A stretch of DNA of 64,000 nucleotides from Phycisphaerae bacterium (GTDB taxonomy: Bacteria > Planctomycetota > Phycisphaerae > UBA1845 > Fen-1342): NCBI GenBank assembly GCA_017999985.1, contig JAGNKU010000011.1:1-64000 (forward strand). The letters run 5' to 3'. Positions 1-64,000 of this stretch are shown in pieces. Positions within the stretch are counted from its first letter, which is position 1, and the number at the start of each line of letters is the position of its first letter. The translations under genes and the position numbers were made by a program. The notes beneath the pieces were generated by a model. The model had not been told where the DNA came from. It saw nothing but the letters and a program-made list of their open reading frames with translations, and did no database searches.

Positions 1-6
1 TTCAAC

Positions 7-79
<73 letters not shown>

Positions 80-569
80 ATCGCAATGTAAGCCTACCGC
101 CCATCTGGCCGCTGTCAAGCTTCGCCACCTGCATATCACGGAAATGCCGTGGCCCATGCCGCCATGTGCACGCGAAAAGCGCGCCAGACATGGTGTACGC
201 CGTACCACACCACACACGGCAAACCGCGCAGTGAACACCGCACCGGGGAGGCACGAATCGCATGCACGGCGTAGGCCGCACCACGCGGCGCACGCGGCAC
301 CGCACAGCGCACGCCGCCACACGCGGCCACCTCCAGTAACGATCCGCCCCCCTACCTGCCCGCACTCACGGACTCCCGCCGCACTCATGCATCCCTACTC
401 GCAATCGCGCATCCCCACCTGCGCTCGCACCGTACTACCCGCGCTCACAAGTTCCCGCCCCCACTCGCAGATCCCCGCCCGCGGTCACACATTTCCACCC
501 GCGCTCACGCACTCCCGCCCGCGTCGCGCGCCCGTTCCGCTGGCGTGATCGCCACGCACACCGTCGCGC
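80..569. other. Gene-free low-complexity GC-rich spacer
   Basis: I see no credible gene here. The open frames translate to Arg/Pro/His/Cys-rich strings without domains, as expected from biased GC-rich DNA. The left half is rich in CGCAC/GCAC motifs. The right half contains a degenerate tandem repeat (separate entry). It separates the initiator tRNA from the 3' end of gatC. Confidence 0.6.
424..523. repeat. Degenerate 20-bp tandem repeat
   Basis: The core CTCAC/CTCGC recurs exactly every 20 bp at 424, 444, 464, 484 (as GTCAC) and 504. Each is followed by a variable 5-6 nt and then a CCCGC-type C-rich block. Less regular copies extend left to about 360. The period is not a multiple of three and no gene overlaps it, so it is a non-coding minisatellite. 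Confidence 0.6.
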
Positions 570-878
570 CTACGCCCCCGAACCCGGCTCCAGCACCGCC
601 GGCACTTTGAAAAAGGCGTCCTCCCGCTCTGGGGCGTTCCGCAGCGCCTCACCATCCGCGTACGTCGCCCCGGGCACATCATCCGCGAGCACGTCCGTCA
701 CCGGCAGGGCGTGCACCAACGGCTCCACCCCGTCCGTGTTCACACCCTCGATCTGCTTGAAATAGGCGAGAATTTCACCCAATTGGCCGGCGAACACGCG
801 CACTTCTTCGGTACTGAGGTTCAGCCGCGCCAACTTCGCGATGTGCCGCACCTGGGCCGCATCAATCCCGCCGGCCAT
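570..878 (-). CDS. gatC: Asp-tRNA(Asn)/Glu-tRNA(Gln) amidotransferase subunit C
   Basis: This 102-aa protein matches the GatC family: an N-terminal helix with HIAKLARLNLS, then EEVRVFAGQLGEILAYF, and a C-terminal extended segment with DAFFKVPAVLE. GatC wraps GatA and GatB in the amidotransferase that converts mischarged Glu-tRNA(Gln) or Asp-tRNA(Asn). The ATG at 878 is preferred over the GTG one codon upstream because GGAGG lies 7 nt before it. It sits 15 bp downstream of rpmB on the same strand, so the two are probably cotranscribed. gatA and gatB are not in the window. Confidence 0.93.
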   Translation of the reverse strand: MAGGIDAAQVRHIAKLARLNLSTEEVRVFAGQLGEILAYFKQIEGVNTDGVEPLVHALPVTDVLADDVPGATYADGEALRNAPEREDAFFKVPAVLEPGSGA

Positions 879-893
879 CACCGTCCCTCCGCG

Positions 894-1166
894 CTACGCC
901 TCCGGGGCCGACGGTGTCGGTGGCACCCAGTCGCGCTTCACGGGCTTCACAACCAGGCCCATCCGGATGGCCTTCGCGCTCACGCGAATACGCGTCACCC
1001 GGCCGTCCACCAGCGCCCGCACCCGCTGGATATTCGGCTTGAACTGCCGCGCGCTGATGCCGGTGGTCTTCCGCCCGACGCCGCCCAGGTACTTCGCCTT
1101 GCCACGCCGCGCGATCGACCGACCAAAGATCGTCTTCTTCCCGGTGAAATAGCATTTCCGGGCCAT
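894..1166 (-). CDS. rpmB: 50S ribosomal protein L28
   Basis: This 90-aa basic protein begins MARKCYFTGKK, followed by GRSIARRGKAKYLGGVGRK and FKPNIQRVRA, as in bL28 of the large ribosomal subunit. It carries a C-terminal extension ending in PPTPSAPEA. An in-frame upstream GTG exists, but the chosen ATG has GAGGGTG a few bases upstream and starts where the family starts. It is the first gene of an rpmB-gatC unit and is divergent from pepP. Confidence 0.95.
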   Translation of the reverse strand: MARKCYFTGKKTIFGRSIARRGKAKYLGGVGRKTTGISARQFKPNIQRVRALVDGRVTRIRVSAKAIRMGLVVKPVKRDWVPPTPSAPEA

Positions 1167-1391
1167 GACACCCTCATTTCCATGCACACGTTGCACACAC
1201 GCCAAGCGCGCCGGGAGGTTCCTGACGCGAGCCCTGTAGTTTACCTGGCGCCTAACACCTGGTCAAACCGATTCCAGGCCGCGCGCTCGCGGACATCTGG
1301 CAATCCGCCGCGTCCCGCGGTAAAGTGCTCGGCTAGCGCGGACAATGGGCAAGGCCTAAGTGCAGCATCCAACCACGGAGCCCGTGCAGCC

Positions 1392-2486
1392 ATGACCAAG
1401 ACCCACAACCTGCCCCCGGAACCTTATTCTTTACGTCTCAACAACTTACGCGCGGAACTCACCCGCCGCAAGCTCGACGGCTATCTCATCCAGGAACGCA
1501 TGGATCAATACTGGGCGACCGGCTTCACCGGCGAGGACGGCGCCGTCCTGTTCACCCAACGCGCTGTTGTGCTCCTTACCGATGGACGTTTCGACGAAGC
1601 TGCCAGCATCGAGGCCCCCTACGCCCGCAAAGTCCTCCGCAAGAAGCGCTCCCCCGACGAGACCATCAAGGAAGTCCGCCACTGCAAGGTCAAGCGACTC
1701 GGCTTCAATCCCGGCCACATGACCGTCAGCGAGTTCAACGCCTTGAAGAAGCTCGCGACGGGCATCAAGCTGGTCCCCGCCGAGGGCCTCGTGACGCCGT
1801 ACCGTGCCTGCAAGGACAGCAGCGAGGTCATGCGCCTGCGGGCCGCGATCCATGTGGCCGAGGCCGCCTTCGAAAAGGTCCGCCGCTGGCTGCAACCCGG
1901 TCAGACGGAGCGCGAGATCGCGACCCAGCTCGTGTACGAGATGCAGAAGCTCGGCGCCCAGGGCGAAACCTTCCCGTCCATCGTCGCCGTCGGGCCCAGC
2001 TCCTCGCTGCCGCACTACGAGCCTGGCGATCGCCAGCTCGTCGAGAACGAAGTGCTCCTCATCGACTGGGGCGCGCGCGTCAACTGGTACGGCAGCGACT
2101 TGACCCGTGTGGTATGGCTCGGTAGCATCCCGCCCCAAATGCGGGCGGTGTTCGATGTCGTGCGCACAGCGCACGACCGCGCCATCGAGGCCGTGCGCCC
2201 CGGCATCAAGGCCCGCGACGTGGACCACGTGGCCCGCGCGATTATTGAGAAGGCCGGCTACGGCAAGCTGTTCAATCACGGGCTCGGGCACGGCTTGGGC
2301 GTCGTCGCCCACGAATCCCCCCGCGTGGCGAAGACCTCCGTCGATGTACTCAAGCCCGGCATGGTGATCACCATCGAGCCGGGTATTTATCTCCCCGGCG
2401 TCGGTGGTGTCCGGCTCGAGGACGACGTGCTGGTCACCGAGTCCGGTTACGAAGTGCTCTCGTCCCTGCCGGTCGAGTTCACATGA
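1392..2486 (+). CDS. pepP: Xaa-Pro aminopeptidase / M24 family peptidase
   Basis: This 364-aa protein has the creatinase-like N-terminal domain (about 1-140, including [17 protein letters not shown]) and a pita-bread M24 catalytic domain. The dinuclear metal ligands are visible: Asp in [10 protein letters not shown] and in YGSDLTR, His in HGLGHGLG, Glu in ITIEPGIY and Glu in VRLEDDVLV. It should remove N-terminal residues preceding proline in the cytoplasm. The frame is open far upstream, but the first ATG compatible with the family is at 1392. Its TGA overlaps the accB ATG. A pepP/pepQ gene upstream of accBC is common in bacteria, though usually with efp between, and efp is absent here. The exact subtype (PepP or PepQ) is not certain. 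Confidence 0.9.
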
Positions 2487-2986
2487 GCCAGACCAAGAAA
2501 ACCGGCGAAGAAACCAACGGCGGCAGCGCCGCGAGATTGCCCATGGACATCAAGCACATCAAGAGCCTGATCGAGCTCATGGTCGAGAACGACCTGAGCC
2601 GCATGGAACTGCGCGAAGGCGAGTCGCACATCCTGCTGCGCCGCGGTCAGCCTCCCGTGGCCGTTGCGCCGCCGGTGGTTCACACCGTGGCGGCCAATCC
2701 CGGTCCGGCCGCGCTGGCCGCCCCGGCACCGGTCGCCGCCGACAACGAGATCCTGATCCGCTCGCCGATGGTCGGCACGTTCTACCTCGCGGCCGATCCG
2801 GAATCGCCTCCCTTCGTCAACATCGGCACGCTCGTCGAGCCCAACACGGTCGTGTGCCTGATCGAGGCGATGAAGGTCTTCAACGAGCTGAAGGCCGAAG
2901 TCTCCGGCCGCATCACCAAGATCCTGGCCAAGAACGCGCAGGCCATCGAGTTCGATCAACCGCTGTTCGCCGTCGCACCGGCCTAA
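2483..2986 (+). CDS. accB: Acetyl-CoA carboxylase biotin carboxyl carrier protein
   Basis: This 167-aa protein has an N-terminal helical segment ([13 protein letters not shown], about 21-33), an Ala/Pro-rich linker (about 56-86) and a C-terminal biotinyl domain (about 90-165). The biotin-accepting lysine is K131 in [13 protein letters not shown] carries the carboxyl group between biotin carboxylase and carboxyltransferase in fatty-acid synthesis. The start overlaps the pepP stop (ATGA), which argues for 2483, although the ATG at residue 21 resembles the usual family start. accC follows after 17 bp. Confidence 0.96.
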
Positions 2987-3003
2987 CCCGAAGCGGGGTG
3001 CGG

Positions 3004-4356
3004 ATGTTCACCCGAATCCTGGTCGCCAACCGAGGCGAGATCGCGCTCCGCGTCATCCGCGCCTGCCGTGACATGGGCATCGAGGCCATCGCGGTGTACT
3101 CGCGCGCCGATCGCGACGCGGCGTACCTCAAGCTCGCTCACGACGCCATCTGCATCGGGCCGGAGTCGCCCGGCCAGTCGTATCTCAACGCCGCCGCGAT
3201 CATCTCGGCCGCCGAGCTGGCCGACGTGCAGGCCGTCCACCCCGGCTACGGCTTCCTCGCCGAGAACTCGAAGTTCGCGCAGATGTGCCGCGACTGCAAG
3301 ATCGAATTCATCGGCCCCAGCGCCGAAGCCATGCAGAAGCTCGGCGACAAGGTGGCCGCCCGCAAGCTCGCCCGCGAGGCGAAGGTCCCGCTCGTCCCCG
3401 GCAGCCACGGCACCATCGACACCGATGACGACGCCGTCGCGCTCGCCACCAAGATCGGCTATCCCGTCATGATCAAGGCCGCGGCCGGCGGGGGCGGGCG
3501 CGGCATGCGCGCCGCCCATAACGAAGCCTCACTGCGCTCCGGCTTCCGCCACGCGCGCGCTGAGGCCGAGGCGGCGTTTCGCGACGGCACGCTGTATATC
3601 GAGAAGCTGATCGAGCGACCGCGCCATGTCGAGGTCCAGCTCCTCGGCGACCGGCGCGGCAACGTCGTCCACCTCTGGGAGCGCGACTGCTCGCTGCAGC
3701 GCCGCCATCAGAAGCTGGTCGAGGAATCACCCTCGCCGCACATCAGCGCCCGCACGCGCGAGAAGCTCTGCAACGCCGCGGTCCGCCTCGCGAAGGCCGC
3801 CGGCTACTACTCCGCCGGCACCTGCGAGTTCCTCCTCGACCAGGACGAGAATTTCTACTTCATGGAAGTGAACGCCCGCGTCCAAGTCGAACACCCGGTC
3901 ACCGAACTCGTCACCGGCGAGGACATCGTGCAGTGGCAGATCCGCGTCGCCGCCGGCGAGCCGCTCAAGCTCCGGCAGGAGCAGATCCAGCACAGCGGCT
4001 ACGCGATCGAGTGCCGCATCAACGCCGAGAACCCGGACGATGACTTCCGGCCGTGCCCCGGCCCGGTGCAGGAGTTCATCCCCCCGGGCGGCCCCGGCGT
4101 GCGCCTCGACACGCACGTCTACGCCGGCTACACGGTCAGCCCGTACTATGACTCGCTCATCGCAAAGCTGCTGGTGCATCGGCCAACGCGCGCCGACGCG
4201 ATCAACGCGATGCGCCGTGCGCTGGGCGAGTTCGTCGTGCGGCCGATCAAGACGACGATCCCCCTGCACGCGGCGATCATGGAGCAGGCGGACTTTGTCA
4301 AGGGCAACGTCGACACCAATTTCATCGAACGCACCTTCAGTCTTGCCAACCGCTGA
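3004..4356 (+). CDS. accC: Acetyl-CoA carboxylase biotin carboxylase subunit
   Basis: This 450-aa protein has the usual length. It begins [20 protein letters not shown] (biotin carboxylase N-domain) and carries the glycine-rich ATP-grasp loop [10 protein letters not shown], the catalytic/metal region [15 protein letters not shown], and a C-terminal domain with [15 protein letters not shown]. It carboxylates biotin on AccB using ATP and bicarbonate. It is the third gene of pepP-accB-accC. The carboxyltransferase subunits accA and accD are not in the window. Confidence 0.97.
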
Positions 4357-4703
4357 CCAGTGAGGACGACGCTCCCGTCCGGGAGGGCGATACCCCCGTC
4401 CTGGAGGGTGAAGATCCCCGTCCAGGGGGCTGAGCTCCCGCTGAGCCGCGCGAGGGCAGATCTCCAGCCCTGCCATCTGTGACACCTGCGTCCCGCCCGT
4501 GAAGTCCCCCACGCGCGTTTGCCGCCGCGCAGGAAACGCAGCGTCAAATCCGCCGGCCAGCCGTCTATTGCCTAACTGAAATCCGCGTTCGGGCCGCGGG
4601 CCGTTGAGACCGGCGTTTGCATTCAGCGCCGGGCCGTCTAGAGAACAGCACCGTGCCGTTCAGACGACGCGCATCCCGTACGCGCCCTGTTAAGGAGCAT
4701 CCC
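4357..4703. other. Intergenic region between accC and the dockerin gene
   Basis: There is no gene in this 347-bp spacer. Its first 90 bp hold three consecutive near-palindromic blocks (separate entry), which may terminate accC transcription. The right part is the leader of the dockerin gene and ends with AAGGAG at 4692-4697, seven bases before the ATG. Confidence 0.6.
4368..4440. repeat. Three tandem CCCGTCC-centred palindromes
   Basis: Three related blocks follow one another about 22-23 bp apart: CTCCCGTCCGGGAGGG, CCCCCGTCCTGGAGGG and CCCCGTCCAGGGGG. Each folds on itself as a short hairpin and each shares the CCCGTCC core. They begin 12 bp after the accC stop. They may act as stacked terminator or mRNA-stability hairpins, or be a small intergenic repeat family. 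No T-run follows. Confidence 0.5.
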
Positions 4704-5651
4704 ATGTCGCGTTTCATTCACAGGCTGCCCATTGTGTGGGCCACCATCCTCAGCCTGCAGTTCCCACCGCTCTGTGCCGCCGCTGGGCATGATGCTTACA
4801 TGCGCTTCGGCCCACCGACCAACGTGTTTCCGGCCGTCGTGACGGCCGACATCCACATTCTGAATCCCGACGGCACGTGGGGCACCATCCCCGTACCGCC
4901 GATCATCGTCCCGCCGGGGATTCCGGCCGAGGTCAAACGCGACCTCGTCATGGCGGCGCTCGAGAGCGTGACCGATCCGCGCATCGGCGCTATTACACCG
5001 CTCGTGCCGGCCGGCCTCCAGGTGCACCTCGAAACGATCCGCCCGATTCGCGTGCGGTTCAACCCCGGGGCCACCGGCGAAAGCCCCGACTATGTGCTCT
5101 GCAAGGCGATCGACCTGGGCGTCGTGGCCTACAACGGGTTCTTCGACCCGCTCGACTACGCCCAGCAGCCCGCCATCTTCACCGCCGGCATCATCACCGA
5201 CGTGGGCGAACTGACGGCGCAGGTCTCGGCCACGGAGCTGAACCTCCAAACTGACGGGCCCATCATCTGCCAGGCCCTCTTCCAGCGCCTTGCGCCGCAC
5301 GCGCCCCAATACGGGGCTCAGATCAACTACGCTGGCGATCGACTCGAGATCTACTTCGATCCGGCCTATTCCGTCCAAACCGGCGGCGTAATCTTCGGTA
5401 CGACCTCGCCAGGACAGGGCGCCGCGGCGGAGGTCGCGCCACGCGTGCGGTTCATCACCGGCGACGTGAACTGCGACGGTGAGGTCAGCTTCCGCGACAT
5501 CAACGTGTTCATCCTGGCCCTGACCAACCCGGCCGCATACGCCGCCGCTTACCCCGACTGCGACCCACTGACCGCCGACATCAACGGCGACGGTGTCGTT
5601 GACTTCCGCGACATCAACCCGTTCGTGCAACTGTTGGCCGGCGGTGGCTAG
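4704..5651 (+). CDS. Secreted protein with C-terminal dockerin-like domain
   Basis: This 315-aa protein starts with a signal peptide (about 1-29, hydrophobic WATILSLQF, likely cleavage after AAA). The middle is about 220 residues that I do not recognise. The C-terminus (about 250-312) has two Ca2+-binding loops in dockerin style, GDVNCDGEVSFRDIN and ADINGDGVVDFRDIN, spaced by about 35 residues. Such C-terminal modules are frequent in Phycisphaerae secreted proteins and need not mean a cellulosome. The start is set by AAGGAG at 4692-4697. The gene stands alone and converges on the RND operon. The function of the main domain is unknown. Confidence 0.75.
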   Translation: MSRFIHRLPIVWATILSLQFPPLCAAAGHDAYMRFGPPTNVFPAVVTADIHILNPDGTWGTIPVPPIIVPPGIPAEVKRDLVMAALESVTDPRIGAITPLVPAGLQVHLETIRPIRVRFNPGATGESPDYVLCKAIDLGVVAYNGFFDPLDYAQQPAIFTAGIITDVGELTAQVSATELNLQTDGPIICQALFQRLAPHAPQYGAQINYAGDRLEIYFDPAYSVQTGGVIFGTTSPGQGAAAEVAPRVRFITGDVNCDGEVSFRDINVFILALTNPAAYAAAYPDCDPLTADINGDGVVDFRDINPFVQLLAGGG

Positions 5652-5680
5652 AGCCGTTTCGAAACGCCTGCGTGATCCAG

Positions 5681-5730
5681 GGAGGGCGAACTTCCGGCCG
5701 AGCCGAGCCTCAGCCGGAGCCTCGCCCTCC
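5681..5730. terminator. Bidirectional hairpin terminator candidate
   Basis: GGAGGGCGA (5681-5689) is perfectly complementary to TCGCCCTCC (5722-5730), with a second internal pairing TCCGGC/GCCGGA. It lies between the convergent dockerin and RND pump genes, where a terminator for both strands is expected. No clear T-run follows. Confidence 0.5.
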
Positions 5731-5761
5731 TGTTCTGCGCCGGACGGTTATCACGTCTGCC

Positions 5762-8700
5762 CTATCCAGTCTGCGGCGCTGCCGCCGCGCCGGTGCGGCG
5801 GTCCAGCAGCCAGCCGCACAGCGCCGGCAGCACAACGAGCGTCAGCAGCGTGCTACTGATGATGCCGCCGATGACCACGGTCGCGAGGGGCCGTTGCACC
5901 TCCGCACCCGTACCCGTCGCAATCGCCATCGGTACAAAACCCAGCGACGCGACCAGCGCCGTCATCAGCACGGGCCGCAGCCGCGTCAGGCTGCCCCGCA
6001 CGATCGCCTCGTGCAGGCCCGCACCTTCCCGCCGCAACTGGTTGATGAAGCTCACCATCACCAGGCCATTGAGCACCGCGACACCGGACAGCGCGATGAA
6101 CCCGATGCCGGCGGAGATCGAGAACGGTATGTCGCGCAGCCACAGGGCCAGCACGCCGCCGGTCAGCGCCAGCGGCACCCCCGTGAAGACCAGCAGCGCC
6201 TGGCGCACCGAGTTGAACGTCGCGAACAGCAGCACGAAGATCAGCCCGAGCGCAAGCGGGACCACGATCACGAGCCGCTGGCGGGCGGCGACCAGGTTTT
6301 CATACTGCCCGCCCCAACCGAGCCAGTACCCCTCCGGCAGCCGCCCAATCCGCTGCTCGATGCGCTGCTGCGCCTCGGCGACGAACCCGCCCAGGTCGCG
6401 GCCGCGGACGTTGCACTGCACCACTGCCCGCCGCTTGCCGTCCTCCCGCCGAATCGCCCGCGCCCCTTCACCGGTCTCGATGCGCGCCAGGCTGGCAAGC
6501 GGCACATACCCGGCGGAAAGACCGGCGCGCACGCCCCCGCCGTCCGCGCTGGCCAGGGCGTGGTCGCCGGCTGCGCGAGCTGGCAGCGGCACGGGCAGAT
6601 CGCCGATCGCGCGGATGTCGCGGCGCAGGTCTTCCGGCATCCGCACCACGAGCGGGAACCGCCGGTCGCCCTCCATCACCTGTCCGGCCTCGACGCCGCC
6701 GAGCGCAATCTCCACCACGTCCTGAACATCGGCTACGTTCAGACCGTAGCGCGCCACCGCCGCCCGATCGATATCGATGGTGATCATCGGCATACCCGCG
6801 ATCTGCTCGACTTTCACGTCCGCCGCACCGGCGATCGCGCGCAGTTCGCCGGCCACGCGGGCGGCGCACTCCAGGAGCGTGCCCAGATCGTCGCCATAAA
6901 TCTTGACCGCCAGGTCGCTGCGCACGCCGGCGATCAGCTCGTTCATGCGCAGCTCGATTGGCTGGCTGAATTCATAGTTCTGCCCGGGCAGGTCGCGGAC
7001 GACGCGTTCCATCGCCTCGGCGAGCTCTTCCTGCGTCCGCGCACGTTTCCACTGGTCGCGCGGCTTGAGCAGCATGTAGGTATCCGACACCTCCGGGCCG
7101 CACACGTCGGTGACCACTTCGGATGTGCCGGTGCGGGCGAAGATGGCGGCAATTTCGTCCGGGAATTCCCGCAGCAGCGTCTGCTCGACGCGCTCCTGCA
7201 TCTCGAGGCTGGTGGTCAGCGCGATGCTCGGCATGCGCGTCGGCTGGAGCGCGAGCGCGCCTTCACTGAGCTGCGGGACGAACTCGCTGCCCATCCGCGT
7301 CGCGAGCAGCAGCGCCCCCGCGACGACCAGCGCCGCCCCACCGCCCACCAGCCACCGCAGCCGCACCGCCCACTCGACGACCGGACGATAGATCGCCTTC
7401 GCCCAGCGGACGAGGAACATGTCGCGCTCGGCGACCCGGCCACCCAGCACCAGCGCGATGAGCGCCGGCACGACGGTGAACGTCAGCAGCACGGCCCCGG
7501 TCAGCGCGAGCAACACCACCAGCGCCATCGGGCGAAACATCTTTCCTTCGATCCCGGTAAGCGTCACGATCGGTAAGTACACGATCATGATGATCAGCTC
7601 GGCAAACAGCGTCGGCCGGCGTACCTCGCTGGCCGCCTCGTGCACGAGCTGCAGGCGCTCCGGGCGCGTCAGTCGCCGGCCGAGCTCACGCTGGCGCAGC
7701 CCGAGCCGGCGGATGACGTTTTCCACCATGACCACGGTCCCATCAATGATGATCCCGAAGTCGATCGCTCCCAGGCTCATGAGGTTGGCGCTGATGTGGT
7801 TCTGGGCCATGCCCGTGATCGCGAACAGGAGCGAGAGCGGGATCGTGAGCGCCACGACGAGCGCCGCCCGCACGCTGCCGAGCAGCAGGAACAGCACGGC
7901 GATGACCAGCACCGCCCCCCAGGTCAGGTTGTCGCGCACCGTGTGCAGCGTCGCGTCGACCAGGTAGCTCCGGTCATAGAGCGTCGTGATTTGCACATTC
8001 TCCGGAAGCGCCTTGTTTACGTCGGCAATCTTTTGCGCGACGCGGTGTGCCACCGTCCGGCTGTTTTCGCCGTAGAGCAGAATCGCGGTGCCGACGACCG
8101 CCTCGTGCCCATTGGCCGTGCCGCTGCCGGTGCGGAGTTCCTGGCCCAGGGCCACCTCCGCCACGTCCCTGACGTAGATCGGCGTGCCATCCTGCGTGCC
8201 GAGCTTGATATTGCGGATGTCGTCCATGGTCTGGATGAGGCCGGTCGCGCGGATCGTGTACTGCTCGCCGGCATGCTCAATGTACCCCCCGCCGACGTTG
8301 GCGTTGTTCGCGGCCAGCGCCGTGAGCACGTCGCGAAAGCTGAGCCCGTAGGCCATCAGGCGCAGCGGATCCGGCGTGACGTGGTATTGCTTCTCGTAGC
8401 CGCCGATGCTGTTCACCTCGGTGAGGCCTGGCACGGAGCGCAGTTGCGGCTTGACGATCCAGTCCTGGATCGTGCGCAAGTCCGTCGGCGTATATTCCGT
8501 GCCATCCGGCTTCGGGCCGACAGCATCCACGCTCCAGAAGTAGATCTCGCCCAGCCCAGTCCAGATCGGCCCGAGCAGCGGCGTACCGACGCCGGCCGGC
8601 AGGCTCTCCTTCGCCTCGGACAGCCGCTCGCTGACGAGCTGACGCGCGCGGTAGATGTCCACGTCGTCGTCGAAGATCACGCTCACCTGTGACACGCCGT

Positions 8701-8962
8701 AGAACGAGACCGAGCGAATCTCCTCGACGCCGGGGATGCCCTGCATGGCCCACTCGATCGGCGCGGTAATCTGCTGCTCGATCTCGACGGGCGCCAGACC
8801 GGTGACGCCGGTGTTGATCTGCACCTGCTTGTTGGTGACGTCCGGCACGGCGTCAATCGGCAGGCGGGTGAAGTTCCAGATGCCAAGCGCGGCGACGCCG
8901 ATGGCCAGCGCCACCATGAGGTAGCGCTGCTGAATGGCGAACTGCAGTAGCTGACTGATCAT
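5762..8962 (-). CDS. CzcA-like heavy-metal RND efflux pump
   Basis: This 1066-aa protein has full HME-RND length. TM1 begins around residue 14. Two large periplasmic loops follow TM1 and TM7, with hydrophobic segment clusters around 340-540 and 860-1050. The TM4 motif DFGIIIDGTVVMVEN resembles the CzcA-type divalent-cation signature (DFG...DG..VMVEN) rather than the CusA-type motif, so Co/Zn/Cd or Ni export is more likely than Cu/Ag. It should act as a proton-driven inner-membrane trimer with the fusion protein and outer-membrane factor encoded just upstream in the same operon (34-bp gap). The exact metal is inferred from one motif only. Confidence 0.92.
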   Translation of the reverse strand: MISQLLQFAIQQRYLMVALAIGVAALGIWNFTRLPIDAVPDVTNKQVQINTGVTGLAPVEIEQQITAPIEWAMQGIPGVEEIRSVSFYGVSQVSVIFDDDVDIYRARQLVSERLSEAKESLPAGVGTPLLGPIWTGLGEIYFWSVDAVGPKPDGTEYTPTDLRTIQDWIVKPQLRSVPGLTEVNSIGGYEKQYHVTPDPLRLMAYGLSFRDVLTALAANNANVGGGYIEHAGEQYTIRATGLIQTMDDIRNIKLGTQDGTPIYVRDVAEVALGQELRTGSGTANGHEAVVGTAILLYGENSRTVAHRVAQKIADVNKALPENVQITTLYDRSYLVDATLHTVRDNLTWGAVLVIAVLFLLLGSVRAALVVALTIPLSLLFAITGMAQNHISANLMSLGAIDFGIIIDGTVVMVENVIRRLGLRQRELGRRLTRPERLQLVHEAASEVRRPTLFAELIIMIVYLPIVTLTGIEGKMFRPMALVVLLALTGAVLLTFTVVPALIALVLGGRVAERDMFLVRWAKAIYRPVVEWAVRLRWLVGGGAALVVAGALLLATRMGSEFVPQLSEGALALQPTRMPSIALTTSLEMQERVEQTLLREFPDEIAAIFARTGTSEVVTDVCGPEVSDTYMLLKPRDQWKRARTQEELAEAMERVVRDLPGQNYEFSQPIELRMNELIAGVRSDLAVKIYGDDLGTLLECAARVAGELRAIAGAADVKVEQIAGMPMITIDIDRAAVARYGLNVADVQDVVEIALGGVEAGQVMEGDRRFPLVVRMPEDLRRDIRAIGDLPVPLPARAAGDHALASADGGGVRAGLSAGYVPLASLARIETGEGARAIRREDGKRRAVVQCNVRGRDLGGFVAEAQQRIEQRIGRLPEGYWLGWGGQYENLVAARQRLVIVVPLALGLIFVLLFATFNSVRQALLVFTGVPLALTGGVLALWLRDIPFSISAGIGFIALSGVAVLNGLVMVSFINQLRREGAGLHEAIVRGSLTRLRPVLMTALVASLGFVPMAIATGTGAEVQRPLATVVIGGIISSTLLTLVVLPALCGWLLDRRTGAAAAPQTG

Positions 8963-8996
8963 GATTCACACACCCGTTCCAAACCGCGCCGCCGCC

Positions 8997-10244
8997 CTAA
9001 TGCTCGTGCACGGCTTCACGCTTGCCGAGCTCGGCCTTCAGCATGACTGCGCCCTGCGCTGCGTACCGCTCGCCGGGCCGCAGTCCGTCCACGATCTCGA
9101 CGCACGTGCCGTTCTCACGCCCCATGGACACGGCGCGCGGCTCAAAACCGGCGCCCTCCGCGACAAACACCACCGGCGCGCCCTTCACCCTCTGGAGCGC
9201 GGCGCGCGGCACCAGCACCGGCACCGGCACGCGATCCAGCGAGATCGTCGCGGTCACGAACATGCCTGGCCGCCAGCGCCGGTCCGCGTTGGGCAAGTCC
9301 ACGCGGGCGGACACCGTCCGACTGGTCTCGTTCGCCACGGGCGACAGATAGCTGATCGTTCCGGTGGCCGTCGCGTCGTCGCCGGCGGCCCGAAACCGCA
9401 CCGGCTGGCCCACGCGGACGCGCGGCACGTCCTGCGGGTAGACGGAAATCGTGGCCCACACCGTCGAGAGGTCGGCCAGGACGAACGCATCCGTCGTGCT
9501 GTCGAGCACTTCGCCCAGCGCACAATGCTTGTCTACCACGGTGCCGGCGAACGGCGCCTGCAGCTCGTAGAGCACGAGGCTCGTCGCCTGCGTGGCCGTG
9601 TCTTGAAGCCGCAGCTCGGTGACACCCAAGGCGTGCAGCTTGTTGGCGGCCGCCTGGAATTCGATTTCGGCCTCGGCCCGCGCCTTTTCGATCGTGAGGA
9701 ACTCCAGGTCCGGCATGATCTTCTTGGCGTGCAACTCTGCCGCGCTCTTCTGGTTGGCTTCTGCCAGTGCCAGGCGCTGCTGCGCCGCCAGGTACGCGGC
9801 CTTCACCTCGGCGAGTTCGCGGCTCTCCAGCACGGCCATGACCTCACCAGCTGCCACTTCGTCACCGAGGTTCTTGTCCACCCGGCGAACGATGCCCGCG
9901 ACGCGCGGCACGATGTGCGCCACGCGATCGGCGTTCAGCACGATCTCGCCCGGCAGCGTCAGCGTCAGCTCGATTTCGCCGCCCGCCGCCGCGACGACCT
10001 CGATGCCGTTGTCCCGCACGGCCTGATCCGAAAGCAGCAGCGGACCGTCGGCGTGCTCGTCTTCGTGATCATGACCGTGCTCATCCGCATGCTCCTGCTC
10101 GCACTCGTCTTCGACGTGCGCGGCGGAACTATCTGTTAAATGCGAGTGCGCAGCGCTGCGCGTGAACCGCCACATGCCACCCGCGCCGAGCGCGACGCCT
10201 AGAATCAGCCCCAGCACAATCTGCCCACTACGTATGCTGTTCAT
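8997..10244 (-). CDS. RND efflux periplasmic adaptor with His-rich N-terminus
   Basis: This 415-aa membrane fusion protein has an N-terminal anchor or signal (about 8-24). A segment very rich in His, Asp and Glu follows (about 33-66, including DEHGHDHEDEHADG). The rest is the HlyD/CzcB architecture: barrel-sandwich halves around VAGIVRRVDKNLGDEV and APFAGTVVDKHCALGEV flanking a helical hairpin (about 150-215), then beta-barrel and membrane-proximal domains. It links the pump to the outer-membrane factor. The His-rich stretch probably binds metal, as in CzcB-type proteins. Its ATG overlaps the stop of the upstream gene (ATGA). The annotated start is the one with this overlap. Confidence 0.9.
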   Translation of the reverse strand: MNSIRSGQIVLGLILGVALGAGGMWRFTRSAAHSHLTDSSAAHVEDECEQEHADEHGHDHEDEHADGPLLLSDQAVRDNGIEVVAAAGGEIELTLTLPGEIVLNADRVAHIVPRVAGIVRRVDKNLGDEVAAGEVMAVLESRELAEVKAAYLAAQQRLALAEANQKSAAELHAKKIMPDLEFLTIEKARAEAEIEFQAAANKLHALGVTELRLQDTATQATSLVLYELQAPFAGTVVDKHCALGEVLDSTTDAFVLADLSTVWATISVYPQDVPRVRVGQPVRFRAAGDDATATGTISYLSPVANETSRTVSARVDLPNADRRWRPGMFVTATISLDRVPVPVLVPRAALQRVKGAPVVFVAEGAGFEPRAVSMGRENGTCVEIVDGLRPGERYAAQGAVMLKAELGKREAVHEH

Positions 10245-11761
10245 GGCAAAACACCGATCCGTTCTGTCTCCGCGGCATCGCCCAGCCCCGCGCTGATCTC
10301 GCGCGCGGGCCAACCTACCGCCTGCTCCAATTCGACGATCGCCGTCGCCGCCGCAGCAAGCGACTCGGCGTAACCCTGCCGCGCGGCCAGCAGCGCCCGC
10401 TCGACCTCCAGCACGCTGAGCAGCGGCGCGCGGCCGGCCTGGTATGCGGTCCGCGCCAACTCGAGGCTCGCGGTGCGCAACGGCAGAACCTCGTCGCGGT
10501 AATAGCCGGCGGTGCCCCACGCCGAGCGCGCCCGCGCCGCGGCGCGCCGCACATCCTGGGTAGCCTGAACCGCCAGGTCGTCCAGCAGGCGCCGGCTCTG
10601 CTCATACTCGAACCGCGCCCGCGCGATGCCGCCCTGGTTCTGGTTGAAAATCGGCAGCTCCAGCCCGAGCGTCGGCCCGATGACCGTGTCCTGCCCGCCG
10701 GACGGCTCTTTCGGCGCAATGTCCACCTGCGGTTTACCCTCTGCCAGTGATGCGCGCAGGCTGTCGGCCAGGATGTTCCGCCCGGACGGCGCCCGGCGCT
10801 CGGCGCGCTCGAGGCCGACACCCACCTCCAGCGTGGGCAGCAGTTTGAGTTGCTCTTCGACGATGCGGGCCGCCGCCGCCTCGGCCACCTGCGCCGCAGC
10901 CCGCAGATCCAGCCGGTGATCGGCCGCCATGACCACGAGCGCGTCGTCGTCGAGCGTCTGTACCGCCGTTTCGGGCAACGAATCGGTCAGCGCAAGTGCT
11001 TCGGGCGCAATGGTCAGCGACAGCCGCGTCAGCAGCTCGATCCGGGCTTCGACGGCCGCCAATTCCGCACGTTGCAGCGCGAGTTCCGCGTCCTGCACTT
11101 CGGCCCGCGCGAGGTTCACATCCACTTCGCCGCCGGCGCCAGCCTGCTGGCGCGCGAGCGCGAGATCGAGAACCTGGCGCGCGACCTGCACGCTCTCCGC
11201 CGCGAGCTCGCGCTGACGGTCGGCCTGACGCGCCCGCCAGTAGGCGCCCTTCGCGTCCCGGACGGCCGTGCTGACCTGGTGCGCCACATCGAGGATGCCG
11301 CGTTCGAGGGCCCGCTCGGCCACGCGCCGCCGCGCCGGAATCTGCCACAAGTCCGCGAGATTCTGGACCAGCGCGGCCTCGAAATTCGCCAGTCCACCGG
11401 CGTCAGGGAAGCGCAGGCCGATGGACAGCGTGGGGTTGGACAGCAGACCGGCCTGCACGACGTCGGCCCGCGCCGCGCCGACCGTGAACAATGCGGCCTG
11501 CAACGCGCGGTTGTTCCAGAGGCAGACCTCCGCCGCCTCGTCCGCCGTCAGGCCGTCTTGCAGCAATTCCCCGACGCGCTGCCGCGCCACAGCTTCGTCG
11601 TCCGGCCACGGCCCCCAAACGTACCCGGTGGCGGCGGTCACGTGCTTCGCGGTGCGGTCGTAATCCGGCCGCGGCTCGACCACCGCGCACCCGGCACAGA
11701 GCGTCACCGCCAGCGCGGACACGAACCCGATACTTGTGCGTCCCAAAGGGTGGATCCTCAC
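10241..11761 (-). CDS. TolC/CzcC-like outer-membrane efflux lipoprotein
   Basis: This protein of about 506 aa starts at a GTG and has a lipoprotein signal with lipobox LCAGC near residue 24. Two repeated, helix-rich outer-membrane-efflux halves follow (EVCLWNNRALQAALFTVGAARADVV motif region, long Ala/Arg/Gln coiled coils, GLELPIFNQNQGGIARA). It forms the outer-membrane channel of the tripartite metal exporter. An ATG at 11836 would add 25 residues before the signal peptide, which makes it less likely. It overlaps the next gene by 4 bp (ATGA). Confidence 0.85.
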   Translation of the reverse strand: MRIHPLGRTSIGFVSALAVTLCAGCAVVEPRPDYDRTAKHVTAATGYVWGPWPDDEAVARQRVGELLQDGLTADEAAEVCLWNNRALQAALFTVGAARADVVQAGLLSNPTLSIGLRFPDAGGLANFEAALVQNLADLWQIPARRRVAERALERGILDVAHQVSTAVRDAKGAYWRARQADRQRELAAESVQVARQVLDLALARQQAGAGGEVDVNLARAEVQDAELALQRAELAAVEARIELLTRLSLTIAPEALALTDSLPETAVQTLDDDALVVMAADHRLDLRAAAQVAEAAAARIVEEQLKLLPTLEVGVGLERAERRAPSGRNILADSLRASLAEGKPQVDIAPKEPSGGQDTVIGPTLGLELPIFNQNQGGIARARFEYEQSRRLLDDLAVQATQDVRRAAARARSAWGTAGYYRDEVLPLRTASLELARTAYQAGRAPLLSVLEVERALLAARQGYAESLAAAATAIVELEQAVGWPAREISAGLGDAAETERIGVLP

Positions 11762-11858
11762 TGACCCTGTCGCGAAGCCATGCCGCGCAGCCCGCAGGCC
11801 GGCGCGAGTCAAAACCCGAGGGCCTGGCGCCCTCACGTCTTGAAGTGGGTCAGGGAAA

Positions 11859-12245
11859 TCAGATCAGAAGTGGTAGCAGCGCGCCCGGCGCCGGCGGACC
11901 GGTGTGGGGCGCGCCCCACTGCGCCCCGGCGCCGCGCGGAGCGGGCTCGTAATCAGCGGACGCCGCCGGCGTCACGACCGCGAACGCCGCGGTCGTGAGA
12001 CCCGGCGTGAGGGCCGGCGCAGTCAGGACCGCCGATCCGTCACAAAAACACGAGTGCTCCGCACACGGCCGCGGCGCTTCGTCGTCGTGTGGCGCCTCAA
12101 GGTCACACGGCGCGGCCTGCACACCATCCCAACAGAGCGTCGGGCACGCCAACAGCGCACAAAGCACCAGCGGAGTTGTCGCCCAGTTCCACGTCACACT
12201 TCGATGATAAGGATCGATGCGGCGGAAATCCACTCGACCTGCCAC
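11859..12245 (-). CDS. Small exported Cys/His-rich protein of the metal efflux operon
   Basis: This protein of up to 128 aa has a hydrophobic segment (TTPLVLCALLACPTLCW) that looks like a signal peptide. A short Cys/His/Asp-rich stretch follows (APHDDEAPRPCAEHSCFCDG), then a low-complexity Ala/Pro/Gly tail. Small exported Cys/His proteins often precede Cus/Czc-type operons, and a metal-sensing or metal-binding role is a guess from that context. The first GTG is at 12245. An in-frame GTG at 12197 would give a more ordinary signal peptide. It lies 4 bp after the Hpt gene and about 100 bp before the outer-membrane factor gene. Confidence 0.5.
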   Translation of the reverse strand: MAGRVDFRRIDPYHRSVTWNWATTPLVLCALLACPTLCWDGVQAAPCDLEAPHDDEAPRPCAEHSCFCDGSAVLTAPALTPGLTTAAFAVVTPAASADYEPAPRGAGAQWGAPHTGPPAPGALLPLLI

Positions 12246-12248
12246 GCG

Positions 12249-12590
12249 TCAGGCATCCTGCAAGCCGGCGCGGGCCGCCTTGGTCAACGCGGCGAGATGG
12301 CGAAGCCGGGCCTGGAAGTCTTGCGCCTGATGGGCGCGGAAGGCCGCTTCCATTTCGGCACAGAGGCGACTGATGTCCGGATACCCATACGAACCCGACG
12401 CGCCTTTGAGGCGGTGCGCGAGCGTAGTGAGCAGTTCCCAATCCATCTCTGCGTGCGCGGCCTCGATTTCCGCCAGACGCGTCGTAAGGCCCTGCACGAA
12501 TTCATCCACGATGTCACGCAGCCCGGCATCCTCTTCCAGGAGCTGCGAAACCAGCTTCTTCGGCAGCAACGAATCGGGCACGGATCGCAT
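12249..12590 (-). CDS. Histidine phosphotransfer (Hpt) domain protein
   Basis: This stand-alone 113-aa Hpt domain is a four-helix bundle with the phosphoacceptor signature AHRLKGASGSYG (His59 predicted to be phosphorylated) and supporting helices around DIVDEFVQGLTTRLAEIEAA. Such proteins relay phosphate from hybrid kinases to response regulators in the cytoplasm. No kinase or regulator is in the window. It is the first gene of the minus-strand run leading into the metal efflux genes, which may be coincidence or may mean shared expression. It is divergent from glmS. Confidence 0.88.
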   Translation of the reverse strand: MRSVPDSLLPKKLVSQLLEEDAGLRDIVDEFVQGLTTRLAEIEAAHAEMDWELLTTLAHRLKGASGSYGYPDISRLCAEMEAAFRAHQAQDFQARLRHLAALTKAARAGLQDA

Positions 12591-12807
12591 GCGACCCTCG
12601 GGGTTGGCCGGCGGAATGCGTTCGCCGTCCGAGTCGAACGCAGCGCCAGCCGGTAAGTCAGTGTGCGCGTTGCCGTCGGCAACGCGGAACTACCTTCTCT
12701 TCGGCGTCGATCGCGCCGATGTTTACATCGGCAGCCCGCCCCCGCGCGCTGGCGTGCCGGCCGCAAATAGACCGGAAATGCGCCTGCCGCCTCCGCTGAC
12801 GGGCGGA

Positions 12808-12813
12808 TATTAT
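12808..12813 (+). promoter_or_regulatory. Possible -10 box upstream of glmS
   Basis: TATTAT lies 38 bp before the glmS ATG in otherwise GC-rich DNA. No convincing -35 is seen at the usual distance. The 260-bp divergent space between hpt and glmS presumably holds promoters for both. Confidence 0.35.
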
Positions 12814-12851
12814 GCGCCGTGGCGGGGCGCCGGGCCCCCGGGAGAGCGTGC

Positions 12852-14678
12852 ATGTGCGGAATCGTTGCGTATCTGGGACAACGTGAAGCGACGCCCATCC
12901 TTACTGAGGGCCTCAAACGGTTGGAATACCGGGGATACGACTCGGCCGGGATCGCCGTCATTCGCAACGGCAAGCTCCTGATCCGCCGATCCGTCGGCCG
13001 GATCTCCGCCCTCGAGCAGAAGATCAGCGGCGAGCTCGACGGCACCACCATCGGTATGGCACACACGCGCTGGGCCACGCACGGCGCCCCGACGGAGATC
13101 AACGCACATCCACACTGCGACGCCAGCGGTCGGCTGGCGCTGGTTCATAACGGCATCATCGAAAACTACCGCGTGCTGCGCACGTTCCTCGAAAGCCACG
13201 ACATCCGCCTGAACAGCCAGACCGACACCGAGGTCCTCGCCAAGCTCGTCGGGTACTTCTACGACGGGAACTTGGCCGAGGCCGTCCGCCGGGCCCTGCG
13301 CGAAGTCCGCGGCACGTTCGGCATCGCCGTGCTGCACACCGACGAGCCCGACACCATCGTCGCGGCCCGCCGGGGCAGCCCGCTGATCATCGGCGTCGGC
13401 CAGGGCGAGTACGTGGTGGCCTCCGACGCGGCGGCCATTATTCAACATACGCCACAGGTGATCTACCTGTCCGATAACGAGGTGGTCGAGATCACGCGTT
13501 CCGGATTCCGCACGACCAATTTGCAGGCGGTACCGGTCACGAAAGAAGTGGAAGAGGTCGAGTTTACGCTCGAACAGCTCGAGCTCGGCGGCCACCAGCA
13601 CTTCATGAGCAAGGAAATCTTCGAGCAGCCGGAAGCCCTGCGCACCACCATGCGCGGCCGGCTGGATCTCGAGGAGGGGCGGGTCGTGCTGGGCGGACTG
13701 GCCAACGTCTCCCGCGAACTCGTGCGCTGCAAACGGATCATCCTGGCTGCCTGCGGCACGGCCTGGCACGCCTGCCTGGTCGGCAAATACCTCATCGAGG
13801 AGATGGCGCGCATCCCGTGCGAGGTCGAATACGCCAGCGAGTTCCGCTACCGCAACCCGCTCATCTCGGACGGCACGGTGTTGATCGCCGTGTCACAAAG
13901 CGGCGAGACCGCCGACACGCTGGCCGCGCTGCGCGAGGCGAAAGACCGCGGTGCCATGGCGCTGGGCATCGTCAACGCGGTCGGCTCGACGATCGCACGC
14001 GAGACCGACGCCGGCGTCTACCTGCACGTCGGCCCTGAGATCGGCGTCGCGTCCACCAAGGCGTTTGTCGGCCAGTTGACCGTGCTCTCGATGCTGGCGG
14101 CGTTCCTCGGCCGGCGGCGGCACATGAGCCAGGCCGACTGCCTGCGCTATCTGCGCGCCCTGGCCGAGATTCCGACCGCGATCGAGCAGACGCTGGAACT
14201 GACCACGCAGACGCGGCAGATCACTGCCCGCTTCGTCGAGACGAACAACTGGCTCTACCTGGGCCGCGGGTTACAGTACCCAATCGCGCTCGAAGGCGCT
14301 CTCAAGCTGAAGGAAATCAGCTACATCCACGCCGAGGGCCTGCCCGCCGCCGAGATGAAGCACGGGCCGATCGCCTTGATCAACGCGGACATGCCCGTCG
14401 TCGTCATCGCCGTCCGCGACCACCTGTACGACAAGGTCGTCAGCAACATCGAGGAGGTGCGCAGTCGCGGCGGACGTGTCATCGCCATCGCCACGCAGGG
14501 CGATCAGCCGATCACGCGGCTGGCGGAGGAAGTACTGTACGTCCCCGATGTTCCCGAGATGCTGCAACCGTTCGTCACGGTGGTCCCGCTGCAACTGCTG
14601 GCCTATCACGCCGCGGTGCTGCGCGGCTGCGACGTGGACAAGCCGCGTAACCTGGCCAAGTCGGTGACGGTCGAATAG
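12852..14678 (+). CDS. glmS: Glutamine-fructose-6-phosphate aminotransferase (isomerizing)
   Basis: This 608-aa protein has the full family length. The N-terminal class II glutaminase starts MCGIVAYLG, so Cys1 of the mature protein is the nucleophile, and it contains RWATHGAPTEINAHPH. Two SIS sugar-isomerase domains follow (around 285-425 and 455-600, with SQSGETADTLAALREAK and EGALKLKEISYIHAE). It makes glucosamine-6-phosphate, the first step to UDP-GlcNAc for peptidoglycan and polysaccharide. No glmS ribozyme is apparent in the short leader. Confidence 0.97.
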   Translation: MCGIVAYLGQREATPILTEGLKRLEYRGYDSAGIAVIRNGKLLIRRSVGRISALEQKISGELDGTTIGMAHTRWATHGAPTEINAHPHCDASGRLALVHNGIIENYRVLRTFLESHDIRLNSQTDTEVLAKLVGYFYDGNLAEAVRRALREVRGTFGIAVLHTDEPDTIVAARRGSPLIIGVGQGEYVVASDAAAIIQHTPQVIYLSDNEVVEITRSGFRTTNLQAVPVTKEVEEVEFTLEQLELGGHQHFMSKEIFEQPEALRTTMRGRLDLEEGRVVLGGLANVSRELVRCKRIILAACGTAWHACLVGKYLIEEMARIPCEVEYASEFRYRNPLISDGTVLIAVSQSGETADTLAALREAKDRGAMALGIVNAVGSTIARETDAGVYLHVGPEIGVASTKAFVGQLTVLSMLAAFLGRRRHMSQADCLRYLRALAEIPTAIEQTLELTTQTRQITARFVETNNWLYLGRGLQYPIALEGALKLKEISYIHAEGLPAAEMKHGPIALINADMPVVVIAVRDHLYDKVVSNIEEVRSRGGRVIAIATQGDQPITRLAEEVLYVPDVPEMLQPFVTVVPLQLLAYHAAVLRGCDVDKPRNLAKSVTVE

Positions 14679-14686
14679 ACGCAACA

Positions 14687-14767
14687 CACCGCCAAAACAC
14701 GAAGATACTGAGGGCTGGTTGAGGGCCCTCGCTTACGCCCGCTTGGTGTCTTGGTGTTTCTGTGGTG
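14687..14767. repeat. Imperfect inverted repeat with internal hairpin between glmS and clpS
   Basis: A 19-nt left arm (14687-14705) and right arm (14749-14767) match in 15 of 19 positions when reverse-complemented. The right arm reads TCTTGGTGTTTCTGTGGTG. Inside lies a perfect stem GAGGGC (14710-14715) / GCCCTC (14725-14730). It occupies the whole space between two convergent genes and may act as a terminator. The TTGGTGTCTTGGTG motif recurs in part at 38487-38511. Confidence 0.5.
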
Positions 14768-14773
14768 AACTCC

Positions 14774-15061
14774 CTACGCGTCGGGCTCGCACGTGACCGT
14801 GAGATTGCGCGACGCAAACTGCTCGACGTACAGCTCGGCCCGCTCCCGGTGCGTCACCAGCAGGATGCTGCTGCCGGTCTCGTGGGCCTCGATCGTGCGC
14901 GCCACGGCTTCCGGCTCCTTGAGCGGCGTGAGCAGCAGGATCGTGCGAATCACGTGCTCGAACGAGTTCACGTCGTCGTTGTGCAGGATCACCTGGTACG
15001 GCGGCAGACAGTCCGTCCGCTGCTCAACCACCGTGTCCGGACGCGTGTGCTGCTGTGTCAA
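14774..15061 (-). CDS. clpS: ATP-dependent Clp protease adaptor ClpS
   Basis: This 95-aa protein has the ClpS core PPYQVILHNDDVNSFEHVI, followed by the family helices (EPEAVARTIEAHETGSSIL) and ERAELYVEQFASRNLTVTCEPD. It delivers N-degron substrates to ClpA/ClpC. It starts at TTG, with GGGAGG six bases upstream. It converges on glmS. McsA/McsB, another Clp-linked system, is encoded 13 kb away. Confidence 0.93.
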   Translation of the reverse strand: MTQQHTRPDTVVEQRTDCLPPYQVILHNDDVNSFEHVIRTILLLTPLKEPEAVARTIEAHETGSSILLVTHRERAELYVEQFASRNLTVTCEPDA

Positions 15062-15234
15062 GCCCGGCCTCCCGCCACCAACCGCCGTGTCGCCACTGGA
15101 TGTTAGGCTAGCACCGGCTACGGCCGGGTCAATGAAAATCCAGCCGGCGGCCGATGGCGGCGCGCACGTGCGCCGCTAAAATGCCGCGCAGCCGGCCCCG
15201 GCGGGCCCGCGACCGCGTTGCGGAGATGCACTCG

Positions 15235-16356
15235 ATGACCACTCCCCGAATCATCGTCTCGCTGCTCATGCTGGCGGCCCTCGCCAGCCCCCTGGGTGCC
15301 CAGGCACAGCCGGCGGACAGCATCGCCGTCCTAGGAGCCAAGTCCGACCTGAACGACGAGGACCGCGCCCAGATCCGCACCTTTGTGACTGAGCGCGTCA
15401 CGAAGATCGCCGGCACCGACGCCAGCGCCGCCCGGGCGGCGACCGATGAACTGCGCTCCGCTTTCGCGGGCAGCGACGCCTTCCTTCGCAACTACGCCGC
15501 CGCCTGCCTGGAAGCGGTGAGTTCCGCGTACAAGAAGGCCGACACCGTGGCCGCGACCCGGCTGCTGGCTGTAATCGACGCCTTCAATGTCATCGAAGCG
15601 CAGGCACTGCTGCTCGATGCGCTCCAGGACGACCGGGTCGGCGTCCGGGCTGCCGGCGCGATCGGGCTGCGCACCCTGCGGCCGAAGCTGGCCGCCGCCG
15701 GCGCGGACACCGTGCAGAAGGTGCTCGGAGCGCTGCGCGAGGCGGGCAAGAAGGAGAAATCGCGCGACACGCTGAAGACGATCTACGCCGCCCTGAACTT
15801 CGCCGAGCTGCCGTCGGCACCCGAGCCGAAGGCCAACGTGGCGGCCGTGCTGGATCTGCTGGAGGCCCGCAGCCGCCAGTACGCGGCGGGGACGGTAACG
15901 GCCTTGGGGGCGGATGACACGGGCCTGCGCATCGCGCAGGCGCTGTTGCGCAACATGGACGACGCGGAGCGGCAGCGCCTCACGGTGGTCGCGGCCACGA
16001 TGATGAAGTACGCGATCGAGGAATACGCCTCGCCGGCGACGAAGCTGAGCGAAGTGCGCGACAAGACCTCCAGCCGCGAGCTGATCGAGACGCGCAATGC
16101 GCTGGAGCGGCTGATCGTTGGCGGCGAAGAGCTGCTGGCCGCCCTGCTCAAGCCGGAGAAGGCGCCGACCGTGGCCGAGCAGTTGAAGAAGCTCAAGATG
16201 GCCAACATGAAGGTCGAGTGGCAGAACTGGGTGCCGCTGCTGCAGAAGGCCGTGAATCAGGACTTTGCGCTGCGCGAGCTGCCGGTCGCGGAAGAGGAAG
16301 CCGAGCCCGCGCCCGCGCCGGAGACCGAGGAATCGGCGCCGGCGGAAACCCCGTAG
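15235..16356 (+). CDS. Exported helical protein of unknown function
   Basis: This 373-aa protein has a signal peptide (MTTPRIIVSLLMLAALASPLGAQ, split as about 1-24) and then an almost entirely alpha-helical body. Repeated Ala/Leu helices such as SDAFLRNYAAACLEAV and VGVRAAGAIGLRTL suggest HEAT-like repeats. It ends in an acidic Glu/Ala/Pro tail (EEEAEPAPAPETEESAP). The ATG at 15235 has GGAG nine bases upstream; an ATG at 15226 is also in frame. I do not recognise a named family. Confidence 0.7.
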   Translation: MTTPRIIVSLLMLAALASPLGAQAQPADSIAVLGAKSDLNDEDRAQIRTFVTERVTKIAGTDASAARAATDELRSAFAGSDAFLRNYAAACLEAVSSAYKKADTVAATRLLAVIDAFNVIEAQALLLDALQDDRVGVRAAGAIGLRTLRPKLAAAGADTVQKVLGALREAGKKEKSRDTLKTIYAALNFAELPSAPEPKANVAAVLDLLEARSRQYAAGTVTALGADDTGLRIAQALLRNMDDAERQRLTVVAATMMKYAIEEYASPATKLSEVRDKTSSRELIETRNALERLIVGGEELLAALLKPEKAPTVAEQLKKLKMANMKVEWQNWVPLLQKAVNQDFALRELPVAEEEAEPAPAPETEESAPAETP

Positions 16357-16417
16357 CGCCCCCGCCGCGGCGAAGAGTATGCCGGCGAATCTGCCGGCGC
16401 CGCGACCGCCGCGGTCT

Positions 16418-16687
16418 CTAGCCCGGCTTCTTCTGGAAGTACTCCGCGTTGCGCGCGATGAAGTGCTCCATCTCCTCGGGCAGATCGTCCTCGTTGAAGA
16501 TCGCATTCACCGGACATTCGTCGACGCACAGGCCGCAGTCAATGCACGTCTCCGGGTCAATGAACAGCATCTCGGCGGCGGCGAATTCCGGCTCGTCCTT
16601 GCGGGGGTGGATGCAGTCGACGGGACAAACATCGACGCAACTTCCGTCCTTTCGGCCAATACACGCGTGGGTGATATAGTGCGGCAA
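16418..16687 (-). CDS. fdxA: Seven-iron (3Fe-4S/4Fe-4S) ferredoxin
   Basis: This 89-aa protein has cysteines C9, C17, C21 and C25 (C-x7-C-x3-CPVDC), then C48, C51, C54 and C58 (C-x2-C-x2-C-x3-CP). This is the pattern of Azotobacter FdI / FdxA-type ferredoxins with one 3Fe-4S and one 4Fe-4S cluster. It is a cytoplasmic electron carrier. The start is a TTG preceded by AAGGAG, which gives the canonical N-terminus (M)PHYITHACIGRKDGSC. ATG starts further upstream give an unrelated tail. It is transcribed divergently from iscX. Confidence 0.93.
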   Translation of the reverse strand: MPHYITHACIGRKDGSCVDVCPVDCIHPRKDEPEFAAAEMLFIDPETCIDCGLCVDECPVNAIFNEDDLPEEMEHFIARNAEYFQKKPG

Positions 16688-16822
16688 GCGTGTGCTCCTT
16701 GCGCTGGGCGGCGCGCGAAACGGCGCGGGGATGCGCCCGAACAATGCCCGATTATAGGAGCCCCGCGCGGCCCGGCAAGCCGCGGGCCGCGGCCACGGGG
16801 CGCACGACGTGGAGGTGGATCA

Positions 16823-17041
16823 ATGCCGTCCAAGCTGACCTGGGCAGACGTGGAGGAACTGGGGCTGCGACTGCGCGAGCAGCACCCCGATGTCGATCCG
16901 TTGAGCGTCCGTTTCACCGATCTGCATGCCTGGGTGTGCGCCTTACCGGACTTCGCGGACGATCCGCGCGCCAGCAGCGAGGGTAAGCTGGAGGCCATCC
17001 AGATGGCCTGGCTCGAGGAGTACCGCGACGCCGGGCATTAG
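16823..17041 (+). CDS. iscX: Fe-S cluster assembly protein IscX
   Basis: This 72-aa acidic protein matches IscX/Yfh[20 protein letters not shown], then [20 protein letters not shown] and [21 protein letters not shown]. In the family, IscX binds IscS and iron and modulates cluster assembly. GGAGG lies upstream of the ATG. In enterobacteria iscX ends the isc operon, but here it stands alone, divergent from a ferredoxin gene 135 bp away. No IscS/IscU genes are adjacent. Confidence 0.92.
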
Positions 17042-17078
17042 TCGTCGCGGGGGCGCTGCGGGCCGCCTGGTTACCCCG

Positions 17079-17084
17079 TATAAT
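17079..17084 (+). promoter_or_regulatory. -10 box upstream of the cyclophilin lipoprotein gene
   Basis: A perfect TATAAT lies 60 bp before the GTG start at 17145, in the short gap after iscX. No good -35 is seen 17 bp upstream, so this is moderate evidence for an independent promoter. Confidence 0.45.
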
Positions 17085-17144
17085 GGGATGCGTGAGTTGC
17101 CATGGATGGCACAGTCTGTACCGGCGCCTAAGGAGGACTTCGCC

Positions 17145-18371
17145 GTGCTGAAATTCGTGACCTTGGCCGCGGCCATGCTTGCGCTGGCCCCCCTGGGACC
17201 GCTGGGTTGTCCCCCAATCGAAGACCCGAACGATACCGAACTGCCGGAGCGCGGCACACTGGCCGTCACCGCCACCGCACCCTCCGCCGCCACCATCGGA
17301 GAGACGGTCAGTCTGCAGGCCACCCTGAACAGTAGCGCGCAGGGCGCTGTGCAGTATGCCTGGCTGCAGTCGGCGGGCGCGGGCGTGCGCATCGCCAACC
17401 CCGACCAGGCCAGCGCGAGCTTCACGGCTCCGTCGCTGCCCGCGCGCCAGACGCTGCGCTTCATCGTGACCGCCACCGACGAGGCCGGCGCCGTCGGCCG
17501 CGCCGAAGTCGCCATCGCCGTCGCCGCCGACCCGAACTACGGGACCGACACGTCGCCCCCGGCGCGCCCCGTCGCCGACGCCGGCAACGATCAGAAGACC
17601 GTACCTGGAACCCTGATCACCCTGGACGGCTCCGCCAGCACCGGCATCAACCTGCGCTATGCCTGGCGCCAGGTCTCGGGCACGTCCGTCACCCTCAACG
17701 CCGCCGACACCGCCCAGGCCACGTTCACCGCCCCCGCATATGACCCGGACAGCACCAACATCCTGCTCTTCGAGCTCGCCGTCACTGACGCCAACGGCCA
17801 CCAGGTCACCGACCGCGCGCAGGTCACGGTGCGCGACCCGAGCCTCAGTGATCGCAAGGTGCGCATCGCCACCAGCTTGGGTAACATCGACCTGGAGTTG
17901 AATCCGGAAAAGGCCCCGATCACCGTCGACAACTTCCTGCAGTACGTGGACGACAAGTTCTACGACGGCACGATCTTCCACCGCGTCATCGAGGGCTTCG
18001 TCATCCAGGGCGGCGGCTTCGAGCCCGGCCTGGTGCAGAAGGCCACCCGCGCGGCCATCGTCAACGAGGCCGACAACGGCCTGTCCAACGTCCGCGGCAC
18101 CATCGCCATGGCACGCCTCAGCGCCCCCGACACGGCGACGTCCCAGTTCTTCATCAACCACAAGGACAATATCGCGGGCGGCGATGGCCAGAGCGATCTG
18201 GACCCCGGCGGCGTATCCGAGGACGGCTACGCGGTCTTCGGCGAGGTCATTGCCGGCCTGGATGTGGTCGATGCCATCGCCGCGGTCGAAACCGAGTCCC
18301 GCAGCGGCTTCTCCGACGTGCCCGTCGAAGACGTGCTGATCAACTCCATCCGCCGCCTGCCGGCGGACTAG
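17145..18371 (+). CDS. Lipoprotein with Ig-like domains fused to a cyclophilin-type PPIase
   Basis: This 408-aa protein starts at GTG with a strong AAGGAGG at 17130-17136. A lipoprotein signal ends at Cys22 (LGPLGC). Two Ig/PKD-like beta domains follow (about 35-130 and 138-235, both with the YAW...SG pattern of such folds). The C-terminal domain (about 238-405) is a cyclophilin: [38 protein letters not shown] and [10 protein letters not shown]. It should catalyse proline isomerisation on proteins outside the cytoplasmic membrane. The lipoprotein anchor plus Ig spacer suggests it is displayed away from the membrane. Confidence 0.88.
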
Positions 18372-18375
18372 GCGC

Positions 18376-19623
18376 TCACGAGTACCGGACCCAGCGGGCC
18401 AGCTCCCGCACCGACGGCGGCTTCCCGTACATCAGCACGCCCACGCGAAAAACCTTCGCGGCGGCCCACATGGTTACCAGCACGCTCAGCCACAGCAGGC
18501 CCAGCGTGCTCACGACCTGCCACGCCGGCGTGTGCGGATCGGCGCACACCCGCAGGATCATCACGAACGGCGTGATCGGCGGGATGTAGCTCGCCACGAC
18601 GCTGATGATGGACTGGGGGTGCTCCGCCAGGTAATACCACATGACCATCGGCACGATCGTGATCAGCGAGAGCGGGAACACCATGCTCTGCGCGTCCTTC
18701 AGCTCGTTGCACGCCGAGCCGATCGCCGCCAGGAGCGACGAGATCAGCAGGAAGCCCGGGACGAAGTACGCCAGCGCGACCAGCAGGCGGTAGGCGGTGA
18801 CCAGCTCACCCACGTTGTACTTCTGCGCACTCGCGAACCCCACCCCGCCCCAGACCGCCATCAGCAGAAAGCCCACCGCCACGGTACCGAGGATCTTACC
18901 CGCCAGCAGTTGCAGCGGGCTCACGGCCGACAACAGCACCTCGATCACGCGCGAGCCCTTCTCCTCGATCAGCGTCGTCAGCAACCCCTGGCTGATGCCG
19001 AAGGTGCCCATGAACAGCAGGAACATGAACGCGAACGGCGTCAGGAACTGGAACACCGGGTTCACGCCCACCGCCTTGCCCGTCTGAGCATCCGACCAGA
19101 CGATCGGCACGCCCTGCCGCAGGCGCGCGATCTGGGCCGGGTCCAGGCCCGCGTCGCGGCAGCGCACCGCGTACACCGCCTCGTTGATCATCTGCTCCAG
19201 GCGTCGCCCGGTCTCGAGCTGATTGTCCTTCCGCGCCACCGTGCAGCCTTGCCCGTCCAGCGCGATGGCATCCGGCCGAATGAGCATGTATCCGTACAGC
19301 TCGCCGCGCTGCACCCGCGCCGCCAGGGCCTCCGTCTCCGCGGCCGCCCCGGATACCGGCTCGATCTCCAGCGGCTGGTTCGGCCGCTCGGCATTGTACG
19401 CCGCGACCTGCTGCAGGAACTCCGGCAGGACCACTCCGGTCTGATCATCGATCGCGATGCGCCGCACGGCGCGCGTCTCCTCGCGCCCGACCCGTTCCGC
19501 CCACTCGCTGCCGTAAATCGCCCCGACGATGATCCCGGGCATCAGCACCACGCTCAGCACGAACGCCTTGGTGCGCACCGTGGCCAGAAACTCCCGGCGG
19601 GCAACGGAAAAGACCTTATCCAT
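18376..19623 (-). CDS. ABC-2 type exporter permease (NatB-like)
   Basis: This 415-aa protein has one N-terminal TM helix (about 20-40, FVLSVVLMPGIIVGAIYG), a large extracytoplasmic domain (about 45-195) and a C-terminal block of about five TM helices (about 205-400). This is the NatB/ABC-2 permease layout. With the ATPase whose gene overlaps its start by 8 bp it should form an exporter. Sodium is the substrate of NatAB, but the substrate here cannot be read from sequence. Confidence 0.88.
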   Translation of the reverse strand: MDKVFSVARREFLATVRTKAFVLSVVLMPGIIVGAIYGSEWAERVGREETRAVRRIAIDDQTGVVLPEFLQQVAAYNAERPNQPLEIEPVSGAAAETEALAARVQRGELYGYMLIRPDAIALDGQGCTVARKDNQLETGRRLEQMINEAVYAVRCRDAGLDPAQIARLRQGVPIVWSDAQTGKAVGVNPVFQFLTPFAFMFLLFMGTFGISQGLLTTLIEEKGSRVIEVLLSAVSPLQLLAGKILGTVAVGFLLMAVWGGVGFASAQKYNVGELVTAYRLLVALAYFVPGFLLISSLLAAIGSACNELKDAQSMVFPLSLITIVPMVMWYYLAEHPQSIISVVASYIPPITPFVMILRVCADPHTPAWQVVSTLGLLWLSVLVTMWAAAKVFRVGVLMYGKPPSVRELARWVRYS

Positions 19624-20560
19624 GGACCGCCTCCTGGCGCCCGGCGGGCACCGGCATCTGTCCGTCGCTCCCCACCAGCTTCACGAAGATCTCCTGCAGG
19701 TCCGGCCGCTGGATCTCGAATCGCGAAATGCGGGCCAGTTGCATGGCCCGCGCGAGCACCGCGTTCGGGTCGGTATCGTCGGCCAGCTCCAGCCGCGCAT
19801 GTCCGGCCGTGATCTGCGCCGCGGCGACGCCTGGACACCGCGCCAGGTCATCCAGCGCCCCGCGGCCGTCAACCTCCAACACCCGGGTCGCGAAGCGCTC
19901 GCGTATTTCCGTGAGCAAGCCGTCCACGACTTTGCGCCCGCGGTTGATGAGCACGATCCGATCGCACAGCCGCTCGGCCTGGTTCATCTGGTGCGTCGAG
20001 AAGACGACCGTGGCCCCCGCCCGCCGCAGTTCGGCGAGCATGCGCTCCAGGAGGTCCACATTCAGCGGGTCGAGCCCCGAGAACGGTTCGTCCAGGATAA
20101 CCAGCTCCGGCCGGTGGAGAATCGCGCTGGTGAACTGGAGCTTCTGCGACATGCCTTTTGACAGGGCCTCGACACGCTTGCGGCGCCAGTCCTGCAGACC
20201 GATGCGCTCCAGGCTCTCGTTGATCCGTTCGTGGAGCGTGTGCCCGCGCAGCCCCTTGAGCCGCCCGAAGTAATTCAGCGTCTCCTCCACGGTCATCTTG
20301 CGGTACAGCCCGCGCTCCTCCGGCAGATAGCCGATTCGGTCCTTCACCTCCGACGCCCGCGAATGGCCCAACACCTCGATCTGCCCGCTGTCCGGATAGA
20401 TGATGCTCATCACCATCCGCAGCGTCGTCGTCTTGCCCGCGCCATTCGGCCCCAGGAACCCCAGCACTTCGCCCGTGGGCAGACGCAGACTGAAGTCGTC
20501 CACGGCCGTGAACCGCCCGTATCGTTTCGTCACGCCTGTCAGCACCAACGCATCTGCCAC
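19616..20560 (-). CDS. ABC transporter ATP-binding protein (NatA-like)
   Basis: This 314-aa ATPase has Walker A GPNGAGKTTT, a signature-like LSKGMSQKLQFTSAI, Walker B LVILDEPFSGLD and the H-loop STHQM. A C-terminal regulatory extension of about 90 residues is typical of DUF4162-type NatA proteins. It starts at GTG with GAGGTGA upstream. It overlaps the permease gene by 8 bp and so is surely its partner. Confidence 0.93.
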   Translation of the reverse strand: MADALVLTGVTKRYGRFTAVDDFSLRLPTGEVLGFLGPNGAGKTTTLRMVMSIIYPDSGQIEVLGHSRASEVKDRIGYLPEERGLYRKMTVEETLNYFGRLKGLRGHTLHERINESLERIGLQDWRRKRVEALSKGMSQKLQFTSAILHRPELVILDEPFSGLDPLNVDLLERMLAELRRAGATVVFSTHQMNQAERLCDRIVLINRGRKVVDGLLTEIRERFATRVLEVDGRGALDDLARCPGVAAAQITAGHARLELADDTDPNAVLARAMQLARISRFEIQRPDLQEIFVKLVGSDGQMPVPAGRQEAVHG

Positions 20561-20675
20561 GGCTCGTCACCTCACTGAGTCCTGTGTCGGTGCCCATTAT
20601 GTCGCAAGAAGCCCGCCAGCCGAAAGCCGGCACCTGTCGGGTCTTGTCGGCTCGCGTCCAACCTGCGCGCCGCTT

Positions 20676-20681
20676 TATAAT
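20676..20681 (+). promoter_or_regulatory. -10 box upstream of mtnP
   Basis: A perfect TATAAT sits 57 bp before the mtnP ATG, in the divergent space between the ABC ATPase gene and mtnP. A TTGTCG motif is too far upstream (26 bp) to be an ordinary -35. Confidence 0.45.
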
Positions 20682-20737
20682 GGCCCCCGGCACGGCCCGC
20701 CGCACTGCTGCCTGGGTCGTGCCACGGAGAGCACGGC

Positions 20738-21616
20738 ATGATTGGCATCATCGGCGGCACAGGGCTCGGCGAAACGCTTTTCGGCGTCAGCGGCGCAAAG
20801 GTCTACGAGATCGACACACCGTACGGACGCCCCAGCAACGCCATCCAGGTGGTGAAGTGGCACGGCGCCGAAGTGGCCCTGCTGGCCCGACACGGCGACG
20901 GCCACGTGTGCAGCCCCGCCCAGGTCCCCTACCGCGCCAACATCTACGCCCTGAAGTCGCTGGGCGTCACCCACGTGCTCGCCAGCGGCGCGGTCGGTTC
21001 GCTCCGCGAGCACCTCAATCCGCGTGAGCTGGTCATTCCGGACCAGGTCATCGACAAGACCAGCCGCCGCACGCCCACGTTCTTCGACGAGGGTCTCGCC
21101 GTGCATGTCGAGTTCGCGGAACCGTTCTGCCCGGACCTGCGCGCCCTGCTGCTCTCCGTCGCCAGCCAGGTCGAAACGACGGTGCACGGCCGCGGCACCT
21201 ACGTCTGCATGGAAGGCCCGGCCTTCAGCAGCGTCGCCGAGTCGCAAATGCACCGCGCGTGGGGCGGCGACATCGTCGGCATGACGGCGATGCCCGAAGC
21301 CAAGCTCGCCCGCGAGGCCGAGCTGTCCTACGCCCTCGTCGCGCTCGTCACGGACTACGATTGCTGGCGGCCGCACGCGCCCGACAAGAGCCGCAACGCC
21401 GTGCTCCAGGAAATCATCGGCCACCTCAAGGCCGCGACGCTCAACGCCATGACCCTCATGCGGGCCGCGATCGAGGCCTACGCGATCAAGCCGCTCGAAC
21501 CCGGCTCCATCCATACCGGCCTCGACCTGGCCGTCTGGACCGATCGCGAGAAGATCACGCCGGAAATCGCCAAGCGCTACGGCGTGCTGTTGAAACGGTA
21601 CCTGGCCGCCAACTGA
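20738..21616 (+). CDS. mtnP: S-methyl-5'-thioadenosine phosphorylase
   Basis: This 292-aa protein has the PNP/MTAP family 2 signature: IGIIGGTGLGE, ARHGDGHVCSPAQVPYRAN, ASGAVGSLREHLNPRELVIPDQ (as two adjoining motifs), GTYVCMEGPAFSS and GMTAMPEAKLAREAELSY. It cleaves methylthioadenosine with phosphate in methionine salvage. It has the usual length and its ATG is preceded by GGAG. recJ follows closely on the same strand. Confidence 0.93.
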   Translation: MIGIIGGTGLGETLFGVSGAKVYEIDTPYGRPSNAIQVVKWHGAEVALLARHGDGHVCSPAQVPYRANIYALKSLGVTHVLASGAVGSLREHLNPRELVIPDQVIDKTSRRTPTFFDEGLAVHVEFAEPFCPDLRALLLSVASQVETTVHGRGTYVCMEGPAFSSVAESQMHRAWGGDIVGMTAMPEAKLAREAELSYALVALVTDYDCWRPHAPDKSRNAVLQEIIGHLKAATLNAMTLMRAAIEAYAIKPLEPGSIHTGLDLAVWTDREKITPEIAKRYGVLLKRYLAAN

Positions 21617-21653
21617 GCTCCGGCGGTCGGGGCCGCGCACGCATGGAGGAAGC

Positions 21654-23399
21654 ACGATCGCCCGCGAACGCACAGCCCGTGAATGGCTGGTCGCTCCGCC
21701 ACATCCGGAGCGCGACCGGCTGGCGGCCGCCGCCGGCGTCGCACCGCTCGTCGCCCAGTTGCTGCTGCTGCGCGGCGTCGAAAAGGTGAGCGACGTCCGC
21801 CCTTTCCTCGCGCCGGATTTCAAAGCGCTGCGGCCGCCAGAGGCGCTGCCCGGCGCCGTCGCGGCCGCCGAGCGGCTGACCGCCGCCGTGCGCGCCCGGC
21901 GCCGCATCGTGATCTACGGCGACTATGACGTGGATGGCATCACGGCGACGGCGATTCTCTGGCACGGGCTGAAGCTGGCCGGCGCGGATGTGAGCTTCTA
22001 CATCCCCAGCCGGCTGGACGAGGGCTACGGCCTGAATGCCGACGCCCTCGCGCGCATCGCCGCCGACGGCGCCCAGCTCCTGATCACCGTCGACTGCGGC
22101 ATCACCGCGGTGGCAGAGGCCCGGCGCGCCCGTGAACTCGGGCTTGAACTCATCATCACGGACCATCACGAGCGCCACCCGGAACTGCCCGCGGCCGACT
22201 GCGTGGTGCATCCGACCGCGTGCGGCGACAGCCCGAATCCCGATCTGTCCGGCGCTGGCGTGGCCCTGAAGATCGGCTGGGCGCTCGCGCAGCGCATGTC
22301 CGGCGCCGCGCGGGTGTCGTCCGCCTTCCGCGACTACCTGCTCGATGCGACCGCCTTCGCCGCGCTCGGGCTCATTGCCGACGTGGTGCCGCTCACCGGC
22401 GAAAACCGCATCATCGCCAGCTTCGGCCTGCGCCATCTCGGGCACAGCGCCAACCCCGGCCTGCGGGCGCTCATCGCCGTCGCCAACCTCACCGGCAAGA
22501 AGAGCTACGACGACTACGATGTCGGGTTCCTCCTCGCACCGCGCCTCAATGCCATCGGCCGGATGGGCCACGCCCGCCTGGCGGTTGAGCTGTTCACCCG
22601 CGCGGACGCGGCCCGCGCCCAGGAGATCGCCGCCACACTGGATGCCGAGAACCGGCGTCGCCAGGAGGTCGAGCGGCAGATCGTCAAGGAAGCCGAGGCG
22701 CTCGTCGTCGAGCGCGGCCTCAACCGCGAAAGCTGTCGCGGCATCGTCCTCGCCAGCCCGGCTTGGCACGCTGGCGTCATCGGCATCGTGGCGTCGCGCC
22801 TGGTCGAGCGCTTCCACCGGCCAACCATGCTGATCGCGCTGGAGGATGGCCTGGGCCAGGGCTCGGGGCGCAGCGTCCGCCACTTCCCCCTCCACGAGGT
22901 CCTGCAATGCTGTGCGGACCACCTGCTCAGCCACGGCGGGCACGCGATGGCCGCCGGTGTGCGCCTGCGGGCGGAGCAACTCGACGCGTTCACCGCAGCG
23001 TTCCAGGCGGAGGCCGCGAAGCGCCTGACGCCGCGTGATCTGCAGCCGCGCCTGCAACTGGACGACGCGGTCGCGCTGGCGGACTTGACCACGGACGTGG
23101 TGCAGACCATTCAGAGCATGGCCCCGTTCGGCACCGGCAATCAGCGCCCGCGGCTGGCGACGACGGAAGTTGAGCTGGTGGATCAGCCGCGCGTCGTCGG
23201 GCAGAACGGCGCGCACGTGCAGCTCACCGTCCGGCAAGGCCCGACCTACCGCAAGGCAATCGCGTTCGGGGCCGGCCCGCAGGTCGCCGAGCTGGCCGAG
23301 CAGCGCCGGTTGCGCCTGGCCTTCGAGCCGATCATCAACGAGTGGAACAACCAGCGCAAGGTCGAGCTGAAGATCATCGACTGGCAGCCGGTGTGCTGA
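21654..23399 (+). CDS. recJ: Single-stranded-DNA-specific exonuclease RecJ
   Basis: The protein carries the DHH-family motifs IYGDYDVDGITATAIL, VDCGIT and ITDHHERHPEL, a DHHA1 domain with SHGGHAMAAGVRL, and a C-terminal OB-like domain. It degrades 5' ssDNA ends in recombination and repair. The first standard start codon is TTG at 21759, but the frame stays open upstream and reads REWLVAPPHPERDRLAAAAG, then VAPLVAQ, which resembles the normal RecJ N-terminus. GGAGG at 21645-21649 is followed by in-frame ACG (21654) and ATC (21657) but by no in-frame ATG/GTG/TTG. The start given is therefore a non-standard ACG and is uncertain. The gene identity is firm. Confidence 0.9.
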   Translation, partial: TIARERTAREWLVAPPHPERDRLAAAAGVAPLVAQLLLLRGVEKVSDVRPFLAPDFKALRPPEALPGAVAAAERLTAAVRARRRIVIYGDYDVDGITATAILWHGLKLAGADVSFYIPSRLDEGYGLNADALARIAADGAQLLITVDCGITAVAEARRARELGLELIITDHHERHPELPAADCVVHPTACGDSPNPDLSGAGVALKIGWALAQRMSGAARVSSAFRDYLLDATAFAALGLIADVVPLTGENRIIASFGLRHLGHSANPGLRALIAVANLTGKKSYDDYDVGFLLAPRLNAIGRMGHARLAVELFTRADAARAQEIAATLDAENRRRQEVERQIVKEAEALVVERGLNRESCRGIVLASPAWHAGVIGIVASRLVERFHRPTMLIALEDGLGQGSGRSVRHFPLHEVLQCCADHLLSHGGHAMAAGVRLRAEQLDAFTAAFQAEAAKRLTPRDLQPRLQLDDAVALADLTTDVVQTIQSMAPFGTGNQRPRLATTEVELVDQPRVVGQNGAHVQLTVRQGPTYRKAIAFGAGPQVAELAEQRRLRLAFEPIINEWNNQRKVELKIIDWQPVC

Positions 23400-23531
23400 C
23401 TGAGGTCGTCGGCGCGCCGACTCGACCTCGCCCACTTGCCTGCTTACAATCCGGAGCGTGCTATTTTGCAGGGCTGGACGTGGCGGATCGGCCCCGGGCC
23501 ACTCATGAGTGTCGAACGCAAGGGACGCAGC

Positions 23532-24830
23532 ATGTTCGAGTTCAAGCTCCCCGACCTCGGCGAGGGTGTCCACGAAGGACAGGTGGTCAATGTGCTGGTC
23601 AAGGAGGGCGACACGCTCGCCGAGTACCAGCCCATGCTCGAGGTCGAGACTGACAAGGCGGCGGTCGAGATCCCGGCACCGAAAGCCGGCACTGTCGCCC
23701 GCGTCCACGTTGAGGCTGGCCAGGTCGTCAAGGTCGGCGAGGTACTGATCACGATCGACGACTCCGCCGGCAAAGGTGGCGACGGGCGGGAAAAGGCCGC
23801 CGAGGTCGCCAAGCCTGCCCCCAAAGCTGCCACCGCCAGCAAACCGGCTCCAACACCCGAGCCCGCGCCGGTTGCCGTGGCGGCCGCCGCTTCCGCCGCG
23901 CGGGTCCCGGCCGGCCCCGTTGCCGCCGCGCCAGCGGTCCGCAAGCGGGCGCGCGAGCTGAACGTGGACATCAACGCAGTCGTCGGCACCGGCCCCAGCG
24001 GTCGCGTCCTCCGCGAAGACGTCGAACGACATGCCGCCGGCGAACGCGTGGGCGGCGCGCCCGCAGCCCCGACCGGGGCACCGTCGACGGCCGTAGCCGC
24101 GGGCGACCTGCCCGACTTCAGCCAGTACGGCCCCATCCGGCGCGAGCCAGTCCCGCAGATTCGCAAGACCATCGCGCGGCAGATGGCGCGGGCGTGGCAG
24201 ACGGTCCCGCGTGTCACCCATTGCGACAACGCAGACATCACCGAGCTGGAGCGCAACCGTAAGCAGTACAACGCCGGGCTGAAGGAGGGCCAGCCGAAGC
24301 TCACGATCACCGCCATCGTCGTGAAGGCGGTCGCCGCGGCGCTGCGCGAGTTCCCGATGCTGAATTGCAGCTACGACGCGGCGCGCGAGGAGATCATCTA
24401 CAAGGACTACATCCACCTGGGCATCGCGGTGGACAGCCCGCGCGGGCTGGTCGTGCCGGTGCTACGCGACGCCGACCGCAAGTCACTGCCGCAGATTGCG
24501 GCCGACCTCGCGGACCTGGGCGCCCGGGCGAAGACGCTGAAGTTCGAGGTGGCCGACCTGCGAGGCGCGACGTTCAGCGTCACCAACGTGGGCGCACTCG
24601 GCGGCACCTTCGTCACCCCGATGGTGAACACGCCCGAAGTCGGCATTCTCGGCCTGGGCGCGGGCCGCTTGCAGCCCGTCGTGCGCGACAACCAGATCGT
24701 GCCGCGGCTGATCCTGCCGCTGTCGCTCTCGTTCGATCACCGGGTCGTCGACGGCGCCGATGCGGCCCGCTTCACCAGCGACGTGATTCGTTCCCTGGAA
24801 AACCCGCTCCGCCTGCTCAGCCTGGCGTAG
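23532..24830 (+). CDS. pdhC: 2-oxoacid dehydrogenase E2, dihydrolipoyl acyltransferase
   Basis: This 432-aa protein has an N-terminal lipoyl domain with the lipoylated K42 in VETDKAAVEIPAP and an Ala/Pro linker (about 80-130). A peripheral subunit-binding domain follows (about 132-168, RKRARELNVDINAVVGTG). The C-terminal catalytic domain has HRVVDG (His403, Asp407). It transfers the acyl group to CoA and is the core of the pyruvate (or branched-chain) dehydrogenase complex. The ATG at 23532 has AAGGGA upstream. E3 lies 72 bp downstream. E1 is not in the window, so the substrate (pyruvate versus other 2-oxoacids) is inferred only. Confidence 0.93.
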   Translation: MFEFKLPDLGEGVHEGQVVNVLVKEGDTLAEYQPMLEVETDKAAVEIPAPKAGTVARVHVEAGQVVKVGEVLITIDDSAGKGGDGREKAAEVAKPAPKAATASKPAPTPEPAPVAVAAAASAARVPAGPVAAAPAVRKRARELNVDINAVVGTGPSGRVLREDVERHAAGERVGGAPAAPTGAPSTAVAAGDLPDFSQYGPIRREPVPQIRKTIARQMARAWQTVPRVTHCDNADITELERNRKQYNAGLKEGQPKLTITAIVVKAVAAALREFPMLNCSYDAAREEIIYKDYIHLGIAVDSPRGLVVPVLRDADRKSLPQIAADLADLGARAKTLKFEVADLRGATFSVTNVGALGGTFVTPMVNTPEVGILGLGAGRLQPVVRDNQIVPRLILPLSLSFDHRVVDGADAARFTSDVIRSLENPLRLLSLA

Positions 24831-24902
24831 CCGCGCGGTCCGGGCGTAATCTCCGGCCGGCGGGGTGCCGGCCGCTCCATCCCGACGTTCAGAGGCAAGA
24901 CC

Positions 24903-26318
<1,416 letters not shown>

Positions 26319-28133
26319 GCGGTCGCCCCGGCGCCACGTCGCGCCGGCGACTCTGCTTGCGACAATGCTGGTCGCCGGCTGTGCGGCACTGCAACCGAAA
26401 GCGGCTCTCGATCATTCGCCCAGCACACAGGTATCGCCAGCCCTGCAGCGCATGCGCGCCACGTACGCGGACCTCGCCTCCGGCCGCTTCATCAGCATCG
26501 TCGACTTCGAGACCCCCGGTCAGGAGACCTTGTTCCACTGCGTCGGACCCGACGGCACCGCAGGCGAGCGCCCGCAACCCGCGCCGTCGCTCGTCCGCAG
26601 CCGCGTTGAGACCGGTTCCCAGGGCCTCAAGGCCCGCTTCGCCGACGCCGGCGACCGCCTCATCTGTGACCTCCGGCGCGCCGCCGGCCCCGCGTTCGTG
26701 CGTGACTGGCGCAACTACGCGCTCCTGCTCTTCAGCCTCCACGGCCCGCCGGATGGCGCGGTCCTCGAATTCACGATCGAAAGCGGCGAACGCGACCCGC
26801 TGCACTGGTCGCGCACGATCCACGCGCGGCCCGGCTGGAATCTCCAACGCATCGATCTCGGTACGGTGGGCGAGTGGATCGATCTCGCCAATGTTCGCGC
26901 ACTATCCTGGCGGGCACCCCAACTCAGTGCCCCGTTGGAAATCTACCTGGACGACCTCATCGTCGCGGACAACACCGCGCACGTGCTCGGCGAGCAGGCG
27001 GTCGAGGGCCAGATGTATGTCCTGACCCGCGGCCGGCGTATCGTCGTCGGCACGCGCGGACGCTTCGAACTGGCGTTCGCGGATGGCCAGCTCGTCACCT
27101 GGCACGCCGGCGATGAGCAGAACCTCGTCGACCCGGATGGTCTGGGCCCCTGGCCGGTCCCCCTGCCGCCGAACTGGACGGCGTCCGCGGTCGCCATCGC
27201 CTACGACGACCCACGGCACTTCGCTGAATGGGGTCCGATTGTCGCCGCTTCACAGCGCGTGGTCGAAGCAACGCCGTTTCGCGTCGTCATTGCCGGTCGC
27301 TGGCTCTTCACTCCGGCACCGCCGGACACGCCGGACGCCGCCGAGACCGAGCCCGCCGGCCCCGGCCACGCCTGGCAGTACACGATCTATCCGTCCGGGG
27401 CGATGTTCGTGAGCGTGCGCTCGGAGGCTCTGGACGCGGGCTGGCCCAGCCCAGCGGTGGGCTACGCACTCGGTCTCGATGGCCGCCGCGGCTTCAAGTA
27501 CATCGCGCCCCCGGCCGCGGAGGCCCACGCAGAGCCTCCCCAGTACGCGTTGCTGGCCCGCCCCGGCAGTGGACCGGCTGACCTGCTCTGGGTCTGGCCA
27601 GCGGCGGTCGGACTTGGGCGCACGCGCAGCTTCGGCAGTGCCGACGACCGCCGCCTCGCCATCGTCACCGGCCACACAGCAGCCCGGCCGGTCGTGACCA
27701 CCGCGCACCTCCTGCGTATCTGGCCGCCCGACATCGACGGCGCCCCCGAGGCCACCAGCTTCGCCGCCGACTACCGCGCCCCGGCCACGATCCAGACGAC
27801 GACCGGCGCGCTCGTCACCGGCACGCCGGGCGATCTCGACGGGGACGGCTTCAACGAGTCCGAAGGCACCTACGAGCTCGCGCCGGCGGACGGCGTCCTG
27901 CGCTTCGATTTCGTACCGGGCAGACAACTGCGCTTCGATCCCGTGTTCCGCGTGCGCGACACAGCCGGCCAGCGGTGCTGGGTCTACGCGCGTGGGCGAC
28001 AGGTGAAGGACGTGGGGCGCGATGCCGCCGACAACCTCCTGTTTCACCTGGCGCGCGTGGCGAGTGCCCCCGTGTCGATCGAAGTCCACACCGCCCCATA
28101 ATCGCGCGCACGTCGCGTCACGCCGGCCGTTGC

Positions 28134-28162
28134 TTGACGGCCAAGCCCGCCGCTTCTACGAT
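28134..28162 (+). promoter_or_regulatory. Sigma-70-type promoter for mcsA-mcsB
   Basis: TTGACG (28134-28139) and TACGAT (28157-28162) are separated by exactly 17 bp and end 36 bp before the mcsA ATG. This is the best -35/-10 pair found in the window. No CIRCE or CtsR-like operator is evident next to it. Confidence 0.6.
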
Positions 28163-28197
28163 CCAACCTGCTGGATTTCGTTGCGCGGAGCAGTCTG

Positions 28198-28698
28198 ATG
28201 GGACTCTGTGAGCGCTGCAAGAAAGCCAAGGCGACGTTTCACCTGACGAACATCGAGCGTTCGGGGGCGAAGGTCGAACGCCACCTCTGCGACCGCTGCG
28301 CCAGCGAGGAAGGGCTGCTGCAGACCGGTAAGGCCACGGTCGACCTGAACGAAATCCTCGAGAACTTCATCGCGGGCAGCAAGGCCGGCGCCGCCGATCT
28401 CAGCAACCTCGTCTGCGAGCACTGCGGCATCAGCTACATCGAATTCCGCAACCAGGGCCTGCTGGGCTGCGCGCACGACTACGAGACGTTCAAGGAGCAG
28501 ATCGGCCGCCTGCTCGAACGCACCCACGACGGCGCCTCGCAGCACGTCGGCAAAACGCCCAAGTCGCTGGGCACCGTCCACAAGCCGCAACAGGACATCC
28601 GCCGGCTGAAGCGGCAGCTCGACGAGGCCGTCACCGCCGAGGACTACGAGCGCGCCGCCCGGCTCCGCGATCGTATTCGCGAACTGGAAGAGTCATGA
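28198..28698 (+). CDS. mcsA: McsA-like protein-arginine kinase activator
   Basis: This 166-aa protein has paired CxxC zinc motifs at the N-terminus (CERCKKAK, CDRCASEE) and another CEHCG around residue 80. A C-terminal UVR motif spans about 128-165 (QQDIRRLKRQLDEAV, EDYERAARLRDRIREL). This is the McsA layout. McsA activates the arginine kinase McsB, whose gene overlaps its stop by 4 bp (ATGA). The pair marks proteins for ClpCP degradation in Gram-positive bacteria. ctsR and clpC are not adjacent here. Confidence 0.9.
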   Translation: MGLCERCKKAKATFHLTNIERSGAKVERHLCDRCASEEGLLQTGKATVDLNEILENFIAGSKAGAADLSNLVCEHCGISYIEFRNQGLLGCAHDYETFKEQIGRLLERTHDGASQHVGKTPKSLGTVHKPQQDIRRLKRQLDEAVTAEDYERAARLRDRIRELEES

Positions 28699-29756
28699 GC
28701 GCGCCCCTCGACGAAGTCGTCCGTCATGCCGGCGAGTGGCTCTGCGGCTCCGGGCCCATGCACGAGATCGTGATCTCGACCCGCATCCGGCTGGCGCGCA
28801 ACCTGCGCGGCTTTCTGTTCCTGCCCCGCGCCAGCAACGACATGAAACGCGAGATCACGGCGACGGTGACCACGGCCACGCGCCGCGCCCGCCTGCTCAA
28901 GGACCTGATCCACCTCGACGTCGACAGCCTCGACGAGCTCGACCGGCTGCTGCTGGTCGAGCGGCATCTGATCAGCCGGCAGCATGCCGACGGCACCGGG
29001 GCGCGGGCGGTCGCCTTTCAGAAGAACGAGACCGCCGCGATCATGGTCAACGAGGAGGACCACCTCCGCATCCAGGTCATGCGCAGCGGCCTGCAGGTCG
29101 CCGAGTCGTGGGAGCAGATCAACGCCATCGACGACGCCCTCGAGGAATCGCTGGATTTCGAGTTTCACCCGCAGTACGGCTACCTCACCGCCTGCCCCAC
29201 CAACGTCGGCACCGGCATCCGCGTCTCGGTCATGCTGCACCTGCCGGCCTTGCGGCTCACCAACGAGCTGGAAAAGGTCGGGCAGGCCGCCCGTGACATG
29301 AAGCTGGCCGTCCGCGGCGTGCACGGCGAAGGCACCGAGGCGCTCGGCGACTTCTTCCAGATCTCCAACCAGATCACGCTGGGCCGCAGCGAGGCCGAGA
29401 TCATCGACGACTTCAGCAGCGTGGTCATCCCCAAGATCGTCGAGTACGAGCACGCCGCCCGCGAAGCGCTGCTGAAAAACCGCCTCGCCGCCCTCGACGA
29501 CAAGGTCTGGCGTGCGATGGGTCTGCTCAAGAGCGCGCGGCTGATGAGCTCCAGCGAAGCCATGCAGTGCCTCTCGCACGTGCGCATGGGTCTGCACACC
29601 CGGCGCCTCAGCTCCGTCGATCTTCAGACGTTGAACGAGCTGTTCCTGCAGATCCAGCCCGCGCACCTGCAGAAGCTGCACGGCGAACGCCTCAACGGCG
29701 AGCAGCGCAGCGTCGAGCGGGCCGCGTTCATCCGCGCCCGCCTCAGCAGCAACTGA
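28695..29756 (+). CDS. mcsB: Protein-arginine kinase McsB
   Basis: This 353-aa ATP:guanido phosphotransferase-type protein has an early IVISTRIRLARNLRGFLF motif, the catalytic region LTACPTNVGTGIRVSVMLHL, and VRGVHGEGTEALGDFFQISN. The Cys in ACPTNVGTG corresponds to the conserved active-site cysteine of this family. McsB phosphorylates arginines on proteins destined for Clp proteolysis. It is coupled to mcsA. Confidence 0.94.
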   Translation: MSAPLDEVVRHAGEWLCGSGPMHEIVISTRIRLARNLRGFLFLPRASNDMKREITATVTTATRRARLLKDLIHLDVDSLDELDRLLLVERHLISRQHADGTGARAVAFQKNETAAIMVNEEDHLRIQVMRSGLQVAESWEQINAIDDALEESLDFEFHPQYGYLTACPTNVGTGIRVSVMLHLPALRLTNELEKVGQAARDMKLAVRGVHGEGTEALGDFFQISNQITLGRSEAEIIDDFSSVVIPKIVEYEHAAREALLKNRLAALDDKVWRAMGLLKSARLMSSSEAMQCLSHVRMGLHTRRLSSVDLQTLNELFLQIQPAHLQKLHGERLNGEQRSVERAAFIRARLSSN

Positions 29757-29824
29757 TGCGCAATCTTCCCCCGGGGCCCTCCCAGAAGCGGAGCGGCTTT
29801 CCCGGCGTGCGAACCCCGACCGCC

Positions 29825-30490
29825 CTACTGGGCTGTCACATGCCCCGGTCCAGGCGGCGGCTCAGGCAATTCGGCCGCTGGCAACGGAGGCAACGCGGCC
29901 GGCTCGTCCGCCGGCCCCTTCCACACCCACACATCCGACACCTCGACCGTCACACGCGGCTCCCCCACGATGTGGAACACCGACTGGGGCAGGCGCCGTG
30001 TCGCGCCGGGCTGCAACGGCCCGCACCAGTCGCCGACCGCCAGGGGCGTCGCGGCGACGACCGTTCGATCGATGTGCGCAGCCCCCTCGTCCTCGATCAG
30101 CACGCGCAGCGACAGCAGCGAGACCACGTCGTCCCCGTGGTTCGTCACTTCGATTTCCGCCACGCCCGCTTGCTCATCGCTGCCTTCCCGCACCAGGCGC
30201 ATCGTCGTCGCCACCGTGAGCGACTTGCCGTAGGCAAAATCGCGCCGCAGGTTCAACGTGTCCGCCACGACCGGCGGCATCGTGCGCCACTCCGGCAGGC
30301 CGGCGATCAGTTCCGGCAGCCGGGCCACCGCCTCCGTCGGCACGCCGATCAGGCTGCCGGCGATATGCAGGCCATACACGCCCAGCGCGGTCGCGCACAC
30401 GACCACGACCATCACCGTGCCAAACAGCCCCTTCGCGAGCGCGCTGAAAAAGCCGCCCTTGTTCACCACGACCACCGGTCCGGAACTCAT
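29825..30490 (-). CDS. Single-pass membrane protein of unknown function
   Basis: This 221-aa protein has a short cytoplasmic N-terminus and one TM helix (about 22-48, FGTVMVVVVCATALGVYG). A soluble beta-rich domain follows (about 80-195) containing VAEIEVTNHGDDVVSLLSLR, a pattern seen in extracellular beta-sandwich domains, and then a Pro-rich tail. It converges on mcsB. I do not recognise the family. Confidence 0.65.
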   Translation of the reverse strand: MSSGPVVVVNKGGFFSALAKGLFGTVMVVVVCATALGVYGLHIAGSLIGVPTEAVARLPELIAGLPEWRTMPPVVADTLNLRRDFAYGKSLTVATTMRLVREGSDEQAGVAEIEVTNHGDDVVSLLSLRVLIEDEGAAHIDRTVVAATPLAVGDWCGPLQPGATRRLPQSVFHIVGEPRVTVEVSDVWVWKGPADEPAALPPLPAAELPEPPPGPGHVTAQ

Positions 30491-30687
30491 TTCAATACTC
30501 CGTTATCAATATGCGCCCGCGTTTGCAGGCCTCTGAGCCTTGGCACTTGGCATCCTGGGTCGTATTCGCGGGTCAGGCAGCAATATTCATCGGCCGGGGC
30601 TGACCCTCCATGGGACTCCCAGGTCGGTTCGCGAGCGGCTAAACTAACTCTGACTGGCAGCGGTCTTATGCACAACTGGAGAGCTGG

Positions 30688-31605
30688 ATGCGCAATTCGG
30701 CACGGAAGCTTCTGCCTGCGGCGTTCCTGAGTATCGTTATCCTGACCGGCGGCTGCAACCCGGTCGTAACCCCCCTGCCGCCGGCGGAAGAGATCATCCG
30801 GGCGTTATCCTACGCCGTCCTGATGCCGGAAACGACCTGCGAGGAGCTCCGGGCGGATTACGGCCTGACGGACCTCCCGCTGGTGGATACCCCGGACCAG
30901 ATCGACATTCCGTACGAGGAGCACTACGTGACCGCGCCGGACGGGGCGGAGCTCCGCATCTGGTACCTGCCGGCCGAGTCCGCGCGCGGCATGGTGATCG
31001 TCTGCCCGGGCAACAGCGGCCCTATGGCATGTTACCTGTTCACCGCCAAGCTGCTCGTCGAGGCGAATTGGTCGTGCGTCATGTTCGACTACGAAGGCTT
31101 TGGCGGCAGTACCGGCACGCCGGACTTGCGCACACTCCGCCCGGACCTGCAGACGGTACTCGACTGGACGCTCGCCGAAACCCCCACCGACCGCGTCAGC
31201 CTGTTCGGCATCTCGTTGGGATCGATCCCGGCTGTGGCGGTTGCCATCGACAATCCCGACACCGTGAACGCCGTGGTCCTGGATTCGCCGATCGCGCTCG
31301 GGGAAGCGATTGATCGTTTCGACTTTCTGATCCAGGGGCAATCGCGGCAGGTCGTGGCGGTGCTGGAGCCTTGGCTGCTCACCGAGAATACGATCGCGGG
31401 AATGCTGCAGCCGTTGCTCGTCTACATGCATGGCGACGACGTAGTGACGCCGCCGCGGCAGGTCGCGGTGCTGCTGGAGCGTGCGATTGCCGAAACCGAG
31501 CTGGTGTATTTCTCGGGCCTGGGGCACGCCGCCGGGCAGTTCCTCCGGACCGACGAGTACCGGGCGCACCTGGTGTCGTTCCTGGCTGAGGCGTGGTGGC
31601 CGTAA
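30688..31605 (+). CDS. Alpha/beta hydrolase lipoprotein
   Basis: This 305-aa protein has a lipoprotein signal ending at Cys23 (LTGGC) and an alpha/beta-hydrolase domain from about 75. Visible elements are the oxyanion region CPGNSGPM, FDYEGFGGSTG, nucleophile Ser176 in GISLGS, Asp250/251 in MHGDDVVTP and His280 in GLGHAAG. It belongs with the BEM46/YqkD-type hydrolases. The substrate is unknown. It probably acts outside the inner membrane. Confidence 0.85.
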   Translation: MRNSARKLLPAAFLSIVILTGGCNPVVTPLPPAEEIIRALSYAVLMPETTCEELRADYGLTDLPLVDTPDQIDIPYEEHYVTAPDGAELRIWYLPAESARGMVIVCPGNSGPMACYLFTAKLLVEANWSCVMFDYEGFGGSTGTPDLRTLRPDLQTVLDWTLAETPTDRVSLFGISLGSIPAVAVAIDNPDTVNAVVLDSPIALGEAIDRFDFLIQGQSRQVVAVLEPWLLTENTIAGMLQPLLVYMHGDDVVTPPRQVAVLLERAIAETELVYFSGLGHAAGQFLRTDEYRAHLVSFLAEAWWP

Positions 31606-31632
31606 GCGGCCTCGGACTTTGTCGCCGCCCCG

Positions 31633-31656
31633 CCCTCCCCCGGGGCAGGGGGAGGG
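31633..31656. terminator. Intrinsic terminator after the hydrolase lipoprotein gene
   Basis: CCCTCCCCC (31633-31641) pairs perfectly with GGGGGAGGG (31648-31656) around a 6-nt loop and is followed by GTTT on the plus strand. It lies between convergent genes. The sequence resembles the CCTCCCCC palindromes near 43961-44040. Confidence 0.6.
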
Positions 31657-31678
31657 GTTTACGACGACGGGCCGACGG

Positions 31679-32269
31679 CTACTTGCCCCACTCGTTGAAG
31701 TAGGCCTTCGCACCTTGCGGGTCGGGCTTCATCGACTTCGCGCCGGGCTTCCAGTTGGCCGGGCATACTTCGCCGTGCTTCTCGAAGTGCGTCAGCGCAT
31801 CGACCATGCGCAGGGCCTCGTCCACGCTGCGTCCCAGCGGCAGGTCGTTGATGAGCATGTGCCGGACATTACCGGCCTTATCGATCAGGAACAGGCCGCG
31901 CAGCGCCACGCCCGCATTCTCTAGCAGCACGCCGTAGTTCTCGCTGATCTCGTGCGTAAGGTCCGAAATCATCGGGAAATCGACTCGGCCGAGTCCGCCG
32001 GCGGCCCGCGGCGTGTTCTGCCACGCGAGATGTGTGTACTGGCTGTCCACGGACACGCCGAGGACGACCGTGTTGCGTTCCGTGAACTTCGGCAGGGCCT
32101 CCTGGAACGCGACGATCTCGGTCGGGCAGACGAACGTGAAATCGAGCGGCCAGAAGAACAGGACGACGTTCTTGCCGCGGTACGACGAGAGACTGATCGG
32201 CTCGAACTGACCGTTCACAACGGCCTGGGCGGTGAAATCGGGCGCGGGCTGACCAACCTGTACCTTCAT
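31679..32269 (-). CDS. Typical 2-Cys peroxiredoxin (AhpC/TSA family)
   Basis: This 196-aa protein has the peroxidatic Cys48 in FVCPTE and the resolving Cys169 in EVCPAN. The thioredoxin-fold core includes FFWPLDFTFVCPTEI and GVSVDSQYTHLAW. It reduces hydrogen peroxide and organic peroxides. AGGAG precedes the chosen ATG, and an N-terminal extension from upstream ATGs is not needed. It is divergent from the heparinase-like gene. Confidence 0.95.
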   Translation of the reverse strand: MKVQVGQPAPDFTAQAVVNGQFEPISLSSYRGKNVVLFFWPLDFTFVCPTEIVAFQEALPKFTERNTVVLGVSVDSQYTHLAWQNTPRAAGGLGRVDFPMISDLTHEISENYGVLLENAGVALRGLFLIDKAGNVRHMLINDLPLGRSVDEALRMVDALTHFEKHGEVCPANWKPGAKSMKPDPQGAKAYFNEWGK

Positions 32270-32512
32270 GCATGACTCCTCTTGATTGAACACAGATCCC
32301 ATCTCTGAACGCGCGGCGGACGCGGCCCGCCCGCACGGCAGGTGCTTCGCAACCCGCCGCCGCAGATCGTGTCCCGCCGCCGCTGCGACAGTTTCCCAGA
32401 TTGTAGACCCGTAGACGCGGATTTCCCGGGTCAGCCCGCCGGCGGTGATAGACCATCCCACTCGGCCCGGCTAGATTGCCGGCGCGGAACGCAAGCGGCG
32501 CGGAGTATGTCC

Positions 32513-34453
32513 ATGCGGGCGGTGCGTACTGGCCGACGAATCCTGGTTGTCGCGGCGATCGTAGCACTCGCGGTCACGATCGCGTGGCACCTGCGCCCGG
32601 CCGGGCGACAGCGCGGCGTCGCGCCGTCGCCCATCCCGGTGCGGGCGCTTCAACCCGCCGACATCGCGGACGCCCCTAAGGTCGTCGCGCGCCTGCTCGC
32701 CGACCCGGCATACATGCTCGGGTACTGGCGTCAGAAACCACTGCCCGCGGAGCTCCTCGACTACCCGCTGGCACCCGTTGCCACCCCCGCCCTGCGCGCC
32801 GCCGTCGCGCAGTTGCAGGCCGGCGAGTTTCAGGCAGCCGCGCGTTTTCCGCCGTTGCAGCTCGGCATGCCCCCGCGGTGGGACGTCAACCCGCTCGACA
32901 GCAACACATGGGATTTCTTCCGCCATTCGCTGCAGTGGCTCGTGCCTGCGATTACGGTCTGGCACGCCGACGGTGATCACGCGGCCCTGGAGCTGGTGCA
33001 GGACGTCATTCGCGACTGGCACGCGCACAACGGCCTGCCGCCGGGCGCGTCCGAAGCAGCCTGGCACGACCATGCGATGGCATACCGGCTTCGCATCTTC
33101 TGCTGGCTCTGGGAGCTGTACCGCACGAGCGACGCCTGTGAAGCCGACTTCGCCCGCGAGCTGTTGACGCTCATCTACGCACACGCCCAGGCCATCGCAA
33201 CCGGGGTAACCTACCAACCGCTGCTCAACCACGGCTGGGACCAGAACATGGCGCTGTTGAGCGCCGCGGTGGTCCTGCCCGAATTCGCTGCGGCCGAGAC
33301 GTGGCGCACATGCGCCTACGAGCGCATGACAGCGTTCCTGCGCGACAACTTCGATCGCGTGGGCTTTCACCTCGAGCAGTCGCCCGGCTACCACTGGTAT
33401 ATGCTGAAGCGACTCGGGCCGTTCCGCAGTTTCGTGCAGCAGAACCGGCTGGCGCCCGTCCCGGGTCTGGAGGAAACCGCCCGCCGCGCTGCAGCCGCGT
33501 GGCCGTACCTGATTCAGCCCAATGGCCACCTGCCCGCCATCGGCGACACGAGTCCGGTGGCAGTGCCGGATTACCGTGACTTGTATGGCGATTGGTTCGG
33601 CGAATTGGTTCCGGCCGCGCCGGCCACGCTACCGAACCCGCGGGCGGACACCAGCGTGCTGTTGGTCAGCTTTGCTGTCGGCTACGCCATCTTCGCCGCG
33701 GCCCCGGTGGACGCCGCGCTGCGTGTGCCCGACACCTACCTGCTCTTCCGCTGCAACACCATCCGCGCCTGGCGGCACCACGACGACACCCTGTCGTTCG
33801 TGCTGCACGGGCTCGGACAGGACTGGCTGATCGACCCGGGCATCTACAGCTACGCATACACATCCGCCGCACGGCAGTTTGTGGTCAGTGCGCGGGCCCA
33901 CAACGTGGTGCTCGTCGACAATGCGGACTTCACGCCCGCCGACATCGAGTTGCTGGACGTCGAACGCACCGCGGACCGCGATGTGGTCCGTGTCCAACAC
34001 CGCTGGCCCCAGGCCACCCACACGCGCACGCTGGCGTTCGTGCCGCCCGCGCGCGTGGAGATCGATGATCACATCCTGGCCGCGGATGGCGCCGCGCACC
34101 GTTACACGCAGCTCTTCCACGTGCATCCCGATCTGTCGGTCGAGATTGTCTCGCCCACCGAGGCGCGTCTCTGCGCCACGGACGGCCGCGTCTGCGTGAT
34201 CGATCAGCATGGGCCCGTCGGCGAATGGCAGGTGGTCACCGGACAGCAGGAGCCGAACTGGCAGGGCTGGTATTCGCCGGCATTCGGGCAGATTGTCCCC
34301 GCACCGGTGCTCAGCTATGCATGCACCGGGCCGGCTCCGGAGTACGAATTCCATACGCGCATTCGATTGGAGTCGCTGGGACCAACCGACACACTGCCCG
34401 GGCCGGCAGTACCTACTTCTCCGCCAGACCCGCCAGCGTCCGTTTCGGATTGA
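32513..34453 (+). CDS. Heparinase II/III-like polysaccharide lyase
   Basis: This 646-aa protein has an N-terminal hydrophobic anchor or signal (about 8-27). An alpha-toroid domain (about 60-370) carries the lyase-type NHGWDQNMALL (Asn-His) and LEQSPGYHWYMLKRL. A beta-sandwich Heparinase II/III domain (about 390-620) carries RAWRHHDDTLSFVLHG, DPGIYSYAYTSAARQF and RAHNVVLVDN. Lyases of this fold degrade uronic-acid polysaccharides. The substrate cannot be read here. GGAG at 32502-32505 favours ATG 32513 over ATG 32507. Its last 41 bp overlap the convergent subtilase gene. Confidence 0.87.
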   Translation: MRAVRTGRRILVVAAIVALAVTIAWHLRPAGRQRGVAPSPIPVRALQPADIADAPKVVARLLADPAYMLGYWRQKPLPAELLDYPLAPVATPALRAAVAQLQAGEFQAAARFPPLQLGMPPRWDVNPLDSNTWDFFRHSLQWLVPAITVWHADGDHAALELVQDVIRDWHAHNGLPPGASEAAWHDHAMAYRLRIFCWLWELYRTSDACEADFARELLTLIYAHAQAIATGVTYQPLLNHGWDQNMALLSAAVVLPEFAAAETWRTCAYERMTAFLRDNFDRVGFHLEQSPGYHWYMLKRLGPFRSFVQQNRLAPVPGLEETARRAAAAWPYLIQPNGHLPAIGDTSPVAVPDYRDLYGDWFGELVPAAPATLPNPRADTSVLLVSFAVGYAIFAAAPVDAALRVPDTYLLFRCNTIRAWRHHDDTLSFVLHGLGQDWLIDPGIYSYAYTSAARQFVVSARAHNVVLVDNADFTPADIELLDVERTADRDVVRVQHRWPQATHTRTLAFVPPARVEIDDHILAADGAAHRYTQLFHVHPDLSVEIVSPTEARLCATDGRVCVIDQHGPVGEWQVVTGQQEPNWQGWYSPAFGQIVPAPVLSYACTGPAPEYEFHTRIRLESLGPTDTLPGPAVPTSPPDPPASVSD

Positions 34454-36317
34454 TCAGCAGCATCGGCCGCTGCCCGTCGACCTTGTCCGCGCCCCGCTTG
34501 ATCCGTTCGATCACCTGCGCCGGCTTCAACGTCGGATCGAGCGCCAACAGCTTCGCCGCCAGGTTCGCCACGTTGGGCGACGCCATCGACGTGCCCGAGA
34601 GCTTCATCCGCTTGCCGCCGGGAACAACGCTGTCCACCTCGAACCCGTTCGCATACACCTGCACGGTCTGGCCGAAGCTCGTGAACCCGGTCGGCTCGCC
34701 GGCCTGGTCCACCGCGCCGACGACCAGCACATTCGGCAAGTCGAACGAAGACGGTATCACATCATCAAACTCCACGTCGTTGTCGGAGTTGCCGGCGGCG
34801 CAGACGAACAGGATGTCTGGCGCGCTCTGCAGCGCATGGAACAGCCCGTCGCGCATCATCTTGAACATCTCGCGCGTCAGCTGCGCGCGCTCTTCGACCG
34901 TCGCCCCAACGCCGTTCTTCTCCAGCGCCTGCTCGATCGTCCTGCGCTCCTCGCCCCAGCTCATGTTGACCACGCGCACGCCGTGCTGCTTGAAGTAGTC
35001 CACGGTCTTCTGATACATCGCCGCGTCGGCGCGCATCAACTCGAGCGTCGGGCACTTCGGCAGCATGTGATAATCGAACGTCAGCCGCGCCACGAGCAAC
35101 CGCGCCAGCGGATTGCCCTCGAGCGCGATCCCCGCCACGTGCGTGCCGTGCGCGTAGTTGCCGTACAGGCTCAGGTCCTCGATGAAGTCACGGACGGCAT
35201 CGCCCTGCAGCCCGCCCAGCAGCTTCTTCACGGCGCTGGCCTCGGGGCTGTCGATCGCCGCCTGCACATCCATGAAGCCTTTCATGTGACCGGCGACTGC
35301 ATCCACCTTGCTCTTCAGCGCGTCCACGGGATGCAATAGTTCCGGCGTCGGCTGGCCGTCGACGTCGAACGCGATGCCGTGCACGTCATCCACGAAGCCG
35401 TTCTGATCGTCATCTTTGCCGTTCACCTGCTCGCCGGCATTCGTCACGAGCTGCTTCTCGAACAACTTCGTGTCCACACCGGAGTCCCAGATCCCGATGA
35501 CGACCGGCGTCGCCTTCTGGTCGGCGCTGAGCGTGACGGCCCGCTCGGCCCAGATATCCTTCTTCGCGACATCGTGCTCGGCCACGACGGCCGCGAACGC
35601 CGCGACCAGCTCCTCCTTCAGCGGGATCATCACCTTCAGCGCAAAACGCATGCTGACGAGTTGCTGCGCGATGTCCGCGCTGATCTCGCCTGCGGTTTTC
35701 GCGACCGCCGGATCAATCGCGCTGCTCACCATCCCCATCAGTAGGGGCTCCGTGATGATCTCCGTCTGCCCTTTGCGCTGCTTGATGTCGTCGGCGACGA
35801 TGTCCCACGGCAGCGGGCGGAGCTTGGCCAGCAAGCTCTCGCGAAACACTGCCCGGAACTTGGCATCGTCCTGGCCAGCCTGCTCCCGCGCCGCGACATA
35901 GGACCCGCCAACCAGGCCGGACATCAGCTTCTTGGCTTCCTTGGTTTCGAGCTCGCGAATGCGGGCCATGCCTCTCAGCGCAGCGGCGAAATGGCCCTCG
36001 AGCACATCCAGGCTGACCAGCACGTTGTACAGGCGCTGCAGCGTCGAGGCGTCCTCGATCTGGTACTTCGCGAGGTCGGCCTCGAGGTCCGCCCGCACCG
36101 CCTTGGCCAGCGCCGCGAACTGCTCATCCGACTGCAAGAGCTCCGTCGCCGTCCCGGCCAGCTTGTACGTGTGCCGCGGTAGGTCGTCCTGGCTCTTGAT
36201 CGGAGTCTTGTCCTGCGCGGCGGCCATTGTCGTGGCCAACGCGAGCAGCAACCCGGAAACCAATCCCAGCGCCATGCTACGGCGATTCACACGCTCCTGA
36301 ATTGTGGTCACAGGCAT
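34413..36317 (-). CDS. Secreted subtilisin-like serine peptidase (S8)
   Basis: This 634-aa protein has a signal peptide (about 12-34, LGLVSGLLLALATTMAAAQ). A long helical propeptide-like region (about 40-265) precedes the S8 domain with the catalytic triad Asp278 (GIWDSGVD), His390 (AHGTHVAG) and Ser577 (LSGTSMASP). The Asp-His spacing of about 110 residues is longer than in classic subtilisins and includes an Asp-rich segment, GKDDDQNGFVDDVHG, that could bind calcium. It should be an exported protease. The start at 36317 has only a close GGGAG. It converges on, and overlaps, the heparinase-like gene. Confidence 0.9.
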   Translation of the reverse strand: MPVTTIQERVNRRSMALGLVSGLLLALATTMAAAQDKTPIKSQDDLPRHTYKLAGTATELLQSDEQFAALAKAVRADLEADLAKYQIEDASTLQRLYNVLVSLDVLEGHFAAALRGMARIRELETKEAKKLMSGLVGGSYVAAREQAGQDDAKFRAVFRESLLAKLRPLPWDIVADDIKQRKGQTEIITEPLLMGMVSSAIDPAVAKTAGEISADIAQQLVSMRFALKVMIPLKEELVAAFAAVVAEHDVAKKDIWAERAVTLSADQKATPVVIGIWDSGVDTKLFEKQLVTNAGEQVNGKDDDQNGFVDDVHGIAFDVDGQPTPELLHPVDALKSKVDAVAGHMKGFMDVQAAIDSPEASAVKKLLGGLQGDAVRDFIEDLSLYGNYAHGTHVAGIALEGNPLARLLVARLTFDYHMLPKCPTLELMRADAAMYQKTVDYFKQHGVRVVNMSWGEERRTIEQALEKNGVGATVEERAQLTREMFKMMRDGLFHALQSAPDILFVCAAGNSDNDVEFDDVIPSSFDLPNVLVVGAVDQAGEPTGFTSFGQTVQVYANGFEVDSVVPGGKRMKLSGTSMASPNVANLAAKLLALDPTLKPAQVIERIKRGADKVDGQRPMLLINPKRTLAGLAEK

Positions 36318-36446
36318 TCTCCCAGTGAATGTGAGCTTCAATTGCACCTTGCCCCACGGCCTGGCTGCGCCGGGTCGTGCCACCCGTCGTTGTACCACGG
36401 ACCGGCCGCAGCTCACCATGCCCCCCAAGACAAATGCGACAACTTC

Positions 36447-38324
36447 CTACAGTCCCACAAGCCTCGCCAGGCTCAGCTCCAGCACCGTTACCGGGTGCTT
36501 CAGCCCGTAGGCTTCGAGCACCTCGGGGTGAATTTCGCCCATCACGCCGAGCGGTGCCCCGTCGGCCGCGTGCAACGCCGCCACGCGCCCGGGAATGTAG
36601 CTGCGATGCTCCGTGGCCTTCACCGTGTACGCCGCGCCCATCTCGTGCACAAACGCATCCGCAACCGCGCGGATGTCCGCGTACCCGACGTGCGTCCCGA
36701 TCATCGCCGCCGCGACGTAACGCTCCTCGCGCGCCCCCGTCTCCGCCGCCGCATCGACAAAACAACAATCACCGACCTCGAAGAGATACTGTGGCAGATC
36801 GTATTGCTTGTTGATCGCCAGCGTCTCCAGCAGCCCCGGCAGCAGCGACACGCGGCACATCGTCTGCTCCGTGCTGATCGGGTTGTCGATCTGCACGGCC
36901 CGCGCATCCGGCGGCACACGCCATTTCTCGAACGCCGCCGGCACACTCGTCAGCACGAGCGTCATCACCTGGTGGAAGCCGAGGCCGGTCAGCACACGGC
37001 GGGCCGTCACCGACTGCTCCTCGATCGCGCGTGGCGCCCCCACCGTGAATGTCGGCACCAGCCGCGGCGTCAGGTTGCCATAGCCATGCGCGATGGCCGC
37101 GTCTTCCATCAGGTCCACCGCGTGCATGACATCGTTGCGATACGCCGGCACGAACACGCGCAGCGTGTCGCCGTGCGGACCCTCCTCGACGCCATGGCCC
37201 ATCGATTCGAGCAATTCCGCGAGCTGCGCCGCGTTCAAGTCCGCCCCGATCGTCTCCGCGGCCAGCTTCACATCGAGCGTCAGCTCGGTCGGCCGCAGGT
37301 CCGGCGTAATCCGCACATCCCCTTCGTGCCTCCGTGCCTCCGTGCCTCCGTGCCTCTCCGCAATCACACACTCGATCTCGATCTCCGGCATGATCTCCTT
37401 GAAGCTCGTCACGAGGATGTTCAGCGCGCGGTCCACGGTCCGTTGCGACGTGCCGGTGACGTCGATGAAGAAGCCCTTGGTGTCCATCGTCACGCGCGTG
37501 CACTCGCTGTTGATGATCGGCGGCAGCGCCATGACCGTCCCCACGCCGTCGCGCAGCAGCGGGTATTTCTTCAGCGGCCTCAGCAGGTGTGCGTACGCCA
37601 CGCCGGTCTTGTGCCGCTCCAGGATTTCGCGCGGCGTCAGCGCACTGGCCGGGTCGTCCGGCGGGAATCCCAGCGGCACAAAACGCAGGCCATCGGGATC
37701 GACCGCGTCGTAGTGAAAGACGTCGCCCTTGAGCGTGTCCAAGTCAAACACGCCGATCGACGCGAGCTTGCGGTCGCGGCCCAGCGCCCAGTGCAGGTCC
37801 TCCTGGAGGTTCATGACGAGCTTGATGGTCGTGTTCGTAAGACGGACGTTGCGAATGACGGCGTAAGCGACATACGGGCGAAAGCTGTCCGGATTGGAGA
37901 GCTGCGGATCGACCTGCACGCGCAGCCGCGCCGCGTTGAGCGGATACTCGACCAGGCCGGTCTGCACGCCGAGGTAGCCGCGGATGTAGCGGGCCATGCC
38001 GCCCGGATCGAAGATGTCCGGCCGGACGGCGAGCATGTTCAGGCGGATGACCTGGCTGGTGCCGAGGTCCTTCAGCTCGTCGGGGAAGGTGCGGAAGTCG
38101 GCGCCGCAATTCGCGCACAGCAGCGGCGGCCCCTGCGCCTCAGTGCGGTCGTAGATCTTGCCGCAGACCTCGCACACGAACTCCTGCATGTCCGCGACCT
38201 CTTCGATCTCGCAGCCCAGCTTCGGCAGCATCTCCACGAGGTCGTTGACGCTCAGTCGCGTCCCATCCGCACCCGTCGCAATCCGCGCCAGCAGCGTTTC
38301 CACCGGCATATCAATGATCGGCAT
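36447..38324 (-). CDS. pheT: Phenylalanine-tRNA ligase beta subunit, archaeal/eukaryotic type
   Basis: This 625-aa beta subunit is about 170 residues shorter than the standard bacterial one. It lacks the N-terminal tRNA-binding EMAP domain and the C-terminal anticodon domain, as in the archaeal/cytosolic type. Recognisable parts are the B3/4 region (PLLRDGVGTVMALPPIINS), the B5 domain and a catalytic-like core (FTVGAPRAIEEQSVTARRVL). Unusual points are a zinc-ribbon-like insert (Cys51, Cys54, Cys70, Cys73) and an octanucleotide repeat that codes RHGGTEARRHEG around residue 325. pheS lies upstream on the same strand but about 200 bp away, with a palindromic repeat between. Confidence 0.93.
   Translation of the reverse strand: MPIIDMPVETLLARIATGADGTRLSVNDLVEMLPKLGCEIEEVADMQEFVCEVCGKIYDRTEAQGPPLLCANCGADFRTFPDELKDLGTSQVIRLNMLAVRPDIFDPGGMARYIRGYLGVQTGLVEYPLNAARLRVQVDPQLSNPDSFRPYVAYAVIRNVRLTNTTIKLVMNLQEDLHWALGRDRKLASIGVFDLDTLKGDVFHYDAVDPDGLRFVPLGFPPDDPASALTPREILERHKTGVAYAHLLRPLKKYPLLRDGVGTVMALPPIINSECTRVTMDTKGFFIDVTGTSQRTVDRALNILVTSFKEIMPEIEIECVIAERHGGTEARRHEGDVRITPDLRPTELTLDVKLAAETIGADLNAAQLAELLESMGHGVEEGPHGDTLRVFVPAYRNDVMHAVDLMEDAAIAHGYGNLTPRLVPTFTVGAPRAIEEQSVTARRVLTGLGFHQVMTLVLTSVPAAFEKWRVPPDARAVQIDNPISTEQTMCRVSLLPGLLETLAINKQYDLPQYLFEVGDCCFVDAAAETGAREERYVAAAMIGTHVGYADIRAVADAFVHEMGAAYTVKATEHRSYIPGRVAALHAADGAPLGVMGEIHPEVLEAYGLKHPVTVLELSLARLVGL
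37326..37357. repeat. Octanucleotide repeat GTGCCTCC x4 inside pheT
   Basis: Four head-to-tail 8-bp units occupy 37326-37333, 37334-37341, 37342-37349 and 37350-37357 (the last ends CTCT). They lie within the pheT coding sequence. On the coding strand the GGAGGCAC unit cycles through all three frames and yields RHGGTEARRHEG. A gain or loss of one unit would shift the frame. Confidence 0.85.
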
Positions 38325-38407
38325 GGCAGCTCCTTAGCGTGCCGTGAATACATCCAAATGGCCCAGTGTACAGCGGCGCACCGCGACCGAGCCAGCCTAA
38401 GAGGCAA

Positions 38408-38469
38408 GTGTGCCACTGCTCTTGAGCAGTGTTTCGCGCGGATGCCATTGCTCAAGAGCAGTGGCACAC
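38408..38469. repeat. REP-like palindromic element between pheS and pheT
   Basis: A 24-nt left arm (38408-38431) and right arm (38446-38469) are reverse complements except at one position, with a 14-nt loop. Each arm contains its own palindrome (CTGCTC-TT-GAGCAG and the converse). The arms read GTGTGCCACTGCTC... and ...GAGCAGTGGCACAC. The design is that of a dispersed REP or MITE-like intergenic element, and a related wording (GCCACTGCTCTTGAGCAGTG-like) is familiar from planctomycete genomes. It could form a strong mRNA hairpin between pheS and pheT. Confidence 0.75.
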
Positions 38470-38525
38470 GGTTCGCGGCCGATCCCCTTGGTGCCCTAGT
38501 GTCTTGGTGGTCCGTCCGGCGGACA

Positions 38526-40052
38526 TCACGCCTTGCACAGCGGCTCCTCCCGCAGCCATGGCATCGTCGCGTAGAACAGCTCGCCGATCGAATCCACGCC
38601 GTGGACCATCATCGCCAGCCGCTCCAGGCCCAAACCCCACGCCAGCACGCGGTCCCTGATGCCCACCGGCAGCGTCACCTCCGGCCGGAACACGCCCGAG
38701 CCGCCCATCTCCACCCAGTCCTTCCGGCTCTCCAGGTACAGCAGCACCTCCGCCGACGGCTCCGTGTACGGGAAGAAGCTCGGGTTCACCTTCACCTTCG
38801 GGAAGCCCATCTTCGCGTAGAACGCCGTCAGCGTCCCGATCAGCGTCGCCAGGCTCGCCTGCGGATCGACGATGATCCCATCCACCTGGTGGAACACCGG
38901 CAGGTGCTTGTAGTCCGCCGTCTCACGCCGGAACACCGGCCCGATCACGAAGTACTTGCCCGGCCTGCCCTGCGTGTGCCGAGCCAGGGCCCGCATGGTC
39001 GCCGCAGTCGTATGTGTCCGCAGTACCGGCCTTTGCGCTAAGTCACGGCTCCAGGTGTACTGCCACCCGGTCGAGCCGGTGTCGCCGCCGTTCTCGTGCG
39101 TCGCCTTAATCCGCTCGACGAGCGCATCGTCCGGCAGCCGGCAGCGGTCCGGCCGGGCCACGTAAAAAGTGTCCTGCATGTCCCGCGCGGGATGGTCCTG
39201 CGGCTGGAACAGGGCGTCGAAATCCCAGAAGCTCGACTCCACCCACGGGCTGACGATCTCCTCGAATCCCATCTCGAGGAACACCCGCCGCACGCGATCC
39301 AGCGTCCGCTGGAACGGGTGCTCCTTGCCCGGGTAGAGCTTCTTCGCCGCCAGCGTCACATCGTACGGCTGAATGTCGACTTCGCGCCAGCCACCCTCCG
39401 CGAGCAACTCCGGCGTAAGCTGCGTCACCTTCTTCCGCCCCTTCACACCCGCCGCCAGCAGCTTCCGCCCGTTGTCCGTGATCGCCACGTGCCGCGCGGT
39501 CCGCTCCTTCAGCACCACGAATCCTTTGCGCGGCGTAAGCAGCTTCAGGGCCTCTGTGACCGGCAGCCCCTCCGCCTCCAGCTCCGCCCGCGTCGCCACG
39601 CGCCCGCCAGCCAGTGCCTTGATCAGCCGCTCGTCCGGCTCCGGCGTACTGGTGGGCCCGGCGCCGATCAGCACGAGCCGATCGCCGTCCTTCTTCGCCC
39701 ACTGCCGCTGATTCAGCCAGCGCAGGCACCCACCGACCTGGCCGGCGTTCAGCCCGCAGTGATTGGGGATTTCCGTCAGCTTGCACGATCCTCCCTGCGC
39801 CGCCAGCACGCCCGCGACGACGCGTTCCGGCAGCGGCTGGCGGGCAAACACCTCGGCATCCGGACCGAGCCGCAGCTCCTCAAACGTCGTCTCCTCGACA
39901 ACGACGTACCCCGCGTGCCGCAGTTCGCCGCACGCCGCGGTCACGGGCGACTGATCCAGCTCCATGGCCCGCGCCAGGTCCGTAATGGCGACCTGGCCAG
40001 CGGCGTCGCCCAGGCGCCGCAGGACCTCATATTGAACTTGTGGCAGCTCCAT
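38526..40052 (-). CDS. pheS: Phenylalanine-tRNA ligase alpha subunit, archaeal/eukaryotic type
   Basis: This 508-aa protein has an N-terminal array of winged-helix domains (about 1-200, with VQYEVLRRLGDAAGQVAITDLARAM split over two motifs). This is the archaeal/cytosolic PheRS alpha layout rather than the coiled-coil bacterial one. The class II catalytic core follows, with HPFQRTLDRVRRVFLEMGF, motif 2 IGPVFRRETADYKHLPVFHQ and motif 3 AWGLGLERLAMM. It activates Phe and charges tRNA-Phe as (alpha-beta)2. ATG 40052 with AGGGA upstream is preferred to the GTG two codons earlier. Confidence 0.94.
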   Translation of the reverse strand: MELPQVQYEVLRRLGDAAGQVAITDLARAMELDQSPVTAACGELRHAGYVVVEETTFEELRLGPDAEVFARQPLPERVVAGVLAAQGGSCKLTEIPNHCGLNAGQVGGCLRWLNQRQWAKKDGDRLVLIGAGPTSTPEPDERLIKALAGGRVATRAELEAEGLPVTEALKLLTPRKGFVVLKERTARHVAITDNGRKLLAAGVKGRKKVTQLTPELLAEGGWREVDIQPYDVTLAAKKLYPGKEHPFQRTLDRVRRVFLEMGFEEIVSPWVESSFWDFDALFQPQDHPARDMQDTFYVARPDRCRLPDDALVERIKATHENGGDTGSTGWQYTWSRDLAQRPVLRTHTTAATMRALARHTQGRPGKYFVIGPVFRRETADYKHLPVFHQVDGIIVDPQASLATLIGTLTAFYAKMGFPKVKVNPSFFPYTEPSAEVLLYLESRKDWVEMGGSGVFRPEVTLPVGIRDRVLAWGLGLERLAMMVHGVDSIGELFYATMPWLREEPLCKA

Positions 40053-40428
40053 GCACACGTCCCTCGGACAGCACCCGTGACACCGGCCGGTCGCCGGTGC
40101 AGGGCTTGTCTGTATCCTAAGCGCAGCCCCGGCTCAAGTGCGAGCGAGCGTCCGGGCCAGAGTTTTCGGAACCAGGGCCGAAACCGACGAGCCGGGCGAA
40201 GCCGGGGCAAACCGGACGGCACCGACCGCTCATAAAAAATGCTCTCACAGCCCGGACGGGCCGGCTGGCGCCCTCCAGCCCGGTGGTCTGCTGCGCCTAC
40301 AGCGCATCGTGCATCGGGCCACTCAGCACGCGGGGTATAATTCAACGCTCTTGGACGCGGACGAGACGGAATCGTCCCACCGGCTGAATTCGACCCACGG
40401 CCCGGTGATCTCCTGAGGAGGAAGAAGC
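40053..40428. other. Divergent intergenic region pheS / coiled-coil gene
   Basis: There is no gene in this 376-bp region. A perfect TATAAT at 40336-40341 points toward the small coiled-coil gene, whose leader ends in AGGAGGAAG. On the pheS side, several GC-rich inverted segments (CCGG-rich) and an A6/T6 run occur upstream of the gene. I could not assign a T-box or a leader peptide. Confidence 0.5.
40336..40341 (+). promoter_or_regulatory. -10 box for the small coiled-coil protein gene
   Basis: A perfect TATAAT is followed 88 bp later by the ATG at 40429. No convincing -35 is present at 17 bp. Confidence 0.45.
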
Positions 40429-40716
40429 ATGAACGAGGCCGAATTCCAGAAGCGTTTGGCCGAGCTGGTTTCCGAGATCGACGCGCTGCCGGAGGGCGAG
40501 CGCGACCGGCTCCGCAAGCTGGCGGATGAGACGAAGGACCGTCACGAGCAGATCAAGAAGAGCGTCAGCAGCCTGCAGGAAAGCATCGATTTCCTGCGCC
40601 TCGGCATCAAGTACATGCTGTTTGACCTGGAAGCAACCCGCCGCGAGAACGGCTACCTGCGCAAGATGCTCGAGCAGGACCCCAACGGCGGAAACAACAA
40701 CGGCGAAACCCAGTAA
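40429..40716 (+). CDS. Small acidic coiled-coil protein of unknown function
   Basis: This 95-aa protein consists of two long helices (about 3-50 and 52-85) rich in Leu, Glu, Lys and Arg heptads (AELVSEIDALPEGERDRLRK, then KSVSSLQESIDFLRLGIKYM). It has a hydrophilic Asn/Gly tail. The ATG is preceded by a strong AGGAGGAAG. It is monocistronic, with its own -10 and a strong terminator, so it is likely a real, well-expressed gene. No family is recognised. Confidence 0.8.
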   Translation: MNEAEFQKRLAELVSEIDALPEGERDRLRKLADETKDRHEQIKKSVSSLQESIDFLRLGIKYMLFDLEATRRENGYLRKMLEQDPNGGNNNGETQ

Positions 40717-40822
40717 CTCGGACCCCCAAGCCAGCACGCGACCCGCCGACCGATCCTCCGCGGGTCCCGTGCATTAGACCCACACCGGCCTCCCTTCGAA
40801 GGGTGGCGACCCTTCCGATGCT

Positions 40823-40860
40823 GCCGCGAGCCCGGCGACCGCCAACGCCGGGCTCGCGGC
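40823..40860. terminator. Strong hairpin between convergent genes
   Basis: GCCGCGAGCCCGGCG (40823-40837) and its exact reverse complement (40846-40860) enclose an 8-nt loop. This is a 15-bp perfect stem. It sits between the coiled-coil gene and the convergent PD40 lipoprotein gene, and only a short CTT follows. A smaller hairpin, GAAGGGT/ACCCTTC, lies just upstream at about 40798-40815. Confidence 0.7.
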
Positions 40861-40915
40861 GCTTATGCACTCAGTGTTGCTTTGCGGGAATTGGCGCTTC
40901 CGAGGCGCCACACGT

Positions 40916-42340
40916 CTACTGACTAGCTGGCTGGCTCATGGGCGCGGAGTCCTTGTCCTGCAGGAATTCTGTCACAACTTCCTGCGGCCACGTCGTGCTG
41001 ATGATCCGGCGCTCTACCTGCCGCGCGTCAAAATCCAGTTTCAGCAACGCGATCTCGGCACGCTGCTTCTCACCCTTCGGCCCGGGCACGACCGCGCAGC
41101 ACAGTTCGTTGTTGCTCCGCCATGCGGGCACTGTGCGGAGCTGATCGACTTCCCCTTCGCCCAGCACCGCCCAGATATCCCCGGTTGCGACCGTGAAGAT
41201 CGCGATGCGACCGTCGCCGCCCGGCACCGCGACATGCCGCTGATCGGGGCTAAGCTCGAACAGCATCAAGGCATCAGGCAGCGTGTCATCCGCCGCGCGC
41301 GCCGTCAGCCGCGTGACGCCCGGCTGGCGACCGGGGTCCACGGCGAACAAGCCGGCCCGCTGCGGCATGTCCGCCGACACACAGGGCATGTGCACTTCGA
41401 GCGTGGCGAACAGGACGCGGCCATCGCGCAGGCAGCGCACCCGCACCCAGTTCTGAAACACGATGCCAGCCAGTTCTTCCGGGTCCGGCAGCTCTGCCAG
41501 CGGCGTCCCACCGGCCCCGCAAACTTGCCGGCGGGCTACGACGCCCAACCGCAGGTTCTTGTCATCGTCGTCACCGGGCGTATTCGTGGCCGCGTACACG
41601 ATGTAGCGGCTGTCCGCTGACCAATCCGGATACGCCGCCGCGTGGTCCGCAACGAGCTGTGGCGTCCCGCCGTCGAGCGCCACAACAAACAGCGCCGGCG
41701 GCTGGCTCCCGCTCGCGGCAGCGCTGCGATACGCTACCAGCTTCCCGCTCGGTGATACGCACAGATCCTCGTAGGCATTGATCGAGCGCACGATCACGCG
41801 CGCCGGTCCGGATGTCCCGGCGTCGTTCAGCCGGACAAGCTCCAGCATGTTGGCGTTCGCACTCATCCCCTTCAGCTCGTCCCACTTCTCACCCAGCTTC
41901 TCCGCCAAGCCATCGCCGAGCTTGTCACGCACGTAGATGAGCAACGCCGGCGTCTCGCCGTCACTCAGCCCGTGGATCGACTCCGGCTCAAAGCCGTCCC
42001 AGCCGCCCTGATGCGTCATCAACTCCTCTCTCAGCCGCGGGCCACGCGTTTCGATCGTTTTGCGCTGCTCCGGCGTAAGCAGCGGCTCGAGCGCCTCCCA
42101 CGTCTTCACGAGTTCCGTCCGCGACCACACGAGTTGTTTCGAGTCGGGCAACCACGCCACCGAACGCACGCTCTCGGCCACGCGCGCCGAGAGTCTGCCG
42201 GACTCGTCGCAGAGATACAGACCGTCCGTCGGCCTCACGGTCGCCCAACGTCCATCGGGCGACCAGGTGACGCGTTTCTCAGGCAGACAGCCACAGACGC
42301 CGCCCAACAATACAACTGCCAATACAACCAACCGTTTCAT
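40916..42340 (-). CDS. Lipoprotein with WD40/PD40 (TolB-like) beta-propeller
   Basis: This 474-aa protein has a lipoprotein signal ending at Cys18 (GGVCGC). It carries repeated PD40-type blades: RVTWSPDGRWATVRP, LCVSPSGKLVAYRS, YPDWSADSRYIVYAA and FELSPDQRHVAVPGG. It is a probable seven-bladed propeller facing the periplasm, with a helical insertion around 85-165. Its ATG overlaps the anti-sigma stop (ATGA), so it belongs to the sigma / anti-sigma operon and may act in envelope sensing. That role is an inference from context. Confidence 0.82.
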   Translation of the reverse strand: MKRLVVLAVVLLGGVCGCLPEKRVTWSPDGRWATVRPTDGLYLCDESGRLSARVAESVRSVAWLPDSKQLVWSRTELVKTWEALEPLLTPEQRKTIETRGPRLREELMTHQGGWDGFEPESIHGLSDGETPALLIYVRDKLGDGLAEKLGEKWDELKGMSANANMLELVRLNDAGTSGPARVIVRSINAYEDLCVSPSGKLVAYRSAAASGSQPPALFVVALDGGTPQLVADHAAAYPDWSADSRYIVYAATNTPGDDDDKNLRLGVVARRQVCGAGGTPLAELPDPEELAGIVFQNWVRVRCLRDGRVLFATLEVHMPCVSADMPQRAGLFAVDPGRQPGVTRLTARAADDTLPDALMLFELSPDQRHVAVPGGDGRIAIFTVATGDIWAVLGEGEVDQLRTVPAWRSNNELCCAVVPGPKGEKQRAEIALLKLDFDARQVERRIISTTWPQEVVTEFLQDKDSAPMSQPASQ

Positions 42341-42846
42341 GACTCGCCTCCCGGTCTCGGTACAGAGACCGCTGAATTCCAGATTAAACGCGCCGCATTG
42401 GCTGGCTTCGCCTGGCGCGCATGTTCGATCAGACGTTCGGTCGACCAGAATCCACCCGCCAACGCCACCGGCCGCGTCTCCGGCACAACCGCCACCTGCG
42501 GTTGCACACGCCCCGGCAGGCCGCCCCCGCCACGCCACAAGCCGGCACCAATACCCAAACCTAGCACCAACGCCGCCGCCAAGCCCGCGACGTTGCGTAC
42601 GATCCGCAAACGCCGGCGCGCCTCCTCGAGCTTGTGCAGCCGCAACGCAGGGAATGGCGGCAGCGCCCCGCCGCCCCCCGAACGTAGCACCGCACGGGCC
42701 GCCGCGGCCGCCGCATCAAACTCGCGCGCCCGCGACGCGGCGGCAGCGTCATGCGCCAGATACGCCGTCAACAGGTCCGCCGCGTCCGGCGTCAGGCCAC
42801 CCAAGGCCCGATCCATCAGCAGTCGTTCCAGTGTTTCCGTGTCCAT
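42337..42846 (-). CDS. Putative anti-sigma factor, single-pass membrane protein
   Basis: This 169-aa protein has a cytoplasmic N-terminal domain of about 80 residues (DTETLERLLMDRALGGLTPD, typical of anti-sigma N-termini). One TM helix follows (about 84-104, NVAGLAAALVLGLGIGAGLW), then an extracytoplasmic tail of about 65 residues. No HxxxCxxC zinc motif is seen. Its position right after an ECF sigma gene (32-bp gap) is the main support. It is coupled to the PD40 lipoprotein gene by ATGA. Confidence 0.8.
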   Translation of the reverse strand: MDTETLERLLMDRALGGLTPDAADLLTAYLAHDAAAASRAREFDAAAAAARAVLRSGGGGALPPFPALRLHKLEEARRRLRIVRNVAGLAAALVLGLGIGAGLWRGGGGLPGRVQPQVAVVPETRPVALAGGFWSTERLIEHARQAKPANAARLIWNSAVSVPRPGGES

Positions 42847-42878
42847 CGCTGTTGCCTCACATCGCGCGGGCAGCCGCC

Positions 42879-43358
42879 TCATACATCCGCGTCCAGCACG
42901 GCGACGCGCAAGCGCCGCAGCGCGTGGTGCAGCCGCGACCGCACCGTGCCGATTGGAATCTGCAGGACATCGGCGATCTCTTCGTACGACAACTCGTCGC
43001 GCAAACGCAATTCCAGCGTCTCTCGAAACATGTCGGGCAGCTCCGCGATCGCGCGCCGCACGTGCTCGAGCCGCGCGTCGACGGGCTGCCCGCGCGTTGC
43101 CACATCCGCCGGCAACCGTTGCATCGGTCGGCGGCGGCGTTGCGCGGTCAGCGCCACGTTGCGGGCAATCGCGAAGAGCCAGGCACGCGGCGAAACCGCC
43201 TCCGCGAGCCATTCCATCCGCCGACTCGCCTGCAAAAACGTCTCCTGCAGCAGGTCCTCCGCGGCATGATGATCGCCGAAGCGCCGGCGCAGGTACGCGA
43301 GCAACCCCGGCCCCACGTCACGGTAGAGAGCTTCCAAGCGTGTGAGGGCGTCGTCCAC
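42879..43358 (-). CDS. ECF-type RNA polymerase sigma factor
   Basis: This 159-aa protein has region 2 (LLAYLRRRFGDHHAAEDLLQ, then ETFLQASRRMEWL and PRAWLFAIARNVA) and region 4 (AELPDMFRETLELRLRDELS, then YEEIADVLQIPIGTVRSRLH). The start is GTG. It should direct RNA polymerase to a small regulon, probably held by the membrane anti-sigma factor encoded next. No clear autoregulated -35/-10 pair was identified. Confidence 0.94.
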   Translation of the reverse strand: MDDALTRLEALYRDVGPGLLAYLRRRFGDHHAAEDLLQETFLQASRRMEWLAEAVSPRAWLFAIARNVALTAQRRRRPMQRLPADVATRGQPVDARLEHVRRAIAELPDMFRETLELRLRDELSYEEIADVLQIPIGTVRSRLHHALRRLRVAVLDADV

Positions 43359-43451
43359 GAATCGCGCGCTCCACCCTTCACGTCGCGCGCCGCTGACGGA
43401 AAGTTCGCGCGCGGCCGAAAATCTGCGGCGCCGACCGCGTGCGCCCCGGAA

Positions 43452-43895
43452 CTAGCGCGCGCCCGGCGCGTGCGCCCGTTGGCGCGCACTCCACAGCCCC
43501 ACCAGCGTGAGCGCGAGCAGCACGGAACTGGCTGCGGTGCATAAGCCGCTGATCAAGTCACCCGGGAAGTTCGGCAGGTCCGTCCCGCACGGCAGCACCG
43601 CCGGATCGTACAGCACGGCACCACGAATGCACCCGTCGGCGTCGCCGCAGATCGTCATGCAGTTCGTATCCAGCGTGCCAACCACGCGCACCGCGTCGCC
43701 AAAGTTGAAATCGCCCGCATCCGGGATGACGTACTGGCCGCCAGCGCCTTCGAACAGCACGCACCCCATGCCCGCCACCAGCACGCCGCATTCATCAATC
43801 TCCTGCATGGTGCTGTTGGGGTCGTCCGCGGTGGTCTGCGCGCCGGCCGCATGAGCGAGGCACAAGAGCGCTGCAATCAGCCCGAAGCGTCTCAT
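43452..43895 (-). CDS. Exported protein with C-terminal membrane anchor
   Basis: This 147-aa protein has a signal peptide (MRRFGLIAALLCLAHAAGAQ). A compact Cys-containing beta domain (about 35-95, GCVLFEGAGGQYVIPDAGDF, FGDAVRVVGTL) looks like a small OB/DUF5818-like barrel. A C-terminal TM (SSVLLALTLVGLW) is followed by an Arg-rich tail, which resembles a sorting or anchoring tail. GGAGAA precedes the ATG. The function is unknown and the domain guess is weak. Confidence 0.65.
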   Translation of the reverse strand: MRRFGLIAALLCLAHAAGAQTTADDPNSTMQEIDECGVLVAGMGCVLFEGAGGQYVIPDAGDFNFGDAVRVVGTLDTNCMTICGDADGCIRGAVLYDPAVLPCGTDLPNFPGDLISGLCTAASSVLLALTLVGLWSARQRAHAPGAR

Positions 43896-43960
43896 GGGAT
43901 TCTCCTATCGCACAGATTCTACACGCGGAGCGCGGCGCGGGCGGCACTTTCACCTGAACT

Positions 43961-44040
43961 CCTCCCCCGCTCAGGGGAAGCACAGGGAGGGGGTACGATG
44001 CCGATCGCCTCAACCCTCCCCCTGCCCCGCCTTGGGAGGG
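43961..44040. repeat. Pair of CCTCCC / GGGAGG palindromes
   Basis: Two hairpins lie in tandem: CCTCCC (43961) with GGGAGG (43985-43990), and CCCTCCC (44014-44020) with GGGAGGG (44034-44040). The loop of the second contains CCTGCCCC. The wording is close to the terminator at 31633-31656, so they may belong to one intergenic repeat family. They fill the gap between two minus-strand genes. Confidence 0.5.
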
Positions 44041-44059
44041 ATGGGTGCGTTGGGCGCAC

Positions 44060-45235
44060 TCAGACCGCTTTCACCGGCGGACCGGCCCATTGCTCCAGCG
44101 GGGCCGGCTTCGGCGGCTGCACCGGGATGCGGAACTCCGTCGGCGAGACCTTGCCGCCGGCCCGACGGATGATCTGCTCCGTCACCCGGCGGCACGTCGC
44201 GCGGAGTTCGCCGTAGCTGTAGCGCGTGTGCGCGAACTTGCGGTCGCCCAACTGCGGCAGCCCGGCGTGCGCCTCGGCTGGAATGCCGGCCAGGCCGTGC
44301 ATGCAACCCCACACACCGGCGGCCGACGACGGATTGCAGTCCGAATCCTGCCCGCAGCGCGTCGCGATCTCGCACACCCGCCAGAAATCGTCGCCGCCGT
44401 ACAGCAGCCCCATCACAATGTAAGCGCCATTGAGATGCGCATTGATGTTGAACGCCTTGCCGGGCACGCAATCGCGATCGTCGTTGTACTTCGCCTCGAT
44501 CTTCCGCCAAGTAGCCCGCCAGTCGTGCGGAGTCTCGCGCCACCACGTCAGCACGTCGCGAATGCAGCCCGCGTAGCGGCTCTCGGCGGGAATGCACGCC
44601 AGCCCCGCCTCGATCACCTTCACGACGTCGCGGTTCTCGAAGTACGCGGCACAATACATGCCCTGCATGAACAGGCCACCGTACCAGCCGTCGCCATAGT
44701 TCATCATGTGCCCGAACACGTCGCCGAGCCGGTTGGCTTCCTGCGGCAGGCCGGGGCACACAATGCCGATGAGATCCGCCTCGATCTGGTAGTCGATGTC
44801 ATTCGCGTGCGGGTTATGATCGGGATGCCCGCTCGCCGGCGGCTGAATCCCGCGACGGACATTCTCGCGACCGGCCTCGTTCGCGTGCCAGAGCGGATAC
44901 TGCGTGGCGGCGAACGCGGCACCGGCATCCGCACACGTCACGTCCAGCCCGTGATCCTCCAGGCAGGCCAGCCACGTCATCTCGACGTACAAATCGTCCT
45001 GCTCCAGCGCGGCGACGATATACTCCGGCTGCCAAGCCCGGTACTCGCCCTCATCGATCTTCCCCACCGAGCGAAACTCGTACGGCCCGCCGTAGCAGAC
45101 GCCGACCATCTGCCCGACCCACGCCCCCTCCAACTTGTCCGTGTAGACACTCACCGGCAACGAGCGCGTGGCAGCACAACCAGCGCAGAACACGAGCCCG
45201 ACGACTCCCGCACACGCGCGGACCTTTCGTAGCAT
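44060..45235 (-). CDS. ADP-ribosylglycohydrolase-like lipoprotein
   Basis: This 391-aa protein has a lipoprotein signal to Cys20 (FCAGC) and an ADP-ribosylglycohydrolase (DraG-like) fold. Visible elements are the start motif KLEGAWVGQMVGVCYGG, the first metal cluster EQDDLYVEMTW, DIDYQIEADLIG, and the distal metal motif CGQDSDCNPSSAAGVWG. In cytoplasmic relatives this removes ADP-ribose. An exported form is more likely to be a glycosidase with another substrate, and this is undetermined. Confidence 0.85.
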   Translation of the reverse strand: MLRKVRACAGVVGLVFCAGCAATRSLPVSVYTDKLEGAWVGQMVGVCYGGPYEFRSVGKIDEGEYRAWQPEYIVAALEQDDLYVEMTWLACLEDHGLDVTCADAGAAFAATQYPLWHANEAGRENVRRGIQPPASGHPDHNPHANDIDYQIEADLIGIVCPGLPQEANRLGDVFGHMMNYGDGWYGGLFMQGMYCAAYFENRDVVKVIEAGLACIPAESRYAGCIRDVLTWWRETPHDWRATWRKIEAKYNDDRDCVPGKAFNINAHLNGAYIVMGLLYGGDDFWRVCEIATRCGQDSDCNPSSAAGVWGCMHGLAGIPAEAHAGLPQLGDRKFAHTRYSYGELRATCRRVTEQIIRRAGGKVSPTEFRIPVQPPKPAPLEQWAGPPVKAV

Positions 45236-45345
45236 GGCGTTATCCCTGCATCAGCCCCGTCGTGCAGCGCCCACACGCCGCCCGGCGGACGCCGCATGGT
45301 ATCCGAAACACGGCCTGCACGCGGCGCCCTCAGCGCCCGCGGCGC

Positions 45346-46305
45346 TTACTGCCACTCGCGCGCCGGGAAGATCTCATCCATGGCGGCGAATTCCGACTTT
45401 GCCAGCTCGATCCCCACGGCCTGGCAGTTCTCGTCAACCTGTTCCACCCGCGTCGCACCGATGATCACGCTCGTGACAGCATCCCGCTGGAGCAGCCACG
45501 CCAGCGCGAGCTGCGCCAGCGAGACGCCCACCCGCGCCGCAATCGGCCGCAGGCGATCCACCCGGTCCGCCAGGTCGCGGTCGACCGACTTCAGAAACAT
45601 GCTCATCTCGCGGCTGGCGGCCCGGCTGTCGCGCGGGACCTTGCCGCCGGAGTACTTGCCGGTCAGCACGCCCTGCTTCAGCGGGCTCCAGACGACCATC
45701 CCCAGGCCGAGTTCGCTGCAAGCCGCCTGCACGCCGTTGGTCTCCACCCGTCGGGCGGCAAGGCTGTATTCGGGCTGGTTCGACACCGGCGGCGCTGCGT
45801 GCATCTGTGCCGCGATCTCACACGCCCGGCGAATCGCGTCCGCCGGCCATTCACTGACACCCCAATACAGCATCTTGCCCTGCCGGATCAGGTCGTCCAT
45901 GGCCCGCACGACCTCATCCAGCTCGACGTCGGGATCGAAGCGATGGCACTGATAGAGGTCAACGTAGTCGGTCTGCAGCCGCGTCAGCGAAGCGTGCAGG
46001 CTCTCGCAGATGTGCTTCCGCGACAGGCCCCGGTCGTTGACGCCCTCGCTCATCGGGAAGAAACACTTGGTCGCGATCACGAGATCGCGCCGCGGAAGGT
46101 CGCGCAGCTCGCGCCCTAGAACCTGTTCCGCGGCGCCGCGATGATAGACGTCCGCCGTGTCGAAGAAATTGACACCCAGCTCGAACGCACGGCGGATGCA
46201 CTGCCGGGCCGCATCGTCCGCGACGCCAAAACCGTACGTCAGCCAGCTTCCCAGCCCGATCTCTGACAGCTTGACTCCGGCCCGACCAAGTCTGCGATAA
46301 CGCAT
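45346..46305 (-). CDS. Aldo/keto reductase
   Basis: This 319-aa (beta/alpha)8 oxidoreductase is close to the voltage-gated K+ channel beta-subunit / YghZ branch: MRYRRLGRAGVKLSEIGLGS, FFDTADVYHRGAAEQVLG, ATKCFF and YQCHRFDPD. The catalytic tetrad is Asp49, Tyr54, Lys80 and His121. NADPH binding is suggested by SVIIGATRVEQVDEN. The physiological aldehyde is unknown. GGAAGG precedes the ATG. It is not tightly linked to its neighbours. Confidence 0.94.
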   Translation of the reverse strand: MRYRRLGRAGVKLSEIGLGSWLTYGFGVADDAARQCIRRAFELGVNFFDTADVYHRGAAEQVLGRELRDLPRRDLVIATKCFFPMSEGVNDRGLSRKHICESLHASLTRLQTDYVDLYQCHRFDPDVELDEVVRAMDDLIRQGKMLYWGVSEWPADAIRRACEIAAQMHAAPPVSNQPEYSLAARRVETNGVQAACSELGLGMVVWSPLKQGVLTGKYSGGKVPRDSRAASREMSMFLKSVDRDLADRVDRLRPIAARVGVSLAQLALAWLLQRDAVTSVIIGATRVEQVDENCQAVGIELAKSEFAAMDEIFPAREWQ

Positions 46306-46421
46306 CTGGACACCTTCCTCTCGGAAAGCCGGCCTCTCCTCTCGGCGATCTGCTTCTGGCGGACTGACCTTCGGTCGGTCAGCCCAACCCGGTTCTCATC
46401 GGTGCGCGCCGCCGGCTATGC

Positions 46422-47435
46422 TCAACGCAACAGGCGCCGCGTGCCGGTGAGCAGGCGCTCCCAGTCGAACGCCGGCCCGGGGTCCACTTTGCCGCTCGTA
46501 ACGTGCAGATGGCCCAGCAGCCCGCTGAACGCGGCCATCTCTTCTGCCGTCAGCTCCGACGTGCGCAGGCGGCCGTTCGCGTCCCGCGGATAGTCCGGCT
46601 TGATCCGCGGCAGCACGCGGCACAGCGTCGCCGTCAGCTTGATCAGCGACTCGTACTGCGCATCGGTAAAATCATACTGATACAGCCAACCGCCGTTCAC
46701 TTCGCCGACCTGGACCGCGTTCCGCGCCGGACGGGCGACGAAGTCCGGCGTGCGGATGCCACTTACCGTCATCGACTCGGGCAACGTCACGTGCACGCCC
46801 CCCAGCGCATCCCGCGCGTACCACTTGTCCAGCGTGCGCATGTCCCCATAGGCTCCGATGTTCGCGATCTCGATGCCCACGCTGCGATCATTCGCTGTGC
46901 CGGCGTGCCAGGCCCGCTCCTTCACATCGAGCGTCTGGTAGATCGTGCCGTCGAGATCGAGCATGAAATGCACGCTGAGCCCGCGCAGATCATGCAGCAC
47001 CTCGAAGCAGCGCCGCGACGTGCCGCACGCGTCGTAGTGCAGCACGAACTGGTCCACGTGCTGCTGCAACAGCGGCAGGCTCCAGCCCTCCGTCCGCACG
47101 CGCTCGGCGACGTCGTCGGGCAGGTGGCGCCGGAACGTGCCGTAGCGAATCGGAGACTCGCTGACCGGCCGGCTGGGCTTTTCGCGCTCCGGCGTGAACT
47201 TGCACTCGGCGCGGTATGCGTCGTAGCCGCCGGGGTCCATCCAGAGCACCACCGGCGCCCCCGTGTGCACAAGCTGGCCGCAGACGACGATCTCATCACC
47301 CAGCCGCGGAACCGGCGTCCCCGGCCGACCATAGGGGCTCGGCGTCACGCAGCCGATCAACAGCAGAAAGACCACGCTCAGGCAGACCGCCGGGCACAAC
47401 GCACGCCCGCGGAGAACACGAATCGGCTCGGACAT
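46422..47435 (-). CDS. N-acetylmuramoyl-L-alanine amidase lipoprotein (amidase_2)
   Basis: This 337-aa protein has a lipoprotein signal to Cys29 (FLLLIGC) and a zinc amidase domain (about 110-320) with QFVLHYDACG (first His ligand), LSVHFMLDLDGTIYQTLDV, ERAWHAGTANDRSVGIEIAN and GLLGHLHVTSGKVDPGPAF (later His and Asp ligands). It should cleave the peptide from glycan in peptidoglycan or muropeptides, as AmiD does in the outer membrane. AGGAGG precedes the ATG at 47435. Confidence 0.9.
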   Translation of the reverse strand: MSEPIRVLRGRALCPAVCLSVVFLLLIGCVTPSPYGRPGTPVPRLGDEIVVCGQLVHTGAPVVLWMDPGGYDAYRAECKFTPEREKPSRPVSESPIRYGTFRRHLPDDVAERVRTEGWSLPLLQQHVDQFVLHYDACGTSRRCFEVLHDLRGLSVHFMLDLDGTIYQTLDVKERAWHAGTANDRSVGIEIANIGAYGDMRTLDKWYARDALGGVHVTLPESMTVSGIRTPDFVARPARNAVQVGEVNGGWLYQYDFTDAQYESLIKLTATLCRVLPRIKPDYPRDANGRLRTSELTAEEMAAFSGLLGHLHVTSGKVDPGPAFDWERLLTGTRRLLR

Positions 47436-47540
47436 TCCACGCGCCTCCTGTGTCGTCCAGCCGGAAGATCGTAACCGCCGGCCGCCGGGCTCGCCACGCA
47501 CAATGCGCGGATAGGGCTTCGTTTGGGCCGCGGCTTTCGC

Positions 47541-47546
47541 TATAAT
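47541..47546 (+). promoter_or_regulatory. -10 box of the FG-GAP/dockerin gene
   Basis: TATAAT lies 51 bp before the ATG at 47597. The best -35 candidate 17 bp upstream (TTCGTT) is weak. Confidence 0.5.
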
Positions 47547-47596
47547 GCGGTCAGTTGGCCGGCGTGGCAGCGCCACGCGCTCTTGGAGGGCAGAAC

Positions 47597-49057
47597 ATGC
47601 GGCACCGGATCACGATCACACTCGTCATCGTCTCAGTCGCTTGGCTACCCAGTGCCACTCTGGCCCAGGAAACGCGGTTGGAGATCTCCGATGACGGGCA
47701 GGAAGTGGTGCTGCTACGTCCCGACCCGACGGACGGGACCGTCACCATGCGCGGCGACGACGTGTACTACGGCACCGCGCCCGACTGGCAGAATACCATT
47801 CGGCGGCAGGTCGGCGGATTGCAGGTCGCCGACGTGAACAACGACGGCTGGCCGGACGTCATCGTTGGCTGTTACATCTCGAACAGCTACCCGCCGTACA
47901 CGGACTGGGAAAACCTGATCTACTACAACACCGGCGGCCAGCTCGAGGCCAACGCGTCCTGGGTCTCCACGGACGAAGTCTCCACCGGCGACGTCCAGGT
48001 GGGCGACATCAACGGCGACGGCTACCCCGACATCTTCTCGGCCAACGGCGGCTCTTCGATGTCGCCGTCCGTGATCTACTGGGGCAGCGCGACAGGTCCC
48101 AGCACGTCACCCGGCTGGAGCAGCCAGGAACCCGGTGCCGCGTGGAACAACTACGCAATCCTGTTTGATTTCGACCACGACAACGACCTTGACGTCTTCA
48201 CAGCCAACCAGGGCAACAACCCGAGCGACCCGTACCGCCCGATGTACGGCTTCATCAACAACAACGGCACCCTGCCGACGGTGCCCGGCTGGCAGTCCGC
48301 CGAGACGTCGATTCAGAATTTCCTCGCCTTCGCGGACTACAACGGTGATGGCTGGGAAGATCTGGCCGTCTCGAAATGGGCGAATTTCCAGAGCGGCATC
48401 TACAAGAACCTGAACGGCGTGCTGCAGACGACGCCCGGCTGGACCACGGGCAACACCGACACCGACAAAGGCGTGGCCTGGGCCGACGTGGACAAGAACG
48501 GCTGGCCGGACCTGGCCCTCGGACACAGCCCGACGCTGCTCTACGGCAACACGGCCGGCAGCCTGACGCCGGTGTGGAATTCGACGGCGGCGTACTTCGG
48601 CCACAGCGACCTGCGCTTCTGCGACGTCAATCGCGACGGCGACCCCGACCTGGCCGAGGTGCATTTCTCCAACGGCATGACGAACATCTACCTGAACCGC
48701 AACGGCGCGTTGGATAGCGCCCCCACGTGGTCGTACGACGCCAGCCCCGTCGGCACCGCCCTCGCGTTCGGCGACATCAACGGCGACCGCTGGCCTGATC
48801 TGGTCATCGGCTATTCCGGCCAGCCCTGTGTGGTCGTGTTCTACGCGCAGCCGCCAATCACGCTCGGCGACCTGAACTGCGACGGCGTAGTGAACTTCGG
48901 CGACATCAACCCGTTCGTTCTGGCGCTCGCCAACCCGGAGACATACGCCACGCTGTACCCGGACTGTAATATCCTGAACGCCGATATCAACGGCGACGGG
49001 GTTGTCAGCTTCCGCGACATCAACCCGTTCGTCGCGCTACTGACGAGCGCGCCGTAG
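47597..49057 (+). CDS. Secreted FG-GAP/VCBS repeat protein with dockerin-like domain
   Basis: This 486-aa protein has a signal peptide (about 1-24, VIVSVAWLPSATLAQ). Six to seven FG-GAP/VCBS repeats follow (about 60-420) with the Ca2+ loops DVNNDGWPDVIVG, DINGDGYPDIFSA, DYNGDGWEDLAVS and DVNRDGDPDLAEV, predicted to form a beta-propeller. A C-terminal dockerin-like pair of loops spans about 430-480 (DLNCDGVVNFGDIN, DINGDGVVSFRDIN). GGAGGG precedes the ATG. It is likely a surface or extracellular binding protein. The partner is unknown. Confidence 0.88.
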   Translation: MRHRITITLVIVSVAWLPSATLAQETRLEISDDGQEVVLLRPDPTDGTVTMRGDDVYYGTAPDWQNTIRRQVGGLQVADVNNDGWPDVIVGCYISNSYPPYTDWENLIYYNTGGQLEANASWVSTDEVSTGDVQVGDINGDGYPDIFSANGGSSMSPSVIYWGSATGPSTSPGWSSQEPGAAWNNYAILFDFDHDNDLDVFTANQGNNPSDPYRPMYGFINNNGTLPTVPGWQSAETSIQNFLAFADYNGDGWEDLAVSKWANFQSGIYKNLNGVLQTTPGWTTGNTDTDKGVAWADVDKNGWPDLALGHSPTLLYGNTAGSLTPVWNSTAAYFGHSDLRFCDVNRDGDPDLAEVHFSNGMTNIYLNRNGALDSAPTWSYDASPVGTALAFGDINGDRWPDLVIGYSGQPCVVVFYAQPPITLGDLNCDGVVNFGDINPFVLALANPETYATLYPDCNILNADINGDGVVSFRDINPFVALLTSAP

Positions 49058-49068
49058 CAAGCCAGGGT

Positions 49069-49172
49069 GTCACGGGCGTGGGTGGTGTGGGCCTCCCGCC
49101 CGTGGATGTGGCATGGGCGTCCCGCCGCTCATCCACCTGGGTGGTACGGGCGTCTGGCCCGTCCGGCCGCGA
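49069..49172. repeat. Tandem CGGGCGT...GCCCGT palindromic repeats
   Basis: Three related blocks follow the stop of the FG-GAP gene: CACGGGCGTGGGTGGTGTGG with CCCGCCCGTG, then GCATGGGCGTCCCGCC, then GGTGGTACGGGCGTCTGGCC with CGT. Each contains GGGCGT followed by a complementary CCCG/GCCCGT segment. The arrangement suggests a short palindromic intergenic repeat amplified in tandem. It may also serve as the terminator. Confidence 0.55.
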
Positions 49173-49185
49173 GCATCACAGCGCC

Positions 49186-49968
49186 ATGCAGTTTGTGATC
49201 GGTGATGGTGTTCTGCACTGCCAAGTCCTCGGCGATGGCCCGCCGATTCTGTTCATCCACGGCTTTCCACTGTCGCACGAAATGTGGCTGCCCGTGGCGG
49301 ACCAACTGCGCGACCGCTGGCGGTGCATCCTGCCCGACCTCCGCGGTCACGGCCGCAGTGCCGTCTCGCCGGAAGTAACCATCACGCAGTTTGCGGACGA
49401 CCTGGCAGCGTTATTGGATGCCATCAGCGAGACTCGACCGGTCGTGCCCGTCGGCCTCTCCATGGGCGGGGTCATCGCGCTGGAGTTCTTCCGGCAACAG
49501 CGCGCCCGCCTGCGTGCCCTCGTGCTCGCGAATTGCCGAGCGAACGCTGAGACCCCGGAAGGCATCGCGCGCCGCGCGGCGCTGGCACAGTCCGTGCTCC
49601 GCGACGGCAGCCAGGTCGCGGCCGACGCCATGATCGGCGATCTTTTCGCCCCTGCAGCCCCGGCCGGATTGCGCTCCGAGTGGCGCGCCCGCATCGCCCG
49701 TACGCCACCGGCGGGAGTCGCGGCCGCCAGCCGCGCCCTCGCCGGCCGCCGCGAGTCGTTCAGTACGTTGCCGCAGATCGACTGCCCGACACTCGTCATC
49801 GCGGGCGCCGCCGACACGATCACCCCACCGGACGGCATGCAGGCCATGCACGCCATGATTCCAGGCTCCCGTTACGTCGTCATCCCGGGTGCGGGACACT
49901 TGACGCCCATCGAGCAGCCCGCCACCTTCGCCACCGCCCTGCGCGAATTCGTATCTGAACTGCCGTAG
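49186..49968 (+). CDS. Alpha/beta fold hydrolase
   Basis: This 260-aa cytoplasmic protein is of the 3-oxoadipate enol-lactonase/esterase type: ILFIHGFPLSHEMW (oxyanion), DLRGHGRS, nucleophile Ser92 in GLSMGG, Asp210 in GAADTITPP and His238 in GAGHLTPIEQP. The substrate is unknown. No strong ribosome binding site is present. The ATG at 49186 gives the family-typical N-terminus. Upstream in-frame codons fall within the palindromic repeat. Confidence 0.9.
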   Translation: MQFVIGDGVLHCQVLGDGPPILFIHGFPLSHEMWLPVADQLRDRWRCILPDLRGHGRSAVSPEVTITQFADDLAALLDAISETRPVVPVGLSMGGVIALEFFRQQRARLRALVLANCRANAETPEGIARRAALAQSVLRDGSQVAADAMIGDLFAPAAPAGLRSEWRARIARTPPAGVAAASRALAGRRESFSTLPQIDCPTLVIAGAADTITPPDGMQAMHAMIPGSRYVVIPGAGHLTPIEQPATFATALREFVSELP

Positions 49969-50084
49969 CGTTCGGGCGGCACGGTCTGGCGCAACCAAGC
50001 CGTGGATCAGCGCTCCGCTCGATGAAGCTATGCTCCCATTGAGCCCCAGCTCGCTGACGGAGCCCCTGCGTACGCCGAGCTGAA

Positions 50085-50834
50085 TCACCGCCGCCGAATC
50101 ACAAGCCCCGCCAGCACCAGCAACATCAGGCTCGTCGGCTCGGGCACGAAGCGCCAGAAGACGCCCCCCGAAACTTCGGGCGCCTCCCCGCTCGCGTACG
50201 AGATCTCCGTGATGAGGATCTCATACTTGATCATCGCGGGCAGGTCATACACGCTACCGAGCAACGTGACCCCCGAATAATAGGGCCCGTCGGTCTGGTG
50301 ATCGAACAGCATGTGCGCGTCATCGCCGCTGTTCACGATGCCATACGCGCGCGTACACGCCAGGGTCTGCGGGTTGTTGTGCCATTCCGGATAACTTGGC
50401 GGCGTCGCGGCCCCGTCCCATCGCTTGCGAAAGCCACCGTTGAGCACATACCAGCACGTCGCAATATCCGCGGCCGGCTCGGACTGGCCGACTTCGCGGA
50501 TCGTGATCTGCAAGCCGTTGATTTTGCTGGACTTGGGCTCGCCCCGGAACTGGAGCCAGACGTAGCCGAAGTCTCCGTCCACCAACCTGATCGGGTCTGC
50601 GGTCGTGCCGGACGGCGCGTCCACCGGCGGATAGCTGTGGCACGCGTAATAGTAAAAATCGTACGCATTGATGTCCTCACCGCTCGGCAGCACGGTGCTG
50701 AGTGTCGGCGTGAAGGCAAGAGTCGGATCGGTGAGCCCGTGACCGGCCTGTGCGGGGGTCACAAAGATTCGCACGTCCGCCAGGGCGAAAGTCGCCAGCG
50801 ACAGACTGCCCGCGATGATCAGAGCAGTTCTCAT
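50085..50834 (-). CDS. PEP-CTERM sorting domain protein
   Basis: This 249-aa protein has a signal peptide (MRTALIIAGSLSLATFALA), a beta-rich body, and the C-terminal PEP-CTERM signal: VPEPTSLMLLVLAGLVIRRR, that is the PEP motif, a hydrophobic span and a terminal Arg cluster. Such proteins are cleaved by an exosortase and exported with exopolysaccharide. The body has several Tyr/Trp-rich strands and two or three Cys (ACHSYPP, CWYVLNGG, ACTRAYG). GGAGG lies nine bases before the chosen ATG. No exosortase is in the window. Confidence 0.9.
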   Translation of the reverse strand: MRTALIIAGSLSLATFALADVRIFVTPAQAGHGLTDPTLAFTPTLSTVLPSGEDINAYDFYYYACHSYPPVDAPSGTTADPIRLVDGDFGYVWLQFRGEPKSSKINGLQITIREVGQSEPAADIATCWYVLNGGFRKRWDGAATPPSYPEWHNNPQTLACTRAYGIVNSGDDAHMLFDHQTDGPYYSGVTLLGSVYDLPAMIKYEILITEISYASGEAPEVSGGVFWRFVPEPTSLMLLVLAGLVIRRR

Positions 50835-51549
50835 GGCGGCGATCCTCCAAGCCCCCAGCGTGCAGATGGAACTGCGCACAACACCCGGGCCCTGCGACGC
50901 GCGAGACGCATCTCTAACCAGAAGTATGCCTCAGAATGCGGCCAATGCAACCGCGCGCGTGGCGCAGCGACCGGCGGACGCCCCCCTGTCGCTGAAGGTG
51001 CCTACAAAAATGCGACGGACCGCACAGCCGATCGGGCGGTGGTCCGTCGCGTGGTCGGAGCCAACCTCCGCTGTTGCCGGTGGAAGAGGTTTGCTTGAAC
51101 CCTTGGTCAAGGTGGGTGGCCCGCGCTGCCCCGACCCAACGCTCAAGGCGCCTCCGTCGGGGGGAAGTCGTCATGGCCTCCCAGGGTTCAGCTTAACGGT
51201 TCGAGCAAACGGTTTCTTCCTTATCGCACAACGCAGGGGCTGATCCGTTGAGCCCTGTCACACACTAAGTATACCCAACAGATCGGCGATTCCGGCGCGC
51301 GAAATTCAACTTTCGCGCGGCCCCGCGGCGCGCACGGGCGCAACCGACATTCCGGGGCGGAGTTACCGCTGCCTCGCGCGCCGCAATCGCCACGACCCGG
51401 CACGGGCTGTTGGCCCCTTGGACAGTTGTCGGGTGAAGATGATCCGGCCACGCAGGTTTGAACGCATGGGCCAACCCGCGGCCCCCCCCGGCAAGCTCGG
51501 GCGCCCGCCGTGCTGGTCGCGAGGCCTACTACGCACCACCGGGCATGCC
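50835..51549. other. Gene-poor 715-bp gap
   Basis: I see no supportable gene between the PEP-CTERM gene and ino1. Open frames here lack domains and ribosome binding sites. It is less GC-rich in places (around 51180-51280) than its surroundings and contains GC-rich inverted segments. An unrecognised non-coding RNA or the remnant of a gene cannot be excluded. Confidence 0.45.
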
Positions 51550-52635
51550 CTACTGCCCGGCGATCCACCGCTCCAGCGCCAGGCGCGCCTCGGAATCGCG
51601 GAACTGCTGCGGCGGGTGCTTCATCGTGAACGCCGAAATCTCCAGCAGCGGGCCACCGACGCCGCGGTCCAGGGCCAGCTTCGCGCAGCGGATGCAGTCA
51701 ATCGCCATGCCCGCGCTGTTGGGCGAGTCCTCGACGCTCAGGCGCAGCTCGATATTCGCCGGCACGTCGCCGAAGCCGCGATACTCCAGCCGCATGAAAC
51801 AGACCTTGTTGTCCCGCTGCCAGGGCACGAAGTCGGACGGCCCGATGTGGATGTTGGCGTCGGCCAGTGGCACGTCCAGTTGCGACTGGACGGACTCGGT
51901 CTTCGAGATGCGCTTCGAGCGCAGCCGCGACTGGTCCAGCATGTTCAGAAAATCGGTATTGCCGCCCGTGTTGAGCTGATACGTGCGGTCCAGCCGGACG
52001 CCGCGGTCACCCATCAGGCGGGCCAGCATGCGATGGACGATCGTGGCCCCGAACTGGCTCTTGATGTCGTCGCCGATCACCGGCAGGTTGCGCGCCCGGA
52101 ACTGGGCCGCCCACTCCGGGTGCGAGGCAATGAACACGGGCTCGCAGTTCACCATCGCCACGCCCGCATCCAGGCACGCCTGCGCGTAGTGCCGGACCGC
52201 GTCCTCCGAGCCGACCGGCATGTAGCACACCAGCACCTGCGCCCCGGAATCGCGGAGCACCTCGGCCACGTCACACGGGGCCGCGTCGGCCGCCCTAAAC
52301 GCCATGTCCTCCGGATACTCGCGCATGTGGTCGGCCACCCCGTCCAGCACCGGCCCCATCTGGACCCGCACGCCATACGATGGCAACTCACGCTGAAAGA
52401 CCTTGGTGCAGTTGGGCGGCGCGAAGATTGCCTCCTCCAGTGGGCGGCCGACCTTCCGCCGGTCGATATCAAACGCGGCCACGACCTGGATATCGTTCAG
52501 CCGGTACCCGCCCAGCTCCGGATGCACCAGCCCCGCCGTCTCGGTGAGGTCCCGGGACTTGTAGTACTCGAGCCCTTGCAGGAGCGAACTCGCACAGTTT
52601 CCGACTCCGGCTATGGCAAGCCTGATCTGTGCCAA
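51550..52635 (-). CDS. Myo-inositol-1-phosphate synthase family protein
   Basis: This 361-aa protein has the NAD-binding N-terminus IRLAIAGVGNCASSLLQG, the MIPS core GDDIKSQFGATIVHRMLA and NTGGNTDFLNM, and LEYRGFGDVPANIELRLSVEDSPNSAG (split here for length). It converts glucose-6-phosphate to inositol-1-phosphate, a precursor of inositol lipids or compatible solutes. The likely start is TTG with GGGAGG six bases upstream, and an ATG 14 codons earlier lacks an RBS. A -10-like TATAGT (minus strand, 52695-52700) lies upstream. It is close to archaeal/actinobacterial-type enzymes by motif. Confidence 0.9.
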   Translation of the reverse strand: MAQIRLAIAGVGNCASSLLQGLEYYKSRDLTETAGLVHPELGGYRLNDIQVVAAFDIDRRKVGRPLEEAIFAPPNCTKVFQRELPSYGVRVQMGPVLDGVADHMREYPEDMAFRAADAAPCDVAEVLRDSGAQVLVCYMPVGSEDAVRHYAQACLDAGVAMVNCEPVFIASHPEWAAQFRARNLPVIGDDIKSQFGATIVHRMLARLMGDRGVRLDRTYQLNTGGNTDFLNMLDQSRLRSKRISKTESVQSQLDVPLADANIHIGPSDFVPWQRDNKVCFMRLEYRGFGDVPANIELRLSVEDSPNSAGMAIDCIRCAKLALDRGVGGPLLEISAFTMKHPPQQFRDSEARLALERWIAGQ

Positions 52636-52857
52636 GGCACGCCTCCCTTCCTGAATGACGCTCGCGCGCAGCGGCATGTCTCTCTCACGAACGTACTATA
52701 AGGCCGCGCCACGGCCGATCGCCACCATGACGATACATATATGCGCCACGGCGGCGGCTTTGTCCACCGCGGCGCCCGGCGATTCCCGCGCGCCGGCGCG
52801 GGGTCCGGAGCCGGGCTGCCCGCGCCATTTCGGCAGGACACGCACGCCGACTGGGCG

Positions 52858-54048
52858 TTAGCCAAACGCCGCGGCCGGCGCGCTGGCGCCGGTGCGGTGC
52901 GCGATGGCAGCGAGCGCCGCCGCCGCCGCATCCACGTCCGCCGGCGTCAGCAGCGGCCCCAGCGAAAGCCGGGTCGTACCGCCGTCCGCGAGCGTACCGA
53001 TGGTCCGGTGCGCCCACGGAGCACAATGCAGCCCACTGCGGGTCAGTATGCCGAAGTGCTCTTCCAGTGTGGCCGACAGCTCCACCGGGGCCAGCCCCGC
53101 CAGTCGCACGCTGAATACGCCCACCCGTTGCTCGACCGCCCGCGGCCCAAACCACCGCAGCCCTGGAATGCCATCCAGCCGCTCTGCCAGCCGGCGACTC
53201 AGCGCCAATTCATGCTCCCGCAACGCACTGAGGCCACGCCCTTCAATCCACCGCACGGCCGCCAACAGGCCCGCCAGACCGGGTGCGTTGTGGCTGCCCG
53301 CCTCGAACCGATCGGGCAACACGGCGGGCTGCACTGGCAGCTCGCTTTCCGACCCCGTCCCGCCTTCGCGGACAGTGCTCATCTGGTCCGCCACGCCCGC
53401 GCGGATCAGCAGCACGCCCGTCCCGAGCGGGCCGAGCAGGCCCTTGTGTCCGGGGCAGGCCAGGAGATCCAGCCCGAGGCGTTCGAAATCGATCGGCACG
53501 TGCCCAGCCGACTGGGCGGCATCCACCAGCAGCAGCACCCTCCGCGCCCGACACACGGCCGCGATGTCTTCGAGGGGCTGCAGTACGCCGGTGACGTTGC
53601 TGGCGTGATTGACGACGACGAGCCGGGTGTCGTCGTGTAGGGCGCTGGCCAACCGCGCGGGGTCGAGGCGGGTCGTGTCCGGATCGACCGCGACCGCCGT
53701 CCAGCGGACCCCAAGCTGTGTTTCGAGCGCGCTCAGCGGCCGCAGGACGGAATTGTGGTCCAGGCAGGTGGTGACCACGTGATCTCCCGGCCGGACGATG
53801 CCCCGCAGCGCGAGGTGCAGCGCATCCGTCCCATTGAGCGCGAAGATCACCTGATCGGCGGGTCGGGCGTGAAACAGTGTCCGGAGCGCCGTGCGGCAGT
53901 CGTCCAGCATTCGGCGGGACTCGAGCGCCTCGCGATAGGCTCCGCGCCCCGCGCTGGCGTGGACGCGCTCAAGGTAGTCCAGCACCGCCGCGGTCACCTC
54001 CGGCGGCTTCGGATAGCTGGTCGCCGCGTTGTCGAAGTACCGTCGCAT
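52858..54048 (-). CDS. Cysteine desulfurase family PLP enzyme
   Basis: This 396-aa class V aminotransferase-fold protein has an N-terminal YFDNAATSYPKP, His98 (LDHNS) stacking on PLP, Asp176 and Gln179 (VDAAQS), Schiff-base Lys202 in PGHKGLLGP and the persulfide Cys342 in GLHCAPWAHR. This GLHC/APxxH pattern fits the SufS-like/TIGR01977 subgroup, which removes sulfur or selenium from cysteine or selenocysteine. No SufU/SufE or IscU gene is adjacent. It is divergent from the acetyltransferase gene. Confidence 0.93.
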   Translation of the reverse strand: MRRYFDNAATSYPKPPEVTAAVLDYLERVHASAGRGAYREALESRRMLDDCRTALRTLFHARPADQVIFALNGTDALHLALRGIVRPGDHVVTTCLDHNSVLRPLSALETQLGVRWTAVAVDPDTTRLDPARLASALHDDTRLVVVNHASNVTGVLQPLEDIAAVCRARRVLLLVDAAQSAGHVPIDFERLGLDLLACPGHKGLLGPLGTGVLLIRAGVADQMSTVREGGTGSESELPVQPAVLPDRFEAGSHNAPGLAGLLAAVRWIEGRGLSALREHELALSRRLAERLDGIPGLRWFGPRAVEQRVGVFSVRLAGLAPVELSATLEEHFGILTRSGLHCAPWAHRTIGTLADGGTTRLSLGPLLTPADVDAAAAALAAIAHRTGASAPAAAFG

Positions 54049-54161
54049 AGTGCTCCCCTGACATCCGCTTGGGAGCCCATCCTACTACCGTCGGCCGGGT
54101 GCGAGTAGCCGCGCCAAGGCGGGCCACGCCGTTTCGTACCGTAGCCCGGCCGATACAACGG

Positions 54162-54167
54162 ATTATA
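54162..54167 (-). promoter_or_regulatory. -10 box for the cysteine desulfurase family gene
   Basis: TATAAT on the minus strand is 113 bp upstream of the ATG at 54048. The -35 is not recognisable. Confidence 0.4.
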
Positions 54168-54216
54168 AGGAATCGTCGTGGCCGGCGCCGGCGTGGTGAT
54201 CCCCCCCGCGCGCAAC

Positions 54217-54222
54217 TATAAT
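54217..54222 (+). promoter_or_regulatory. -10 box for the acetyltransferase-deacetylase operon
   Basis: TATAAT on the plus strand lies 33 bp before the ATG at 54255. TGGTGA 17 bp upstream is a weak -35. It faces the minus-strand -10 at 54162 in a divergent promoter region. Confidence 0.45.
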
Positions 54223-54254
54223 CGGGCGCGCTATGGCACAGCAGGTGGCGCGGC

Positions 54255-54914
54255 ATGCCTGAGTTGCGCAGCCCACAATCCGATCCGTCTCACGCGCCGG
54301 CAGCACCGTGCGCGGCCTACACCGTGCGACGAATGCAGCCCGCGGAGGCCGAGGCCGTCGCAACTTACCACGCGGAGTGCATTCCGTACGGCGTGCTCCC
54401 CGAGTTGGGGCCTCGGGTGCTGGCCCGCGTCTATGCGGCCCTGAACGCAAGTGAGGACGCGTTTATTTTCGTCGGCGTGGACGCGCGCGGGTGCGTCGCC
54501 GGCTTCGTGTCCGGCGTGATCGACGTCCGACGGATGTATCGGCGCATCCTGCGCCGTCACTGGCTCGCCTTCGGCGTCGCCAGCCTGCGACACCTCTTCA
54601 GCATCCGGATGCTGCGGCGAATCCTGCACACGCTGCGTTATCCCGCCAGAGTCGAGGGCAAATACCCGCAGGCGGAGCTGCTGTCGATCGTCGTCGCGGC
54701 CGAAGCGCGCGGCAGCGGCCTCGCGACCGCCCTGCTGGACGCCCTCCGCGCGGAATTCCGCGCCCGCGGCGTCGCGCGCTTCAAGGTGATGGTCGGCGCG
54801 CACCTCGAACGCGCGAACGCCTACTACCGCAAGCATGGCTTCGTCCTGGCCGGCGAGATCACCAGCCACGGCCGCCCTTCCAACATCTACGTGGCGGACG
54901 TCGACGCGTCATGA
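54255..54914 (+). CDS. GNAT family N-acetyltransferase
   Basis: This 219-aa protein starts its GNAT domain near residue 22 (YTVRRMQPAEAEAVATYHAE). It has the CoA-binding LLSIVVAAEARGSGLATALL (about 142-161) and the distal ANAYYRKHGFVLAGEI. An Arg-rich helical insert lies around 90-130 (RRMYRRILRRHWLAFG). Its stop overlaps the deacetylase start (ATGA). This pairing suggests it acylates a sugar or sugar nucleotide in exopolysaccharide assembly, which is an inference. Confidence 0.88.
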   Translation: MPELRSPQSDPSHAPAAPCAAYTVRRMQPAEAEAVATYHAECIPYGVLPELGPRVLARVYAALNASEDAFIFVGVDARGCVAGFVSGVIDVRRMYRRILRRHWLAFGVASLRHLFSIRMLRRILHTLRYPARVEGKYPQAELLSIVVAAEARGSGLATALLDALRAEFRARGVARFKVMVGAHLERANAYYRKHGFVLAGEITSHGRPSNIYVADVDAS

Positions 54915-55801
54915 CCCGCGCAAGCGCAGACAGCCTCGACACACGTGTGCTCAACGCCGTCACGGTCGATGTCGAGGACTGGCCGCAATCCGTGATGGAC
55001 CCGACGCTTCCACTGACCGATTGCTTCCGGGCCAACACGCGGAAGCTGCTGGCGGCGTTCGCCGCGCGGTCTGTCCGCGGCACGTTCTTCGTCCTGGGGC
55101 TGGCAGCCGACAAGGCCCCCGACCTGGTGCGCGAGATCCAGGCCGCCGGGCACGAGATCCAGAGCCACGGCTGGGGGCACGAGCTCGTTCATACCCAGAC
55201 CCCGGCGCAGTTCCGGCAGTCGGTCGAACGGTCCAAGAAGTTGCTCGAAGACATCACCGGGGCCGCAGTGTATGGCTACCGCGCGCCGGCCTTCACGATC
55301 ACCCGCCGGACGCTCTGGGCCCTCGACGTGCTCGTCGAGGCGGGCTACCGCTACGATTCATCCATCTTCCCCAAACAGATGCCACGCTACGGCATTGACG
55401 GCGCGCCGCGCTACCCGCACCAGCTCCACACGCCGGCGGGACACACGCTCTACGAATTCCCGGTCGCCGTCTACGAATTCGCCGGCCGTCGCGTCCCGGT
55501 CGGCGGCGGCGGCTACTTCCGCCTGTTCCCTTACTGGTTCCTGCGGCGCGGCGTCGTGCAGCTCAACGCCCGACGGCAACCGGCCACGATCTACATGCAT
55601 CCGTACGAGTACGCGCCGCACGAACTGAGCCACTTGGGCTACCCGGTTTCGTGGAAACTCTGGCTGCACCAGCGGCCCGGGCGCCACCGCTTCCCGGGGC
55701 GCGTCGATCGGATGCTGCGGGAGTTTCGCTTCGGCGCTCTCGCGGATGTGATTGCCGCCACCCGCGACTGGCCGCAACACACGCACCGGCCGGAACCATA
55801 G
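54911..55801 (+). CDS. XrtA/PEP-CTERM-type polysaccharide deacetylase
   Basis: This 296-aa protein has the polysaccharide-deacetylase core: VTVDVEDW (catalytic Asp region), GTFFVLGLAADKAPDLVREI, HEIQSHGWGHELVH (metal His pair) and YGYRAPAFTITRRT. The C-terminal part (DSSIFP, PVGGGGYFRLFPYWF, IYMHPYEYAP) matches the subgroup tied to PEP-CTERM/exosortase exopolysaccharide loci. It should remove N-acetyl groups from the exported polymer. Its ATG overlaps the GNAT stop. Confidence 0.9.
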   Translation: MTRASADSLDTRVLNAVTVDVEDWPQSVMDPTLPLTDCFRANTRKLLAAFAARSVRGTFFVLGLAADKAPDLVREIQAAGHEIQSHGWGHELVHTQTPAQFRQSVERSKKLLEDITGAAVYGYRAPAFTITRRTLWALDVLVEAGYRYDSSIFPKQMPRYGIDGAPRYPHQLHTPAGHTLYEFPVAVYEFAGRRVPVGGGGYFRLFPYWFLRRGVVQLNARRQPATIYMHPYEYAPHELSHLGYPVSWKLWLHQRPGRHRFPGRVDRMLREFRFGALADVIAATRDWPQHTHRPEP

Positions 55802-55847
55802 GTGGCTCACAGCCCCGGTGCGGTCCGCCCCGCCCTCGCCATGGCCA

Positions 55848-57320
55848 TCACGGCGCCGTCGTCGGCTGGCTCGTCGCCTCCTCCGTATCGCCATATTGCT
55901 TCTGCAGCCGCGCCAGCTCCGCCTTCAGCTCCTGCACGGTCGACGCGTAGGCCGGCTCGGCATAGACGTTATGCAGCTCGTGCGGGTCCTTCTCCAGATC
56001 GTAAAGCTCCCACGCATCCAGGCCGCCCAGGAAGTGAATGAGTTTGTGACGCCGGGTGCGCACGCCGTAATGCGGCAACACCTGGTGCTCGCCGTGGCCA
56101 TTCTCGTAGTAGCGGTAGTACATCGACGTGCGCCAGTCCGCCGGCCGCTGCCCGCTCAGCAGCGGCTGGAACGAGACGCCCTGCATTTCCGCCGGCGGCT
56201 TGACCCCCGCGCAATCCAGAAACGTCGGCGCGAAGTCGATGTTCAGCACGAGGTCCTCGTTCACGCTTCCGGGCTTGATCGCCCGTGGATAGCGCACCAG
56301 CAGCGGCATCCGCAGCGCCTCCTCGTACATGAAGCGCTTGTCATACCAGCCATGGTCACCGAGGAAGAAGCCCTGGTCCGACGTGTAGATGACGATCGTA
56401 TTCTCTGTGAGGTCGTTCTTGTCGAGATAGTCCAACAGCCGCCCGATGTTGTCGTCCACCGACGCCACGCAGCGCAGGTAGTCCTTGATATAGCGCTGAT
56501 AGTACCAGCTCTTCCGCGCCGCCCTGGTGAGCCCGTCAGGCGGCGCGCCCTTGACGTCCTTCTCCTTCAAATGGCGTTCGATCGTCATCGCCTGCTGCCG
56601 GGCCGCGTCGCACCGCGTCGCGTAGTCGTCGTTGAATGTCACCGGCTCGGGAATGTCCACGCCCTCGTAAAGCCGCGCATGCTTCGCGTCCGGCTCCCAC
56701 GGCCGGTGCGGCGCCTTGTGCTGGCACAGCAGCGCAAACGGCCGCTCCCGCCCGCGCCCCGCCAGCCACTGCACGCACTTGTCCGTCGTGATGTCCGTCG
56801 CGTAGCCGCTGTGCTTCTTTCGCCCTTCCGGCGAAATGAAATCCGGATCGTGGTAGATGCCCTGCCCCGGCAGAATGTCCCAGTAATCGAACCCCGTCGG
56901 ATCGGTCTTCAGGTGCCATTTCCCGATCAGCGCCGTCTCGTACCCGGCCTGCTGCAGCAGTTTCGGAAACGTTGTCTGCCCACCGTCGAACTCCTGCCGA
57001 TTATCGAGGATGCCATTGCGGTGGCTGTACTTGCCCGTCAGGATTGTCGCCCGGCTGGGCGCGCAAATCCCGTTCGTGCAGAAGCAGTTCGCGAACCGCA
57101 TCCCCTCGCGCGCGATCCGGTCCATGTGCGGCGTCTGGTTGATGCGGCTGCCATAGCAGCTCAGCGCGTGCGCCGCATGATCATCTGTCATGATGTACAG
57201 GATGTTCGGCCGGCGACGCTCGGGCTGGTCCGCCCACGCCCACGCCGGCAGCGCCAGCGCCAGGCCGCCGGCACCCGCCGCCCGTAGCACGTCGCGTCGC
57301 GTCAGTTCCGTCTGGCTCAT
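55848..57320 (-). CDS. Tat-exported arylsulfatase family enzyme
   Basis: This 490-aa protein has a Tat signal ([20 protein letters not shown]) and a sulfatase domain: [20 protein letters not shown] and the formylglycine motif [18 protein letters not shown] with Cys86. Metal and substrate residues are IGKWHLK, and [20 protein letters not shown]. The C-terminus has [13 protein letters not shown]. It hydrolyses sulfate esters of glycans, and activation needs an FGE or anaerobic maturase encoded elsewhere. Planctomycetes are known for many such enzymes. Confidence 0.95.
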
Positions 57321-57432
57321 GATTCGACGCCCTCACAACGGCAGACCGTCCGGCTCAACGACGCGCCGTCAACGCCGTCTCCGCGCCCATCTTGCAGCCG
57401 CCGACGGTCCGCCGCAAGCTTGGCCGGCGCCG

Positions 57433-58662
57433 CTATCCGCGACTCCACACCCCGCCCGCACGAACCCGCCCGCGCTGCGTTGCCGCGTGCAGCCGCCGAT
57501 ATTCTTCGGCATACGCGCGCCACACACGCTCCTGGTCAAAATGCTGTACGACCCAATCCCGGCCACCCACCCCCAGCCGGCGCCGCAACTCGCCGTCCAT
57601 CGCCAGCCGCTCGATGGCCGCCGCCAATCGCTCCGCATCGCCGACGGGGACCTGGATGCCGGTCTCGCCATCCACCAGCGCGTCGCGGCAACCGGTCGCA
57701 TCCGTCGAGATCGCCGGCAGCCCCAGCGCCGCGGCCTCCAGCAGCACGCCCGGCAACCCCTCGCGATGACTCGGCAGCACTACCATGTCGAACGCGCCGT
57801 AGTACGGCACCGGGTCCGCCTGCCACGGGACGTGCCGCACCGCCGGACAGGTCGCCAGGAACTCGACGACTTCGGCCGGCGGCCGATCACGCTCCTCGTA
57901 GCCGCCCACCAGCAACAACATGAGCCCGGGGATGCGCGCCTGTAGCACGCGAAACGACGTTGCCAGTTCCACGATACCCTTGTCGCGGGTCATCCGCCCC
58001 AGGTAGCCCACCACGACCGCGTCCGCCGGGATGTCATGGCGTGCCCGAATCTCGCGGCCATGCCGCCGGTGCTCCGGCGTGAACCGCCGGCAGTTCACGC
58101 CGTTGCAGCTTCCGCGCCCGATGATGTGCATCCGCCCGCGTGCGCACACGCCGTCCCGCTCGGCCGCCGCGCACACCGATGGCGAAACCCCGATGGTGTG
58201 ATGCGCCAGCCGGCACGGCAGCGCTGTCGAGAACCGCACGATGCGGGCTTCAAGCCCGCTGCGCCCCTCGTACGCCAGCCCGTGCACCAGATTGATCACG
58301 CACGGGACGCGCGCCAGCCGCCCGGCCAGCGTGCCGATGAGTGCGGCTTTCGGCGTGCCGACTTCAACCAGGTCAAACCGCGCGCGCCGCAAGAACCGGC
58401 ACAAGCCCCACAGCGCTCGCAAATCCGCCCCCACCGTGATGGCACGGGTCAGGGGCAACGTGTGCAACTGCACGCCGCGCGCGCGGATCGCCGCATCCAG
58501 CTCGGACGGTGCGCACACAACCGTGATGTCAAACCCGTGCGACTGGAAATACTCGAGGCGTCCCGCATACAAAACCTGGATCGAGCTGCCGACCGTCGTC
58601 ATCACGCACAGGCGCAGCGGCCTGTCCGTCAGGACCGGCGGGTTGGGTGCCTTCGCGGTCAT
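57433..58662 (-). CDS. GT4-family glycosyltransferase
   Basis: This 409-aa GT-B fold enzyme has an N-terminal acceptor domain with LCVMTTVGSSIQVLYAGR. Its donor domain starts near VVVGYLGRMTRDKGIVEL and contains the E-x7-E retaining motif SHREGLPGVLLEA. The donor sugar and linkage are unknown. It overlaps the upstream glycosyltransferase gene by 4 bp (ATGA) and is the last gene of the minus-strand exopolysaccharide cluster. Confidence 0.9.
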   Translation of the reverse strand: MTAKAPNPPVLTDRPLRLCVMTTVGSSIQVLYAGRLEYFQSHGFDITVVCAPSELDAAIRARGVQLHTLPLTRAITVGADLRALWGLCRFLRRARFDLVEVGTPKAALIGTLAGRLARVPCVINLVHGLAYEGRSGLEARIVRFSTALPCRLAHHTIGVSPSVCAAAERDGVCARGRMHIIGRGSCNGVNCRRFTPEHRRHGREIRARHDIPADAVVVGYLGRMTRDKGIVELATSFRVLQARIPGLMLLLVGGYEERDRPPAEVVEFLATCPAVRHVPWQADPVPYYGAFDMVVLPSHREGLPGVLLEAAALGLPAISTDATGCRDALVDGETGIQVPVGDAERLAAAIERLAMDGELRRRLGVGGRDWVVQHFDQERVWRAYAEEYRRLHAATQRGRVRAGGVWSRG

Positions 58663-59843
58663 CGCCGGTGTTTCCGCGCCTCCGCCAACAGGCCCAGCCG
58701 GTGGGCCACCATCTCGCGGACCACGTCGCGCGCGTCAAACAGCGCTTCGATCCGCCGTCGCCCGTTGCGGCCCATCGTCGCCCGCAGATCCGGATCGGTG
58801 ATCAGCCGCTCCAGCGGTTCCAGCAGCGCCGTCGTGCTACGCGGCGCAACCAGAAACGCCGTTTCGCCATGCACGGCGGCGTCGCGACAGCCCATGATGT
58901 CGGTGCACACAACGGGGAGGCACATCGCCTGCGCTTCGAGCACCGCCTGGGGCAGGCCCTCGCGATAGCTGGGCAGGCAGAAGATGTCGATCGTCGCGAA
59001 GCACGGAAGCAGCACGTCCTGCCAACCGAGATTGCGGATCTGCGGGTGGCTGCTCAGCGTCGCCAGCGTTTCCGGCTGCGGCCGGTCTTTCTCTTCGTCG
59101 CGCGGCCCGACGACCAGCAGGATGAGGCCCGGGTGGCGCCGGGCCAGCAACACGAAGGCGCCCACCAGCTCATTCACACCCTTGTCGCCAGTCAGCCGCC
59201 CGAACAGGCCGATCACGACGGACTCGGCGGGGATGTTCAGTTGCTGCCGCAATGCGGGGCGACAATGTGCCCAGCGGGCCGCGTCAAACTCGCTCAGGTC
59301 CACGCCGCACGGGCTGCCATGGCGGATCACCGCCGACTTGGCGCGCGGCACGATCCCGCTTCGCACCACGACTTCCAGGTTTTCCAACGAGTTCATGACT
59401 ACGTGCGTGTTGAGGAAACAGAGCAATTTCTCGAACCAGATCCAGATCTTGCGCCGCCAGCCCTGCTGCCCCTCGTAATACAGGCCCCACATGAGGTAGA
59501 TGCGCACCGGCACGCGTGCCGCGCGCGCCGCCAGCGTCCCCAGTAGCGCCGCCTTGGGCGTGCTGTACTGTACCAGGTCAAACCGCTCGCGCCGCAACAC
59601 ACAGAACAGCCGCCACACGGCCCGCAAATCCCGCAGCGGATTGGTCGTGCGCGTGAAGTCCATCGGATGAAACCGAACCCCGGGCGGCAGCGGGGCAACG
59701 TCCCCGGCCCGCCCGGCGCACATCACGGTCACGTCGATCCCCGCCTCCGCCAGTGCCGCGAGCGGCTGGCGATAGAACGCGCGAATCGTCAGCGGCACCG
59801 TGGCCAGAATCGCCATGCGCGGTCGGTCAGACGTGTCACCCAT
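58659..59843 (-). CDS. GT4-family glycosyltransferase
   Basis: This 394-aa GT-B enzyme is related to its neighbour. It has an N-terminal MAILATVPLTIRAFYRQPLA, VQYSTPKAALLGTLAAR, a donor domain from VIGLFGRLTGDKGVNEL and the E-x7-E motif SYREGLPQAVLEA. The shared TPKAAL.GTLA segment suggests the two arose by duplication or use a similar lipid-linked acceptor. It sits between the epimerase gene and the other glycosyltransferase gene. Confidence 0.9.
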   Translation of the reverse strand: MGDTSDRPRMAILATVPLTIRAFYRQPLAALAEAGIDVTVMCAGRAGDVAPLPPGVRFHPMDFTRTTNPLRDLRAVWRLFCVLRRERFDLVQYSTPKAALLGTLAARAARVPVRIYLMWGLYYEGQQGWRRKIWIWFEKLLCFLNTHVVMNSLENLEVVVRSGIVPRAKSAVIRHGSPCGVDLSEFDAARWAHCRPALRQQLNIPAESVVIGLFGRLTGDKGVNELVGAFVLLARRHPGLILLVVGPRDEEKDRPQPETLATLSSHPQIRNLGWQDVLLPCFATIDIFCLPSYREGLPQAVLEAQAMCLPVVCTDIMGCRDAAVHGETAFLVAPRSTTALLEPLERLITDPDLRATMGRNGRRRIEALFDARDVVREMVAHRLGLLAEARKHRR

Positions 59844-59865
59844 ATTCGCTTCCGTGCCTCAGGTC

Positions 59866-60780
59866 TCAGGCCAGCATCGCCCGCACGCTCTCTTCCAGAC
59901 CGCAACGCGGCTCCCAGCCGCAGTGACGGCGCAACTTCTCGAAGCTGCCATACACCGCCGCCACGTCTGCGGCCCCACGCAGCCGACCGGGATCTATCTC
60001 GACCTGCACGTCGGCACCGGAGACGCGGATCATCGTTTGCAGCAGTTCCGCCATCCGGGTCGGTCGGCCGGAGCACAAATTGAACACCTCCCCCGGCGCC
60101 GGCCGCCGGCACAAGGCCCACACCCCCGCCGCCGCGTCGTGGACATCGAGGAAATCCCGCTGGCTTTCCAGGTTACCCACCTGGATCACACGTCGTCCCT
60201 CCGCCAGCGCCTGGCGCAGCTGCTCTGCAAACGCCCCCGGCGCCAAGCGTGTCGTGACGCCCGGGCCCAGCAACTGAAACGGCCGGACGACCACCACCGC
60301 CAGGCTGTGCATCCGGTGGTACAGGAGCGCGATCTGGGTGGCGGCCAGCTTGCTCTGCCCGTACGGCGTGACCGGCACGCACGCACACGTCTCCGTGACC
60401 GGCAGGCACTCGGGCGGCACGCGACCGTATTCGGCGGCCGAGCCCGTCGCGACGACCGTGGCTCGCGGAACGTGCCGGCGGACTGCCTCCAGCAACGCCA
60501 CGATCGACAGCACGTTCACACGATAAATGTCCAGCGGCTGGCCCGTGCCAAACGTGCCCGCCAGATGGATCACGCAGTCCGGCGAGACTTCGTGCACCAG
60601 ACGCGCCACGGCCTCCGCATCCGTCAGATCGACGACGTGAAACTCGCGGCAAGGCGCTGCCGCCCCCGCCATGGCGTCCGTGCCGGCGAGGTGCAGCCCG
60701 GGGTTCGTGGTTTGGAGATAGCTGCACAGGTGCCGCCCCAGGAAGCCCGCCGCCCCGGTCACCAGCACGCGCCCAGGCAT
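59866..60780 (-). CDS. NAD-dependent sugar-nucleotide epimerase/reductase (SDR)
   Basis: This 304-aa extended SDR has the NAD-binding VTGAAGFLGRH, catalytic Tyr140 and Lys144 in PYGQSK, the Ser in ATGSAAEYG, and RPFQLLGPG. It resembles the GDP-6-deoxy-4-keto-mannose reductase / GDP-mannose dehydratase group, but the exact reaction cannot be fixed. Its ATG overlaps the stop of the nucleotidyltransferase gene (TGATG), so the two are translationally coupled. Confidence 0.88.
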   Translation of the reverse strand: MPGRVLVTGAAGFLGRHLCSYLQTTNPGLHLAGTDAMAGAAAPCREFHVVDLTDAEAVARLVHEVSPDCVIHLAGTFGTGQPLDIYRVNVLSIVALLEAVRRHVPRATVVATGSAAEYGRVPPECLPVTETCACVPVTPYGQSKLAATQIALLYHRMHSLAVVVVRPFQLLGPGVTTRLAPGAFAEQLRQALAEGRRVIQVGNLESQRDFLDVHDAAAGVWALCRRPAPGEVFNLCSGRPTRMAELLQTMIRVSGADVQVEIDPGRLRGAADVAAVYGSFEKLRRHCGWEPRCGLEESVRAMLA

Positions 60781-61517
60781 CAGGCCGGCTCCCGCAGGTA
60801 CTTCGCCTTCGACCGCTCGAATTCCTCGATCGCCTGCTCGTAGTCATCGGGCCGCCCGATGTCGAGCCATTCGCACTCGCTGCGGAACGTGCTGACCCGC
60901 TTACCGGCCGCCTTGATGTTCATCATGAGCGTCGGAATATCGAGGTACCCGCCGCGCGGGATGAACGCCAGCGCTCCCCGGCTGAGCACATTCACACCCA
61001 TGCTCACCGCGTAGTGCAGCCGCGGTTTCTCCGTGTATGTGATCAGGTCACCCCGTGCATCCATGTTGAGCACGCCGAAGTCGATCCGCACCTCGCGGTC
61101 GAACACGCCGATCGTGGCGCATGCCCCGGACCGCACGTGACTTTGCACCATCTCGGCGTAGTCGATGGTGGTCAGCAGGTCACCGTTCATCAGCAGCAGC
61201 GGGTCGGTCGGGTCCGCGACCAGGCTGATCGAGCCGGCGGTGCCGAGCGGCTTGTCTTCCATGCAGTACGTGATGTCGAGCCCCCACTTCGCGCCGTCGC
61301 CGCAGAATGTCTGGATCAGCTCGGCCAGGTGATTCACCGAGATCGTGATCTTGCGAAACCCGCACGAGCGGAGCTGCCGCAATACCACCTCGATGATCGG
61401 CATCTCGCCAATCGGCATCAGCGGCTTGGGAAAACAGGTCGTGTACGGCTTCAGCCGCGTGCCCTTACCGCCCGCCAGGATCACCGCGCGGACGTCCTTA
61501 ATCTCCACACCAGCCAT
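60780..61517 (-). CDS. Sugar-phosphate nucleotidyltransferase
   Basis: This 245-aa protein has the NTP-transferase signature VILAGGKGTRLKPYT, FPKPLMPIGEMPIIE, LLLMNGDLLTT (metal Asp) and YTEKP. It activates a hexose-1-phosphate to an NDP-sugar, probably for the adjacent SDRs. It is placed between the dehydratase and reductase/epimerase genes, consistent with one dedicated NDP-sugar pathway. The nucleotide and sugar are not determined by sequence. Confidence 0.92.
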   Translation of the reverse strand: MAGVEIKDVRAVILAGGKGTRLKPYTTCFPKPLMPIGEMPIIEVVLRQLRSCGFRKITISVNHLAELIQTFCGDGAKWGLDITYCMEDKPLGTAGSISLVADPTDPLLLMNGDLLTTIDYAEMVQSHVRSGACATIGVFDREVRIDFGVLNMDARGDLITYTEKPRLHYAVSMGVNVLSRGALAFIPRGGYLDIPTLMMNIKAAGKRVSTFRSECEWLDIGRPDDYEQAIEEFERSKAKYLREPA

Positions 61518-61535
61518 CGTGCTTGCACCTCGCAG

Positions 61536-62525
61536 CTATACGGCGTACACACCGGGGCGATACCGGTCCAGGTTCTGCCGCACCCACGCCACCGTCTCCG
61601 CCAGGCCCTGTTCGAGCGTGTAGCGCGGCGTCCAGCCGCACCATTCGCGGGCCCGCTGGTTGTTGCTGATCAGCCGCAGTACCTCGCTCTTCGCTGGCCG
61701 CACGCGGGCCGGGTCCTGCTCGATGGGCATCTCCGGCTTGCCGATCATCCGCAGGATCGTCCGCGCGATCGTCCCGATCGTCTCGCCGCTGCCGACACCC
61801 AGGTTCACGACCTCGCCGACCGCCTTGTCCGACAGGCCGACCGTGATGAAGCCCTCCGCCGTGTCCTTCACGAAGGTCATATCCCGGACGGGGTCGAGCG
61901 CACCCATGCGCAGGTGGTCACCGCTCAACGCCTGGCTGATCACGGTCGGGATGAACGCCCGCGCCGACTGCCGCGGCCCGAACGTGTTGAACGGCCGCAC
62001 GGTCACCACCGGCAGATCGAAGCTGCGGAAGTACGACTCCGCCAGCTTGTCCGCCGCAATCTTGCTCGCCGAGTACGGCGATTGGCCCTGCAGCGGGTGG
62101 GCCTCGTCGATCGGCACGTACTGCGCGGTGCCGTAGGCCTCGCTCGTGGACGTGTGCACAACGCGCGGCGTGCGCTCGTCCCGGCACGCCTGCAGCACGT
62201 TCAGCGTGCCCTGCACGTTCACCGCGACGTAGTCCGCCGGCGCGACGTAGCTGTAGGGGATGCCGATCAACGCGGCCAGGTGAAATACCGCGTCGCAACC
62301 GCGCACCGCCGCGCGCACGGAGAACGGGTCGGAGATGTTGCCGAACACGATCTCCAGACTCTCCTGCGCCGCCCGCGGCAGGTCCGCCAGCATGCCAATG
62401 TCGCTGCGCCCGTTGTACTTCACGAACGCCCGGACGGCGGCCCCGCGGGCCAACAGCGCCTCGACCAGGTGCGAGCCGATGAAGCCACCGGCGCCGGTGA
62501 CGAGGACCCGTTTTCCTTTCAGCAT
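61536..62525 (-). CDS. NAD-dependent 4,6-dehydratase-like SDR (LegB-like)
   Basis: This 329-aa extended SDR has VLVTGAGGFIGSHLVEAL, FVKYNGRSDIGML, HLAALIGIPYSYVAP, HTSTSEAYG, Tyr151 and Lys155 (SPYSASKIAADK) and RPFNTFGPRQSARA. The KYNGRSDIG and IGIPYSY wording matches the LegB / 4,6-dehydratase branch used for 2-acetamido-dideoxy sugars. GGGAG precedes the ATG at 62525. With the nucleotidyltransferase and second SDR it likely makes an unusual deoxy sugar. Confidence 0.88.
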   Translation of the reverse strand: MLKGKRVLVTGAGGFIGSHLVEALLARGAAVRAFVKYNGRSDIGMLADLPRAAQESLEIVFGNISDPFSVRAAVRGCDAVFHLAALIGIPYSYVAPADYVAVNVQGTLNVLQACRDERTPRVVHTSTSEAYGTAQYVPIDEAHPLQGQSPYSASKIAADKLAESYFRSFDLPVVTVRPFNTFGPRQSARAFIPTVISQALSGDHLRMGALDPVRDMTFVKDTAEGFITVGLSDKAVGEVVNLGVGSGETIGTIARTILRMIGKPEMPIEQDPARVRPAKSEVLRLISNNQRAREWCGWTPRYTLEQGLAETVAWVRQNLDRYRPGVYAV

Positions 62526-62556
62526 GACTGCTCCCTTCATGCGTATGGCCGCGCCG

Positions 62557-63501
62557 CTAGCCGGCCGGCGCGCCCGCCGGACGGACACCCAGCGCGACCG
62601 GCTGATTGCGGATTTGCTCCAGCGCGCGAACGTGGGCCGCGCGTTCCGCGGCGGTCAGCGGGTCAAAGCGATGCGCCAACAGGCGGCGCTGCAGGCCGGT
62701 GTAGAACATACCTACGGTGATTGCCGCCTTGGCATATTGCACGCCCGCGTACCAGAACGCCCGATCCAGCCGCCCGGCCCTGCGGCAGTGGTCAAAGAAA
62801 TAACGCGCGCAGATGCGCCGCGTGGCCAGTTGCTTGCTGAGCCGAAACGAGGGCTCGAACCGGTAGTAGTACAGCGGCTCCGGCACGTTGGCGAATGTCG
62901 TCTCCAGGTGCGCACGCAGAAACAGGTTCGAGTCCACCGCCAGGTTGATCGACTCGTCATACCGGAAACGCTCCAGCCACGCCCGCCGCGCCAGGATGGA
63001 GCCATGCGAGATGCCGAACGTGCGAAACGGCGTGCGGCAGATTTCGGCGTGGGTCGGCGGGACGTGGCGCTGCCCCATCGGCGCGCCGTCGCGGCTGATA
63101 TAGACCATGCCGGCGCCAACCACATCCACTTCCGGGTGCTGCGCCAGGAACGCCAGTTGCCGCTCGATCCGGGTCGGAGCGGACAGGTCGTCCGAGTCCA
63201 TCCGCGCGATGAACCGGCCGCGGGCGAGGGCGGTCAGACGGTTCAGGCTGTACGACCGCCCGCGATTCGTGCCGTTCGAGTAGACGCGGATGCGCGGATC
63301 GACGACCGACCGGGCCAGCTCCAGGCTGCCATCCGTCGACCCGTCGTCCACCAAGACCAGCTCCCAATCGGTGAACGTCTGCGCCAGGATGGACTTGATC
63401 ATGTCCAGCAGCGGCGGCCCCGTGTTGTAGAACGCGCTGGTGATGCTTACGCACGGCGCGCCGGCGGTCGCATCGAGCTCCGTGCGCGACTCGCTCACCA
63501 C
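62557..63501 (-). CDS. GT2-family glycosyltransferase
   Basis: This 314-aa GT-A protein has SITSAFYNTGPPLLDMIKSI, LVLVDDGSTDGSLELA, the DxD-type RMDSDDLSAPTRIERQ, and a C-terminal region with YYYRFEPSFRLSK. It likely adds a sugar to a lipid-linked intermediate in the cytoplasm. The start is GTG, directly after the upstream glycosyltransferase stop codon. Confidence 0.93.
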   Translation of the reverse strand: MVSESRTELDATAGAPCVSITSAFYNTGPPLLDMIKSILAQTFTDWELVLVDDGSTDGSLELARSVVDPRIRVYSNGTNRGRSYSLNRLTALARGRFIARMDSDDLSAPTRIERQLAFLAQHPEVDVVGAGMVYISRDGAPMGQRHVPPTHAEICRTPFRTFGISHGSILARRAWLERFRYDESINLAVDSNLFLRAHLETTFANVPEPLYYYRFEPSFRLSKQLATRRICARYFFDHCRRAGRLDRAFWYAGVQYAKAAITVGMFYTGLQRRLLAHRFDPLTAAERAAHVRALEQIRNQPVALGVRPAGAPAG

Positions 63502-64000
63502 TCATGGCCTCCGGCGCGCGACGGCGCCAAACACGCGCGCCACGCGGCGCACGTATCGCTCGGGATCGAAGTTCTCACGCACATGCGCGTACGCACTCGC
63601 CACCATCTCCGCGGTCTGCGCGCGGTTCTCCCATATGCGGCGGAGGCGGTCCGCCAGCGCGACATCGTCGTCCACCGGAAAGAGTAGCCCGGTGCGACCA
63701 TCCACGATACAGTCGCCGACGCCCCCGACAGGGGTCGCAATGACCGGTTTGCGCACGACCATCGCCTCCAGAATCGAACGCGGCAGCCCCTCCGTGTGCG
63801 ACGGGAGTATCGCGACATCGCACGCCTGGAGCAGGGCTGGCATGTTCTCCACCCACCCGAGGAAGTACACGTTGTCCGCGACGCCCAGCTCCGCAGCCAG
63901 CTGCTGCAGCTCCCGGACAAAGCGGTCGTCGGCGCCGACCGCCGGTTTGCCGGGAATCCACAGCGCCGGATCGTAGCCCCCCGCCTTAAGGCGCGCCAGC
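63502..64000 (-). CDS. GT4-family glycosyltransferase, C-terminal part (truncated by window edge)
   Basis: The frame runs without a stop from the window edge to the TGA at 63502-63504. It reads about 165 residues of a GT-B donor domain: GYDPALWIPGKPAVGADDRF, VYFLGWVENMPALLQACDVA, the E-x7-E motif HTEGLPRSILEAM and IATPVGGVGDCI. The N-terminal half lies outside the window. It is the first visible gene of the exopolysaccharide cluster and abuts the GT2 gene. Confidence 0.9.
   Translation of the reverse strand, partial: LARLKAGGYDPALWIPGKPAVGADDRFVRELQQLAAELGVADNVYFLGWVENMPALLQACDVAILPSHTEGLPRSILEAMVVRKPVIATPVGGVGDCIVDGRTGLLFPVDDDVALADRLRRIWENRAQTAEMVASAYAHVRENFDPERYVRRVARVFGAVARRRP

Follow-up and report, generated by a model that had tools for sequence, protein, structure and literature searches.

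The pheT gene and its octamer array

The window (the whole stretch of DNA analysed, 64,000 nucleotides from a Phycisphaerae bacterium) carries on its reverse strand the genes for both subunits of phenylalanyl-tRNA synthetase (PheRS), and within the second of these lies a short array of octamers (Table 1). The pheT ORF scores 449.7 bits with the model TIGR00471 (pheT_arch, cut-off 282.65) and 137.6 with the bacterial-type TIGR00472, below that model's cut-off of 402.65, so that its product is of the archaeal/eukaryal type. A model search of the same genome found no bacterial pheT above cut-off and a protein search with PheT gave one match; for these two reasons the gene is probably the sole PheT of the genome, and with no bacterial-type PheT above cut-off there its loss should matter. 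Close relatives of this PheT occur in 27 genomes of the family; 34 genomes from other families of the same order yielded weak matches only in 30 cases (frames of 626–858 aa) and none in four. Taken with the archaeal/eukaryal character of both subunits here, this distribution suggests that PheRS was laterally replaced in the family. One of the relatives (G003, locus L022) has a single TAG in frame within the matched stretch of its PheT.

Table 1. Features of the pheT locus, with positions in the window
Feature	Position	Strand	Description
pheT	36447..38324	-	archaeal/eukaryal-type phenylalanine--tRNA ligase beta subunit, 625 aa; reading frame uninterrupted across the element
PheT loop, aa 325-336	37317..37352	-	between strands E316-324 and E337-340; longer than minimal in 8/27
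Four-box octamer element	37321..37357	-	37 nt; coding strand AGAGG(CACGGAGG)3CACGAAGG
Span named in the earlier note	37326..37357	+	GTGCCTCC x3 + GTGCCTCT
pheS	38526..40058	-	archaeal-type alpha subunit, upstream partner of pheT; NF003210 504.1 bits against a cut-off of 350

Positions 37321–37357 of the forward strand read CCTTC(GTGCCTCC)3GTGCCTCT, and the element encodes most of the stretch RHGGTEARRHEG, which is aa 324–335 of PheT when read from the ORF 36447–38324 (−). TRF reports the array at 37321–37356 (period 8, 4.5 copies, 96%). While a single GTGCCTCC unit is unremarkable in the window, with 5 matches against 3.58 expected, three or more exact tandem octamers were present in none of 100 dinucleotide shuffles of it. 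The array is real. Of the four tandem units that the earlier note had counted, three are exact; the fourth, GTGCCTCT, has one mismatch. Its further point that slippage by one unit would frameshift PheT is borne out in silico, where a gain of one unit leads to a stop after aa 350 and a loss of one unit to a stop after aa 515; a change of three units in either direction keeps the frame. The octamer is without a stop codon in all frames of both strands, and in one orientation it encodes mostly hydrophilic residues.

A hairpin loop with different inserts

The octamer peptide is predicted to sit in a hairpin loop between two strands, modelled with low confidence: the AlphaFold model of PheT has a mean pLDDT of 72.9 (19 sequences) and values below 50 at aa 327–334. 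PheT was compared across 27 family genomes, with rows taken from the best tblastn stretch per locus; the relatives compared represent other genera and are mostly MAGs, none of the 60 relatives being of the same species or genus. The compared stretch is 22–23 aa long in 19 of the 27 and 30–56 aa long in the other eight, and by alignment these eight have a loop insert of at least 5 aa and the 19 have none, which bears out the earlier suspicion that this segment is inserted when compared with orthologues. The element is thus in frame within a hairpin turn that is short in most of the family members compared, and in the window's own genome (G000) the turn has apparently been replaced as well as lengthened. 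A second insertion-prone point lies at aa 15–17 (about 38274–38282), with 11–40 extra residues in 4/27; each remaining insertion site concerns one or two of the 27 members.

In other genera this PheT loop is occupied by dispersed repeats unrelated to the octamer. Among the seven inserted loops besides that of G000, three contain a different repeat that is dispersed in the same genome (match numbers here include the PheT copy). That of G006 is an array of the heptamer ATCGTCA, with 28 matches at 18 places in G006 and none in 11 other genomes; that of G016 is a GC-rich palindrome with four matches there (at up to 3 mismatches) and one to six in each of G000, G002, G021 and G026; that of G010 is a 21-mer with 17 matches there (again at up to 3 mismatches) and occurrences in G006, G016 and G021. 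The insert of G002 opens with one octamer box (AGGCACGAAGG) and that of G026 is short. G009 and G025, two separate assemblies, have one diverged in-frame insert in common; sought as a dispersed AAGGGACG repeat it had no match in either genome, a weak negative because the regularised pattern fails to match even the insert's own PheT copy. On a PheT tree made without the loop columns, 9 of whose 24 inner branches are open, the presence of an insert takes at least five changes and its type at least seven. A single clade for the seven larger inserts (G026 left out, the group having been picked after inspection) is rejected with a p-AU of 7.9e-10.

A dispersed element with mostly fixed ends

The earlier note had also called the unit a common non-coding environmental repeat, and the same sequence is indeed found at many genomic sites, often non-coding ones. 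The pattern GTGSCTBCGTGSCTBCGTG has 29 matches in the window's own genome, or 21 arrays after merging, where base composition predicts about 0.007, and was found in 8 of 11 other family genomes searched, with a maximum of 134 matches in G021. Of 198 genomes belonging to the class, 23 carry a stricter exact doublet. These numbers are set against base-composition expectation and shuffles, the backward-read control having been dropped because the unit reversed is a rotation of itself.

All arrays of G000, G014 and G001 were fetched and, for G021, 13 among the matches listed. When the 80 arrays from these four genomes are aligned on their CAC boxes, the starting point is phase 3 or 4 in 60 and the end point phase 0 in 51, bearing in mind that degenerate letters may lengthen matches by chance (slightly different merging gives 80 arrays here and 78 elsewhere). 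The element is mostly GVAGS(CACGVAGS)n with fixed ends, three or four boxes making about 29 or 37 nt. Box counts in the four family genomes are 2:21 (incomplete by design), 3:33, 4:47, 5:3, 6:1, 7:1 and 10:1, which is not the open-ended distribution of unit numbers of phase-variable simple sequence repeats (SSRs). Outside the family they are 2:13, 3:17, 4:11, 5:1 and 9:1, from 22 of 29 doublet loci, four family loci and three near-duplicates being left out; some of the outside copies have other 5′ ends, e.g. TTCACCACGGAG. Adjacent units frequently carry different letters at the V position. A search for inverted repeats reported none inside the element, and its predicted RNA folding is no better than that of shuffles (z −0.34 and −1.32). 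By eye, two loci from different families (L038 and L049) have a similar sequence (GTGCAATCCCACGC.CTG...) after the array, perhaps the same gene end struck twice. A search of open-licence literature, partly at the level of titles only, found no publication on the repeat, its peptides or its 16-mers.

Phase-variable SSRs (contingency loci) have units of a length not divisible by three, so that a change by one unit frameshifts the gene. Could the pheT array be such a repeat, grown locally by replication slippage and still slipping, so that PheT is phase-variable or unstable? Its octamer unit is likewise not a multiple of three, its tandem core of three units is perfect, and there are the in-silico frameshifts just given. 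In contrast to such SSRs, however, the octamer copies are dispersed, mostly have defined ends, as a rule do not exceed four units and here reside in a housekeeping gene. The sequence recurs at many sites, where both its ends are mostly the same; box counts drop from 47 at four to 3 at five, unlike a slippage distribution; adjacent units differ; and off states should be lethal because PheT is apparently the only copy. We regard local slippage as very unlikely, and the freely slipping, phase-variable repeat that the earlier note had in mind is disfavoured because the copies mostly end in a fixed phase and rarely exceed four units. The array is not a free microsatellite; it is a short interspersed element with mostly fixed ends.

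Copies in other coding sequences

By a two-sided codon-usage test 26 of 78 octamer arrays are coding, in 20 gene cases. Codon frequencies for the test came from 18 long ORFs of the window, and the threshold of 0.15 bits per codon, set without calibration on negatives, has the gene identities as its check: all 20 cases are strongly matched to families, 18 of them exceeding the curated cut-off in one model or more, with the RND permease and the DnaE2-like polymerase below the cut-off of their best models. By genome the coding arrays number 10/21 in G000, 2/16 in G014, 12/28 in G001 and, among the arrays listed, 2/13 in G021; an alternative ORF rule makes 9 of the 21 own-genome arrays coding. The copies of the window's own genome lie in PheT, MurD, LysS, MnmA, MqnE, ClpB, IleS, an RND permease (two arrays) and the DnaE2-like polymerase. 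Those of G001 are in ProS, ValS (two arrays), HutU, a DHOD-type FAD/NAD protein, ClpB, CysS, Kbl and IleS (four arrays), those of G014 in IleS (two arrays) and those of G021, among the arrays listed, in ValS and a B12-dependent ribonucleotide reductase. What had looked in the earlier note like an oddity of one essential gene is therefore nothing of the kind, given that nearly half of the own-genome arrays are coding, in conserved genes, and that relatives from other genera have different repeats in the PheT loop.

Element copies in other conserved proteins are in frame and, in most of the cases compared, at an insertion. Comparison with solved structures, which covered nine of the ten own-genome coding copies (the DnaE2-like polymerase and the genes of other genomes being left out), placed arrays at insertions in PheT (2cxi), MurD (3lk7), LysS (3a74), MnmA (2der), MqnE (6xi9), ClpB (1qvr), IleS (8c8w) and, for its first array, the RND permease; the second RND array, with a net insertion of only about 3 aa, is not clearly at one. 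Judged by eye, some loops recur as array sites across genera: that after SNIGS in ClpB (G000 and G001), that before DYMAIATTR or DYLIVATTR in ValS (G001 and G021) and several in IleS. In the own-genome LysS (L156:1346-3112, −) part of an octamer peptide, ATQPRSHEATQ, is also present near aa 132–142, and GEAPAEP-type repeats adjoin the main array. An in-frame stop suspected in the own-genome IleS was rejected, the stops lying upstream of the start of an intact gene.

Since most of the genomes are MAGs and repeats are prone to misassembly, an assembly or binning artefact has to be weighed. It is highly improbable: a single frame with coding-like codon usage traverses 26 of the 78 arrays and these frames are known proteins, the diverged in-frame PheT insert is the same in the separate assemblies G009 and G025, and the pattern recurs in several genera.

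Orientation and the question of function

In 24 of the 26 coding copies CACG..AG is on the coding strand (p 1e-5), the two of opposite orientation both being at one IleS site. Stops do not explain the bias because the opposite orientation is also stop-free; the hydrophilic peptide might be its reason. Yet a bias is also seen in those of the 52 non-coding copies that lie 3′ of a gene (33 versus 12, p 0.0025), so that peptide selection alone is insufficient, and part of the bias may come from the transcript or from the insertion process. Copies 5′ of a gene are unbiased (18 versus 16; one copy may count on each side).

These observations bear on whether selection maintains the RHGGTEAR loop as a functional extension, its basic patch binding tRNA or the GGAGG of its mRNA causing pausing as an internal Shine-Dalgarno-like sequence. 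An Arg/His-rich peptide within a tRNA-binding enzyme would fit, as would the coding orientation bias and the over-representation of aminoacyl-tRNA synthetases (9 of the 20 gene cases), an enrichment that is only a guide, for it assumes 25 synthetases in 3000–4300 genes, or 2% of coding length, and the genera are non-independent. However, 19 of the 27 family PheTs have no insert there, the inserts vary in sequence from genus to genus, MurD, ClpB, MqnE, MnmA and an RND pump contain the element as well, and the orientation bias extends to non-coding copies 3′ of genes. Selection for such a function is accordingly hard to credit, and the element in PheT is most likely a functionless, tolerated passenger.

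IleS inserts and Y1 transposases

The IleS alignment (26 of 27 sequences, those above 600 aa, several cut by locus ends) has many repeat-rich inserts. Its loop before MR.VP.VIDCWWDAGSMPFAQ has at least 7 extra residues in 12 of the 26, which by eye fall into about five kinds: RHEGTEAR, GNREQGT, EPRASARA..EPRGLKSAA, GTGVPPV/GVSP and GFQPAQ. Of the kinds seen in IleS, the octamer and the G010 21-mer type are among the repeats searched for dispersed copies, as described above. IleS of six family genomes contains an in-frame Y1/RAYT-like transposase domain of roughly 150 aa, adjoining repeat-rich coding segments, at one site in G008, G011, G015 and G017 (loci L213, L215, L221 and L229) and at a second in G010 and G016 (loci L208 and L226). 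With Pfam Y1_Tnp the inserts of G008, G010 and G016 are above cut-off and those of G011 and G015 below it; that of G017 had no match at E 0.001.

Might the element be a REP-like passenger, spread by Y1/RAYT-type transposases of which some have themselves settled in frame in IleS? Y1_Tnp matches are present in 11 of 12 family genomes searched, above cut-off in 10, and in the window's own genome four of seven (G000:C1:400526, C9:109564, C12:12136 and C14:66338) are within 8 kb of an octamer array, with a post hoc p of 3e-4. That proximity is not reproduced in G014, whose one Y1 match has its nearest array more than 40 kb off, or in G001, where the contigs with the two Y1 matches carry no array. 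Nor is the element palindromic or better folded than shuffles; arrays seldom have an inverted neighbour within 250 bp (3 pairs in 78), and copy number does not track transposase number, G006 having 10 Y1 matches and 2 octamer matches. We consider such REP-like spread unlikely, and Y1 transposases are no more than candidates for the copying machinery, by their presence and, in the own genome only, by post hoc proximity. No publication joining RAYT, tRNA synthetase and REP was found in open-licence literature. A telomerase-like reverse transcriptase making octamers was considered and is unsupported because RVT_1, matched in only 4 of 12 genomes (G001, G006, G010 and G016), is without a match in the array-rich G000, G014 and G021.

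Relation to known repeats

Rickettsia palindromic elements (RPEs) are described as dispersed repeats in frame in housekeeping ORFs at solvent-exposed sites (PMC3767692; PMC10969869). In R. japonica, RPE-7 is reported in the beta subunit of phenylalanyl-tRNA synthetase and in isoleucyl-tRNA synthetase, and RPE-4 in the DNA polymerase III alpha subunit; where unlike elements occupy a single site, the authors do not decide between an insertion hotspot and the divergence of an old insert (PMC3767692). Like RPE-1 to RPE-7, the octamer element is in frame in pre-existing ORFs (PheT and 19 other gene cases). RPEs, however, are palindromic, about 100–150 bp long and of Rickettsia, and the octamer element, set apart here by description, is non-palindromic, 29–37 nt long and of Phycisphaerae; on palindrome and size it is not an RPE. 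REP and REPIN sequences are given as palindromes of 20–40 bp (PMC3733652). The octamer element, unlike these, lacks a palindrome, and it also differs from the palindromic protein-coding repeats of Wolbachia and Methanocaldococcus and from PARCEL (palindromic coding units) in that all its frames are open and no single peptide frame is prescribed.

STRRs are tandem 7-nt units dispersed in the genomes of heterocystous cyanobacteria, and Vioque in 1997 reportedly described one such heptanucleotide repeat in an essential RNA gene, rnpB, of these organisms. The octamer element resembles them as a short tandem oligomer array dispersed in the genome; it differs in its 8-nt unit, its mostly fixed ends, its usual limit of four units and its residence in protein genes. 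STRR-like unit length is found instead in the heptamer array of the G006 PheT loop.

Interpretation

The explanation that we favour, at a probability of about 0.83, is that a small mobile repeat is tolerated as an in-frame loop insert in PheT. The element would have been copied as a ready-made cassette to new sites, and an insert would survive where it alters the total length by a multiple of three and lies in a flexible loop, survival being possible because the octamer is stop-free in all frames and mostly hydrophilic in one orientation. Other copies would be removed by selection.

The PheT loop makes a case for a hotspot, with at least four unrelated repeats in one loop, each dispersed in its own genome, and with other genera bare; the IleS loop looks similar. 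It also illustrates how essential genes can accommodate a repeat with a unit length not divisible by three. A bolder, tentative possibility is that this is a distinct mobile micro-element, a stop-free 37-nt cassette usually of no more than four boxes, which favours aminoacyl-tRNA synthetases and a few housekeeping proteins and competes for their loops with other micro-elements and Y1-like domains. If so, these loops would be natural landing pads for coding selfish DNA.
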